45,974 nucleotides of DNA from Sulfurihydrogenibium sp. (GTDB taxonomy: Bacteria; Aquificota; Aquificia; Aquificales; Hydrogenothermaceae), in the NCBI RefSeq assembly GCF_027448985.1, contig NZ_DAIDMN010000003.1:1-45974 (forward strand), given 5' to 3'. This document shows, piece after piece, positions 1-45,974 of this stretch (position 1 is the first letter of the stretch; each line of letters starts with the position of its first letter). The position numbers were made by a program, and so were the translations under genes. Under the pieces are notes generated by a model. The model saw nothing but the letters and a program-made list of their open reading frames with translations, did no database searches and was not told the origin of the DNA.

Positions 1-600
1 ATTGATTACATCTATCCGGAAAATCTACTGTTTCAATCCGGATATCTGACTATAAAACAAACAATACAGATAGAAGATGAAACGATATACATACTTAGTT
101 ATCCAAACCACGAAGTAAGAAAAAGCTTCAACAGAGCATTTTTAACCCATATAATACCCCCACCCCAAGCAAGTAAAACTCAGCTAAACCTGATAAGAGC
201 CTTTTTATCATCAGACATAGAAAAAATAAAACAAACACTTTACAGTTTTTTTGCAAGCATACCAACAGACTGGTACAGGAAAAACAACATTCAAGAGTAT
301 GAAGGATTTTACGCATCTGTTGTTTATGCGTTATTCATCGGAAGTGGCTTAACAACCATAGCGGAAGATACAACAAACAAAGGAAAGATAGACCTAACAG
401 TAATAGCACAAGAAAAGGTTTACATAATAGAGTTTAAAGTTATAGAGGAAACCCAAGAAGGAAAAGCATTACAGCAGATAAAAGAGAAAAAGTATTATGC
501 AAAATACCAAGACAAGTATGAAGAGATTTACCTAATTGGTATAGAGTTTAGTAAAGAGAAAAGGAATATAACAAATTTTGAAGTAGAAAAAATGTATTGA
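1..600 (+). CDS. C-terminal part of AAA-ATPase-like / PD-(D/E)XK nuclease-domain protein (DUF1703-like), 5' truncated by window edge
   Basis: Frame 1 is open from base 1 to TGA at 598-600; contains ...GFYASVVYALFIGSGL...EDTTNKGKIDLTVIAQEKVYIIEFKV..., the D-x(n)-EFK nuclease motif typical of this family. Confidence 0.75.
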   Translation: MDYIYPENLLFQSGYLTIKQTIQIEDETIYILSYPNHEVRKSFNRAFLTHIIPPPQASKTQLNLIRAFLSSDIEKIKQTLYSFFASIPTDWYRKNNIQEYEGFYASVVYALFIGSGLTTIAEDTTNKGKIDLTVIAQEKVYIIEFKVIEETQEGKALQQIKEKKYYAKYQDKYEEIYLIGIEFSKEKRNITNFEVEKMY

Positions 601-616
601 AACTAAACATCTAAAC

Positions 617-2095
617 TTATCTGTTTTTATCTAACATTTTTTGCAGAATTTCTTCCCAAACTGGTAGAACTTTTTTCTTTACATTTTCATCCATTTTGGC
701 AACTTCTGGCCAATCTCTTAAATAACCTTCTTCTTTCCATTTTGTGGTTGCGTCTATTCCCATTTTTCCACCGAATCCTACGTAGTTGGTAGAATGGTCT
801 AAAACGTCTATAACACCTTTTTGTATTATCACATCCCTTGATGGGTCTACGTTGTTTCCCCATATCCAAAGAACTTCATCTATATCTTGTACGTTTACCC
901 AATCGTCAAACACGATGATATTTTTTTCAAACATCAACTGTCCAAGACCCCAAAGGGCATTTATCACTTTGAAAGCATGTCCCGGATACCTTTTTTTAAT
1001 AGAGACAAAGGCAAAGTTGTGGAAGCATCCGGATATAGGTAGGTTGTAATCTACTATTTCCGGAAGGTTAAACTGAACCATAGGTAAAAATATTCTTTCG
1101 GTAGCTTTTCCAAGCCATCCATCTTCCATTGGTGGTTTTCCTACAATGGTTGTTTGGTATATAGGGTCTTTTCTGTGAGTTATACATGTGATATGCATCA
1201 AAGGGTATTTGTCTACAGGTGTGTAGAATCCTGTGTGGTCCCCAAACGGTCCTTCATCGTGTAATGGTTCGTTTGGGTCTATGTATCCTTCTATGACAAT
1301 TTCTGCATCCGCCGGAACCTCTAAAGGAACAGTTTCACATTTTACCAGCTTAACACCTTTTTCTCTTATTATTCCTGCAAATAAAAACTCGTCAACATCT
1401 TCCGGAAGTGGTGCAGAAGCACAGTAGGTTATTACAGGGTCTGCACCTATTACTATTGCAACAGGTATTTTTTGACCGAGTTTTTTCGCTTTCCAGTAGT
1501 GGTGAGAACCTCCTTTATGTATCTGCCAATGGACGGTTACTTTATCTTTATCTATAAGCTGTACTCTATACATTCCTATATTTCTTATACCACTTTCTGG
1601 GTCTTTTGATATCACTATTGGCAGTGTTATAAACCTTCCACCATCTTTTGGCCAACATTTCAAAACAGGAAAATCAAAAATATTTATATCATCACCTTTT
1701 TTTATAACTTCTTTACATTTTCCATCTTTTACGATTGTAGGTAAAGAGTCGTTTAATTTTTTTAGTTCCGGAAGTTTTTTTATTTTTTCTAAGAATGTGT
1801 TTGGTATCTCTGGTTTTACTATCCTGTATAGTTTCCAACCTATATCCTCAAACTTTTCTACACCAAGTGCCATCTTCATCCTTTTCTCACTACCAAAAGC
1901 GTTTATCAAAACGGGAATTCCTTCGTATCCTTCTACATTTTCAAATAAAAGGGCTTTTCCACCTTTTGGCATCTTCATCATTCTGTCTGCAATCTCTGTA
2001 ATCTCTAAAATTGGACTTACTTTTGATTTTACTCGTATTAATTCGTTGTTTTTCTCCAAATCTTTTATAAACTCTCTTAAATCTTCGTATGGCAT
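617..2095 (-). CDS. ubiD: UbiD family decarboxylase
   Basis: 492-aa ORF; MPYEDLREFIKDLEKNNELIRVKSKVSP start and ...GPFGDHTGFYTPVDKYPLMHITCITHRKDPIYQTTIVGKPPMED typical of UbiD. Confidence 0.9.
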   Translation of the reverse strand: MPYEDLREFIKDLEKNNELIRVKSKVSPILEITEIADRMMKMPKGGKALLFENVEGYEGIPVLINAFGSEKRMKMALGVEKFEDIGWKLYRIVKPEIPNTFLEKIKKLPELKKLNDSLPTIVKDGKCKEVIKKGDDINIFDFPVLKCWPKDGGRFITLPIVISKDPESGIRNIGMYRVQLIDKDKVTVHWQIHKGGSHHYWKAKKLGQKIPVAIVIGADPVITYCASAPLPEDVDEFLFAGIIREKGVKLVKCETVPLEVPADAEIVIEGYIDPNEPLHDEGPFGDHTGFYTPVDKYPLMHITCITHRKDPIYQTTIVGKPPMEDGWLGKATERIFLPMVQFNLPEIVDYNLPISGCFHNFAFVSIKKRYPGHAFKVINALWGLGQLMFEKNIIVFDDWVNVQDIDEVLWIWGNNVDPSRDVIIQKGVIDVLDHSTNYVGFGGKMGIDATTKWKEEGYLRDWPEVAKMDENVKKKVLPVWEEILQKMLDKNR

Positions 2096-2096
2096 A

Positions 2097-2732
2097 TTAA
2101 TCTCCGTTTGCAGAAACTTCTCCTGCAGGGGCTTGATTATCTTTTAGTAATTTTATATGTTTTTTTATCACAAGTCCACCTGATACGATGGTCCTCATTG
2201 CTTCTTCAACTGTTAAATCTGTAATTATGATGTCTTCTTTTTTTACCATTATGGCAAATCCGGATGTTGGGTTGATTGCAGCTGGAACAAAAACTATGTA
2301 GTAAAACTCATCACATATTTTTAGTTCATTGGCTATAAACCCTAATGCAAAAGTATCTTGATGTGGAAATCTTACCAGGGCAACCTTTGAAAAGTTCTCT
2401 TTTTTGGAGAAAAGTGTTTCCATTGTTTGTTTTGTCGCATTGTAAACGGAACCTGCAACAGGAATTTTTGATATTAAAGACTCAAAGTATTCTAACACTC
2501 TTTTTCCTAAGTAATTTTGAGCTAAAAGACCCAAAACAAATATAATGGATAATGTTACCAAAATACCTAAGCCGGGAATATGGGGAGTAGGAACCCCCAT
2601 TTCTTCTAAATAAGGAAGTATAAGATTGTTAACAACTGAAAGAAGTGTTTTTATCACCCATATTGTAACTATAATCGGTATTAATACAAATAATCCAGTG
2701 ATGAATATGTTTTTTAAGTTTAGCTTTTTCAT
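2097..2732 (-). CDS. DUF502 family membrane protein
   Basis: 211 aa; two N-terminal TM segments, IPVAGSVYNATKQTMETL and FVPAAINPTSGFAIMV motifs of DUF502. Confidence 0.8.
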   Translation of the reverse strand: MKKLNLKNIFITGLFVLIPIIVTIWVIKTLLSVVNNLILPYLEEMGVPTPHIPGLGILVTLSIIFVLGLLAQNYLGKRVLEYFESLISKIPVAGSVYNATKQTMETLFSKKENFSKVALVRFPHQDTFALGFIANELKICDEFYYIVFVPAAINPTSGFAIMVKKEDIIITDLTVEEAMRTIVSGGLVIKKHIKLLKDNQAPAGEVSANGD

Positions 2733-3580
2733 TACTTTTTAACTGCCTCCGGTCTTTTTATTGGTTCTGGTAAGTACTGAACCGCTGGTATTCCTGTTGG
2801 TTGAGGGTATAAATCCATAAGTGCGTAAACTTCTTCTGGCATTTCTGTGGACACTTTTAGTCCAAGTTCTTGAAGGTACTCTACCGTAATTGGATAGTCA
2901 TGGGTAAACTTACCTTGAGATAACTCTTCTGCAATTTTTTCCGCTTGTTCTACTGAATAACCTTTTTTAACTAAAATATTTTTAACTGTATCGTACATCT
3001 GCTTCAATGCTTTTTTACTCATATCTATTTTTACTAATGTTTGGTCATCAATATCTTTTGGCTCTTTTACTTTTTCTATTGCAACCAGTGAAGCTGCAGG
3101 TTCCATTCCAAGTTGAGGGTCAACAGGTCCTAATACTGCGTGTTTATCCATAACTATCTCATCTGATGCTAAAGCTATCAAAGTCCCACCAGACATCGCA
3201 TAATGAGGAACTATTACCCTAACTTTAGCCGGATGGTCTGCCAATGCTCTTGCTATCTGAGTAGCTGCCAACGCTATTCCACCTGGTGTGTGAATTATAA
3301 AATCAATTGGTTTGTCTTTTGGTGTCATCCTGATGGCTCTTAAAACCGCTTCCGAATCTTCTATGGTAATCATCCTCATCATAAAAAAGCCAAACAAAGA
3401 CCTTGTTTCTTGTCTATGAATAAGGGTTATGACTTTACTGCCGTACTTATCTTCAATAGCTTTTAATATTTTCTCCCGACTCCATTGTAGCATCTGTGCC
3501 TGTAAAATAGGCATTATTATCATAAATAGGAATATAAACCAAAATAGCTGGCTGATAAAGAAAAATCCTGTGTGGTCCAT
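2732..3580 (-). CDS. SDH-family Clp-fold serine proteinase (membrane anchored)
   Basis: 282 aa; N-terminal TM, HTPGGIALAATQIARAL and HYAMSGGTLIALASDEIVMDKHAVLGPVDPQ. Confidence 0.85.
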   Translation of the reverse strand: MDHTGFFFISQLFWFIFLFMIIMPILQAQMLQWSREKILKAIEDKYGSKVITLIHRQETRSLFGFFMMRMITIEDSEAVLRAIRMTPKDKPIDFIIHTPGGIALAATQIARALADHPAKVRVIVPHYAMSGGTLIALASDEIVMDKHAVLGPVDPQLGMEPAASLVAIEKVKEPKDIDDQTLVKIDMSKKALKQMYDTVKNILVKKGYSVEQAEKIAEELSQGKFTHDYPITVEYLQELGLKVSTEMPEEVYALMDLYPQPTGIPAVQYLPEPIKRPEAVKK

Positions 3581-3582
3581 TA

Positions 3583-4257
3583 TTAACCTCCTGAGTTTAA
3601 CAAAATTTTTCTTAAGTTTTCTTCCATTTTTTCTAAGTTATCAACTTCTTTTATCACTCTGAGTAAATGTTTGTTATCTTCAAGACCGTTTATTACTTTC
3701 TTGTACTCTCCGGATTTGTACCCCATCTCTTGTCTTATATGGTTAAGTATGTTTTTTCCCATGTAAAGAAGGTAAAGTCTATCAAATCCTATCAACTTCT
3801 TTGTAAGAATTCCAAAGAAAAATAAGACTCCATTTAAATTTTGTTTTAACGCTTTTTCTGCCATCCTTTCAAAAAGGTATATGTACTGCTGATAAATGTC
3901 TTCATCTTTTTGATAAGTTTGAGCCAAGTAATGGTTTATGTAATCACCTTCTATATCTTTTAGGTCTTTAAAGTCTTCGTTTAATCCTTTGTAAAAATAC
4001 GTTAAATCCGGATTTTTTTCCATGAGAATTAAAGATAGTATAAAATGGAAAATGTCTGCAAGCTCTATTTCAAGATTTTCTATGTCAGGTTGTGTTTTTT
4101 TCCACCATTTCCAAGGAAGGCTCTCAACAGCTTCTGCACACTCAAGCCATATAGCTCTGTAAAAGTCTTCTTTAGTTCTTATCTCTTTCCAATTTTCATT
4201 TATTTTTTTGTTTAATTGGTCTTGTAAATCTAAACAGTGTTTAATTTTTTCTTCCAA
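3583..4257 (-). CDS. Dimeric dUTPase / MazG-like all-alpha NTP pyrophosphatase
   Basis: 224 aa; EDFYRAIWLECAEAVESLPWKWWKK...DIENLEIELADIFHFIL matches the dimeric dUTPase metal-binding pattern. Confidence 0.75.
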   Translation of the reverse strand: MEEKIKHCLDLQDQLNKKINENWKEIRTKEDFYRAIWLECAEAVESLPWKWWKKTQPDIENLEIELADIFHFILSLILMEKNPDLTYFYKGLNEDFKDLKDIEGDYINHYLAQTYQKDEDIYQQYIYLFERMAEKALKQNLNGVLFFFGILTKKLIGFDRLYLLYMGKNILNHIRQEMGYKSGEYKKVINGLEDNKHLLRVIKEVDNLEKMEENLRKILLNSGG

Positions 4258-4268
4258 TCTTTTCTCCT

Positions 4269-5819
4269 TTACAGTATTTCAGAAAATATAGAGTTTTTCT
4301 CTTTCAAACTATTTAAATAGTCAAAGTCTATTATATTTGTTTGAAGCATCTTTTTCAAGCTGTAAAAGTTATGAATGTGTTCTTTTAGTCTGTTAGTTGC
4401 ATACTGTTTTGCTGTTTGTGTGGTTATAAGAAAAGTCCAATCACTACTTTGAGCTAAAAGTAGTTCTTTTTCCATCTGTTTTACAACTTCGTTATCTTTA
4501 AAAATCTCTTTGACTTTTAATAAATCTTCTTCCATTTGATGAAGGTATTTGTAAACCCATTGGTTTTCCGAATTAAGCCATACTTCAAAGTATCCTTTAT
4601 CACCCCATGAGGAAGGAGATGGTCTTATAACTTGATTTTCCGGATACAAATCTAAATATTCAGAAGGGGTGATAGATTTGAACTGTTTGTAAGTATCAAT
4701 CATTTTAAAGATGTTGTATAAAAACTCTGGACCTTCAAACCACCAATGACCAAAAAGTTCTGCATCGTAAGGACTTACTATCAACGGAAGTCTATCCATA
4801 TATTTTGATAGATGTTCCATCTGTTTTTCTCTTGATATATGAAAATGTCCTGCATGTATCTTGGTCATTTCGTAAGCTTTATCCGGGTCGTAAGGTTTTT
4901 TATGGGCTAAATCTACATCTCCTGTAATTTTGTAATACTTTATTCCTGTGTAAACCCTTATTCCATCTGGACTTATAAAATCTTTTATATACTCAAAATC
5001 AAGGTCAAATCCAATGTCTCTGTAAAAATCTCTGTAATTTGGGTCTCCTGGATAACCTTCTTTAGCACTCCATACCTGTTTTGATGACTCTGGGTCTCTT
5101 GCAAAAACCGCAACCGAATTAGGAGTATAAACGGGAGCAAAAACACCGTACCTTGGAGTTGGTTTTCCAAATATAACTCCGTGGGAGTCCATAAAGAAGT
5201 ATTCTATACCGTATTTTGCAAGTGTTTCATCAAGACCATCAAAGTAAGCACACTCAGCAAGCCATATACCTTTTGGTTTTTTACCAAAATGTTTTTGGTG
5301 AGATTTAACCGCCAGCTCTACCTGTCTCTCTACAGCAGAAGGGTTAGGAGAAAGTAGTGGTAAAAATCCATGGGTTGCGTTACATGTTATTATTTCAATG
5401 TTTTTCCTTTCTTCAAAATATCTGTACCCATTTAACACATCTCTTTGTAAAAAGTTGTAGTAAAAATCTTTAATCTGTAAAAATCTTTCGTTATAAAAGT
5501 TAGCTAACTTATTGAAAACAGGACTTGATTTTGTTCTGTGAATCTCTTTTTCTGTAAGTAGCAACATTTTATCTAAGTACTTTTCATACTTCGTCATCAG
5601 ATGTTTATCGGTTAACATCTCTGCCAAAGGTGGTGTTATTGATGTTGTGATTTTAAAATCTACACCTTCTTCCTTTAACTGTTTAAACTTCATCAGAAGT
5701 GGAATGTACGTTTCTGTGATAGCCTCAAAAAGCCAATGTTCTTCTAAAAAATACTTGTACTGTGGATGTTTTACAAAAGGTAAATGGGAATGTAATACAG
5801 GCATCCAAAATCCTTTCAT
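4269..5819 (-). CDS. Glycoside hydrolase family 57 protein, probable 1,4-alpha-glucan branching enzyme
   Basis: 516 aa; MPVLHSHLPFVKHPQ start, GIWLAECAYFDGLDETL, SPYDAELFGHWWFEGPEFL. Confidence 0.85.
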   Translation of the reverse strand: MKGFWMPVLHSHLPFVKHPQYKYFLEEHWLFEAITETYIPLLMKFKQLKEEGVDFKITTSITPPLAEMLTDKHLMTKYEKYLDKMLLLTEKEIHRTKSSPVFNKLANFYNERFLQIKDFYYNFLQRDVLNGYRYFEERKNIEIITCNATHGFLPLLSPNPSAVERQVELAVKSHQKHFGKKPKGIWLAECAYFDGLDETLAKYGIEYFFMDSHGVIFGKPTPRYGVFAPVYTPNSVAVFARDPESSKQVWSAKEGYPGDPNYRDFYRDIGFDLDFEYIKDFISPDGIRVYTGIKYYKITGDVDLAHKKPYDPDKAYEMTKIHAGHFHISREKQMEHLSKYMDRLPLIVSPYDAELFGHWWFEGPEFLYNIFKMIDTYKQFKSITPSEYLDLYPENQVIRPSPSSWGDKGYFEVWLNSENQWVYKYLHQMEEDLLKVKEIFKDNEVVKQMEKELLLAQSSDWTFLITTQTAKQYATNRLKEHIHNFYSLKKMLQTNIIDFDYLNSLKEKNSIFSEIL

Positions 5820-5917
5820 TGTTATCTCCCCCTTGGGATTTTAAGATATATTATATATGATAAAGATGAATTTTCCGTTAAGAAATTTTTAATGATTGTG
5901 TTTGAAGATTTAGATAG

Positions 5918-5936
5918 AAGGGGCTTAAAGCCCCTT
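5918..5936 (-). terminator. Possible hairpin terminator downstream of the small lipoprotein gene
   Basis: AAGGGGC-TTAAA-GCCCCTT perfect inverted repeat just 3' of the minus-strand CDS; no clear U-tract follows. Confidence 0.4.
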
Positions 5937-5944
5937 TAAAGAGA

Positions 5945-6199
5945 TTACTTTTGTTCAGCTGGTTTTTGCTCTTGTCCTGCTGGAGCAGCTTGTTGTTCTT
6001 GTCCTGCTGGAGCAGCCTGTTGCTCAGCTGGTGCTGGAGCAGCTTGTTGCTCAGCTGGTGCTGGAGCAGCTGGTTGAGCTTGTTGTTCAGCTGGTGCTTG
6101 TTGTTCTTCTTTCTTTTGGCAGCTGAAAAGTAAAGATGCAGATAAAACCGCTGCCACAGAACCAAGTACTAATTTCTTCATCTTACAATACCTCCTCAA
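5945..6199 (-). CDS. Small low-complexity (Ala/Pro/Gln/Glu repeat) lipoprotein
   Basis: 84 aa; signal peptide with lipobox LLFSC followed by EEQQAPAEQQAQPAAPAPAEQQAAPAPAEQQ repeats; RBS-like sequence upstream; true start probably internal MKKLVLGS at 6181. Confidence 0.6.
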   Translation of the reverse strand: MRRYCKMKKLVLGSVAAVLSASLLFSCQKKEEQQAPAEQQAQPAAPAPAEQQAAPAPAEQQAAPAGQEQQAAPAGQEQKPAEQK

Positions 6200-6240
6200 A
6201 AAATAATTTTAAAAATTATAACATAAAATTTTTGTTTTTT

Positions 6241-7365
6241 TCAAACTTTTATTTTGACTATTTTCCCTTCGTAATTTTTAAATGTGTATAGATTTTCGTT
6301 TTTTTCTAATAAATATTCTGGAAGTAAAGGAACTTTTCCCAAACCGTCTATCAAATCTACAGCAAAAGTAGGGTTACCAAGTCCGGATACTCTACCTCTT
6401 AAGTGTTCCATTATTTCAAGTCCTTTTTCTATTGAAGTTTTAAAATGGTACACACCTTTTGTTGGGTCACAGTTGAATAGGTAGTAAGGTTTTATTTTTA
6501 CTTTAAGTAGGTCTCTCATTAGATTTTCTATGGTGTGTTTATCGTCGTTTATTCCTTTTAATATAACTGTTTGGTTTAAAACGGGGGTTCCTGTTGAAAG
6601 TATGTTTTTTACAGCTTTTTTTGTTTCAGATGTGATTTCATTTGGATGGTTAAAGTGGGTTACAAGCCATACTTTATCGTATTTATCAAATATTTCTAAC
6701 AGCTCTTCGTCAAAGAATCTAAATGGGTTTGCTACGAGTTCTCTTGAGCCTATTCTTATAATATCTATATGGTCTATTTCGTAAATATTTTTTACTATAT
6801 ACTCTAATTTTGTGTTTGGGAGAGTTAAAGGGTCTCCTCCGGATATTAAAACCTCTTTTATGTTTTTGTTGTTTTTTATGTATTCAAACATTTTGTCGTA
6901 TTCTTGTTTTGTCCTTGCTCTTTCATCTTCCAAAAACATCCTTTTTCTCATACAGTGACGACAGTAAACACTACAAAAGTTTGTAGCTCTAAACAGTACT
7001 CTATCCGGATACCTGTGGGTAAGACCTTCCACTGGGGATTTTTTGTCTTCTAAAAATGGGTCTAAGAGTGCTCCTTCCTGGTATTTTTCATCTATCTCTT
7101 TCTCGTCAGGAATAATCTGTTTTACAATTGGGTCATCCGGATTTTCTCTATCTGCTAAAAATATGTAGTAAGGTGTGGTGCCAAAATGATAAATTTCTGA
7201 TACTTTTTTAAAACTTTTTTCATCTATTATATTTAAAATCTTTTTTGCATCTTCAAGAGTTTTTAAACGGTTTTGTATTTGCCATTTCCAGTTTTTCCAT
7301 TCCTCCTCTTTAACATCTTTGTATATAGGTATTTCTTTCCAGTATTCTCCTTCTAATATTTTCAA
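6241..7365 (-). CDS. kamA: Lysine 2,3-aminomutase family radical SAM protein
   Basis: 374 aa; [17 protein letters not shown] radical SAM CxxxCxxC and [20 protein letters not shown]. Confidence 0.9.
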
Positions 7366-8579
7366 CTATTTACCTCAATTTTCACAAACTTTCTTTTTCC
7401 TGCTTGGATTGTATGGTTTTTTGTAAGGTCAACTTTGTATAAAAAGTCTTCTACCTTTTCTCCGTCAATCTTCACACCACCTTGTTTTATAATTCTTTTT
7501 GCTTCTGCTTTTGATGGTACCAGGTTAAGTATAAATAAAAGTTCAAAAAGTTCTATTTCTTTGTCTGGAAGGTTTAAATCACTTACTTTTACAACCGGAA
7601 TGTCTTCTGGTATCTCTTTTTTTGAGTGAACTTTTTCAAAATGTTCTTTTGCTTTTATTGCTGCTTCTTCATCGTGGAATCTTTTTACTATATACATCGC
7701 AAGTTCTTTTTTCACCTGCATTGGGTGTAGTAATCCAGATTCTACATCTTTTTTCATCTTTTGTATCTCTTCTTCCGTTAAATCTGTAAGAAGTTGCCAG
7801 TACTGCCACATAAGCTCATCTGATATAGACATTATTTTTCCAAACATTTCTTCCGGTGGTTCGGTTATTCCTATGTAATTACCGTAGGACTTACTCATCT
7901 TCTTAACACCATCTGTTCCTACAAGTAAAGGAAGTAGTATTGCTACTTGGGGTTTTTCTATACCGTACTCTTTTTGTATATCCCTTCCTATAAGGAGGTT
8001 AAACCTTTGGTCTGACCCTCCAAGTTCAACGTCCGCTTTTATTGCCACCGAATCGTAGGCTTGTAAAAGTGGATATAAAAATTCGTGAATTGATATAGGT
8101 ATATTTTCTTTAAATCTTTTTTTAAAGTCTTCTCTTTCAAGCATTCTTGCCACTGTGTATTTTGCTGTGAGTTTTATAAGGTCTTCTGCTTTCATCTCAG
8201 CAAGCCATGAGCTGTTGAACACGACAACCGTTTTTTCCGGGTCTAAAACTTTAAACACCTGTTCTTTGTAAGTTTTTGCATTTTCTAAGACTTGCTGTTT
8301 TGTAAGAGGTGGTCTTGTTTGGTCTCTTCCGGAAGGGTCTCCAATCATTGCTGTAAAATCACCTATTATAAAGTAAACAGTATGACCAAGTTGTTGGAAT
8401 GTTCTTAATTTTTGTAGTAAAACTGTATGTCCTAAGTGTAAATCGGCAGCTGTTGGGTCAAATCCGGCTTTCACCACTAAAGGTCTACCTTCTTTCAACT
8501 TCTCTAAAAGTTCTTCTTCTGATATTATCTCCAAAACACCTTTTTTTACTATTTTAAGTTGTTCTTCCGGTGATAACAT
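7362..8579 (-). CDS. tyrS: Tyrosyl-tRNA synthetase
   Basis: [22 protein letters not shown] (HIGH region) and KKMSKSYGN (KMSKS); start reassigned to ATG at 8579 with AGGAGGAGT RBS, not the 8681 start of the ORF track. Confidence 0.95.
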
Positions 8580-8640
8580 AACTCCTCCTACTTGAAATTT
8601 ATGAAATTTTATTTTACCATTAAGAAACAAAGTTTTAAAT

Positions 8641-8949
8641 GTGATAAAAATGAAAGTAAATCCAAGAAATATTAAAACCATAGAAGATTTAAAAGATTTT
8701 TTAACGAATTACTTTAAGGGCAAAAGTGTAAAAATTTACCTTTTTGGCTCTCGTGCAGAGAAAAAAGAAAGATATAACTCTGACATTGATTTAGCCTTTG
8801 AATCAGAAGAAGATATAAGTCAGGATTTGGCATTGATAGAAGAAATTTTAGATGAAAGCAATTTAATCTACAAGGTGGATTTAGTAAACCTAAAATTTGC
8901 ACCCTATTTGATAGAAGAAGTCAAAAGTAAAGGTGTAAGATGGCTTTAG
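8641..8949 (+). CDS. MNT-type minimal nucleotidyltransferase (HEPN/MNT system antitoxin-like)
   Basis: 102 aa, GTG start (or ATG 8650); [25 protein letters not shown] = GSx(n)SDIDL nucleotidyltransferase signature. Confidence 0.85.
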
Positions 8950-9102
8950 AAAAGAGGCTGAAAGATTTAGAAAAAGCTTTCGACAGATTAAAAGAGTCTT
9001 ACTTTAAAACTTTGGAACATGTTAGATGTGGCTGAAAAGATATTTAAGGATTTGGCTGTTTATCTTCCTGTAATTGAAAGTGTTTTAGCAAAATTTAGCT
9101 GA
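8940..9102 (+). pseudogene. Remnant of HI0074/HEPN-type nucleotidyltransferase-substrate-binding partner
   Basis: ATG 8940 overlaps the MNT stop; [31 protein letters not shown] stops at 9033-9035, then a different frame reads MLDVAEKIFKDLAVYLPVIESVLAKFS* (9019-9102), resembling the N- and C-termini of such proteins with the middle missing. Confidence 0.6.
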
Positions 9103-9169
9103 TTTTTTATCTTGAATATTTTTATAAAAAAAGTAATATAATAGTGATTTCTAAAATAGGAGGTTTTTT

Positions 9170-10288
9170 ATGGAAACGGTAGTTTTTGAGAATAGAAGTA
9201 AAAACAACTACCTACAGGCCGTTTTGTTTAGTACTCTTATTTTGGTCTTTGTAGGTGGGTCGGTAGCTTTGGCTATACTTAGTGGTAAGGTTAGTAATGT
9301 TCTTGTATTTCAGATATCCGGATTTATCTATGGTCTTTCTGCCTTGATGTATATTTTTCAGTTTTTCTTTAAAAATGAGAATGTTGGGAAAGTAGGGACT
9401 TTGTTTGCTTTTCTTGGATGGCTTACTCAAACCGTAGGACTTTTTTTAAGAGGTTTAGAGTCTTACTATATGGGTATTTTCCATCCACCTTGGACAAACC
9501 TTTATGAGTCTTTGATGTTTTTCCCTTGGCTTGCGGTAGGTTTATACCTTTATATAGAAAGAGAGTATAAAACAAAGGTAATTGGAACATTTTTTATGCC
9601 TATAGTTGCGTTTTTGGTTATATGGGGACATAAGTTCAATACGGATATTAATCCTCTTGTTCCGGCTTTAAGGAGCTACTGGCTTTATCTTCACGTGCTG
9701 GCTTCCTTTGTTGGATATGCAGGATTTACAGTTTCTTTTGGAGCATCCTTTGCATACCTAATAAAGCATAACTTTAATAAAGAGGTAGAAGTAAAATCCG
9801 TTTATTATTTGGGTTTTGTTTTCTTTTTAGTACTCTCCGGAATATTTGGATACCTTACCTTAACAGGAGCAAAAGATATTAAAACAATGATGTTTGGAGT
9901 TATTTTTATTTTATCTTTACTTGGTCTTTTGTACTTTGCGGTTTATGTTTTAAAACCTATTGGAAAAGTTTTACCATCTGAAAATATTCTTTCTGAAATT
10001 GCATTTAAAGCTGTTGCTATATCTTTTCCTATATGGACTGCTTCTATAATGCTTGGTGGAGCTTGGGCTAACGAAGCTTGGGGAAGTTATTGGAGCTGGG
10101 ACCCAAAAGAAACATGGGCTTTAATCGTTTGGTTATTTTTTGCTGCATACATTCATGGTAGAACAATTGGAAAATGGAAAGGAACAACATCTTCTTGGAT
10201 AGTTGTAGCCGGATTTATAATGCTTTTGATATGTTATTTCGGTGTAAATCTCTACTTCCCTGGACTTCATAGTTATGCAACGGAGTAA
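9170..10288 (+). CDS. ccsA: Cytochrome c biogenesis protein CcsA/CcsB family
   Basis: 372 aa, multi-TM, WGSYWSWDPKETWALIVWLFFAAYIH (WWD-type haem-handling motif). Confidence 0.9.
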   Translation: METVVFENRSKNNYLQAVLFSTLILVFVGGSVALAILSGKVSNVLVFQISGFIYGLSALMYIFQFFFKNENVGKVGTLFAFLGWLTQTVGLFLRGLESYYMGIFHPPWTNLYESLMFFPWLAVGLYLYIEREYKTKVIGTFFMPIVAFLVIWGHKFNTDINPLVPALRSYWLYLHVLASFVGYAGFTVSFGASFAYLIKHNFNKEVEVKSVYYLGFVFFLVLSGIFGYLTLTGAKDIKTMMFGVIFILSLLGLLYFAVYVLKPIGKVLPSENILSEIAFKAVAISFPIWTASIMLGGAWANEAWGSYWSWDPKETWALIVWLFFAAYIHGRTIGKWKGTTSSWIVVAGFIMLLICYFGVNLYFPGLHSYATE

Positions 10289-10319
10289 AACACTTTCCAA
10301 AATCCTTATGAACGACACG

Positions 10320-10344
10320 AAAAAACCCCTGTATTACAGGGGTT
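10320..10344 (-). terminator. Intrinsic terminator (minus strand, after ispD)
   Basis: AACCCCTGT-ATT-ACAGGGGTT hairpin; on the minus strand followed by a TTTTTT tract. Confidence 0.7.
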
Positions 10345-10418
10345 GTTAATAACTTTCATGATTGCTGAATATTCGTTAATCTAAAGTGAAAGGAAAAGCG
10401 TAAATTTACCATTTCAAA

Positions 10419-11078
10419 CTAACCTTGTTGCATACTGATTAAAGCCTCTGCTAATTTTATGTCTTGGGGATAGGTAATCTTAAAATTTAGAAAACTTCCT
10501 TCATTTACCGTTATCTTAAAACCTTCCTTCTCCATCAGTGCAGAATCATCTGTTGCTAAAAAATTTTCCGATAAAGCTTTTTGATGGGAGTAAAGTAGTT
10601 TTTTATAATCAAAAGTTTGTGGTGTTTGTACTATGTAAATAAAATCTCTATTCAAAGTTTTTATAACCTTTTTGTCGCAAACTTCCTTTATAGTGTCTCT
10701 TGATTTGTATGCTGTAATAGAACCATCCCATCCGAATTTAACGTTTTGTATTCCATCTAAAAACATCTTTTTTGTTGCAAAGGGTCTTGCGGTGTCGTGA
10801 ATAATCACGATATCACATCTTTCAAGTTGTAAAAGACCGTTGTAAACGGAGTACTGTCTTTCTTTTCCACCACAAACTTTTTTAAACGGTTTATCAATTT
10901 TTATAGGAACATCTAAATCTTCTTTGGGCAAAACAATTACAACTTCATCTATTTCATCTATACTCTCAACAACTTCCAAGGAAAAATCTATAATCCTTTT
11001 GCCTTTTATACTCATAAACTGCTTTTTACTTCCAAACCTTGAACCACTTCCGGCTGCTAAAAGTATGCATCCTATCAT
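10419..11078 (-). CDS. ispD: 2-C-methyl-D-erythritol 4-phosphate cytidylyltransferase
   Basis: MIGCILLAAGSGSRFGSKKQF, VIIHDTARPF, VQTPQTFDYKKLL. Confidence 0.9.
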   Translation of the reverse strand: MIGCILLAAGSGSRFGSKKQFMSIKGKRIIDFSLEVVESIDEIDEVVIVLPKEDLDVPIKIDKPFKKVCGGKERQYSVYNGLLQLERCDIVIIHDTARPFATKKMFLDGIQNVKFGWDGSITAYKSRDTIKEVCDKKVIKTLNRDFIYIVQTPQTFDYKKLLYSHQKALSENFLATDDSALMEKEGFKITVNEGSFLNFKITYPQDIKLAEALISMQQG

Positions 11079-13216
11079 TAGTAAGCCTTTACTCTCAAAG
11101 AGTTTCCTATAACAAACACACTACTCAAAACCATGGCAAGGGCAGCAAATATTGGATTTAGTTGTCCTGTTATAGCTAAACCCATACCTATGATGTTGTA
11201 GATGAAAGCCCAAAATATGTTTGTGTATATCACCCTTTTTACTTTTCTTGATAGGATAATTATAAGTGGTATTTTCCTCAAATCGTCACTTATAAGGCTT
11301 ATAGATGCTGATTCTCTTGTAAGGTCTGTTCCACAACCCATAGCTATACCTATATCTGCGGCTGTCAGTGCTGGAGCGTCGTTTATTCCATCTCCAACCA
11401 TTGCAACAACTTTTCCTTTTGATTTTTCTTCTTGAATTGCTTTTAGTTTATCTTCTGGCAGTAGATTTGCTCTTACGTCATCTATTTCCAACTCTTTTTT
11501 TAGTACATTCGCAAAGTATTGGCTATCGCCTGTAAGTATGCCTACTTCTATGTTTATTGACTTTAACGCATCTATTGCAACCTTAGCTTCAGGTCGAATA
11601 CTTTGAGTGAAAGAAACAAATCCTAAAACCTGACTTTTGTCTGATAAAAATGTAATTATCTCTCCATTCTCTATCGCTTTTTCTTTCATCTTTTTTAATT
11701 CTTCATCTAACTCTACATTAAACTGTTTTAAAAACTCTTGGCTTCCAAGGATATACTCTTTACCTTCTACTTTTCCACTTACTCCAAATCCAAAGTGAAC
11801 TTTAAAATCTTCAACTTTCAACTCTTTACAGTCTTGACAATCTTTTATGAAACTTTTTGCCAAAGGATGCTCTGAGTTTTTTTCTAAGGAGTAAAAGATG
11901 TTCTTTGCCATATCATTCTTAAACCAAGTAGTTGAAACTTTCATAAATCTTTCCGTTATGGTTCCGGTTTTGTCAAAAAACACTTTTTTGACTGTTGAGA
12001 GTTTTTCTAAAATTTCTGCACTTTTTATTATGACTCCATCTTTCATCGCTTGTCCAAGTCCAAGCCATAAAGCAAGTGGAGCGCCAATACTAAATGCACA
12101 AGGACAAGATATAAGTAAAACGGACAATGATACTATCAAAGCTTTTTCAAATCCGGATTGAATGTACCAATATACAAAAGATGAGATTGCAAGAAAGAAA
12201 ACAATAGGTAAAAAGTAAAAGGCTATTCTGTCGGTAATTCTGTTGATTGGTGCTTTAGTGTTTCTTATCTGTTTCATTATCTCTATAAACCTGTTTAAAG
12301 TCCATTGAGATTGAGGTTTATCAACTTTTATTATAAATGTGCCATCCAATACTGTTGTTCCGGTATAAAGGTAATCTTTAGCTTTTTTTAAAACAGGTTT
12401 TATCTCACCTGTTAGTGTAGATTCATCAACATTTCCAATTCCTTCCAGTATAACACCATCGGCAGATACTTTTTCACCTGGACGTATTTTTACCAAATCT
12501 CCTACCTGAACTTCTTCAACAGGAACTTCAACCTCTTGACCATCTCTTACAACTGTTGCCTTTTTTGCTGTTAGGTCCATAAGCTGTTTCATAAAGTTAG
12601 AAGCTTTTACTCTTGACGAAGTCTCTAAATACCTTCCAAAGGTTACCAAAACGAGTATCATAGTTGCGGTTTCAAAGTATATAGCATTTTTACCAGTTAA
12701 AACAGAGTAAACTGATAGAAAGTAAGCAGAAAAAGAGCCAATCGCTATCAGTGTATCCGTGTTAAAGTTTAGAAGGTTCTCTTTTGAAAAAGAGTTTTTT
12801 AAAATGGGGATTCCTAAAAGAATCATAACTGGTGTAGAAAGGACTAGTATCACCCATTTTATAAATCCTGTAAATAAAAGCATCTCTCTATCGTTAGGGT
12901 CAACAAAATGGGAGCCGTATATGTACATGCTAAGCATCATTACAAGCATTGCTAAAAAGTATCCAAAACCAAATTTTCCCAAGAATGCTAAAGCTGTTCC
13001 TTCTTCACCTCTCAATCCAGTTGTTCTGTTTATAAGGTAACATCCAAAACAGCAAAAATCTTCCATCTTACCGTCTACTTCAAATTTCAAAGGTTTTCCG
13101 GTGATTGGTATTCCACATTGATAACATTCTGCATTTTTTTCTTCTGACAAAGACAAAGGACCACAAGAACATGAAATAGAAGGCTTAATTTCTATATTTT
13201 CCAAAGTTTGGACCAC
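11078..13216 (-). CDS. Copper-translocating P-type ATPase (CcoI/CopA-like)
   Basis: 712 aa; N-terminal cysteine-rich metal-binding segment (CYQCGIPITG...FCCFGCYL), CPC (SCPCAFSIGAPLAL), DKTGT, GDGINDAPAL. Confidence 0.9.
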   Translation of the reverse strand: MVQTLENIEIKPSISCSCGPLSLSEEKNAECYQCGIPITGKPLKFEVDGKMEDFCCFGCYLINRTTGLRGEEGTALAFLGKFGFGYFLAMLVMMLSMYIYGSHFVDPNDREMLLFTGFIKWVILVLSTPVMILLGIPILKNSFSKENLLNFNTDTLIAIGSFSAYFLSVYSVLTGKNAIYFETATMILVLVTFGRYLETSSRVKASNFMKQLMDLTAKKATVVRDGQEVEVPVEEVQVGDLVKIRPGEKVSADGVILEGIGNVDESTLTGEIKPVLKKAKDYLYTGTTVLDGTFIIKVDKPQSQWTLNRFIEIMKQIRNTKAPINRITDRIAFYFLPIVFFLAISSFVYWYIQSGFEKALIVSLSVLLISCPCAFSIGAPLALWLGLGQAMKDGVIIKSAEILEKLSTVKKVFFDKTGTITERFMKVSTTWFKNDMAKNIFYSLEKNSEHPLAKSFIKDCQDCKELKVEDFKVHFGFGVSGKVEGKEYILGSQEFLKQFNVELDEELKKMKEKAIENGEIITFLSDKSQVLGFVSFTQSIRPEAKVAIDALKSINIEVGILTGDSQYFANVLKKELEIDDVRANLLPEDKLKAIQEEKSKGKVVAMVGDGINDAPALTAADIGIAMGCGTDLTRESASISLISDDLRKIPLIIILSRKVKRVIYTNIFWAFIYNIIGMGLAITGQLNPIFAALAMVLSSVFVIGNSLRVKAY

Positions 13217-13286
13217 CTCTTTTTATAAATTTCAAAAAATGTGTTAAAATATTAAGTAATTTTTGCTATTTTGTAAAGAGGTATAG

Positions 13287-14027
13287 ATGATAGATTTTAA
13301 AGGTAAAACAGTTCTTGTAACAGGCTCTACAAGAGGGATAGGAAAAGCGATAGCTATTGCTTTTGCAAAAAATGGAGCTGATGTAATAATAACTGGAAGA
13401 GAAAGAGCTGCTGCTGAAACTTTGGCAAAGAATATAGAGAATGAGTTTGGTGTAAAGACTTTTGGTGTAAATTTTGATTTAGCTGGTGATATAGAAGAGT
13501 CTTTTAAAGAGATAACTCAGTGGTCCGGTGGAAAAATAGATATTCTCGTAAATAATGCTGGAATAACAAAGGATACTCTCTTTATTCGGATGAAACAGGA
13601 AGATTGGGATAGTGTTATAAACACAAATCTTACAGGGACATTTAAAATAACACAAGCGGTTGCCAAACTTATGATAAAACAAAGATACGGAAGAATAATC
13701 AACATAAGTTCTATAATAGGATTTATAGGGAATGTAGGACAGGTCAACTACTCTACAACGAAAGCCGGATTGATAGGCTTTACAAAATCTTTAGCAAAAG
13801 AGCTTGCATCAAGAAATATAACGGTCAACGCTGTTGCTCCGGGATTTATTGAAACCGATATGACAGCAAATCTACCAGCTGATATAGTGGAAAACTATCT
13901 AAAGCAGATACCTCTTGGTAGATTCGGTAAACCAGAAGATGTGGCTAACGTAGTTTTATTCCTTGCATCGGATATGGCAGGTTATATAACAGGTGAAACC
14001 ATTCACGTAAACGGTGGAATGTTTTAA
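13287..14027 (+). CDS. fabG: 3-oxoacyl-ACP reductase
   Basis: VTGSTRGIGKAIA, NNAG, YSTTKAGLIGFTKSLA; adjacent to acpP/fabF. Confidence 0.95.
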   Translation: MIDFKGKTVLVTGSTRGIGKAIAIAFAKNGADVIITGRERAAAETLAKNIENEFGVKTFGVNFDLAGDIEESFKEITQWSGGKIDILVNNAGITKDTLFIRMKQEDWDSVINTNLTGTFKITQAVAKLMIKQRYGRIINISSIIGFIGNVGQVNYSTTKAGLIGFTKSLAKELASRNITVNAVAPGFIETDMTANLPADIVENYLKQIPLGRFGKPEDVANVVLFLASDMAGYITGETIHVNGGMF

Positions 14028-14055
14028 AAAATTTTAAATATAGGAGGTTTTAGAG

Positions 14056-14289
14056 ATGTCAATTGAACAAAGAGTTAAGGAAATTATCGCAGACCAACTT
14101 GGTGTAGAGATGGAAAAAATCACTCCGGAAGCTAAATTCGTAGATGACCTTGGAGCTGACTCTCTTGACGTAGTAGAGCTTATAATGGCTTTTGAAGAAG
14201 AGTTTGGTGTAGAGATTCCAGATGAAGACGCGGAAAAGATAGCAACAGTTGGAGATGTTTTAAATTATATTAAATCAAAACAAGGGTAA
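14056..14289 (+). CDS. acpP: Acyl carrier protein
   Basis: 77 aa; [35 protein letters not shown]. Confidence 0.97.
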
Positions 14290-14294
14290 GAAGG

Positions 14295-15539
14295 ATGAGA
14301 AGAGTCGTCGTAACCGGTCTTGGTGCTGTAACACCTATAGGTAACAACGTAAAAGATTACTGGGCAAACCTTGTAAATGGTGTCAGCGGTATAGATGTTA
14401 TAAAAAGATTTAATCCTGTTGAAATAGGTCTTCCGGTTATAATTGCCGGAGAAGTAAAAAATCTCAATCCGGAGCAGTTTTTAGATTCAAAAGAGCTAAA
14501 AAGGATGAGTGATTTTGTTAAATTTGCAGTTATAGCTGCAAAAGAAGCTATAGAAGACTCCGGATTGGACCTTGATAAAATTGATTTAAACAAGGCAGGT
14601 GTTATAGTCGGGACCGGTATCGGCGGCCTTCGGGACATTGAAGAACAGCAAAAGGTTGTTATGGAGAAAGGAGTTAAAAGAGTTTCTCCTTTCTTCATAC
14701 CATCCGGAATATCAAATATGGCAGCTGGGTACATATCTATCCAGTTTGGGTTTAAAGGACCTAACTCTTGTGTAGTTACAGCTTGTGCAACAGGAACCCA
14801 CTCTATTGGAGATGCCTTTAAGATAATCCAAAGAGGCGATGCTGATATTATGATTGCAGGTGGTACAGAATCTGCAATAACACCACTTGGAGTAGCAGGA
14901 TTTGCAAATATGAAAGCACTCTCTACAAGAAATGACCAACCTCAAAAAGCGTCAAGACCCTTTGATGCGGAAAGAGACGGATTTGTAATGGGTGAAGGAG
15001 CTGGAATATTAATCTTAGAAGAACTTGAGCACGCTAAAAAAAGAGGAGCAAAAATATACGCAGAAGTCGTTGGATATGGACTTACAGGAGATGCATACCA
15101 TATAACAGCACCTTGCTCCGATGCAGATGGAGCAAGAAGAGTTATAGAAATGGCTCTAAATGATGCAAGGGTTAATCCGGATGAAGTCCAGTATGTAAAC
15201 GCTCACGGAACTTCAACACCTTTAAACGACAAAATAGAAACTCTTGCATTAAAACTTGTGTTTAAAGACCACGCCTACAAACTAAAAATAAGTTCTAACA
15301 AATCTATGATAGGACACCTTTTAGGAGCAGCAGGAGCTGTTGAAGCCGTTGCAACGGTTTTAACCATAAAAGAAGGAATAATACCACCTACCATAAACTA
15401 CGAACATCCGGACCCAGATTGTGATTTAGATTACGTTCCAAACAAAGCAATAGATTATCCAGTGAAAGTGGCAATATCAAACTCTTTTGGCTTTGGTGGA
15501 ACAAACGGATGTTTAGTCTTCAAGGCTTATGAAGATTGA
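14295..15539 (+). CDS. fabF: 3-oxoacyl-ACP synthase II
   Basis: [49 protein letters not shown]. Confidence 0.97.
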
Positions 15540-16245
15540 AAATCCGGAATTTTTAGAAAGAGTTGAAAAGTTAGAAAAACTTCTAAATTATTCGTTTAAT
15601 GATAAGTCTTTACTTTTAGCAGCTATAACCCATAGGTCATTTGTTGCGGAGTATCCTAAAAAACTCAAAGATTACGAAGTTTTGGAATTTTTAGGAGATT
15701 CCGTTTTATCTTTGATAGTCAGTGAAATACTTATAAAACAGTTTCCAGATGCAAGAGAAGGAGATTTATCACAACTTAGGTCTTCCATTGTAAGTGAAGC
15801 TTACCTTTCCAAGTTAGCAAAAACTTTAAATTTAAGTAATTTTGTGTTGATTAGCAGAGGTGAGAAACTACAAAAAGGAGAAGAAAGAGAATCACTACTG
15901 TGTGATGTGTTTGAAGCGATATTCGGTGCTATATACATAGACGCCGGATACAAAATAGATGTTCCAAGAGATATTTTTAACAGCCTTTTTAAAGATAAAG
16001 TTTTAGAGGATATAAAAACGGAAAATATACCCAGAGACTACAAATCACTTCTTCAGATAGAAACTCAAAAAATTTATGGTAAAATACCAAAATACAAATT
16101 AGTCCATTCTGAAGGTCCAGAGCATGATAAAGTGTTTGTAGTTGAATGTCAGATAGATGATATAAAAACAACTGGAAAAGGAAAATCAAAAAAAGAAGCA
16201 GAAACACAAGCAGCAAAAGAAGCATTTAAAAAGATAAAGGAATAA
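15529..16245 (+). CDS. rnc: Ribonuclease III
   Basis: [20 protein letters not shown] and C-terminal dsRBD; overlaps fabF end. Confidence 0.95.
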
Positions 16246-16249
16246 CAAA

Positions 16250-16978
16250 ATGAGACTTGGAGTAAACATAGACCACATAGCAACATTAAGAGAGGCAAGA
16301 AAAACAGTTGAGCCAGACCCTGTAAAAGGAGCTTTAATAGCTATTGAAGCCGGAGCAGACCAAATTACGTTACACCTTAGAGAAGACAGAAGACATATCC
16401 AAGATGAAGACCTTTTTAGATTGAAATGTGAGCTTAAAGACACTCAAATTCCAATAAATCTTGAAATGGCACCTACTTTGGAGATGAAAAACATCGCTTT
16501 GGAAGCTCTTCCAAATACAACCACATTGGTTCCGGAAAAAAGACAAGAGATAACCACAGAAGGTGGGTTAGATGTAGTATCTATGAAAGATTACCTAAAA
16601 GAGTATATAAGAGAACTAAAAGAGTCAGGAATCAAAGTAAGCCTTTTTATAGACCCGGATATTCAACAGATAGACGCGTCTTTGGAAGTAGGAGCAGATG
16701 CGGTTGAGATACACACAGGAGAGTATGCAAACGCTTATGGTAAAAATGTAGAAAAAGAGCTTGAAAGAATAAAAAAAGCTGCAAAGTATGCAAAAGAAAA
16801 AGGTTTAGCAGTTTATGCAGGACATGGTCTTAACTACGAAAATGTGGTTAACATTGCAAAGATAAAAGAGATAGAAGAACTAAATATAGGTCACTCAATA
16901 ATCGCAAATGCAATATTTTTAGGACTTTATCAAGCAGTCAAAAAGATGAAAGAGATAATAACAAACGCAAGAGGATAA
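16250..16978 (+). CDS. pdxJ: Pyridoxine 5'-phosphate synthase
   Basis: [38 protein letters not shown]. Confidence 0.97.
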
Positions 16979-16982
16979 AAGT

Positions 16983-18797
16983 ATGTGTGGAATAGTTGGG
17001 TATGTTGGATATAGGAAAGTAGTACCAGTTTTATTACATGGACTTCAAAGATTAGAGTACAGAGGGTACGACTCAGCCGGAATAGCTGTCTTAGATGAAG
17101 AAAAAGGGAAGATAATAGTTGAAAAAAAAGTTGGAAAAATAAAAGATTTACAAGAACATCTTTGGGGTAAAGATATAAAAGGAAGTATAGGAATAGCCCA
17201 TACAAGATGGGCAACCCACGGACCACCTTCTGTAGAAAACGCCCATCCACACACCAGTCAAAACGGTGAAATTGCTGTAGTTCACAACGGAATTATAGAA
17301 AATTACGCCCAGTTAAAAGAAGAACTTATAAAAAAAGGATACCAGTTTAAATCTCAAACAGATACGGAAGTAATAGCTCATCTACTTGAAGAGTACTACG
17401 AAGAGAATCTGCTTAACACAGTTTTGAAAGTTGCAAAAATGTTGGAAGGTGCTTATGCCATTGGTGTTATTTCCACATTAGAACCGGATAAAATCGTAGC
17501 TTTAAGAAAAGGAAGTCCGTTAATAGTAGGAATAGGAGAATATGAAAACTTCATAGCATCTGATATTCCGGCTGTTTTGGAATACACAAAAAAGTTTATA
17601 ACTCTTGATGATGAAGAGATAGCTGTTATCACAAAAGATAAAGTAGAAATCTACAACATAAACGGACAAAAAGTAGAAAAAAAACCGTTTACTGTAAATT
17701 GGGATATTGCAGCTGCTGAAAAAGGTGGTTATAAACACTTTATGTTAAAAGAAATTTATGAACAGCCAAAAACCATCACAGACACCATATCCGGATTTTT
17801 CTCAGATTTGAACAATCCGGTTTATCAGGAAATTAAAAACATAGAAAAAGTCGTTATAATAGCTTGTGGAACATCATACCATGCTGGACTTGTAGGAAAG
17901 TTTTGGGTTGAAAAATACGCAAAACTTCCTGTAATAGTAGATTACGCATCAGAATTTAGATACAGAGATTTTCCAGTTGATGAAAAAACACTTATAATAG
18001 CCATAAGTCAATCTGGAGAAACAGCAGATACAAGATTTGCAGCTATAGACTCAAAAAAGAAAGGAGCAAAAGTTTTATCCATTGTAAATGTAGTTGGGAG
18101 CTCTCTATCAAGAGAGAGTGACTTTGTAATATACACTTACTGTGGTCCGGAAATTGGTGTTGCTGCAACAAAAACCTTTACAGCACAACTTATAACTCTT
18201 CTTTTATTTGCAGTTAAATCCGGATTGGAAAGAGGATTTATAAGTGGTGATGAATTTGAAAAAATCCATAAAGATATATCTCACCTTCCAGTTTTAGTTA
18301 ACGAAATATTAAAACAGGACAAAAAAGTTGAGGAGATATCTTACAAGTATCACAATGCAAAAGACTTTCTGTTCCTTGGAAGAGGGTTAAACTACCCTAT
18401 TGCATTTGAAGGAGCACTAAAACTAAAAGAAATCTCCTATATACACGCGGAAGGTTATCCGGCAGGGGAGATGAAACACGGTCCAATAGCCCTTATAGAT
18501 GAAAATCTTCCGGTTGTATGTATAGCACCCAAAGACTCTCTTTATGAAAAGATGATATCAAATATACAAGAAGTAAAAGCAAGAAAAGGAATAGTTATAA
18601 CTATAACAGATTCTGATGACAAAGAAATTCTATCTCTATCGGACAACATAATAAAAATACCTACAGTTAACAATGAAAACTTATACCCAATAGTATCTGC
18701 AGTTCCACTTCAACTACTTGCATACCATATTGCGACAATATTAGGAAAAGATGTGGACCAACCAAGAAATCTTGCAAAAACGGTAACAGTGGAATAA
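16983..18797 (+). CDS. glmS: Glutamine-fructose-6-phosphate aminotransferase (isomerizing)
   Basis: MCGIVGYVGYRKVVPVLLHGLQRLEYRGYDSAGIAV; SIS domains; C-terminus LAKTVTVE. Confidence 0.97.
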   Translation: MCGIVGYVGYRKVVPVLLHGLQRLEYRGYDSAGIAVLDEEKGKIIVEKKVGKIKDLQEHLWGKDIKGSIGIAHTRWATHGPPSVENAHPHTSQNGEIAVVHNGIIENYAQLKEELIKKGYQFKSQTDTEVIAHLLEEYYEENLLNTVLKVAKMLEGAYAIGVISTLEPDKIVALRKGSPLIVGIGEYENFIASDIPAVLEYTKKFITLDDEEIAVITKDKVEIYNINGQKVEKKPFTVNWDIAAAEKGGYKHFMLKEIYEQPKTITDTISGFFSDLNNPVYQEIKNIEKVVIIACGTSYHAGLVGKFWVEKYAKLPVIVDYASEFRYRDFPVDEKTLIIAISQSGETADTRFAAIDSKKKGAKVLSIVNVVGSSLSRESDFVIYTYCGPEIGVAATKTFTAQLITLLLFAVKSGLERGFISGDEFEKIHKDISHLPVLVNEILKQDKKVEEISYKYHNAKDFLFLGRGLNYPIAFEGALKLKEISYIHAEGYPAGEMKHGPIALIDENLPVVCIAPKDSLYEKMISNIQEVKARKGIVITITDSDDKEILSLSDNIIKIPTVNNENLYPIVSAVPLQLLAYHIATILGKDVDQPRNLAKTVTVE

Positions 18798-18837
18798 AAT
18801 ATTTTAGATTTAGTTTTCAATAGATAAAAGGTTTGAG

Positions 18838-19611
18838 ATGAAAAAGGTTTTGAGTTTACTGTTGACTTTAATTCTTGGTATTAAAGTTTATGCAGGTGAG
18901 ATAACGGTTTATGCAGCTGCAGACCTTACTTACGCATTTGATGAGATACTTAAAGTTTACAAGCAAAAGTACCCACAGGATACCGTAAAAACTATTTTTG
19001 GTTCTTCCGGTAAAGGTTATACACAGGTTTTAAACGGTGCTCCTTATGATGTTTTCTTCTCTGCTGATATGAGTTATGTAGAAAAACTAAAACAGCAAGG
19101 ACTAACAGCATCTGACATTAAACCTTACGCAATAGGTAGAATAGTTTTATGGACAAGAAAAGACTCGGGAATAGATGTTTCAAAAGGTATTAATGTAGTA
19201 CTTGACCCAAAAGTGAAAAAGATAGCTATAGCAAACTGGGAACATGCTCCGTATGGCGTTGCTGCAAAACAGTGCCTTGAACATTACAAACTTTTTGATA
19301 AAGTAAAAGATAAACTTGTTTTAGGTGAAAATATCAGTCAAACTGCCCAATTTGTAGAAACAGGTGCAGCTGATATAGGGTTTTTAGCTCTTTCTATTGC
19401 AAAAAGTGATAAACTTCAAAAACAAGGCATATACTATCTCTTACCTGCAAATTGTCATAACGAGATAAAACAAGGTTATGCAATTCTAAAACATGCAACA
19501 AAAGACAAAGAGACCTTTGAAACGGCAAAGAGGTTTTATGAGTTCATACAGACCAATGAAGCAAGAAAAATATTTATAAAATACGGATTCGTCCTTCCGG
19601 GTGAAGATTGA
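18838..19611 (+). CDS. modA: Molybdate ABC transporter substrate-binding protein
   Basis: Signal peptide then ITVYAAADLTYAFDEIL; FGSSGKGYTQVLNGAPYDVFFSAD. Confidence 0.9.
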   Translation: MKKVLSLLLTLILGIKVYAGEITVYAAADLTYAFDEILKVYKQKYPQDTVKTIFGSSGKGYTQVLNGAPYDVFFSADMSYVEKLKQQGLTASDIKPYAIGRIVLWTRKDSGIDVSKGINVVLDPKVKKIAIANWEHAPYGVAAKQCLEHYKLFDKVKDKLVLGENISQTAQFVETGAADIGFLALSIAKSDKLQKQGIYYLLPANCHNEIKQGYAILKHATKDKETFETAKRFYEFIQTNEARKIFIKYGFVLPGED

Positions 19612-19710
19612 TGATTCACTTTTTTGATACTGACTATATTGGTTAAAGTTACTATAGGTTCATCAGGAAAAACTAAAACAGCAGGGATTTGCAATCTCAG
19701 AGGATAACAA

Positions 19711-20100
19711 ATGAACATAGTTAAAGGTTATATAGTCGGTATTGAATTTACTGATACAATCTCTCAAATAAAGTTGAATACAGAAATTGGGGATTTTTAC
19801 TGTGTTGTACTTGAAAATCCGGATACCGCTAACTACTTAAAGATAGATAACACGGTAAACCTTATATTCAAAGAAACTGATTTTGTAGTTTGTAGAGATA
19901 AAATACACCCTTTTAACACTTTTCAAGGAACTGTTAAATCTATCTTTAAAGGACAACTCTTCACAAGAGTTTTTATTGAAAATAAAGGTCTTCAATTTTC
20001 GGCTTTAATTACTAATTTAGAGTTTGATAATCTTCTTATAGATATCGGTAGCCAAATCTATTTTTACATAAAACCTACAAACATTATTTTGGAGGTGTAG
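19711..20100 (+). CDS. Molbindin-like protein with two TOBE/Mop-type segments
   Basis: 129 aa between modA and modB; two repeats of about 65 aa resembling Mop domains. Confidence 0.55.
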   Translation: MNIVKGYIVGIEFTDTISQIKLNTEIGDFYCVVLENPDTANYLKIDNTVNLIFKETDFVVCRDKIHPFNTFQGTVKSIFKGQLFTRVFIENKGLQFSALITNLEFDNLLIDIGSQIYFYIKPTNIILEV

Positions 20101-20101
20101 G

Positions 20102-20785
20102 TTGTTAGAAATTCTTAAACAGATAGATTACTCTCCTTTTTTTCTAACCTTTAAGCTTGCTTTTATTACCACTTTAATTTTGTTTGTTGTTGGTATTCCG
20201 GTTTCATACTTTTTGGCTTACTCAAAATTTAGATTCAAATCTGCTTTTGAGGCTGTTGTGGCACTTCCTTTGGTGTTACCACCTTCTGTTTTGGGTTTTT
20301 ATCTTCTGTTAATCCTATCAAAAAATGGTTTTTTAGGTAAGTTTTGGGAAGAGAATTTTGGTCATCAACTTGCATTTCATTTTGAGGGTATTGTTATAGC
20401 ATCTGTAATATTTAGTTTTCCTTTTATGGTTCATCCCTTAACATCCGGATTTAAATCTGTAAATAAATCTTTGATAGAGGCTGCTTACACTTTGGGAAAA
20501 TCAAAATTGGAGACACTTTTCAAAGTTATCCTTCCTAACATGAAACCTGCAATAATCACTGGAATAACCTTGTCTTTTGCCCATACCATTGGAGAGTTTG
20601 GTGTTGTTTTGATGGTAGGAGGAAGTATTGAAGGAGAAACAAAAGTGGTCTCTATAGCTATTTACGATGCCGTTGAAAGGTTAGATTACACAACAGCCCA
20701 CGTTTATGCCGCAATACTTTTTGGTTTATCATTTTTTGTTTTACTGGTTGTTTATATGCTCAATAAAAGGTTTGAGATAAAATGA
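20102..20785 (+). CDS. modB: Molybdate ABC transporter permease
   Basis: LPLVLPPSVLGFYLLL...EAAYTLGKSKLETLFKVILPNMKPAIITGITLSFAHTIGEFGVVLMVGG. Confidence 0.92.
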   Translation: MLEILKQIDYSPFFLTFKLAFITTLILFVVGIPVSYFLAYSKFRFKSAFEAVVALPLVLPPSVLGFYLLLILSKNGFLGKFWEENFGHQLAFHFEGIVIASVIFSFPFMVHPLTSGFKSVNKSLIEAAYTLGKSKLETLFKVILPNMKPAIITGITLSFAHTIGEFGVVLMVGGSIEGETKVVSIAIYDAVERLDYTTAHVYAAILFGLSFFVLLVVYMLNKRFEIK

Positions 20786-21642
20786 TAGTTGTTGATGTTA
20801 AAAAGGAGCTTATTGGTTATAAAGGAAAGTTTACTTTAGATGTAAGTTTTAAAGTGGAAAAAGGAGAGTTTTTAACGATATTTGGAAAATCCGGAAGTGG
20901 TAAAACAACTGTACTTAGAATTATTGCAGGGCTTGAAAATCCAGATGAAGGATACATAGAGTTTGACGGTAAGGTGTACTTTGATTCTAAAAAAGGTGTT
21001 AATCTGCCACCACAAAAAAGAAATGTAGGATTTGTCTTTCAAAACTACGCCCTTTTTCCCAACATGACAGTTTACGAGAATGTAGCTTTTGCACTGGACA
21101 AAGAAGAAAGGGATAAAGTTGATGAGATTTTAAAAGTTGTAGAGCTTTACAACCTTAAAGACAGATATCCTTCATCACTATCGGGAGGACAACAACAGAG
21201 GGTTGCGTTGGCAAGAGCGATTGTAAAGAATCCGGATATACTACTTTTAGACGAGCCTTTGTCTGCCCTTGATTACTCAATACGATTAAAACTTCAGGAC
21301 CAGCTAAAAAAACTTCATAAAATGTTTAATCTTACAACACTTTTAGTTTCTCACGACAAACCGGAGGTTTTCAAACTATCCGATAGAGTTATTTACCTTG
21401 AAGATGGAAAGATAAAAAAAGAAGGAACTCCAAGGGAAGTTTTTATAGAAAAAAGTATATCCGGAAAGTTTTCGTTTTACGGAACAGTTTTAGATATTAG
21501 AAAATCTGATATTTTAAACATAGTTACAGTTGATATAAACGGTAATCTTGTAGAAGTAGCTACAACAGAAGATTTTAACATTGGAGATGAAGTTTTGGTA
21601 GGAGCAAAAGCCTTTAATCCTATTATCAAAAAAATCAGTTAA
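20782..21642 (+). CDS. modC: Molybdate ABC transporter ATP-binding protein
   Basis: Walker A FGKSGSGKTT, LSGGQQQRVALARA, overlaps modB. Confidence 0.88.
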   Translation: MIVVDVKKELIGYKGKFTLDVSFKVEKGEFLTIFGKSGSGKTTVLRIIAGLENPDEGYIEFDGKVYFDSKKGVNLPPQKRNVGFVFQNYALFPNMTVYENVAFALDKEERDKVDEILKVVELYNLKDRYPSSLSGGQQQRVALARAIVKNPDILLLDEPLSALDYSIRLKLQDQLKKLHKMFNLTTLLVSHDKPEVFKLSDRVIYLEDGKIKKEGTPREVFIEKSISGKFSFYGTVLDIRKSDILNIVTVDINGNLVEVATTEDFNIGDEVLVGAKAFNPIIKKIS

Positions 21643-22273
21643 TCTTTTCAAGAGTTATATTTACTTTACCTTCTATCTCAATCCGGTAAGGTGTATTTTC
21701 ATTTTTCTTTATAAAAACCATTATTTTTTTCGTCTTGCTTTTTTGAGGTTCAAAAATGTATTTAATCTCATTACCCGTTTCTTCTTTTGATATTAAGACT
21801 GGAGCGTTATTTATATAAATTTTCATAGATAAAACTTCATCCGGAGAGATTTTACCTTTAAAGAAATTTGCTATTATAGGAAGCCATGGTTTTTTTTCGT
21901 AAATCTCCTGATTTTCATATATTCTTTCTTTCTTGTTTTCTTTCTCATAAAGAGCTTTATACTCACCTTCTTCCATATACAGAAAATCGTAGTTATAAAG
22001 CCAGCTTAGAGATTTGTAGGTTTGCCCCTTTGCTTCTATTTTTCCATCTTTGTTTGTAATGTACATGTCAGCAACTGCCAACCCCATTGCGTAAACTTTG
22101 TACACCACATAGTTCTTAACTTCACTGTTTTTTGCATTTTCTTTGTTTGTATCTTCGTTGTTTGAATATGTTGTTATGTACAAAGGCTCTGTTTTATAAA
22201 CATCTTCCTGAGAGTTTACCTGAGATAGTAAAACAGGAGTAAAAAGGGTTATCGGTAAAAAAACCTCTATCAC
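21635..22273 (-). CDS. Exported hypothetical protein, DUF3108-like
   Basis: 212 aa; N-terminal hydrophobic segment, YKVYAMGLAVADMYITNKDGKIEAKGQTYKSLSWLY. Confidence 0.5.
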   Translation of the reverse strand: MIEVFLPITLFTPVLLSQVNSQEDVYKTEPLYITTYSNNEDTNKENAKNSEVKNYVVYKVYAMGLAVADMYITNKDGKIEAKGQTYKSLSWLYNYDFLYMEEGEYKALYEKENKKERIYENQEIYEKKPWLPIIANFFKGKISPDEVLSMKIYINNAPVLISKEETGNEIKYIFEPQKSKTKKIMVFIKKNENTPYRIEIEGKVNITLEKIN

Positions 22274-22959
22274 AGAAGACCTTCCTTAGCAAAACTGAAA
22301 AAGTCTGATTTTCCTATTATGATATGGTCCAAAATCTCAAAACCAAGTTCAATTGAAATGTTAAACAGTTTTTTTGTAAAGTCTATATCCTCTTGGGAAG
22401 GTTTGCTACTTGCGTTTGGGTGATTGTGGGCAACTATAATTCCGTTGCAGTTGTATTTTAAAGCGTAGTACAAAATGTCTCTTGGTAACACTCTTACAAC
22501 GTTCAACGAACCTTTTGCTATGGTTTCCTTTGCTAAAAGCTCATTTGAACTGTTTAAGTAAAGGGCAACCATATGTTCTTGTGATTCTTTTGATAAATAC
22601 TTTAAAAGCTGGTAAGCATCGGATACAGAAGTTATTTTTATTCTATCTTCTGGTTCTTCCATTCTTTTTGCTATCTCTATTATTGATAGAATTTGAAGAG
22701 CTTTTGCAAAACCTATTCCTTTTATTTTCTTTAAATCTTCTAAGGTAAGATTTTTCAAATCTTTAAAAGATTTTCCGTTTAATATTTTTTGAGACAAACC
22801 TAAAACGTTTATACCTTTTGTTCCAGAGCCGAGAGATATGGCTAACAACTCTTCATCAGAAAGAGAAGAAAAGCCGTATTTAACGGCTTTTTCTCTTGGT
22901 AGTAAATCCTTAGGTAAATCTTTAATGGGTTTTTTATATAAAACTCTATCCTGTTTCAT
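22270..22959 (-). CDS. radC: RadC family JAB-domain protein
   Basis: DEELLAISLGSGTKGINVLGLS and VAHNHPNASSKPSQEDIDFTK (JAMM motif). Confidence 0.93.
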   Translation of the reverse strand: MKQDRVLYKKPIKDLPKDLLPREKAVKYGFSSLSDEELLAISLGSGTKGINVLGLSQKILNGKSFKDLKNLTLEDLKKIKGIGFAKALQILSIIEIAKRMEEPEDRIKITSVSDAYQLLKYLSKESQEHMVALYLNSSNELLAKETIAKGSLNVVRVLPRDILYYALKYNCNGIIVAHNHPNASSKPSQEDIDFTKKLFNISIELGFEILDHIIIGKSDFFSFAKEGLL

Positions 22960-22965
22960 AAAAAA

Positions 22966-23439
22966 TCAATCTCTATGCCAGTATACTCTTACGTATTTTT
23001 TTCCTTCCGGGTAGTTGAGTTTTAAATCACCTTTGTAGGCTCTATGGACCGCCTCTCCTACTCTCCTTGCAAGATGTTCGTAAGTTGTTCTTATAACCAT
23101 TTTTCCATTTTCTTCTTTAATGTCTATAATTCTTTCTAAAGGTCTGTAAGCCATCTCTTCTTCTTCAACATTCTTTATAAGATTTAGAATTTCATCTTTG
23201 TGTTTTTGTAAAAACTCTCCTTCCAAGTAAACAACTCCACCTTCGTAGTTATCCTCTATTCTTCTACAGGCAGGACAGATTATTTTTTGTGCATTTTGAG
23301 GAACTTCTTTCATCCATTCAAATATTCCATCATGAAACACAACTCCACATCTTTCACATACAGAAGGGTCGTGATACTTTTCTTTTGTAAAGTATGGGTC
23401 ATGAACGTACTCTTGAATCAACTTGTCCATTCTCTTCAT
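22966..23439 (-). CDS. BCAM0308-type zinc-ribbon protein (NMD3-like N-terminal Cys motifs)
   Basis: 157 aa; CERCGVVFHDGIFEW...IICPACRRIEDNYEGG. Confidence 0.65.
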   Translation of the reverse strand: MKRMDKLIQEYVHDPYFTKEKYHDPSVCERCGVVFHDGIFEWMKEVPQNAQKIICPACRRIEDNYEGGVVYLEGEFLQKHKDEILNLIKNVEEEEMAYRPLERIIDIKEENGKMVIRTTYEHLARRVGEAVHRAYKGDLKLNYPEGKKYVRVYWHRD

Positions 23440-23451
23440 CGCATCTCTCCT

Positions 23452-23820
23452 TTATAGGTTATATTTTTTCTTATATTCATAGATAACATCTCTATATAAT
23501 ATATCAATTATATCGTAAGGGCAACTGTTTGGTAGGTTTACATTTTTGATTCCATTTTTCAATAAATCTTTGCGTATGATTTTTAATGCTTCTTCCCAAG
23601 CTTTTTGTATAGTTTCAAAGCTTTCTATAAATCTTTCTAGAGAGGGCATATCTGAAACTAAATCTTCAATTTCTTTTCTTGCGTTAACTATGCTATTAAT
23701 CCAGTTTTTACCACCTTTCGTTTTGTGTGACGCTATACCTGTATAATTATCCCATTTGTATAAATGGGCTAAAATTATCGCTAAATAACTTATTAAACTT
23801 CTTTCATCCCTTTTACTCAA
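23452..23820 (-). CDS. DUF29 family protein, N-terminally short
   Basis: 122 aa from TTG; YLAIILAHLYKWDNY...WINSIVNARKEIEDLVSDMPSL...CPYDIIDIL typical of DUF29 but lacking the usual N-terminal YDxDYxxW block. Confidence 0.65.
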   Translation of the reverse strand: MSKRDERSLISYLAIILAHLYKWDNYTGIASHKTKGGKNWINSIVNARKEIEDLVSDMPSLERFIESFETIQKAWEEALKIIRKDLLKNGIKNVNLPNSCPYDIIDILYRDVIYEYKKKYNL

Positions 23821-23824
23821 AAAT

Positions 23825-24412
23825 TTACCTTGTATCGTTTAATAAATCTGCAAATGCTTCAAATCCTTGTTCATGTAAAACTTTTTCTATGAATTTACTT
23901 ATAAAACTATCAGGTTCATTAGGCAAATCTTGAATTTGCATGTTCTTTTTGAAAAGATACACAGTAATTAGATTTTTGGCTAATTTCCATGCGGTATTTA
24001 AATCAATTTTTTTAAGTGAAGGGGAATCTTTGACTATTTTCTCAACTTTTAAAATATAATTGAATGTGTTTTCTACAATCTTTTTTTGCTCTTTTTTTTC
24101 ATTTTTGTTAATTTCGTTTTTATTTTTATAAATTGTTTTAATTATATAAAGATTTGCCATTATCTTTGCGATGTACTTATAGAGGTTTATTTTTTCTTGG
24201 TTTTTTAAACTTTCTAATTCTAAAATTAAATTTTTCCAATCAACCTGATTGAACTTCCCCTCTTTTATAAGTGCTAAATTTTTTTCAAACCACATGTAGT
24301 AATCTGTATTATAGAGGTTTTTTTCTTCTTTTTTTAAAATCTGTTTTTTCATTTTTATCCATCCTTTGTCATGTATCTTTGTAATTTTATCATATATCAT
24401 AAATATAATCAA
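23825..24412 (-). CDS. DUF29 family protein
   Basis: 195 aa; LYNTDYYMWFEKNLALIKEGKFNQVDWKNLILELESLKNQEKINLYKYIAKIMANLY; true start probably an internal Met. Confidence 0.7.
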   Translation of the reverse strand: MIIFMIYDKITKIHDKGWIKMKKQILKKEEKNLYNTDYYMWFEKNLALIKEGKFNQVDWKNLILELESLKNQEKINLYKYIAKIMANLYIIKTIYKNKNEINKNEKKEQKKIVENTFNYILKVEKIVKDSPSLKKIDLNTAWKLAKNLITVYLFKKNMQIQDLPNEPDSFISKFIEKVLHEQGFEAFADLLNDTR

Positions 24413-24485
24413 AAATTTTAGTTTTGGAAATTGAGGAATCCGGATGTAAATTATTATGGTTCAAAAAATCTGTAAGGGGTTAGAT

Positions 24486-27400
24486 ATGGGAAAGGATTTT
24501 GTTCATCTGCATTTGCATACTCATTACTCTCTGTTGGATGGTGCAATTAAGATAAAGGATTTGGCTAAAAAGGCTGTAGAGTATGGGTATAAAGCAGTTG
24601 GACTTACCGACCATGGAAACATTTTTGGGGCTGTTGAGTTTTATCAAGAGATGAAGAGTGTAGGTGTAAAACCTATCATAGGTATGGAAAGCTATTTTAC
24701 AAACAACAGGTTTGAGAAAAAAGGAGAAGGGTCGGACGATATTCTAACGGATAAAAATTACCATCTTATTTTGTTTGCAAAGGATAAAACCGGATTTAAA
24801 AATCTTATGAAGTTGTCTTCGTTGGCTTACACGGAAGGTTTTTACTACAAGCCGAGAATAGATTGGGAGCTTTTAGAGAAGTACCATGAAGGACTAATCT
24901 GCCAAACTGCTTGTCTGAAAGGCTTTATCCCTCATCTTCTTTCAAAAGGGAAATACGAAGAAGCTAAATTTTATGCTAAAAAGCTAAAAGATATTTTCGG
25001 AGAGGACCTTTATTTTGAAATACAGTTAAATGGTTTAGAAGAACAAGAGGAAGCTAATAAAGGAATTATAAAGCTTGCAAAAGAGCTTGGTGTCAAAGTA
25101 GTAGGAACCAACGATTCTCATTATCTAAATCCGGAAGACCAGCCGGCTCACGATGTTATAAAAGCTCTCCAGATGAAAGAGACTTTAAAAAGCCTTCAAG
25201 AAAAAGGGAAGGCGTTTAAGGTAAAAGGTCTTCACTTTACTTCTCCGGAAGAGATGTATGAAAAGTTCAAAGGTTATGAAGAATATTTAAAAAATACGAT
25301 GGAGATAGCGGAAAAGTGTAATGTTGAGATAGATACGGCTGATACAAGAGGTTATCTTTTTCCTAAGTATCAGATTCCGGATGTAGAAAATCCAACCGCT
25401 GAAGATGTTGCAAGATACTTTGAAAAGTTGGCAAAAGAAGGTTTAGAAAAGAGATTAGAAAAGATAAAGAATTTATCATCTGAAAAACTTCAAGAGTACA
25501 GAGAAAGACTTCAGTATGAGATTGATGTTATAAATAAAATGGGATTTGCCGAGTACTTCCTGATAGTGCAAGATTTTATCAATTATGCAAAAAACAAAGG
25601 TATACCTGTTGGTCCAGGTAGAGGTTCAGCTGGTGGTTCTTTGGTTGCCTACTGCTTAGGAATAACAGAGATAGACCCTCTTAAACATGGATTAATTTTT
25701 GAAAGGTTTTTAAATCCAGAAAGAATATCTATGCCGGATATTGACGTAGATTTTTGTATGGACAACAGGGAAAAAGTAATAGAGTATGTAAAAAACAAGT
25801 ACGGAGAAGACAGTGTCGCTCAGATTATCACCTTCAACTTTATGAAATCAAAAATGGTTATAAGAGATGTTGCAAGAGTCTTGGGATTTCCTTATCAAGA
25901 AGCTGACAAAATAGCAAAGATGATACTTCCTGGACCGGTTCAAGGTACAACCCTTACAATAGAAGAAAACCTTGAAGCCAATCCGGATTTTAAAAAGTTA
26001 TACGAAACGGACCCAAAGGTTAGGGAGCTTTTAGATTTAGCAAGAAAATTAGAAGGTTCTGCAAGACATACAGGTATCCATGCTGCAGGAATAGTTATAG
26101 CACCCGGACCTTTAGATGAGTATGTACCTGTTTACAGAGATAAAGATGGAAACAAAGCGACCCAGTTTGAGATGAAAACCTTAGAACAACTTGGTCTTGT
26201 AAAAATGGACTTTTTAGGTCTAAAAACTCTTACAGAGTTAGACTTAATGAAAAAATTGATAAAAGAAAGACATGGTGTAGATGTAAACTATCTTGATATA
26301 CCCCTTGACGATGAGAATGTTTTCAAACTTCTTCAATCCGGAAAAACAACCGGTGTGTTCCAACTTGAAAGTAAAGGAATGCAAGATTTATTGGTACGCT
26401 TAAAACCTACAGTGTTTGACGAAATCATCGCCATCTTGGCTTTATTTAGACCTGGACCACTGATGAGTGGAATGGTAGATGAGTACATAGAGAGGAAACA
26501 CGGAAGAAAACCTGTAGAATATCCTTTTGATGAGGTAAAGGAAATACTTAGTGAAACATATGGGCTATGTTTGACTGGAGATACTTTAATAACGTTAGCA
26601 AACGGAACTTTGATACCTATTAAAGAGATAGTTGAAAAAAATTTTGTGGGTGAAGAAGTTTTATCTCTTGATGTTAATACAAATAAAATAGTTAGAAGTA
26701 AAATTACTCACTGCTTTTACAATGGAATAAAAGATGTATACAAGATAACATTATCAAACGGTTTAGAGATAAAAGCTACAGCAGACCATAAATTTTTGAC
26801 TCCTTTTGGCTGGAAAGAGGTTAAAAATCTAAATCCGGAAAGAGATTTATTAGCAATACCTATCAATGGAGATATAGGATTTACCTCCATCAAATCTATT
26901 GAATATTTTGGAAAGGAACATGTTTATGATATTGAAGTTGAAAAAACTCACAACTTTATAGCCAATAATATTATTTCTCATAACTGTATATACCAGGAAC
27001 AGATAATGTTTATGTCAAACATTCTATCTGGTTTTTCGATGGCAGAAGCTGATACCCTTAGAAAAGCCATAGGAAAGAAAAATGCTGAAACTATGGCAAA
27101 GATGAAAAACAGATTTGTAGAAGGAGCTGTAGAAAGAGGATTCAGTAGAGAAAAAGTAGAAAAACTGTGGGAAGATATTGAAAAGTTTGCATCATACTCT
27201 TTCAACAAATCTCACTCAACAGCTTACGCTTACCTAACATACTGGACAGCATGGGTAAAAACTTATTACACCGACGAATTTTTTGCAGTAAAACTATCTA
27301 CCGAAGCAAATGATACAAAATTTTTAAACCTACTTTCAGATATGGAAAACTTTGGTATAAAACTTCTTCCACCGGATATCAACAAAAGTATGAAAGACTT

Positions 27401-28421
27401 TTATATAGAATCTCCTAAAAACATCCGATTTGGTCTTGCAAGAATAAAAAACGTTGGAGAATCTTCAGCACAAGAAATAGTAAAAGAAAGACGGGAGAGA
27501 GGAAACTACGTTGATATATACGATTTTTGTGAAAGGTTGGATACAAAGACGGCAAACAAGAGAGTTTTAGAAAGTCTTATAAAAGCCGGAGCCTTTGACT
27601 TTGAAAAAGTGGACAGAGCAGTTTTACTACATAATGTTGACAAAGCCATATCAACAGGACAAAAAGCCAGAGAAAGTAAAATAGTTGGACAAAACTCTCT
27701 ATTTGCCCTTACAACTACTCCTGTTGTCAACGTAAAACATATTTACGATGATACAGGTATAACAAAACTAACAGATAGAGAAAAATTAAAGTATGAAAAA
27801 GAAGTCCTTGGATTTTACCTTACAGGTCATCCTATAAATGCTTACAAGAAAGAACTTGGAAACAAAGTATCAAAAATAGGAGCTCTTTACGAAGATATTT
27901 TCGGAAGTAAAAGATTATCCGGTGATATAAAAGTAAAGTTAGCAGGTGTGGTAGATGAGATTAAAATGAAAAAAACAAAATCCGGAAATACGATGATGGT
28001 ATTTAACTTTTCAGACGAAACAGGTCAGATAGACTGTAGAGCATTTCCTGAAAAATTAGACAACAAAGAACTTTTAAAAGATGATAGTATAGTTGTATTA
28101 GAAGGCTTTATAGAAGTAGACGAAGAACAGGAGAAAATATCGATGAACGTGGTAGGAGTAGAACCGATAGAAAACTTTTTAAAAGATATAAAAGGAATAA
28201 AAATAAAAATACACAAAGAAAAGGCTATGAACGGATTACTTCCAAAACTCCAAAGGATTTTTGAAAAGTACAAAGGAGACAAAGAAGTAGTGTTGTACAT
28301 TTACGATAAAAACTTTGAATGTGAAATTCAGCTTCATTCAGACTTTCATGTGGATTTAAAAGACGAGTTTAAATATGAGATTTTTCAGCATATATCAGAA
28401 AAAGATGTTATTTTATTTTAA
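24486..28421 (+). CDS. dnaE: DNA polymerase III alpha subunit containing an in-frame intein
   Basis: MGKDFVHLHLHTHYSLLDGAIKIKDL (PHP); PDIDVDFCMDNREKVIEYV; KKMGKKNAETMAKMK region; OB-fold C-terminus. ORF track starts at 24456 but ATG 24486 matches the conserved start. Confidence 0.96.
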   Translation: MGKDFVHLHLHTHYSLLDGAIKIKDLAKKAVEYGYKAVGLTDHGNIFGAVEFYQEMKSVGVKPIIGMESYFTNNRFEKKGEGSDDILTDKNYHLILFAKDKTGFKNLMKLSSLAYTEGFYYKPRIDWELLEKYHEGLICQTACLKGFIPHLLSKGKYEEAKFYAKKLKDIFGEDLYFEIQLNGLEEQEEANKGIIKLAKELGVKVVGTNDSHYLNPEDQPAHDVIKALQMKETLKSLQEKGKAFKVKGLHFTSPEEMYEKFKGYEEYLKNTMEIAEKCNVEIDTADTRGYLFPKYQIPDVENPTAEDVARYFEKLAKEGLEKRLEKIKNLSSEKLQEYRERLQYEIDVINKMGFAEYFLIVQDFINYAKNKGIPVGPGRGSAGGSLVAYCLGITEIDPLKHGLIFERFLNPERISMPDIDVDFCMDNREKVIEYVKNKYGEDSVAQIITFNFMKSKMVIRDVARVLGFPYQEADKIAKMILPGPVQGTTLTIEENLEANPDFKKLYETDPKVRELLDLARKLEGSARHTGIHAAGIVIAPGPLDEYVPVYRDKDGNKATQFEMKTLEQLGLVKMDFLGLKTLTELDLMKKLIKERHGVDVNYLDIPLDDENVFKLLQSGKTTGVFQLESKGMQDLLVRLKPTVFDEIIAILALFRPGPLMSGMVDEYIERKHGRKPVEYPFDEVKEILSETYGLCLTGDTLITLANGTLIPIKEIVEKNFVGEEVLSLDVNTNKIVRSKITHCFYNGIKDVYKITLSNGLEIKATADHKFLTPFGWKEVKNLNPERDLLAIPINGDIGFTSIKSIEYFGKEHVYDIEVEKTHNFIANNIISHNCIYQEQIMFMSNILSGFSMAEADTLRKAIGKKNAETMAKMKNRFVEGAVERGFSREKVEKLWEDIEKFASYSFNKSHSTAYAYLTYWTAWVKTYYTDEFFAVKLSTEANDTKFLNLLSDMENFGIKLLPPDINKSMKDFYIESPKNIRFGLARIKNVGESSAQEIVKERRERGNYVDIYDFCERLDTKTANKRVLESLIKAGAFDFEKVDRAVLLHNVDKAISTGQKARESKIVGQNSLFALTTTPVVNVKHIYDDTGITKLTDREKLKYEKEVLGFYLTGHPINAYKKELGNKVSKIGALYEDIFGSKRLSGDIKVKLAGVVDEIKMKKTKSGNTMMVFNFSDETGQIDCRAFPEKLDNKELLKDDSIVVLEGFIEVDEEQEKISMNVVGVEPIENFLKDIKGIKIKIHKEKAMNGLLPKLQRIFEKYKGDKEVVLYIYDKNFECEIQLHSDFHVDLKDEFKYEIFQHISEKDVILF
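26568..26984 (+). other. Mini-intein coding segment (139 aa, no homing endonuclease)
   Basis: C1 block A CLTGDTLITLANGTLIPIKEIV; block B GLEIKATADHKFLTPFGWKEV; blocks F/G HVYDIEVEKTHNFIANNIISHN followed by Cys+1; removal restores SETYGL|CIYQEQIM. Confidence 0.95.
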
Positions 28422-28435
28422 AGGAAATTTTATAA

Positions 28436-29485
28436 ATGTTTTTAGAAATAAAAGATAGAGTTTTATACATTAAAGATTATTGGACGGTAGAAAACTACAA
28501 TAAAATAAAAAAACAAGTAAAGGTTTTGTCTAAAAAATCTTTTGATTATGTAGATGCATCGGAATTAGAAAAGTTAGATTTTTATGGTGCCTATCTTATA
28601 AATAACTTCTTTAAAGAGTATGAAATAAGAAATATATCTCCTTCTTACGAAAAGATAATCAGTATGTCAAAAGAAATACCACAACTTAGTAAAAAGAAAT
28701 CTAACTACTTAAGTTTAATTGTAGAAAGTGTTTATAAAAAAATCGGTGATTATTTTCAGTTTATCTCGTTTACAGGAGAAATTTTAGTAGATATTTTTAG
28801 AAATATAAAATCTATAGAAGCAAGAACTTTATTTAAAGAGTTAGAAGAAGGGGGAATTAAAGCTCTTGGAATTATAACGATTCTTTCCTTTTTGATAGGA
28901 GTTGTAATAGCATACCAAAGCTCAAAAATGCTTGCAACTTTTGGAGCAAATATTTTTATAGTAGACCTTGTATCCGTATCTTTGGCAAGAGAGCTTTCTC
29001 CATTGATTGTTGGTATTATTATGGCGGGTAGAAGTGCAAGTAGTTTTACAGCTGAGATAGGATTAATGAAAGTATCAGAAGAGATAGATTTTATGAAAAC
29101 TCTTGGAATTTCTCCTTATGCTTGTGTTGTTTTTCCGAAGATATTGAGTCTTGTATTTTGGCTTCCTATACTAATTACTTATTCATTAATTTTAGGTATA
29201 TTAGGAGCTATGATTGTTTCTGATTTTACTCTTGGAGTGCCACCAAATCAATTTTTTCATAGACTTACAGAAGTTTTAGACTTTGACCACTACTTAGCCG
29301 GAATAGTTAAAGGTCCTATTTTTGGTTTAACTGTTGCTTTGATAGGTGTTTATGAAGGTTTTAAGGTACAACAGAAGGCGGAAAGTGTAGGTTTTAGTGT
29401 TACAAAAAGTGTTGTTAGAACTCTGTTTGCGATTATAGTCATTGATGCTTTATTCTCGGTGGTTTACAGATGGTTAGGTATATAG
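28436..29485 (+). CDS. mlaE: MlaE family lipid ABC transporter permease with N-terminal STAS-like domain
   Basis: VSLARELSPLIVGIIMAGRSASSFTAEIGLMKVSEEIDFMKTLGI. Confidence 0.9.
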   Translation: MFLEIKDRVLYIKDYWTVENYNKIKKQVKVLSKKSFDYVDASELEKLDFYGAYLINNFFKEYEIRNISPSYEKIISMSKEIPQLSKKKSNYLSLIVESVYKKIGDYFQFISFTGEILVDIFRNIKSIEARTLFKELEEGGIKALGIITILSFLIGVVIAYQSSKMLATFGANIFIVDLVSVSLARELSPLIVGIIMAGRSASSFTAEIGLMKVSEEIDFMKTLGISPYACVVFPKILSLVFWLPILITYSLILGILGAMIVSDFTLGVPPNQFFHRLTEVLDFDHYLAGIVKGPIFGLTVALIGVYEGFKVQQKAESVGFSVTKSVVRTLFAIIVIDALFSVVYRWLGI

Positions 29486-30231
29486 TAGAAGTTGAAAATC
29501 TTGTATCAAAATATGGGGAAAAGGTTGTCCATAAAGGTTTAAATCTTAAAATAAAAGAAGGAGAGCTTTACGCTATTGTGGGTGGAAGTGGTGCAGGAAA
29601 ATCTACTTTATTGAGAGAATTGTTACTTTTAAGAAAAGTAGATGGTGGAAAAATATTGTTCAAAGGAAAAGATATTACAAAACTATCTCAAAAAGAAATA
29701 GATGAGCTTAAAAAAAGAATAGGTGTAATGTTTCAGTTTTCTACAATGCTTTCATCTTTAACCGTAGGACAAAATATCATTTATGTGATTAAAAAAAGGT
29801 ATAACATAGATGATAAAACAGCCATTGATATGGCAAAAATAAAACTAAATCTTGTAGGATTAAATCCAGATGTTTTTTTTATGTATCCATCTGAACTATC
29901 TGGTGGAATGAGAAAGAAAGCATCTTTGGCTGTAGCACTTTCTACAGACCCAGATATCCTTTTTTTAGATGAGCCTACTTCTGGACTTGACCCAATAAGT
30001 GCAGAAGATTTTGATACATTAGTAAGAACGTTGGTGGATACAACTGGAATAACTATAGTTCAGATTACCCATGATTTGGCATCTTTACTTTTTACGGATA
30101 CCGTAGCAGTTATAAGTGAAGGTTTAATTGTTTATGAAGGAAATCCAAACGGATTGTTGAATGTTGAGAACAAATGGGTAAAAAACTTAACATCGACGTT
30201 AAGGTTCAGGAGGCTTTTAAATGGAAAGTAA
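29470..30231 (+). CDS. mlaF: MlaF-like ABC transporter ATP-binding protein
   Basis: GGSGAGKSTLLREL, LSGGMRKKASLAVALSTDPDILFLDEPTSGLDPISA. Confidence 0.9.
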   Translation: MVRYIVEVENLVSKYGEKVVHKGLNLKIKEGELYAIVGGSGAGKSTLLRELLLLRKVDGGKILFKGKDITKLSQKEIDELKKRIGVMFQFSTMLSSLTVGQNIIYVIKKRYNIDDKTAIDMAKIKLNLVGLNPDVFFMYPSELSGGMRKKASLAVALSTDPDILFLDEPTSGLDPISAEDFDTLVRTLVDTTGITIVQITHDLASLLFTDTVAVISEGLIVYEGNPNGLLNVENKWVKNLTSTLRFRRLLNGK

Positions 30232-31669
30232 ACTTAAATATTTTATTGTAGGTTTTGTTTTTCTTGCATTTTTATCCGGATTTGTATTTTTAACTCTTTG
30301 GGCATACAAAGGTTTTGGAAAACAAGAATACAACACTTACTTAATAGAAACAACATTGTCTGTAAATGGTCTTGATGTAGGAAGTCCAGTAAAGTACAAA
30401 GGTGTAAGTATAGGAAGAGTTAGTGAAATAGAGATAGATAAAGAAAATCCGTCTATAGTTAGAATATACATAGATGTAGATAAAAATTTAAAAATAGGCA
30501 ACAATATATATGCTACTCTCGGGATGAAAGGTATAACGGGGTTAGCTTTTATTTCTTTAGAAGAATCTGATAAACCTTTGGTTGAAACAAAAAATAATAT
30601 CACAAAAATACCTCTTTTACCATCTACTTTCCAACAGATGGCAGATAAAATTCCGGATATTCTTTTGGAATCTCATTACCTTCTAAAAGATGTAAGAAAG
30701 TTGATAATGAATTTTGATATTCAAGATTTAAACACAGCAATTCAGACAACAAACACTACTCTTTTAGCTTTACAACCAACTTTGGAAAAAATAAATACAA
30801 ATTTTGATACCTTGACAGAAAAGTATTCTAATTTGGCTCAACAAATTTCAGAGCTTATTCATAAAGGAAATGTTTCTGTGGAAGAAAGTAATAAATTAAT
30901 AAAAGAGCTTCAATTGACAGCAAAATCATACCAAGACCTTGCAATAGAGTTAAAATCTTTATCAAAAGATATAAAAAATCAAATACCTATGTTGTCTAAC
31001 AATATTCAAAATCTTTCAAACAAATCTGAAAAAATTATTCTAAATATAGATAAGTTGATTAAAAAACTCCAACAAGAGACAACAACAGAAATTTTAATCC
31101 AAAAAAACAACAAATCCTGCACCAGTGGAGGAGAAAAAATGAAAAAAATTCTACTTTTAATTTTTGTTTTATTTTCAGCTTCCTGTACACCTAAGATAAT
31201 TCCGGAAAAAAATATCTCTTATTACTCAGTAGATACTATTGATATTCAACCCAAAAATAAAGTGAATATTACTTTATCAGGCATTGATGCTGTAGATTAT
31301 CTTTTGACAAAGAAAATAATATACAAAGAAAATTATAAATGGGGTTATTTTCAGAGTGGAGAGTGGATTTGTAATCCGGATTGTTTGTTGGAGAAAAACA
31401 TCCTTAAAGCTCTTCCGTATATAAAAGAAAATACAAAAAACAGAATTTTTATAAAAATTTTAGATTTTTATGCAGATTTTCAGTCGGAAGGGACTTATGT
31501 AGTTGCTTCATTTAAAGTAAATTTACAGACAGAAAATAAAGAACTTACAAAAGTTTTTGATTATAAAATCCAAACAAAAAAAGATTTAAAAGATGTAATA
31601 TCCGGATTTGAAAACATCGTTAATAGTTTTATAAAAGATTTAGATTTGTGGTTGTCTAACTCTTTGTAA
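30221..31669 (+). CDS. mlaD: MlaD family protein read in frame into an ABC-transport auxiliary lipoprotein (fusion or frameshift artefact)
   Basis: N-terminal MCE domain (LSVNGLDVGSPVKYKGVSIGRVSEIEI); from 31139 an internal MKKILLLIFVLFSASC lipoprotein signal with its own GGAGG RBS. Confidence 0.8.
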   Translation: MESKLKYFIVGFVFLAFLSGFVFLTLWAYKGFGKQEYNTYLIETTLSVNGLDVGSPVKYKGVSIGRVSEIEIDKENPSIVRIYIDVDKNLKIGNNIYATLGMKGITGLAFISLEESDKPLVETKNNITKIPLLPSTFQQMADKIPDILLESHYLLKDVRKLIMNFDIQDLNTAIQTTNTTLLALQPTLEKINTNFDTLTEKYSNLAQQISELIHKGNVSVEESNKLIKELQLTAKSYQDLAIELKSLSKDIKNQIPMLSNNIQNLSNKSEKIILNIDKLIKKLQQETTTEILIQKNNKSCTSGGEKMKKILLLIFVLFSASCTPKIIPEKNISYYSVDTIDIQPKNKVNITLSGIDAVDYLLTKKIIYKENYKWGYFQSGEWICNPDCLLEKNILKALPYIKENTKNRIFIKILDFYADFQSEGTYVVASFKVNLQTENKELTKVFDYKIQTKKDLKDVISGFENIVNSFIKDLDLWLSNSL

Positions 31670-31717
31670 GAAGATAATCAATGTCTTTTTTTAATTGTTC
31701 TATATCAGGGTTAGGTT

Positions 31718-32713
31718 TTACAACTCTACAAACAGTCCAAGGGTTGTTGTGAAAATGTTCGGGTGTGTTAAAGCTAAAGTTGGTTTTCCTAACGCTACGG
31801 CTATGTGGTATGGTCCGCTGTCGCTTGAGATAACCATTTTGCCAAGGTTTATAGCTCCTACAGATTCTAAAATGTCTGTTCTTCCTGCAATATCGTATAT
31901 AGGGTGGTTGTAATTTTTTAGATACTCTTTTATGAAGTTTTGATTTACTTCTTTTTCAAATTCTGCACCTATTAGGACAGGTGTTAAACCGTATTTAGAA
32001 TAAACGTAGTAAATAATCTCTTGATAAATTTTGAAATCTGGTCTTTTTGGAATGGCATCCGGAGTTCCACATCCTATGTTTACAATCAAAACGTTGTCAT
32101 CTAAATTAAGTTCTTTTTTTATTTTTTCTCTAAATGTAGTTGCCTGTGGAGTTTCTTTTATCTCTATTTGGATATCATTCCTCTTTATTCCAAGTTTATC
32201 TAAAACTACAAAATCTCTGTCTGTGTAATTTAGGATGTCTATTTTATGTTTTTTCTTGAAGGATTTTATAGAAGGAGCATAAAAAGAATAAAGTAATCCT
32301 CTTGGGAAAACTTCGTTTATGCCAATCGTTTTTATACCGTATTTAAATCTTCCTATCATGGATACTATTGTGGTTTCTAAGCCGTACGGTTCAAAATCTA
32401 TGATAAAATCCGGATTAACTTGTTTTATAACTTTATCCGCTTCTTTTAACGCTTTTATAAAGTTTTTGACTTCGTTGAAGTACTGTTTGTTTATAGTGTA
32501 AAAACTATCTAACAGATGGTGTTTTGAAATAAGTTTTTCGGATGGATAATTAGGATGGTTTGTTAGAAATAGTAGGTTTAGTTTTGCATCCGGATATCTG
32601 TTTTTTAATGCTCTCCAAGATGCAGAACTTCTAAGTATATCACCTATTCCGGCACTGTGTCCTTTTATCATCAAAATGTTTTTTGGATTTATATCCAAAA
32701 TAAACAACTCCAA
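31718..32713 (-). CDS. Glycosyltransferase family 9 (heptosyltransferase-like), C-terminus apparently frameshifted
   Basis: ILMIKGHSAGIGDILRSSASWRALKNRYPDAKLNLL and MVISSDSGPYHIAVALGKPTLAL; remaining C-terminal residues readable in another frame down to 31656. Confidence 0.8.
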   Translation of the reverse strand: MELFILDINPKNILMIKGHSAGIGDILRSSASWRALKNRYPDAKLNLLFLTNHPNYPSEKLISKHHLLDSFYTINKQYFNEVKNFIKALKEADKVIKQVNPDFIIDFEPYGLETTIVSMIGRFKYGIKTIGINEVFPRGLLYSFYAPSIKSFKKKHKIDILNYTDRDFVVLDKLGIKRNDIQIEIKETPQATTFREKIKKELNLDDNVLIVNIGCGTPDAIPKRPDFKIYQEIIYYVYSKYGLTPVLIGAEFEKEVNQNFIKEYLKNYNHPIYDIAGRTDILESVGAINLGKMVISSDSGPYHIAVALGKPTLALTHPNIFTTTLGLFVEL

Positions 32714-32757
32714 AAAAGTTATAATAGTAAAAAAATTTTATCAGGATTTTTAAAAAG

Positions 32758-34218
32758 ATGTTGAAAAAAGTTTTGATTTTTCATTTTTTGGTTCTTGTTG
32801 TTAGGGTTTTTTATGTTTTGTTTAGGGATATAGATTTATCTCCGGAAGAAGCTCAGTACTGGCTTTGGTCCAAGTTTTTGGATTTATCTTACTACTCAAA
32901 ACCACCTTTGATTGCTTACATGAACTTTATCTCTACTGCTGTTTTAGGAGACACTGAGATAGGAGTTAGGATAAATGCTATTATACTTGGATTTTTTATA
33001 GCTGTTATAACTTACCTTTTTTCAAAAGAGCTTTTTAAAGATGAAAAGGTTGCGTTTTTTAACTCTACTTTTATTTACTTTATTCCTGCTTACGATATCG
33101 CTTCCATAATCTTTCTTACAGATACATCATTGGCTTTTTTCTATCTTCTTTTGTCCTATTTGTTTTATAAATCCGTAAAAGAAGATAGACCTGTCTTGTG
33201 GACTTTAACGGCAGTAGCAGGTGGTCTTGGCTTTTTATCTAAGTACTCTGTTGTTTTTTTCTTTCCGGTTGCTGTTGTTTACCTTTTACTATTTTCTAAA
33301 AAAACTTTTAAAAACAGATGGTTTTATATAAGTATTTTAATTGCTGGACTGTTTACTTTACCTGTTGTTTATTGGAACTTCTCTAACGATTTTGTATCCT
33401 TCAAACACGTAGGTAAGTTGTCAGGAGCACAAGAGAGTTTTTCTATAAATCTGAAACACTTGGGAGATTACATTTTAGGACAGATTGGACTAAACTCTGT
33501 CTTTTTATTTCCTTTCTTTGCCTACGGAATATACAAAGCATTCAAAGAAAAGGACGAAAAACTTATCTACCTTTCTTTATCACCTTTGATGGTCTTTATC
33601 TTTTTTGGATTGATTGTTTTAAAGAAGAATGTAGAGGTAAACTGGCCTGCTTTTGGTTACTCTACACTTTACATTTTATCGGGATATTACATCTATAAAA
33701 GATTTTTAAAATTAGCAATACTGCCTATGGCTTTATCTTTAATCTCTATCATGGTTTTATTTTATACTCCTATTTTAGACAAAGTTGGACTTACTAAGAT
33801 TCTTCCTCCAAAAGTTGACCCAACAAAAAGACTTGTCGGTTGGGAAGAAATGGGAATGTTTGTAAGTAATTTGAAAAAAGATTATCCAAAAAGTTTTGTA
33901 TTTTCGGATTCTTATCATATTTCCTCAGAGATGAGTTTTTACATAGAAGGAAAACCTTTTGTGTACTGTATAAAGGTAGATAGAAGGATGAATCAATGGG
34001 ATTTATGGGAAGGTTTGGAAAAATATGAAAACAAAGGATACTACGGAATATACATAGCGGACCATCCTATGACGGAAAAAGTCAAATCCGGATTTGAATC
34101 TGTGGAAAAAGAGTATTTATATAAAGTAAGATACAGAGGAGTAGATGTTAAAGAGTACTACATATATGTCTTGAAAAATTACAAAAAAATAGAAGAAGAC
34201 CCAATAACAAGCTACTAA
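32758..34218 (+). CDS. ArnT/PMT-like glycosyltransferase family 39 membrane protein
   Basis: 486 aa; DLSPEEAQYWLWSKFLDLSYYSKPPLIAYM, multiple TM. Confidence 0.85.
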   Translation: MLKKVLIFHFLVLVVRVFYVLFRDIDLSPEEAQYWLWSKFLDLSYYSKPPLIAYMNFISTAVLGDTEIGVRINAIILGFFIAVITYLFSKELFKDEKVAFFNSTFIYFIPAYDIASIIFLTDTSLAFFYLLLSYLFYKSVKEDRPVLWTLTAVAGGLGFLSKYSVVFFFPVAVVYLLLFSKKTFKNRWFYISILIAGLFTLPVVYWNFSNDFVSFKHVGKLSGAQESFSINLKHLGDYILGQIGLNSVFLFPFFAYGIYKAFKEKDEKLIYLSLSPLMVFIFFGLIVLKKNVEVNWPAFGYSTLYILSGYYIYKRFLKLAILPMALSLISIMVLFYTPILDKVGLTKILPPKVDPTKRLVGWEEMGMFVSNLKKDYPKSFVFSDSYHISSEMSFYIEGKPFVYCIKVDRRMNQWDLWEGLEKYENKGYYGIYIADHPMTEKVKSGFESVEKEYLYKVRYRGVDVKEYYIYVLKNYKKIEEDPITSY

Positions 34219-34291
34219 AATTAGATGATGCAGATTTTGGAGTGTGATAAAATTTTTACGCTTATGTGCTTAAAGTAAAAAGGAGTTATTT

Positions 34292-34981
34292 ATGGTTAAG
34301 GCTGTTTTGACCGATATTGAAGGAACAACAACACCTATATCCTTTGTTAAAGATGTACTGTTTCCATACTCTTACGAAAAAATTCAGGATTTTGTTTTAA
34401 AAAACAAAGACAATCCTCAAATTTTAAAAATCTTAGAGGAAGTAAAAAAAATAGAAGGAAAAGATTTATCTTTGGAAGAGATAATAGATACATTAAAAAA
34501 GTGGATAGAAGAAGACAGAAAGATAACACCTTTAAAGGAAATACAGGGTATTATTTGGGAAGAAGGTTATAAATCCGGAAAACTTCAAGGTTTTGTTTAT
34601 CCGGATGCTTATGAAAAGTTAAAAGAGTGGTTTGAAAGTGGTATAAAAATATACGTTTACTCTTCTGGCTCCGTTAAAGCTCAAAAACTTCTTTTCTCAA
34701 ATACGAACTTTGGAGATTTAAACTATCTGTTTTCAGGCTACTTTGATACAAACATTGGAAATAAAAAAGACCCTACTTCTTACAAAAAAATAGCACAAAG
34801 TATAGGATTAAATCCTGATGAAATACTCTTTTTATCAGACAATCCGGATGAGATAACAGCAGCGGCTCATTCCGGAATGAAGGTCGTTAGATTAGTAAGA
34901 CCAAAAGATGCAGATTATATAAAAGAATTTCCATACACTCAGGTAGAAAGTTTTAAACAGATAAATCTCAAGATGTTATAA
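34292..34981 (+). CDS. mtnC: Acireductone synthase (enolase-phosphatase E1)
   Basis: MVKAVLTDIEGTTTPISFVKDVLFPYS; FLSDNPDEITAAAHSGMKVVRLVRP. Confidence 0.93.
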   Translation: MVKAVLTDIEGTTTPISFVKDVLFPYSYEKIQDFVLKNKDNPQILKILEEVKKIEGKDLSLEEIIDTLKKWIEEDRKITPLKEIQGIIWEEGYKSGKLQGFVYPDAYEKLKEWFESGIKIYVYSSGSVKAQKLLFSNTNFGDLNYLFSGYFDTNIGNKKDPTSYKKIAQSIGLNPDEILFLSDNPDEITAAAHSGMKVVRLVRPKDADYIKEFPYTQVESFKQINLKML

Positions 34982-35013
34982 TGTTTTAACTGATTTTACA
35001 GAGGATTTTTTTC

Positions 35014-35793
35014 GTGAGTGTTAAGATAAAGGTTGAAAACTTAGTAAAGGCTTTTGGAAAGAGAGAAGTATTAAAGAATGTAAATTTTGAAGTGAAAGAA
35101 ATGGAAGTATTTGTCATTATGGGAGGTAGTGGTAGCGGTAAAAGTACCATAATAAAGCATATCATAGGACTTTTAAAACCAACATCCGGAAAAATATACG
35201 TAGATGGGACAGATATAACTACTTTAAAAGATTTTGAGCTTATAGAGTTTAGAAAAAAAATAGGTTATCTGTTTCAAGAAGGAGCTTTGTTTGACAGTTT
35301 GAAAGTTTGGGAAAATGTAGGATTTTACTTTCTTGAAAATACAAAAATGCCAGAAAAACAGATAAGAAAGTTGGCAGCAGAAAAACTGGCTTTGGTAGGT
35401 TTAAAAGACATAGAAGACCTTTACCCTTCACAGCTATCCGGAGGAATGAGAAAGAGAGTTTCGTTAGCAAGAGCTATATCTTACAACCCTCAGATAATAC
35501 TTTACGATGAACCAACATCCGGATTGGACCCTGTTACCTCAGCTATGATAGATAACCTTATCTTAAAGTTAAGGGACAACCTTGGAGTGACTTCTATCGT
35601 CGTTACCCATGACCTTGAAAGTGCTTTTAACATAGCGGACAGAATAGCCATGATACACAAAGGTGTTATATACGCAATAGGAACACCACAAGAAATAAAA
35701 AACCATCCGGACCCTGTTGTCCAGCAGTTTATAAACAGAAGACCAGAAGGACCTATAACAGAAGAACTTATGAAAGAAATACAAAAAAGATAA
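35014..35793 (+). CDS. Second MlaF-like ABC transporter ATP-binding protein
   Basis: VIMGGSGSGKSTIIKHIIGLLKPTSG, LSGGMRKRVSLARAISYNPQIILYDEPTSGLDPVTS. Confidence 0.88.
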   Translation: MSVKIKVENLVKAFGKREVLKNVNFEVKEMEVFVIMGGSGSGKSTIIKHIIGLLKPTSGKIYVDGTDITTLKDFELIEFRKKIGYLFQEGALFDSLKVWENVGFYFLENTKMPEKQIRKLAAEKLALVGLKDIEDLYPSQLSGGMRKRVSLARAISYNPQIILYDEPTSGLDPVTSAMIDNLILKLRDNLGVTSIVVTHDLESAFNIADRIAMIHKGVIYAIGTPQEIKNHPDPVVQQFINRRPEGPITEELMKEIQKR

Positions 35794-35815
35794 GTACAAA
35801 GGAGGATAGAAACAG

Positions 35816-35844
35816 TTGACAAAAACTATACAAAATAATACATT
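35816..35844 (+). promoter_or_regulatory. Possible sigma70-type promoter upstream of the TnpB-related gene
   Basis: TTGACA - 17 nt - TACATT; weak -10 match, position only. Confidence 0.3.
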
Positions 35845-35919
35845 ATTAGACAGTGAGAATAGAAAGCTACTAAGTGTACAAAAACTAAACTGGAAAAGGT
35901 AAGAAAAGGAGACACTACC

Positions 35920-37545
35920 ATGATAACCCTTCAATGCCAACTGGAACTCTCCAACCAAGACAAGGAAATCCTATTATCTCTTATGCGTAAATTCTCCTCC
36001 TGTATGAGATATGCATACAACAGATTGTTAGAAGGTAATGATAGAAAAAACCTCAAAAAAGAATTACAAACTATATTTAGTATAAACTCAAGATATGTAG
36101 ATGATGCTATCCTAAAAGCCCAAAATGTTATAAACTTATGTAAAGAAACAAATCAAAACCCTAAAAAAGTTATATTCGGTGGTAGAAAGTTATTTAACAA
36201 GTTAAAGAAAAACCATCTCAATGGTAAAAGAAGACAAAAACTAAAAAAACAGTGGAAAGAAAAAAGATTATCTCTCTACTCAAGAGGAGATAAAACCAAG
36301 TCTGGAAATCTAAACCTAAGATTGATAAAAGAAAATGATAACTGGTATTTAAGAATAAACACAGGTAATAGACAATGGATAAAAGCCAATGTTATAAGAA
36401 ACGTTAAAAGACAGAAAGATAAATGGATAGACTTTATATTCAAACTTACAGAAGCGGAAATTACAGGTAACTATTTTCCATATTCCGTTGAGATAAACAT
36501 AAAACAAGGAAAATTTTATGCAAACATCAGTTATGAAGAAACCATACCAACTGTAAAGTACACAAAAGAAAAAGGTATAATAGGATTAGACATAAACGCT
36601 TCACCATTTCATATAGCTTTAGCAAACGTTAGCAAAGATGGAAATCTAATAGGTTATAAATCAATAAGCCTACATGAACTGATAGGTAAGAATAAAAACC
36701 AAAGAGAATACCTACTATGGCATATAGCCTATCAAGTTATAAACTATGCAAAAGAAAATGAAAAAGCTATAGCGGTAGAAAGACTAAAGAAAATACCAAA
36801 AGGTTATAGAGGAGATGGAAAAGGAAAGTTAAGAAAAATATTTCAGCAGTGGAGTTATAAATCACTACTAAACAAAATAAAAGTATTAGGACAAAGAAAC
36901 GGCATACAAGTAATTGAGATAAATCCAGCCTACACAAGCGTAATAGGAGCATACAAATACTGTCCACAACACAATATAGACAAAGACATAGCAGGAGCAT
37001 ATGTAATAGGAAGAAGAGGATTAGGATACAAAGACAAAATACCAAAGAACTACATAAAATTGTTAAACAGTAAAGAATACTTGCAATACTCAATTTTAAA
37101 GTTAGAGGAAAAGCAAGAAGAACTCAAAGGATATTTACAGGAAGAAAGAAACATCTATAAAACAAAGCCAATAAAACAAGAGATTAAAAGCATAGACAAA
37201 GATATTAAGTTGTTAAAAAACCTTAACAGCAATCCAAAGGCAGGGCAGCAGGTCAACCGATGGAAGGAACCTGTGAGAGAGGAGTATAAATACTCTTACA
37301 AACTTTGGAGAGTTGTTAAGGTAGCCCTTGGTATTCCTATTCTTGGTAAATCTTTTAATAGGGATTTATCTCTGCTAAGGACAATCTTAGTGGATTGGGA
37401 TAGGATATCAAGAAGGTTAGCTCCTGTGCTTGGTGCAGGGGCTATGGTTAGCCTAATACCGCCTGCAGACCCTCAGGCTAACCTGAAATGGCGGAATACA
37501 AATAGGTCTGCCTCAAGCTGTGTCAATTTTACACAGTTTGTGTAA
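35920..37545 (+). CDS. TnpB-related (IS200/IS605 OrfB-like) RuvC nuclease
   Basis: 541 aa; RuvC-I GIIGLDINASPFHIALANV, RuvC-II KAIAVERLKKIPKG, NPAYTSVIGAYKY, RuvC-III DKDIAGAYVIGRRGLGYKDKIP; no CxxC...CxxC zinc ribbon. Confidence 0.85.
   Translation: MITLQCQLELSNQDKEILLSLMRKFSSCMRYAYNRLLEGNDRKNLKKELQTIFSINSRYVDDAILKAQNVINLCKETNQNPKKVIFGGRKLFNKLKKNHLNGKRRQKLKKQWKEKRLSLYSRGDKTKSGNLNLRLIKENDNWYLRINTGNRQWIKANVIRNVKRQKDKWIDFIFKLTEAEITGNYFPYSVEINIKQGKFYANISYEETIPTVKYTKEKGIIGLDINASPFHIALANVSKDGNLIGYKSISLHELIGKNKNQREYLLWHIAYQVINYAKENEKAIAVERLKKIPKGYRGDGKGKLRKIFQQWSYKSLLNKIKVLGQRNGIQVIEINPAYTSVIGAYKYCPQHNIDKDIAGAYVIGRRGLGYKDKIPKNYIKLLNSKEYLQYSILKLEEKQEELKGYLQEERNIYKTKPIKQEIKSIDKDIKLLKNLNSNPKAGQQVNRWKEPVREEYKYSYKLWRVVKVALGIPILGKSFNRDLSLLRTILVDWDRISRRLAPVLGAGAMVSLIPPADPQANLKWRNTNRSASSCVNFTQFV
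37375..37545 (+). ncRNA. Candidate omega/reRNA-like structured RNA overlapping the 3' end of the TnpB-related ORF
   Basis: Dense inverted repeats: 37419-37429/37433-37443 (11 bp with G-U pairs), 37446-37454/37475-37483 (9/9), 37459-37463/37490-37494 (5/5), 37465-37471/37505-37511 (7/7), 37518-37523/37531-37536 (6/6). Confidence 0.6.
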
Positions 37546-37554
37546 CCAGGTTTT

Positions 37555-39138
37555 ATGAATAGTGTAGTATTCTTAATTCCTTTTATACCTTTAGTTATAG
37601 CTTTGCTTATTCTTTTTATAGACTACAAAAAGGTTATTCCAAAAATAAGTATATTCTTTTCTTTACTTATAGCCGGGTTGAGTATATACGGTACATTTCA
37701 GCAATTTAAATACAACACTCCAATAATATCGGAAAATAAACTTTTAAGTTTCGATAGATTATCTTCAATACTTACTTTGTACGTTGCTATTTTAGGAATA
37801 ATAATTAGAAAGTACTCTTACAAATACATGTGGGATGAACCTGGCTACAAAAGATTTTTTATTTTACTTAACTTTATATTTAGTTCGATTTACTTTTTAT
37901 TGATGGCAAATCACATATTGATTATAATGTTAGCATGGATAGGTTTAAGCTTGTCTTTGTTTTACCTTTTATCTTTTCGCTCTGACTCAAAATCAGCGGT
38001 ATATTTTGGAAGTTTGGCTTTTTGGTTCCATAGGTTAGGTGATTTATTTTTTATAATTTCGATGGTATTGATTGTTAGAAGGATGGATAATCTGTATTTG
38101 TCAGATTTGAAAAATCTTTGGCTTTCTTCCATTAACTTAGACTTAGAATTAGCTGCCATTTTTCTCGTTTTAGCAGCAATGTGTAAATCATCGATAATAC
38201 CGTTTCATTTTTGGTTACCATACACTTCAGAAGGTCCAACACCTGTTTCTGCATTAATGCACGCAGGTATTGTAAACGTAGGAGGAATAATTTTAAACAA
38301 ATTTGCCTATCTATTTTTACATACAGAATACGCCTTAAATATAGCATTTATTTTTGGTCTTATTACCGCAATTTTAGCATCTATGATAATGTTAACTATT
38401 CCAGATGTTAAAAGAGCTTTAGGATACTCAACCGTTGGTCAAATGGGATATATGATTATGGAAGTAGGTGTAGGAGCATTTAGCTTGGCTATATATCACC
38501 TTATGGTACACGGTATTTTTAAAGCTACGTTATTTTTAGAATCCGGAAACGTTATTCATCAAGCAAGAAAAGAACCTAACATCACTAAATCATTTTCTTA
38601 CAAAGTCTTTTTAGAAGAAGAAAGAAAATTTAACAAAAATTTTCAATTTTTAATAGGAGTAGTTGTTTTAGCTTTAGTTTTACTTACAGTTATAGAATTC
38701 CTATCTAAAAAAGATTTATCAAATTATTATGCAGCTTTGGTATTTTTAGCTTTTGGATGGCTTACAAGTTTTCAACTCTTCAACTCATTTTTTAAAGTTT
38801 CTAAAGAACAATCCTTAGGAATCTTAATATCGTTGGTAGCTTCGTTTACATTAATAGTTATAATATACTCCTTCATAGGTTTAGCTTTTGAAAATTATCT
38901 ATATGGAGAAAACTACAAAAAACTTTTTGAAGCAGCCAACTTATCTTTTGGACTTGTTTCTGTTGCAATTTTATTTTTAATCCTGACAGCTGTTGTAATG
39001 TGGGCTTTATCTTACTATTCCAATTATGGAGAAAATGGAAAAACTAATCTAAAAAATAAAGTAATTCTTGTTTACCGCATTTTGTATGAAGAACTTTACT
39101 TAAGAAAACTATTTTTATCCTTGTTTAAGATGAGATAA
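37555..39138 (+). CDS. dabB: DabB-like proton-conducting membrane protein (NuoL/MrpA-type)
   Basis: LPYTSEGPTPVSALMHAGIVNVGGIILNKFAYLF; KRALGYSTVGQMGYMIMEVG; operonic with DabA. Confidence 0.85.
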   Translation: MNSVVFLIPFIPLVIALLILFIDYKKVIPKISIFFSLLIAGLSIYGTFQQFKYNTPIISENKLLSFDRLSSILTLYVAILGIIIRKYSYKYMWDEPGYKRFFILLNFIFSSIYFLLMANHILIIMLAWIGLSLSLFYLLSFRSDSKSAVYFGSLAFWFHRLGDLFFIISMVLIVRRMDNLYLSDLKNLWLSSINLDLELAAIFLVLAAMCKSSIIPFHFWLPYTSEGPTPVSALMHAGIVNVGGIILNKFAYLFLHTEYALNIAFIFGLITAILASMIMLTIPDVKRALGYSTVGQMGYMIMEVGVGAFSLAIYHLMVHGIFKATLFLESGNVIHQARKEPNITKSFSYKVFLEEERKFNKNFQFLIGVVVLALVLLTVIEFLSKKDLSNYYAALVFLAFGWLTSFQLFNSFFKVSKEQSLGILISLVASFTLIVIIYSFIGLAFENYLYGENYKKLFEAANLSFGLVSVAILFLILTAVVMWALSYYSNYGENGKTNLKNKVILVYRILYEELYLRKLFLSLFKMR

Positions 39139-39156
39139 AAAAATGAGGAGTTGTAA

Positions 39157-39720
39157 ATGGAGATTATGTATATACTCTATGGATTACTGTTGATTGTATC
39201 TACCATTTTGTCTCTAAAAATTGTTAAACTATATCAAATTTTTGTACTACATTTTGTAATAAACTTTTTAGCAGTTTTACTACTTCAATCCCATAAAGAT
39301 TTGTATGGATTAGGTCTAATATCCACATACATAACTTTTTTTGTTAGCATTAAATTTCTAAAAGATAAATACAATGTAGATACAATTTATAGTATAGAAG
39401 GTTTAGTTCATAAAATTCCGTTATTTTCCTTTATATTCAGAGGTGTTACTTTAATGTTAGGTTTATTTCCACCTTTCCTACACTCTAACATAGTTTACTT
39501 AAACTTACTTACATCTAAAAATAACGTTGTAGTTTTGGATTTAATACTTTTGCTATTATTTGATTTTATCGTATTCATGAGGTTAACTAACAACATAATA
39601 TTTGGAAAACCTAACGATAAAATCGTATATATAGATATTTCAAAGTTTTATAGTTTTTTCTTGATACTACTGCTAATTTTAAATATCTCTTTGGGAGTTT
39701 ACATTTTACTTAACATTTAA
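39157..39720 (+). CDS. Small multi-TM membrane protein of the dab operon
   Basis: 187 aa, hydrophobic throughout; FRGVTLMLGLFPPFLHSNI; position between dabB and sbtA. Confidence 0.6.
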   Translation: MEIMYILYGLLLIVSTILSLKIVKLYQIFVLHFVINFLAVLLLQSHKDLYGLGLISTYITFFVSIKFLKDKYNVDTIYSIEGLVHKIPLFSFIFRGVTLMLGLFPPFLHSNIVYLNLLTSKNNVVVLDLILLLLFDFIVFMRLTNNIIFGKPNDKIVYIDISKFYSFFLILLLILNISLGVYILLNI

Positions 39721-39739
39721 ATAAAGGAGGTTTAAATTT

Positions 39740-40714
39740 ATGAGTGTAGATTTACTACTTCAAAATGTACTTAATCCACCAATACTGTTTTTCTTCTTAG
39801 GTGTTCTTTCCGTATTTTTAAGGACAGGTCTTGATATTCCTCAACCTCTACCAAAGTTTTTTTCATTGTACCTTCTAATAGCAATAGGATTACACGGTGG
39901 ATATGAACTTGCGAAGAGTGGTATAGATTCATACGTTTTGAAAGTCTTACTTCTTGCTATGTTGATGGCTATTTTGGTGCCTATATACGCCTTCTTCATA
40001 CTTAGAATCAAATTGGATGTTTTTAACGCAGTTGCGATTGCAGCTACCTATGGTTCTATAAGTGCTGTAACCTTTATAACTGCTTCAAACTTTTTACAGT
40101 CTTTGGGAGAAAACTATGGTGGTTATATGGTTGCTGCCATGACTTTAATGGAATCTCCGGCGATTGTAATAGGTTTAATTTTACTAAGTTTATTTGCGAA
40201 AAGAGAAGAAAATGAAAAATTAGAATGGAGAGAAGTTATCAGAGAGTCATTCTTTAACCCTTCCGTGTACCTTTTGATAGGTGCTTTAATGATAGGATTC
40301 ATCACAGGTGAGAAAGGATGGAAAGTTGTAGACCCTCTTTTTGGTCAGTTGTTCAAACCTATGTTGGCATTTTTCTTACTTGATATGGGTATAGTGGCTG
40401 CAAGAAGGTTAGGAGATTTGAAAAAGGTTGGATGGTTTTTAATAGCGTTTGCTGTTTTCATACCTATTTTAAACGCTGTCGTTGCGATTTTGATAGGTAG
40501 TTTTGTAGGTATGAGTAAAGGAGATGCTTTTATGTTTGCGGTTTTATGTGCAAGTGCTTCCTACATAGCTGTTCCAGCTGCTATGAGGTTGTCAGTTCCT
40601 GAAGCAAACCCAAGTATCTATGTTACAATGGCTTTAGCGGTAACATTTCCATTTAACATATCTGTAGGTTTACCTTTTTATTATTGGTTATTAAACTACA
40701 TTTGGGGGGTATAA
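39740..40714 (+). CDS. sbtA: Sodium-dependent bicarbonate transporter SbtA family
   Basis: 324 aa; NPPILFFFLGVLSVFLRTGLDIPQPLPKFFSLYLLIAIGLHGGYELAKSG; ASASYIAVPAAMRLSVPEANPSIYV. Confidence 0.93.
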   Translation: MSVDLLLQNVLNPPILFFFLGVLSVFLRTGLDIPQPLPKFFSLYLLIAIGLHGGYELAKSGIDSYVLKVLLLAMLMAILVPIYAFFILRIKLDVFNAVAIAATYGSISAVTFITASNFLQSLGENYGGYMVAAMTLMESPAIVIGLILLSLFAKREENEKLEWREVIRESFFNPSVYLLIGALMIGFITGEKGWKVVDPLFGQLFKPMLAFFLLDMGIVAARRLGDLKKVGWFLIAFAVFIPILNAVVAILIGSFVGMSKGDAFMFAVLCASASYIAVPAAMRLSVPEANPSIYVTMALAVTFPFNISVGLPFYYWLLNYIWGV

Positions 40715-40716
40715 CC

Positions 40717-41010
40717 ATGAAAAAGATGAAAAAAATCGAAGTAGTAATCGACACTCTACACATTGAACATCTAACCAACCTTCTGGATAAAAAAGGGTTT
40801 TCAGGGTATACGATAATAAAAGACGTTTATGGAAAAGGAGAAAGAGGATTTATGTCAGGAGATGAGCTTACAGATGTTTTTAAAAACAGTTATCTTTTTA
40901 CAGTATGCGAAGAAGAGAAAATTAAAGAAGTTATTGAAGACTTAAGAAAACTTTTAAAAAAGTATGGAGGAGTTTGCTTAATTTCAGATGTTGAGTGGTT
41001 GATTCATTAA
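40717..41010 (+). CDS. PII-like signalling protein (SbtB/DAB-associated type)
   Basis: Start corrected to ATG 40717; KIEVVIDTLHIEHLTNLLDKKGFSGYTIIKDVYGKGERGFMSGDELTDVFKNSYLFTVCEEEKI. Confidence 0.75.
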   Translation: MKKMKKIEVVIDTLHIEHLTNLLDKKGFSGYTIIKDVYGKGERGFMSGDELTDVFKNSYLFTVCEEEKIKEVIEDLRKLLKKYGGVCLISDVEWLIH

Positions 41011-41029
41011 AAATATAGATGGAGGAAAA

Positions 41030-43861
41030 ATGAAAACCGCTGTACTCAAAGAAGCTTCAGAATTCTTACCTAAATACTGGCCATTAACAATGTTTGTTTA
41101 TCACAACCCTTTACACGAATTTGAAAACATGCACTTTAAAGAAGCTTTAAAAGTAGCTCAGGATTTATTTGATGCTAAAGTTTACATGCCATTTTCTTAC
41201 TATGTAGACCTTTATAGAGAAGGAAAAGTGAGGAAAGATATCCTTCAGCAAAATATAGATGCTTTCCTTAACAAAAACAATCTACAGATTAGTAAGTACA
41301 AAGTAAGAAAACTTATGGTAGATATAATGCCTACGTGGGACGAATTCAAGGAAAACAGTTATAGAGAAACAACACAGACACCACCAAAAGATTTGAAAGA
41401 AAAAATAACAGCTGACAAAGGATTTTCAGATTTAGATAATCTATTAGAAAGATACATACATAAATACACTTTTAGCCAGATTTTAGATGTAGTATTAGAC
41501 CAAAATATATATGAAATATTTTATAATGATGCTATCGAGTTTGTTTCAAGGTTCTTAGATGAAGGTCAAACAAACTTACCACTTCCTTTTAGGGACTTAG
41601 GATACTGGAACTGCTTTACCTTACACTACAATGTAGATAAATCTATGGAAGAAATTTTGGAAGATTTTGAAAAAACAATAAATCCCCCTGATTTTAAGAA
41701 ATATGCCATGAGAATGTACATAAACTTTTTTGGTTGGAGTAGCTTTATAAAATTTAGAGAATCAAATCCATTTTACCCTTATCAAGAAGAATACCCTATA
41801 TCATTAGAAGAATTTGGTGCAAGCCTTTTTTACATTGAAAAATTCTATCTTGAAAAGTTAAACAAGTCTAATATCAAAAATTATTTTGATTTTATAGATT
41901 TTTATAAAAAAAATAAGGAGTTTGTTATTTTAAAAATACTAAAGGATAAAAACATCCTTTCTCCAGAGTTTAAATCTAAGTTACTGACTTCTAAAGATTA
42001 CGCCTCAACATTAAACCAATTTATAGAAAAGGAGGTAGAAAAAGAAGCAAAAGCTGTTATTAACTTATCTAAAAATCTTTTTGAAGATGAAGATTACCTA
42101 AAGATTTACGATTTAGTGAAAAAAATAAAAGAAGAGGAAGGATACATCTGGATAAAATCTTTAGAAGAATCTTATGCATTTTCGTATGGTAAAGAATTTT
42201 TAAAAGTTTATGAAATAGAAGAAAATCCAAAGGCTTTTGCAGTATTTTGTGTAGATGTAAGGTCAGAAGCTTTTAGAAGAAACTTAGAAAGAATAGATAA
42301 CTATAAAACTTTTGGAGTAGCCGGATTTTTTGGAATAAAAATGGCCTTGATAGAGTTCGATAAATCTCATGAACTTCTTTTATGTCCTGCAATGGAAGTT
42401 CCAGAACGAGTAATTTTAGAAATCCCTCAACAAAAAACAGGAGAGTACGAAAAGAGAAAAAACATCATCTCATCTCTAAAGAAAACTTTAGATAAACTAA
42501 AGAACAATCCTTATACACCATTTTTTACCGTTGAGTCTTTTGGTTGGTTGTTTGGTTATAATCTTTTTGGTAAAACATTGTTTCCAAAACTCTTATCAAA
42601 AGTAAATCAAAAAATAAAACCTCTTCCTCCAAAGACATCTTACTTTTTAGAGAAACTATCGGCTGATGAAATAGAAAAATACACTGATAGATTCATCATG
42701 GAAAAAATAGCATCAGCTTTTGAGAAAGAAAAGATAAAATTTAGTGAAGATGACCTGAAAAAGGTGCTGGAAAGTATAAAAAACAACTTCCAAATTCAAG
42801 AAAAATACAGTAAAGTTCTTCAAAAATATAAAATAAACAAAGATTACTATGATTTAATTTATAAAAAGTTTTCAGAAGTAGGTTTTACCTTAGAAGAACA
42901 AGCAAAGTTAGCTGATAACTTCTTGTCTTTGATAGGTATGGTTGATGGTTTTCCAGAATTTGTACTACTTGTAGGTCATGGCAGTGAGTCGGATAACAAC
43001 CCTTACGAATCCGCTTTGGATTGTGGAGCCTGTGGAGGTAATTCCGGATACCACAACGTAAGAGCTATGTGTTCTATTTTAAATAAAAAAGAAGTAAGAG
43101 AGTTGATGAAGATAAAAATTCCAGAAGAAACAGTTTTTATTCCGGCTTCTCATAACACGACAACAGATGAGGTAGAATTTTATGATGAAACGATTCCCAA
43201 AGGTAAAGAAAAAAAATGGCAGGAAATAAAAAATGACTTTTACAAAGCATCTAAAAAAACAAGAATAGAAAGATTATCCATACTACCGTATGCTGATACA
43301 GAAGATGATATTGTAGTAAGAGCGATAGATTGGTCTGAAATGAGACCTGAATGGGGTTTATCAAAAAATGTTGGTGTGTTTGTAGGTAAGAGAGAAACCT
43401 CTATGAATTCGGTATTAAGTAACAGATTTTTCATGCATTCTTACGATTACAGATTGGACCCAGATAACACTATCCTAAAAAGAATACTCAATGGTCCGTT
43501 TTTGATAGCTCAATGGATTAACGCTGAATACTATTTTTCAACGGTAGACAATGAAAAATTTGGCTCTGGTTCAAAAGTTTACCATAACGTCGTATCAAGG
43601 TTAGGAGTTTTCAGTGGGAACTATTCTGACTTAAGATTGGGATTACCTTATCAAACTGTGTATTACGAAGATAAACCTTTTCATGAACCTATAAGGCTTG
43701 TAGTATTTGTTGAAGCACCTTTGGAAAAAGTGATAGCTGCAGCTTCTGAAACAGAGCATCCTATGACCTTATTAAAAAATGAGTGGGTAAGATTAGTAGT
43801 AATTGATAGAGAAAAAAATAAGTTATTTTTACTTTCGGATGGTAATTTTGTAGAATTGTGA
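41030..43861 (+). CDS. dabA: DabA (DUF2309) inorganic carbon transporter subunit
   Basis: 943 aa; YWPLTMFVYHNPLHEFENMHFKEAL, FCVDVRSEAFRRNLE, GHGSESDNNPYESALDCGACGGNSGYHNVRAM zinc-binding beta-CA-like motifs. Confidence 0.95.
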   Translation: MKTAVLKEASEFLPKYWPLTMFVYHNPLHEFENMHFKEALKVAQDLFDAKVYMPFSYYVDLYREGKVRKDILQQNIDAFLNKNNLQISKYKVRKLMVDIMPTWDEFKENSYRETTQTPPKDLKEKITADKGFSDLDNLLERYIHKYTFSQILDVVLDQNIYEIFYNDAIEFVSRFLDEGQTNLPLPFRDLGYWNCFTLHYNVDKSMEEILEDFEKTINPPDFKKYAMRMYINFFGWSSFIKFRESNPFYPYQEEYPISLEEFGASLFYIEKFYLEKLNKSNIKNYFDFIDFYKKNKEFVILKILKDKNILSPEFKSKLLTSKDYASTLNQFIEKEVEKEAKAVINLSKNLFEDEDYLKIYDLVKKIKEEEGYIWIKSLEESYAFSYGKEFLKVYEIEENPKAFAVFCVDVRSEAFRRNLERIDNYKTFGVAGFFGIKMALIEFDKSHELLLCPAMEVPERVILEIPQQKTGEYEKRKNIISSLKKTLDKLKNNPYTPFFTVESFGWLFGYNLFGKTLFPKLLSKVNQKIKPLPPKTSYFLEKLSADEIEKYTDRFIMEKIASAFEKEKIKFSEDDLKKVLESIKNNFQIQEKYSKVLQKYKINKDYYDLIYKKFSEVGFTLEEQAKLADNFLSLIGMVDGFPEFVLLVGHGSESDNNPYESALDCGACGGNSGYHNVRAMCSILNKKEVRELMKIKIPEETVFIPASHNTTTDEVEFYDETIPKGKEKKWQEIKNDFYKASKKTRIERLSILPYADTEDDIVVRAIDWSEMRPEWGLSKNVGVFVGKRETSMNSVLSNRFFMHSYDYRLDPDNTILKRILNGPFLIAQWINAEYYFSTVDNEKFGSGSKVYHNVVSRLGVFSGNYSDLRLGLPYQTVYYEDKPFHEPIRLVVFVEAPLEKVIAAASETEHPMTLLKNEWVRLVVIDREKNKLFLLSDGNFVEL

Positions 43862-43897
43862 TATAATGTTAACAAAGCTTAACAGGAGGTTATTTAA

Positions 43898-44134
43898 ATG
43901 TATTATGTTGCAGAAGTTATAAATGATGAATGTACTAAGTATAAGTGTAATCAATGTACTCTGTTTTGCCCAGAACCAAACACTTTGATGTACGTAGATA
44001 CACCAGATGAAAGACACGCTTTTGTATTTGCTAACAGATGTAAAGGTTGTGCATTGTGTGTATACGTCTGTAATAATTTGTTAAAGAGAAACGCTATCCA
44101 TATGATAATGCCAGAAGTTCATTCAACAACGTAA
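43898..44134 (+). CDS. 4Fe-4S ferredoxin-type subunit of 2-oxoacid:ferredoxin oxidoreductase
   Basis: 78 aa; CTKYKCNQCTLFCPEP and CKGCALCVYVC; upstream of porA-like gene. Confidence 0.75.
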   Translation: MYYVAEVINDECTKYKCNQCTLFCPEPNTLMYVDTPDERHAFVFANRCKGCALCVYVCNNLLKRNAIHMIMPEVHSTT

Positions 44135-44153
44135 ATTTTTAGGAGGTTATATC

Positions 44154-44723
44154 ATGGCAAAATTAGGACCAATGGGATTTTCACCTTACCCTGTTGCAGT
44201 TACAGATAAAGTTTTAAATCCACCACCAGGAAAAGCTTTACTTTTTGATGAAATTGTAGATGAAGAAATAGCGATGAGAGAAGCGGCAAAGGCTATGCTA
44301 ACTAGAGAAAATCCTACCATATTCCCTGGACCACAGGTTTTGTATGCTTGGAGTGAAGATGCAAAGAAAAAGGCAAGACAGATAAAAGAACTTGCTAATA
44401 TTCTTGGAGCAAAAATAATCCCAATGTACGATTACAGACCAAAATATCCAAAGATAAATCCAGAGGTTGAAATAAACCCTAACCATCCAAATCTCACCAT
44501 TTGGCACAACAACATTAAAGCGTGTATATTTATAGGAGTTCACTGTCACTATGCAAACGTCGCTTTAAAGATTATTAGAGCGGAAACAGACTGTTTTACA
44601 ATAGCAATGTGTAGTATGGAAGGACACGAAGATGCTATGATTACTCTTAGAGACCAGCATCCAGAAGAATTGGAAAAGTTTATCGAAATTGCCAAACAAG
44701 TTAAAGCTGAGTTAGGTAAATAA
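44154..44723 (+). CDS. CO dehydrogenase beta/epsilon-like small subunit of 2-oxoacid:ferredoxin oxidoreductase
   Basis: 189 aa; MAKLGPMGFSPYPVAVTDKVLNPPPGKALLFDEIVDEEIAMREAAKAML; context. Confidence 0.65.
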   Translation: MAKLGPMGFSPYPVAVTDKVLNPPPGKALLFDEIVDEEIAMREAAKAMLTRENPTIFPGPQVLYAWSEDAKKKARQIKELANILGAKIIPMYDYRPKYPKINPEVEINPNHPNLTIWHNNIKACIFIGVHCHYANVALKIIRAETDCFTIAMCSMEGHEDAMITLRDQHPEELEKFIEIAKQVKAELGK

Positions 44724-44808
44724 GATAGTTATTTAATGATATAAATCATTGTTTTAATTGGTATCCAAATTGATTATTTTTTAGTAAAAATTTAGGAGGT
44801 TTTTTACC

Positions 44809-45939
44809 ATGTCTAACTTATCAACCGACGTAAAATACAATAAATCAGGTCAAAAAATAGTTTCACCAGATTACCTACTTTTTGAAGCTCCAAGGGAAAA
44901 ATTTTTTATGACTGGTTCTGAAGCTGTTAAGGAAGCTGTTAAAAGAGCTACTGTAGATGCATCTGTATCTTATCCAATAACACCACAATCTGAAGCGGCT
45001 CACTTGATAGGTGAACTTTGGGTAGAAGGTTACGTTGGTGTTTATTTTAGAGGTGAGTCAGAATTTGGCGTTATGTCGGAAGTAGCTGGTTGTGCTCTTG
45101 CAGGAGCAAGAACAATAACGACAACTTCCGGTCCAGGAACTTTGAGGGCATTTGAAAACTTCCCTATGTGGGCAGGGACCAGAATACCTGTTCAACTTGT
45201 GTTGATGGCAAGAGGTGTAAATGCACCTTTATCAATACAGCCTGATAACTTGGAAGTCGGTTTTCTACTTGACACAGGATGTATGATTTGGTACGCTGAA
45301 AACGCTCAAGATTTGTTTGATATGATTTTAGCCGGGTTTGTTGTTGCAGAAAAACCAGCTGTACACGTTCCAATTATAACTGTGGTAGATGGATTCTTTG
45401 TATCTCATACAAGAGAAGCTATTATGCTTCCACCAGAAGATATAGCTCTTCCACCATACGACCCGAAAAAAGCACCTATGCCAGTAATAGACTTAGAAGT
45501 CCCTCCAGGTAGATTCTTAAGAGACCCATTTGTCATGAAATCAAACTATATATCTTATGCTACACACGCAAGCTGGCAGTTTGAGGTAAGAGCAGCAATA
45601 GAAAGGTCTAGACCTTACGCTAAACACTACCTTAGAGGATTAACTGAAGAGTTTGGAAATCCGGATGCGGAAATAGTGTTTGTTGCTGCGGGAACAGCTG
45701 CATCTCAAGCAAAAGAAGCAGCCAGGTTATTAAAAGATGAAGAAGGAATAGATGCTAAAGTTGTTAAACTAAAAACAATTAGACCATTCCCGTACGAAGA
45801 ATTAAGAGCAGCTGTAAAAAATGCAAAGTATATATTTGTTCCTGAGTTTAACGTTGTAGGATGGATGGAAAGGGAAATTACAAAATGGTTATATGGATAC
45901 TCTGATGCAACAGCGTTTTGGTTTCCAAATAAAGAGTGA
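44809..45939 (+). CDS. porA: 2-oxoacid (pyruvate):ferredoxin oxidoreductase alpha subunit
   Basis: 376 aa; MTGSEAVKEAVKRATVDASVSYPITPQSEAAHLIGELW; TTTSGPGTLRAFENFPMWAGTRIPVQLVLMARG. Confidence 0.88.
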   Translation: MSNLSTDVKYNKSGQKIVSPDYLLFEAPREKFFMTGSEAVKEAVKRATVDASVSYPITPQSEAAHLIGELWVEGYVGVYFRGESEFGVMSEVAGCALAGARTITTTSGPGTLRAFENFPMWAGTRIPVQLVLMARGVNAPLSIQPDNLEVGFLLDTGCMIWYAENAQDLFDMILAGFVVAEKPAVHVPIITVVDGFFVSHTREAIMLPPEDIALPPYDPKKAPMPVIDLEVPPGRFLRDPFVMKSNYISYATHASWQFEVRAAIERSRPYAKHYLRGLTEEFGNPDAEIVFVAAGTAASQAKEAARLLKDEEGIDAKVVKLKTIRPFPYEELRAAVKNAKYIFVPEFNVVGWMEREITKWLYGYSDATAFWFPNKE

Positions 45940-45974
45940 ACTGTGTGCATCGCAATGTGTGGGAATACAAGTGA

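What the first reader, a model, noticed from the sequence alone, without database searches (positions are those of the whole stretch)
37419..37543. Interlocking inverted repeats at the 3' end of the TnpB-related ORF: probable embedded guide RNA scaffold with pseudoknots
Within 125 nt still inside the ORF there are: AGCTCCTGTGC/GTGCAGGGGCT (11 pairs counting G-U), GGTTAGCCT/AGGCTAACC (9/9), CCGCC/GGCGG (5/5) and GCAGACC/GGTCTGC (7/7), the last two having their 5' arms inside the loop of the 9-bp stem, then CTGTGT/ACACAG (6/6). Crossing stems imply pseudoknots or alternative folds. This GC-rich segment contrasts with the AT-rich ORF, and its translation (LAPVLGAGAMVSLIPPADPQANLKW...) does not look like conserved protein. 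omegaRNAs overlapping the tnpB 3' end are established; this particular fold and its function are inference.
Basis: partly seen in the sequence, partly recalled or inferred. Interest (0 to 1): 0.75.

Follow-up and report, generated by a model that had tools for sequence, protein, structure and literature searches.

The report
TnpB guide-RNA scaffold, reused in leaders
The 3' end of a bacterial jumping gene encodes a knotted RNA, most likely the guide RNA of its TnpB nuclease; the element inserts exactly between the ribosome-binding site and the start codon of host genes, and the core of the same RNA turns up on its own in front of dozens of ordinary genes in heat-loving bacteria, where no RNA catalogue lists it.

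Summary
The repeats are real and form one RNA. Across 29 homologous element ends, 98.3% of 1069 pair cells are standard pairs and 17 of 37 pairs show compensatory changes, including the crossing helix GCAGACC/GGTCTGC (0/500 shuffles as high). The RNA is larger than reported, about 310 nt (37242-37550); its 5' half covaries too. Codon-position bias vanishes in the 3' module, and short elements without an intact ORF keep the RNA. The element (35806-37550) ends at CCAGG, whose bases can pair with a hairpin loop, as expected just before a TnpB guide. Its 5' neighbour is AGGAGG. A start codon follows the element end within 2-14 nt in 74 of 98 copies versus 12% of random positions, so it inserts between Shine-Dalgarno and start codon. 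RuvC residues are intact. Best reading: omegaRNA scaffold of a TnpB-only IS605-type element (guide function inferred). Unexpected: the core alone, three mutually crossing helices in about 66 nt, sits in 5' leaders of host genes (htpX, hsp20, rho, rpoA and others) in most Aquificota and in other thermophiles, including genomes with no TnpB. It has no Rfam match. Origin and function of these leaders are open.

The parts
35800..35805 (+). AGGAGG: Shine-Dalgarno of the downstream gene before insertion, and putative TAM / target site
   Evidence: GGAGG or AGGAGG precedes most legible left ends in related copies; the uninterrupted orthologue in G034 reads AAAGAGGTTGTATATG
35806..37550 (+). TnpB-only IS605-type element (1745 bp)
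   Evidence: right boundary from five near-identical copies in G034 whose similarity stops at CCAGG; left boundary by comparison of left ends
35920..37545 (+). TnpB-related ORF, 541 aa; RuvC residues D224, E287, D356 invariant in the homologues compared; no zinc finger seen
   Evidence: TIGR01765 4.4e-21, TIGR01766 5.8e-18, NF040570 2e-16 but under its cut-off; motifs in homologues; fold match to Cas12f 1.6e-8
37242..37413 (+). 5' domain of the structured RNA, overlapping the ORF
   Evidence: 37 pairs, 18 with compensatory changes, covariation 0.446 vs 0.208 shuffled, 0/500; kept in short non-autonomous elements
37414..37550 (+). 3' module of the structured RNA (R1 model match)
37419..37443 (+). 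stem A (37419-37426 with 37436-37443); loop CTTGG 37429-37433 can pair with 3'-terminal CCAGG 37546-37550
   Evidence: helix 1; loop/terminus combinations CTTGG/CCAGG, CCTGG/CCAGG, CTTGG/CCAAG
37446..37483 (+). helix P1 (37446-37454 with 37475-37483)
   Evidence: 8 of 9 pairs with compensatory changes (helix 2)
37459..37494 (+). helix a, pseudoknot CCGCC/GGCGG (37459-37463 with 37490-37494)
   Evidence: invariant in A1; pair change CCGCC/GGCGG to GCGCC/GGCGC in other genera
37465..37511 (+). helix b, pseudoknot GCAGACC/GGTCTGC (37465-37471 with 37505-37511)
   Evidence: 6 of 7 pairs with compensatory changes, 100% paired (helix 4)
37514..37540 (+). 3' hairpin E (37514-37523 with 37531-37540)
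   Evidence: helix 5; an omegaRNA 3' hairpin within 10 nt of the scaffold end is usual (PMC10278001)
37551..37570 (+). expected guide region: host flank that includes the start codon ATG 37555-37557 of the downstream gene
   Evidence: inference from known TnpB guides, about 16 nt of right flank (PMC8612924); element end

Best explanation
The segment is the 3' module of an omegaRNA (TnpB guide-RNA scaffold) of about 310 nt, encoded by the 3' part of a TnpB-related gene and its right end, in a TnpB-only IS605-type element. Shown: a covarying fold with three mutually crossing helices (P1, a, b) plus hairpins; the RNA and not the protein is what is conserved there; it is kept in short elements without an intact ORF; the element ends at CCAGG; insertion is mostly right after an AGGAGG-like Shine-Dalgarno and just before a start codon; the nuclease residues are intact. 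Inferred: TnpB binds and processes this RNA, the guide is the flank beginning at 37551 (which includes the start codon of the downstream gene), AGGAGG is the TAM, and cutting of the empty site helps the element to be kept. The element's 3' end also becomes the last part of the 5' leader of the gene it enters, with CCAGG(T) near the start codon in place of the displaced Shine-Dalgarno; copies sit in front of genes such as leuC, rplU and rpsM, so this leader must allow translation.
For: Covariation. Strand: 66 G-U cells against 7 A-C cells, so the + strand RNA is the functional one rather than a DNA hairpin. Codon test. ORF end variable. Short non-coding elements keep left end and RNA. Boundaries. 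Start codon 2-14 nt after the end in 74/98 vs 232/1960 random positions (Fisher 3e-44). Uninterrupted orthologous sites. Genes behind copies: L031 leuC and L052 rplU. RuvC residues; Cas12f/Cas12k/Cas12g/Fanzor matches; residues 437-541 predicted at pLDDT < 50. Known omegaRNAs of 79-466 nt, guides at the right end and a few G-rich TAMs: PMC10278001, PMC8612924.
Against: No RNA-seq, binding or cleavage data. No TnpA linked to these ends was found, so mobilisation is unexplained. The core occurs without TnpB in many genomes, so being a TnpB guide cannot be its only role. The RNA has no Rfam match. The AlphaFold model is of low confidence (mean pLDDT 61.9).
Confidence: 0.83

Rival explanations
1. 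The P1/a/b core is mainly a cis-acting 5'-leader RNA (translation or stability control) that the transposon carries so that the gene it enters stays expressed; it is not, or not chiefly, the guide scaffold.
For: The same core sits upstream of host start codons without TnpB; 18 leaders in G058 and 3 in G098 with no TIGR01766 protein at all; orthologous htpX leaders in 11 species keep the fold with compensatory changes and 0.79 core identity against 0.37 in the 5' flank; the element mostly ends next to a start codon.
Against: The 5' domain, stem A and the loop/terminus pairing belong to the elements and lie exactly where omegaRNA scaffolds lie; the leaders lack them. The two roles are not exclusive.
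Confidence: 0.3
2. The stand-alone leaders are remnants of TnpB elements that lost everything but the core and were kept by the host as regulatory RNAs (several independent domestications).
For: The element's insertion point makes its 3' end a leader; intermediate forms keep element-type hairpins and CCAGG-like ends (L102, L103, L196, L207); a weak excess of SD-like words upstream of P1 (11/30 vs 29/177, p = 0.02).
Against: In G091 cores of 66 nt that differ at 0-3 positions sit in front of unrelated genes while both flanks are unrelated, which points to spread of the core itself; some leaders have only helices a and b (L127, L397, L395). The direction could be the reverse (leader taken up by the transposon).
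Confidence: 0.5
3. The repeats are DNA hairpins recognised by the transposase (subterminal palindromes).
For: IS200/IS605 right ends carry a subterminal hairpin; hairpin E fits that place (PMC10278001).
Against: G-U pairs on one strand only (66 vs 7), crossing helices, 310 nt of covariation, and occurrence in gene leaders.
Confidence: 0.04
4. Ordinary protein-coding sequence with chance repeats.
For: The ORF stays open through the segment.
Against: Flat codon-position rates and out-of-frame columns in the module, variable stops, non-coding copies, covariation.
Confidence: 0.01

Closest known systems
omegaRNA / reRNA of TnpB (ISDra2 and others; IS200/IS605, IS607)
   Same: overlaps the 3' end of tnpB and the right end, rich in hairpins, 3' hairpin within 10 nt of the end, right-end flank as expected guide, length in the 79-466 nt range (PMC8612924, PMC10278001)
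   Different: motif next to the left end is AGGAGG, a Shine-Dalgarno, while characterised TAMs are mostly AT-rich; three mutually crossing helices; no Rfam match; the core also occurs as gene leaders
TnpB-related proteins TIGR01766 / NF040570; rearranged RuvC-III clades of TnpB
   Same: N-terminal domain, RuvC motif, Cas12f-like fold
   Different: scores below the NF040570 cut-off (60.3 vs 100), no zinc finger seen, third acidic residue in a KD[ITV]A motif, long C-terminal extension
TldR (TnpB-like RNA-guided transcription factors)
   Same: TnpB relatives with guide RNAs acting near gene starts (TldR named in PMC13418256)
   Different: here the RuvC residues are intact and the expected guide is the element's own flank
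HEARO / IscB omegaRNA (own knowledge)
   Same: transposon-borne structured guide RNA with fixed insertion context
   Different: other protein family; no shared sequence or structure tested
H-type pseudoknot riboswitches (preQ1, SAM-II, SAM/SAH; own knowledge)
   Same: compact pseudoknot just upstream of the Shine-Dalgarno (stand-alone leaders)
   Different: no Rfam match, dozens of unrelated genes, no ligand known

Membership tests
TnpB (IS605 OrfB) | profile match | tested here: met
   TIGR01765 and TIGR01766 above cut-off; NF040570 60.3 bits, below its cut-off of 100
TnpB (IS605 OrfB) | RuvC D, E, D residues | tested here: met
   D224, E287 and D356 invariant in the homologues aligned
TnpB (IS605 OrfB) | zinc finger between the RuvC motifs | tested here: not met
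   no CxxC pairs in the segment or in homologues; this lowers only the claim of a typical TnpB
TnpB (IS605 OrfB) | Cas12/TnpB fold | tested here: met
   best PDB matches AsCas12f 1.6e-8, Cas12k, Cas12g, Fanzor2, from a low-confidence model
omegaRNA | conserved structured RNA overlapping the tnpB 3' end | tested here: met
omegaRNA | 3' end at the element boundary, flank as guide | tested here: inconclusive
   boundary at CCAGG shown; the guide itself was not observed
omegaRNA | binds TnpB and directs cutting next to a TAM | not testable with these tools
   needs biochemistry; AGGAGG next to the left end is only the expected TAM
IS200/IS605 transposon | Y1 transposase TnpA with matching ends | tested here: not met
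   none next to the copies examined; Y1 genes in the family carry other ends; TnpB-only elements are known
TldR | degraded RuvC active site | tested here: not met
   acidic residues intact
known Rfam family | match at gathering score | tested here: not met
   no match for the window segment or the leaders
riboswitch (stand-alone leaders) | ligand-dependent control | not testable with these tools
   no ligand or expression data

The most novel reading that the evidence does not exclude
A knotted RNA core of about 66 nt (three mutually crossing helices) is shared between TnpB guide RNAs and an uncatalogued family of 5'-leader RNAs that sits in front of many housekeeping and stress genes across Aquificota and other thermophiles. 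RNA-guided transposons that target Shine-Dalgarno sites would thus have delivered, or taken up, a regulatory leader, and in some genomes the core spreads on its own.
Probability: 0.65. Interest if true: 0.88.

Novelty: new variant of a known kind. Interest (0 to 1): 0.76.

Why it matters
It defines a covariation-supported omegaRNA family with an unusual core and a target site that is itself a gene-expression signal, which explains how an insertion can be tolerated in front of genes such as leuC, rplU or rpsM. It also links TnpB guide RNAs to a widespread leader-RNA family absent from Rfam, present in up to 35 copies in one 1.5-Mb genome and conserved at orthologous genes. That makes it directly testable whether guide RNAs of mobile nucleases become, or come from, cis-regulatory RNAs of host genes. 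G-rich TAMs of thermostable nucleases may also be of practical use.

Tried and rejected
DNA hairpin only: rejected by one-strand G-U pairs and crossing helices. Chance repeats in coding sequence: rejected. Known Rfam RNA: none; the only weak hits (FuFi-1 E 0.78, NiCo E 9.3) are far below their cut-offs. Linked Y1 transposase: PF01797 loci in the family have no matching ends. The first genome-contig scan by protein found nothing. No match in viral contigs. Literature: the one survey of Aquificales ncRNAs found (PMC4227106) reports only sporadic known riboswitches; searches for TnpB with Shine-Dalgarno or Sulfurihydrogenibium found nothing. SD relics upstream of the leaders in G091 are only weakly enriched (p = 0.02) and are not counted as proof of origin.

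Full report
Observation. All inverted repeats of the finding are present at the stated coordinates. The single-sequence fold is more stable than shuffles (z -2.92), and the segment is GC-rich against the ORF body. No Rfam family matches the window at gathering threshold, nor the segment at E <= 1.

Gene and element. The ORF 35920-37545 is TnpB-related (TIGR01765 4.4e-21, TIGR01766 5.8e-18; NF040570 below its cut-off). Homologues occur in 20 of 41 genomes of the family, often in several copies, together with many fragments that match only the C-terminal part. Five near-identical copies in G034 diverge abruptly after ...ACCAGG, which fixes the right end; in the window this is 37550. Left ends follow AGGAGG in most copies, so the element is 35806-37550. 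Several fragments are short elements that keep the left end and the last 300 nt or so but not an intact ORF. No Y1 transposase with matching ends was found.

Covariation. In 29 distinct 3' modules, stems A, P1, a (CCGCC/GGCGG), b (GCAGACC/GGTCTGC in the window) and E form standard pairs in 98.3% of 1069 cells. 17 of 37 pairs have changes on both sides and the covariation score is 0.386 against 0.175 in shuffles (0/500; slid controls at most 0.100). Helix b alone has compensatory changes in 6 of 7 pairs, P1 in 8 of 9. Helix a is invariant in this set but changes on both sides (GCGCC/GGCGC) in other genera. The order P1-a-b-P1'-a'-b' means three mutually crossing helices. The 5' domain (37242-37413) has a further 37 pairs, 18 with compensatory changes (0.446 vs 0.208, 0/500). 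G-U cells number 66 against 7 A-C cells, so the functional molecule is the + strand RNA. The 3'-terminal CCAGG can pair with the loop of stem A (CTTGG/CCAGG 25 cases, CCTGG/CCAGG 12, CTTGG/CCAAG 1; nine further hits of the script were misassigned to hairpin E).

RNA, not protein. In 15 pairs of homologues, substitutions by codon position are 9.7/6.6/23.0% in the ORF body, 10.3/7.4/13.4% in the 5' RNA domain and 6.5/6.9/9.2% in the module; out-of-frame columns occur only in the module. Stops vary, and the Thermovorax homologue ends before the module. An AlphaFold model puts residues 437-541 below pLDDT 50 and matches Cas12f, Cas12k, Cas12g and, more weakly, Fanzor2. The RuvC residues D224, E287 and D356 are invariant.

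Insertion site. A start codon of an ORF of at least 60 aa (or of at least 40 aa running off the stretch) lies 2-14 nt after the element end in 74 of 98 distinct copies, against 232 of 1960 random positions (ATG only: 63/98 vs 102/1960). The list of 98 includes some leader-type and chance matches, so the true share for elements is probably higher. Uninterrupted orthologues of the downstream gene read AAAGAGGTTGTATATG (G034) and AAAGAGGTAAATATATG (G014), where the window has AAAGGAGG-element-TTTTATG. Genes behind other copies include leuC (L031) and rplU (L052), and rpsM and rpsN by their N-termini (read by eye).

The stand-alone leaders. A model of the module (R1) hits 78 of 136 Aquificota genomes, and a model of the core alone (R2) hits 82. 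The TnpB protein is found in only 45. The extra hits are 5' leaders: core, a hairpin, a Shine-Dalgarno, a start codon. Genes checked by Pfam are rpoA and an ATP-citrate synthase ATP-grasp subunit (both in the window's own genome, G000:C29:10491-10607 and G000:C54:3419-3512), htpX, hsp20, acpP, hpf, rho, infC and ribH; others, such as ftsH, were named by eye. Orthologous leaders recur: htpX in 11 species (A5), hsp20 and acpP in one genus, a NapA-like gene in several genera of the window's family, rpoA in three species of the window's genus. In the 11 htpX leaders 10 of 27 pairs have compensatory changes (0/500), and core identity is 0.79 against 0.37 for the upstream flank. G058 (18 leaders), G098, G015 and G016 contain no TIGR01766 protein. 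In G091 (35 leaders; the genome length fits my memory of Thermocrinis albus, a lead only) cores of 66 nt differing at 0-3 positions precede unrelated genes while both flanks are unrelated. G091 has five TIGR01766 proteins but none of this TnpB family at E <= 1e-20. Outside Aquificota the motif occurs in Fervidicola, Thermovorax and Tepidanaerobacteraceae (element type) and in Thermodesulfobacteria, Thermodesulfovibrio and others (leader type). At least two hits of that scan (L265, L316) look like chance matches. No Rfam family matches the RNA in the loci tested.

Interpretation. The segment is best read as the 3' module of an omegaRNA. Known TnpB guides overlap the tnpB 3' end, end with about 16 nt of flank (PMC8612924), measure 79-466 nt, carry a 3' hairpin within 10 nt of the end, and use mostly AT-rich but sometimes G-rich TAMs (PMC10278001). 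The features match, but binding, processing and cutting are inferred. Because the element sits between Shine-Dalgarno and start codon, its 3' end also serves as leader of the next gene. Whether the stand-alone leaders came from elements, or the elements took up a leader, is not settled. Some leaders have lost P1 and keep only the a/b pseudoknot, which makes that pseudoknot, with its A-rich linker, the minimal conserved unit.

Limits. Bacterial hosts are given by genome handles; searches cover the collections named; E-values of R1 and R2 are rough. The paper library is partial, so earlier description of the leaders elsewhere cannot be excluded.

Noticed in passing
window 24456-28421 (+): The DNA polymerase III alpha gene contains an intein (Intein_splicing domain, residues from 712) without an obvious homing endonuclease.
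   Followed up: partly
window 37555-43861 (+): The gene cluster behind the element looks like inorganic-carbon uptake: antiporter-like subunit, Na+-dependent bicarbonate transporter (Sbt_1), P-II-like protein and DabA. The element separates the first gene from its Shine-Dalgarno.
   Followed up: partly
G000:C29:10491-10607 (-) and G000:C54:3419-3512 (+) (L126, L127): The window's own genome carries stand-alone leaders in front of rpoA and of an ATP-citrate synthase subunit gene; the latter lacks P1.
   Followed up: yes
G091, loci L195-L223: Near-identical 66-nt cores in front of unrelated genes with unrelated flanks on both sides, as if the core alone had spread. Mechanism unknown.
   Followed up: partly
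G092-G097: Genomes of the same genus as G091 carry TnpB homologues of this family (up to 11 copies) but no R1 or R2 match, so their omegaRNA must differ.
   Followed up: no
L035, L050 (G037) and L010 (G034): Length expansions inside hairpins: repeated ACGTTTCACG-like units in the loop of hairpin E, and an inserted 50-nt stem before stem A.
   Followed up: no
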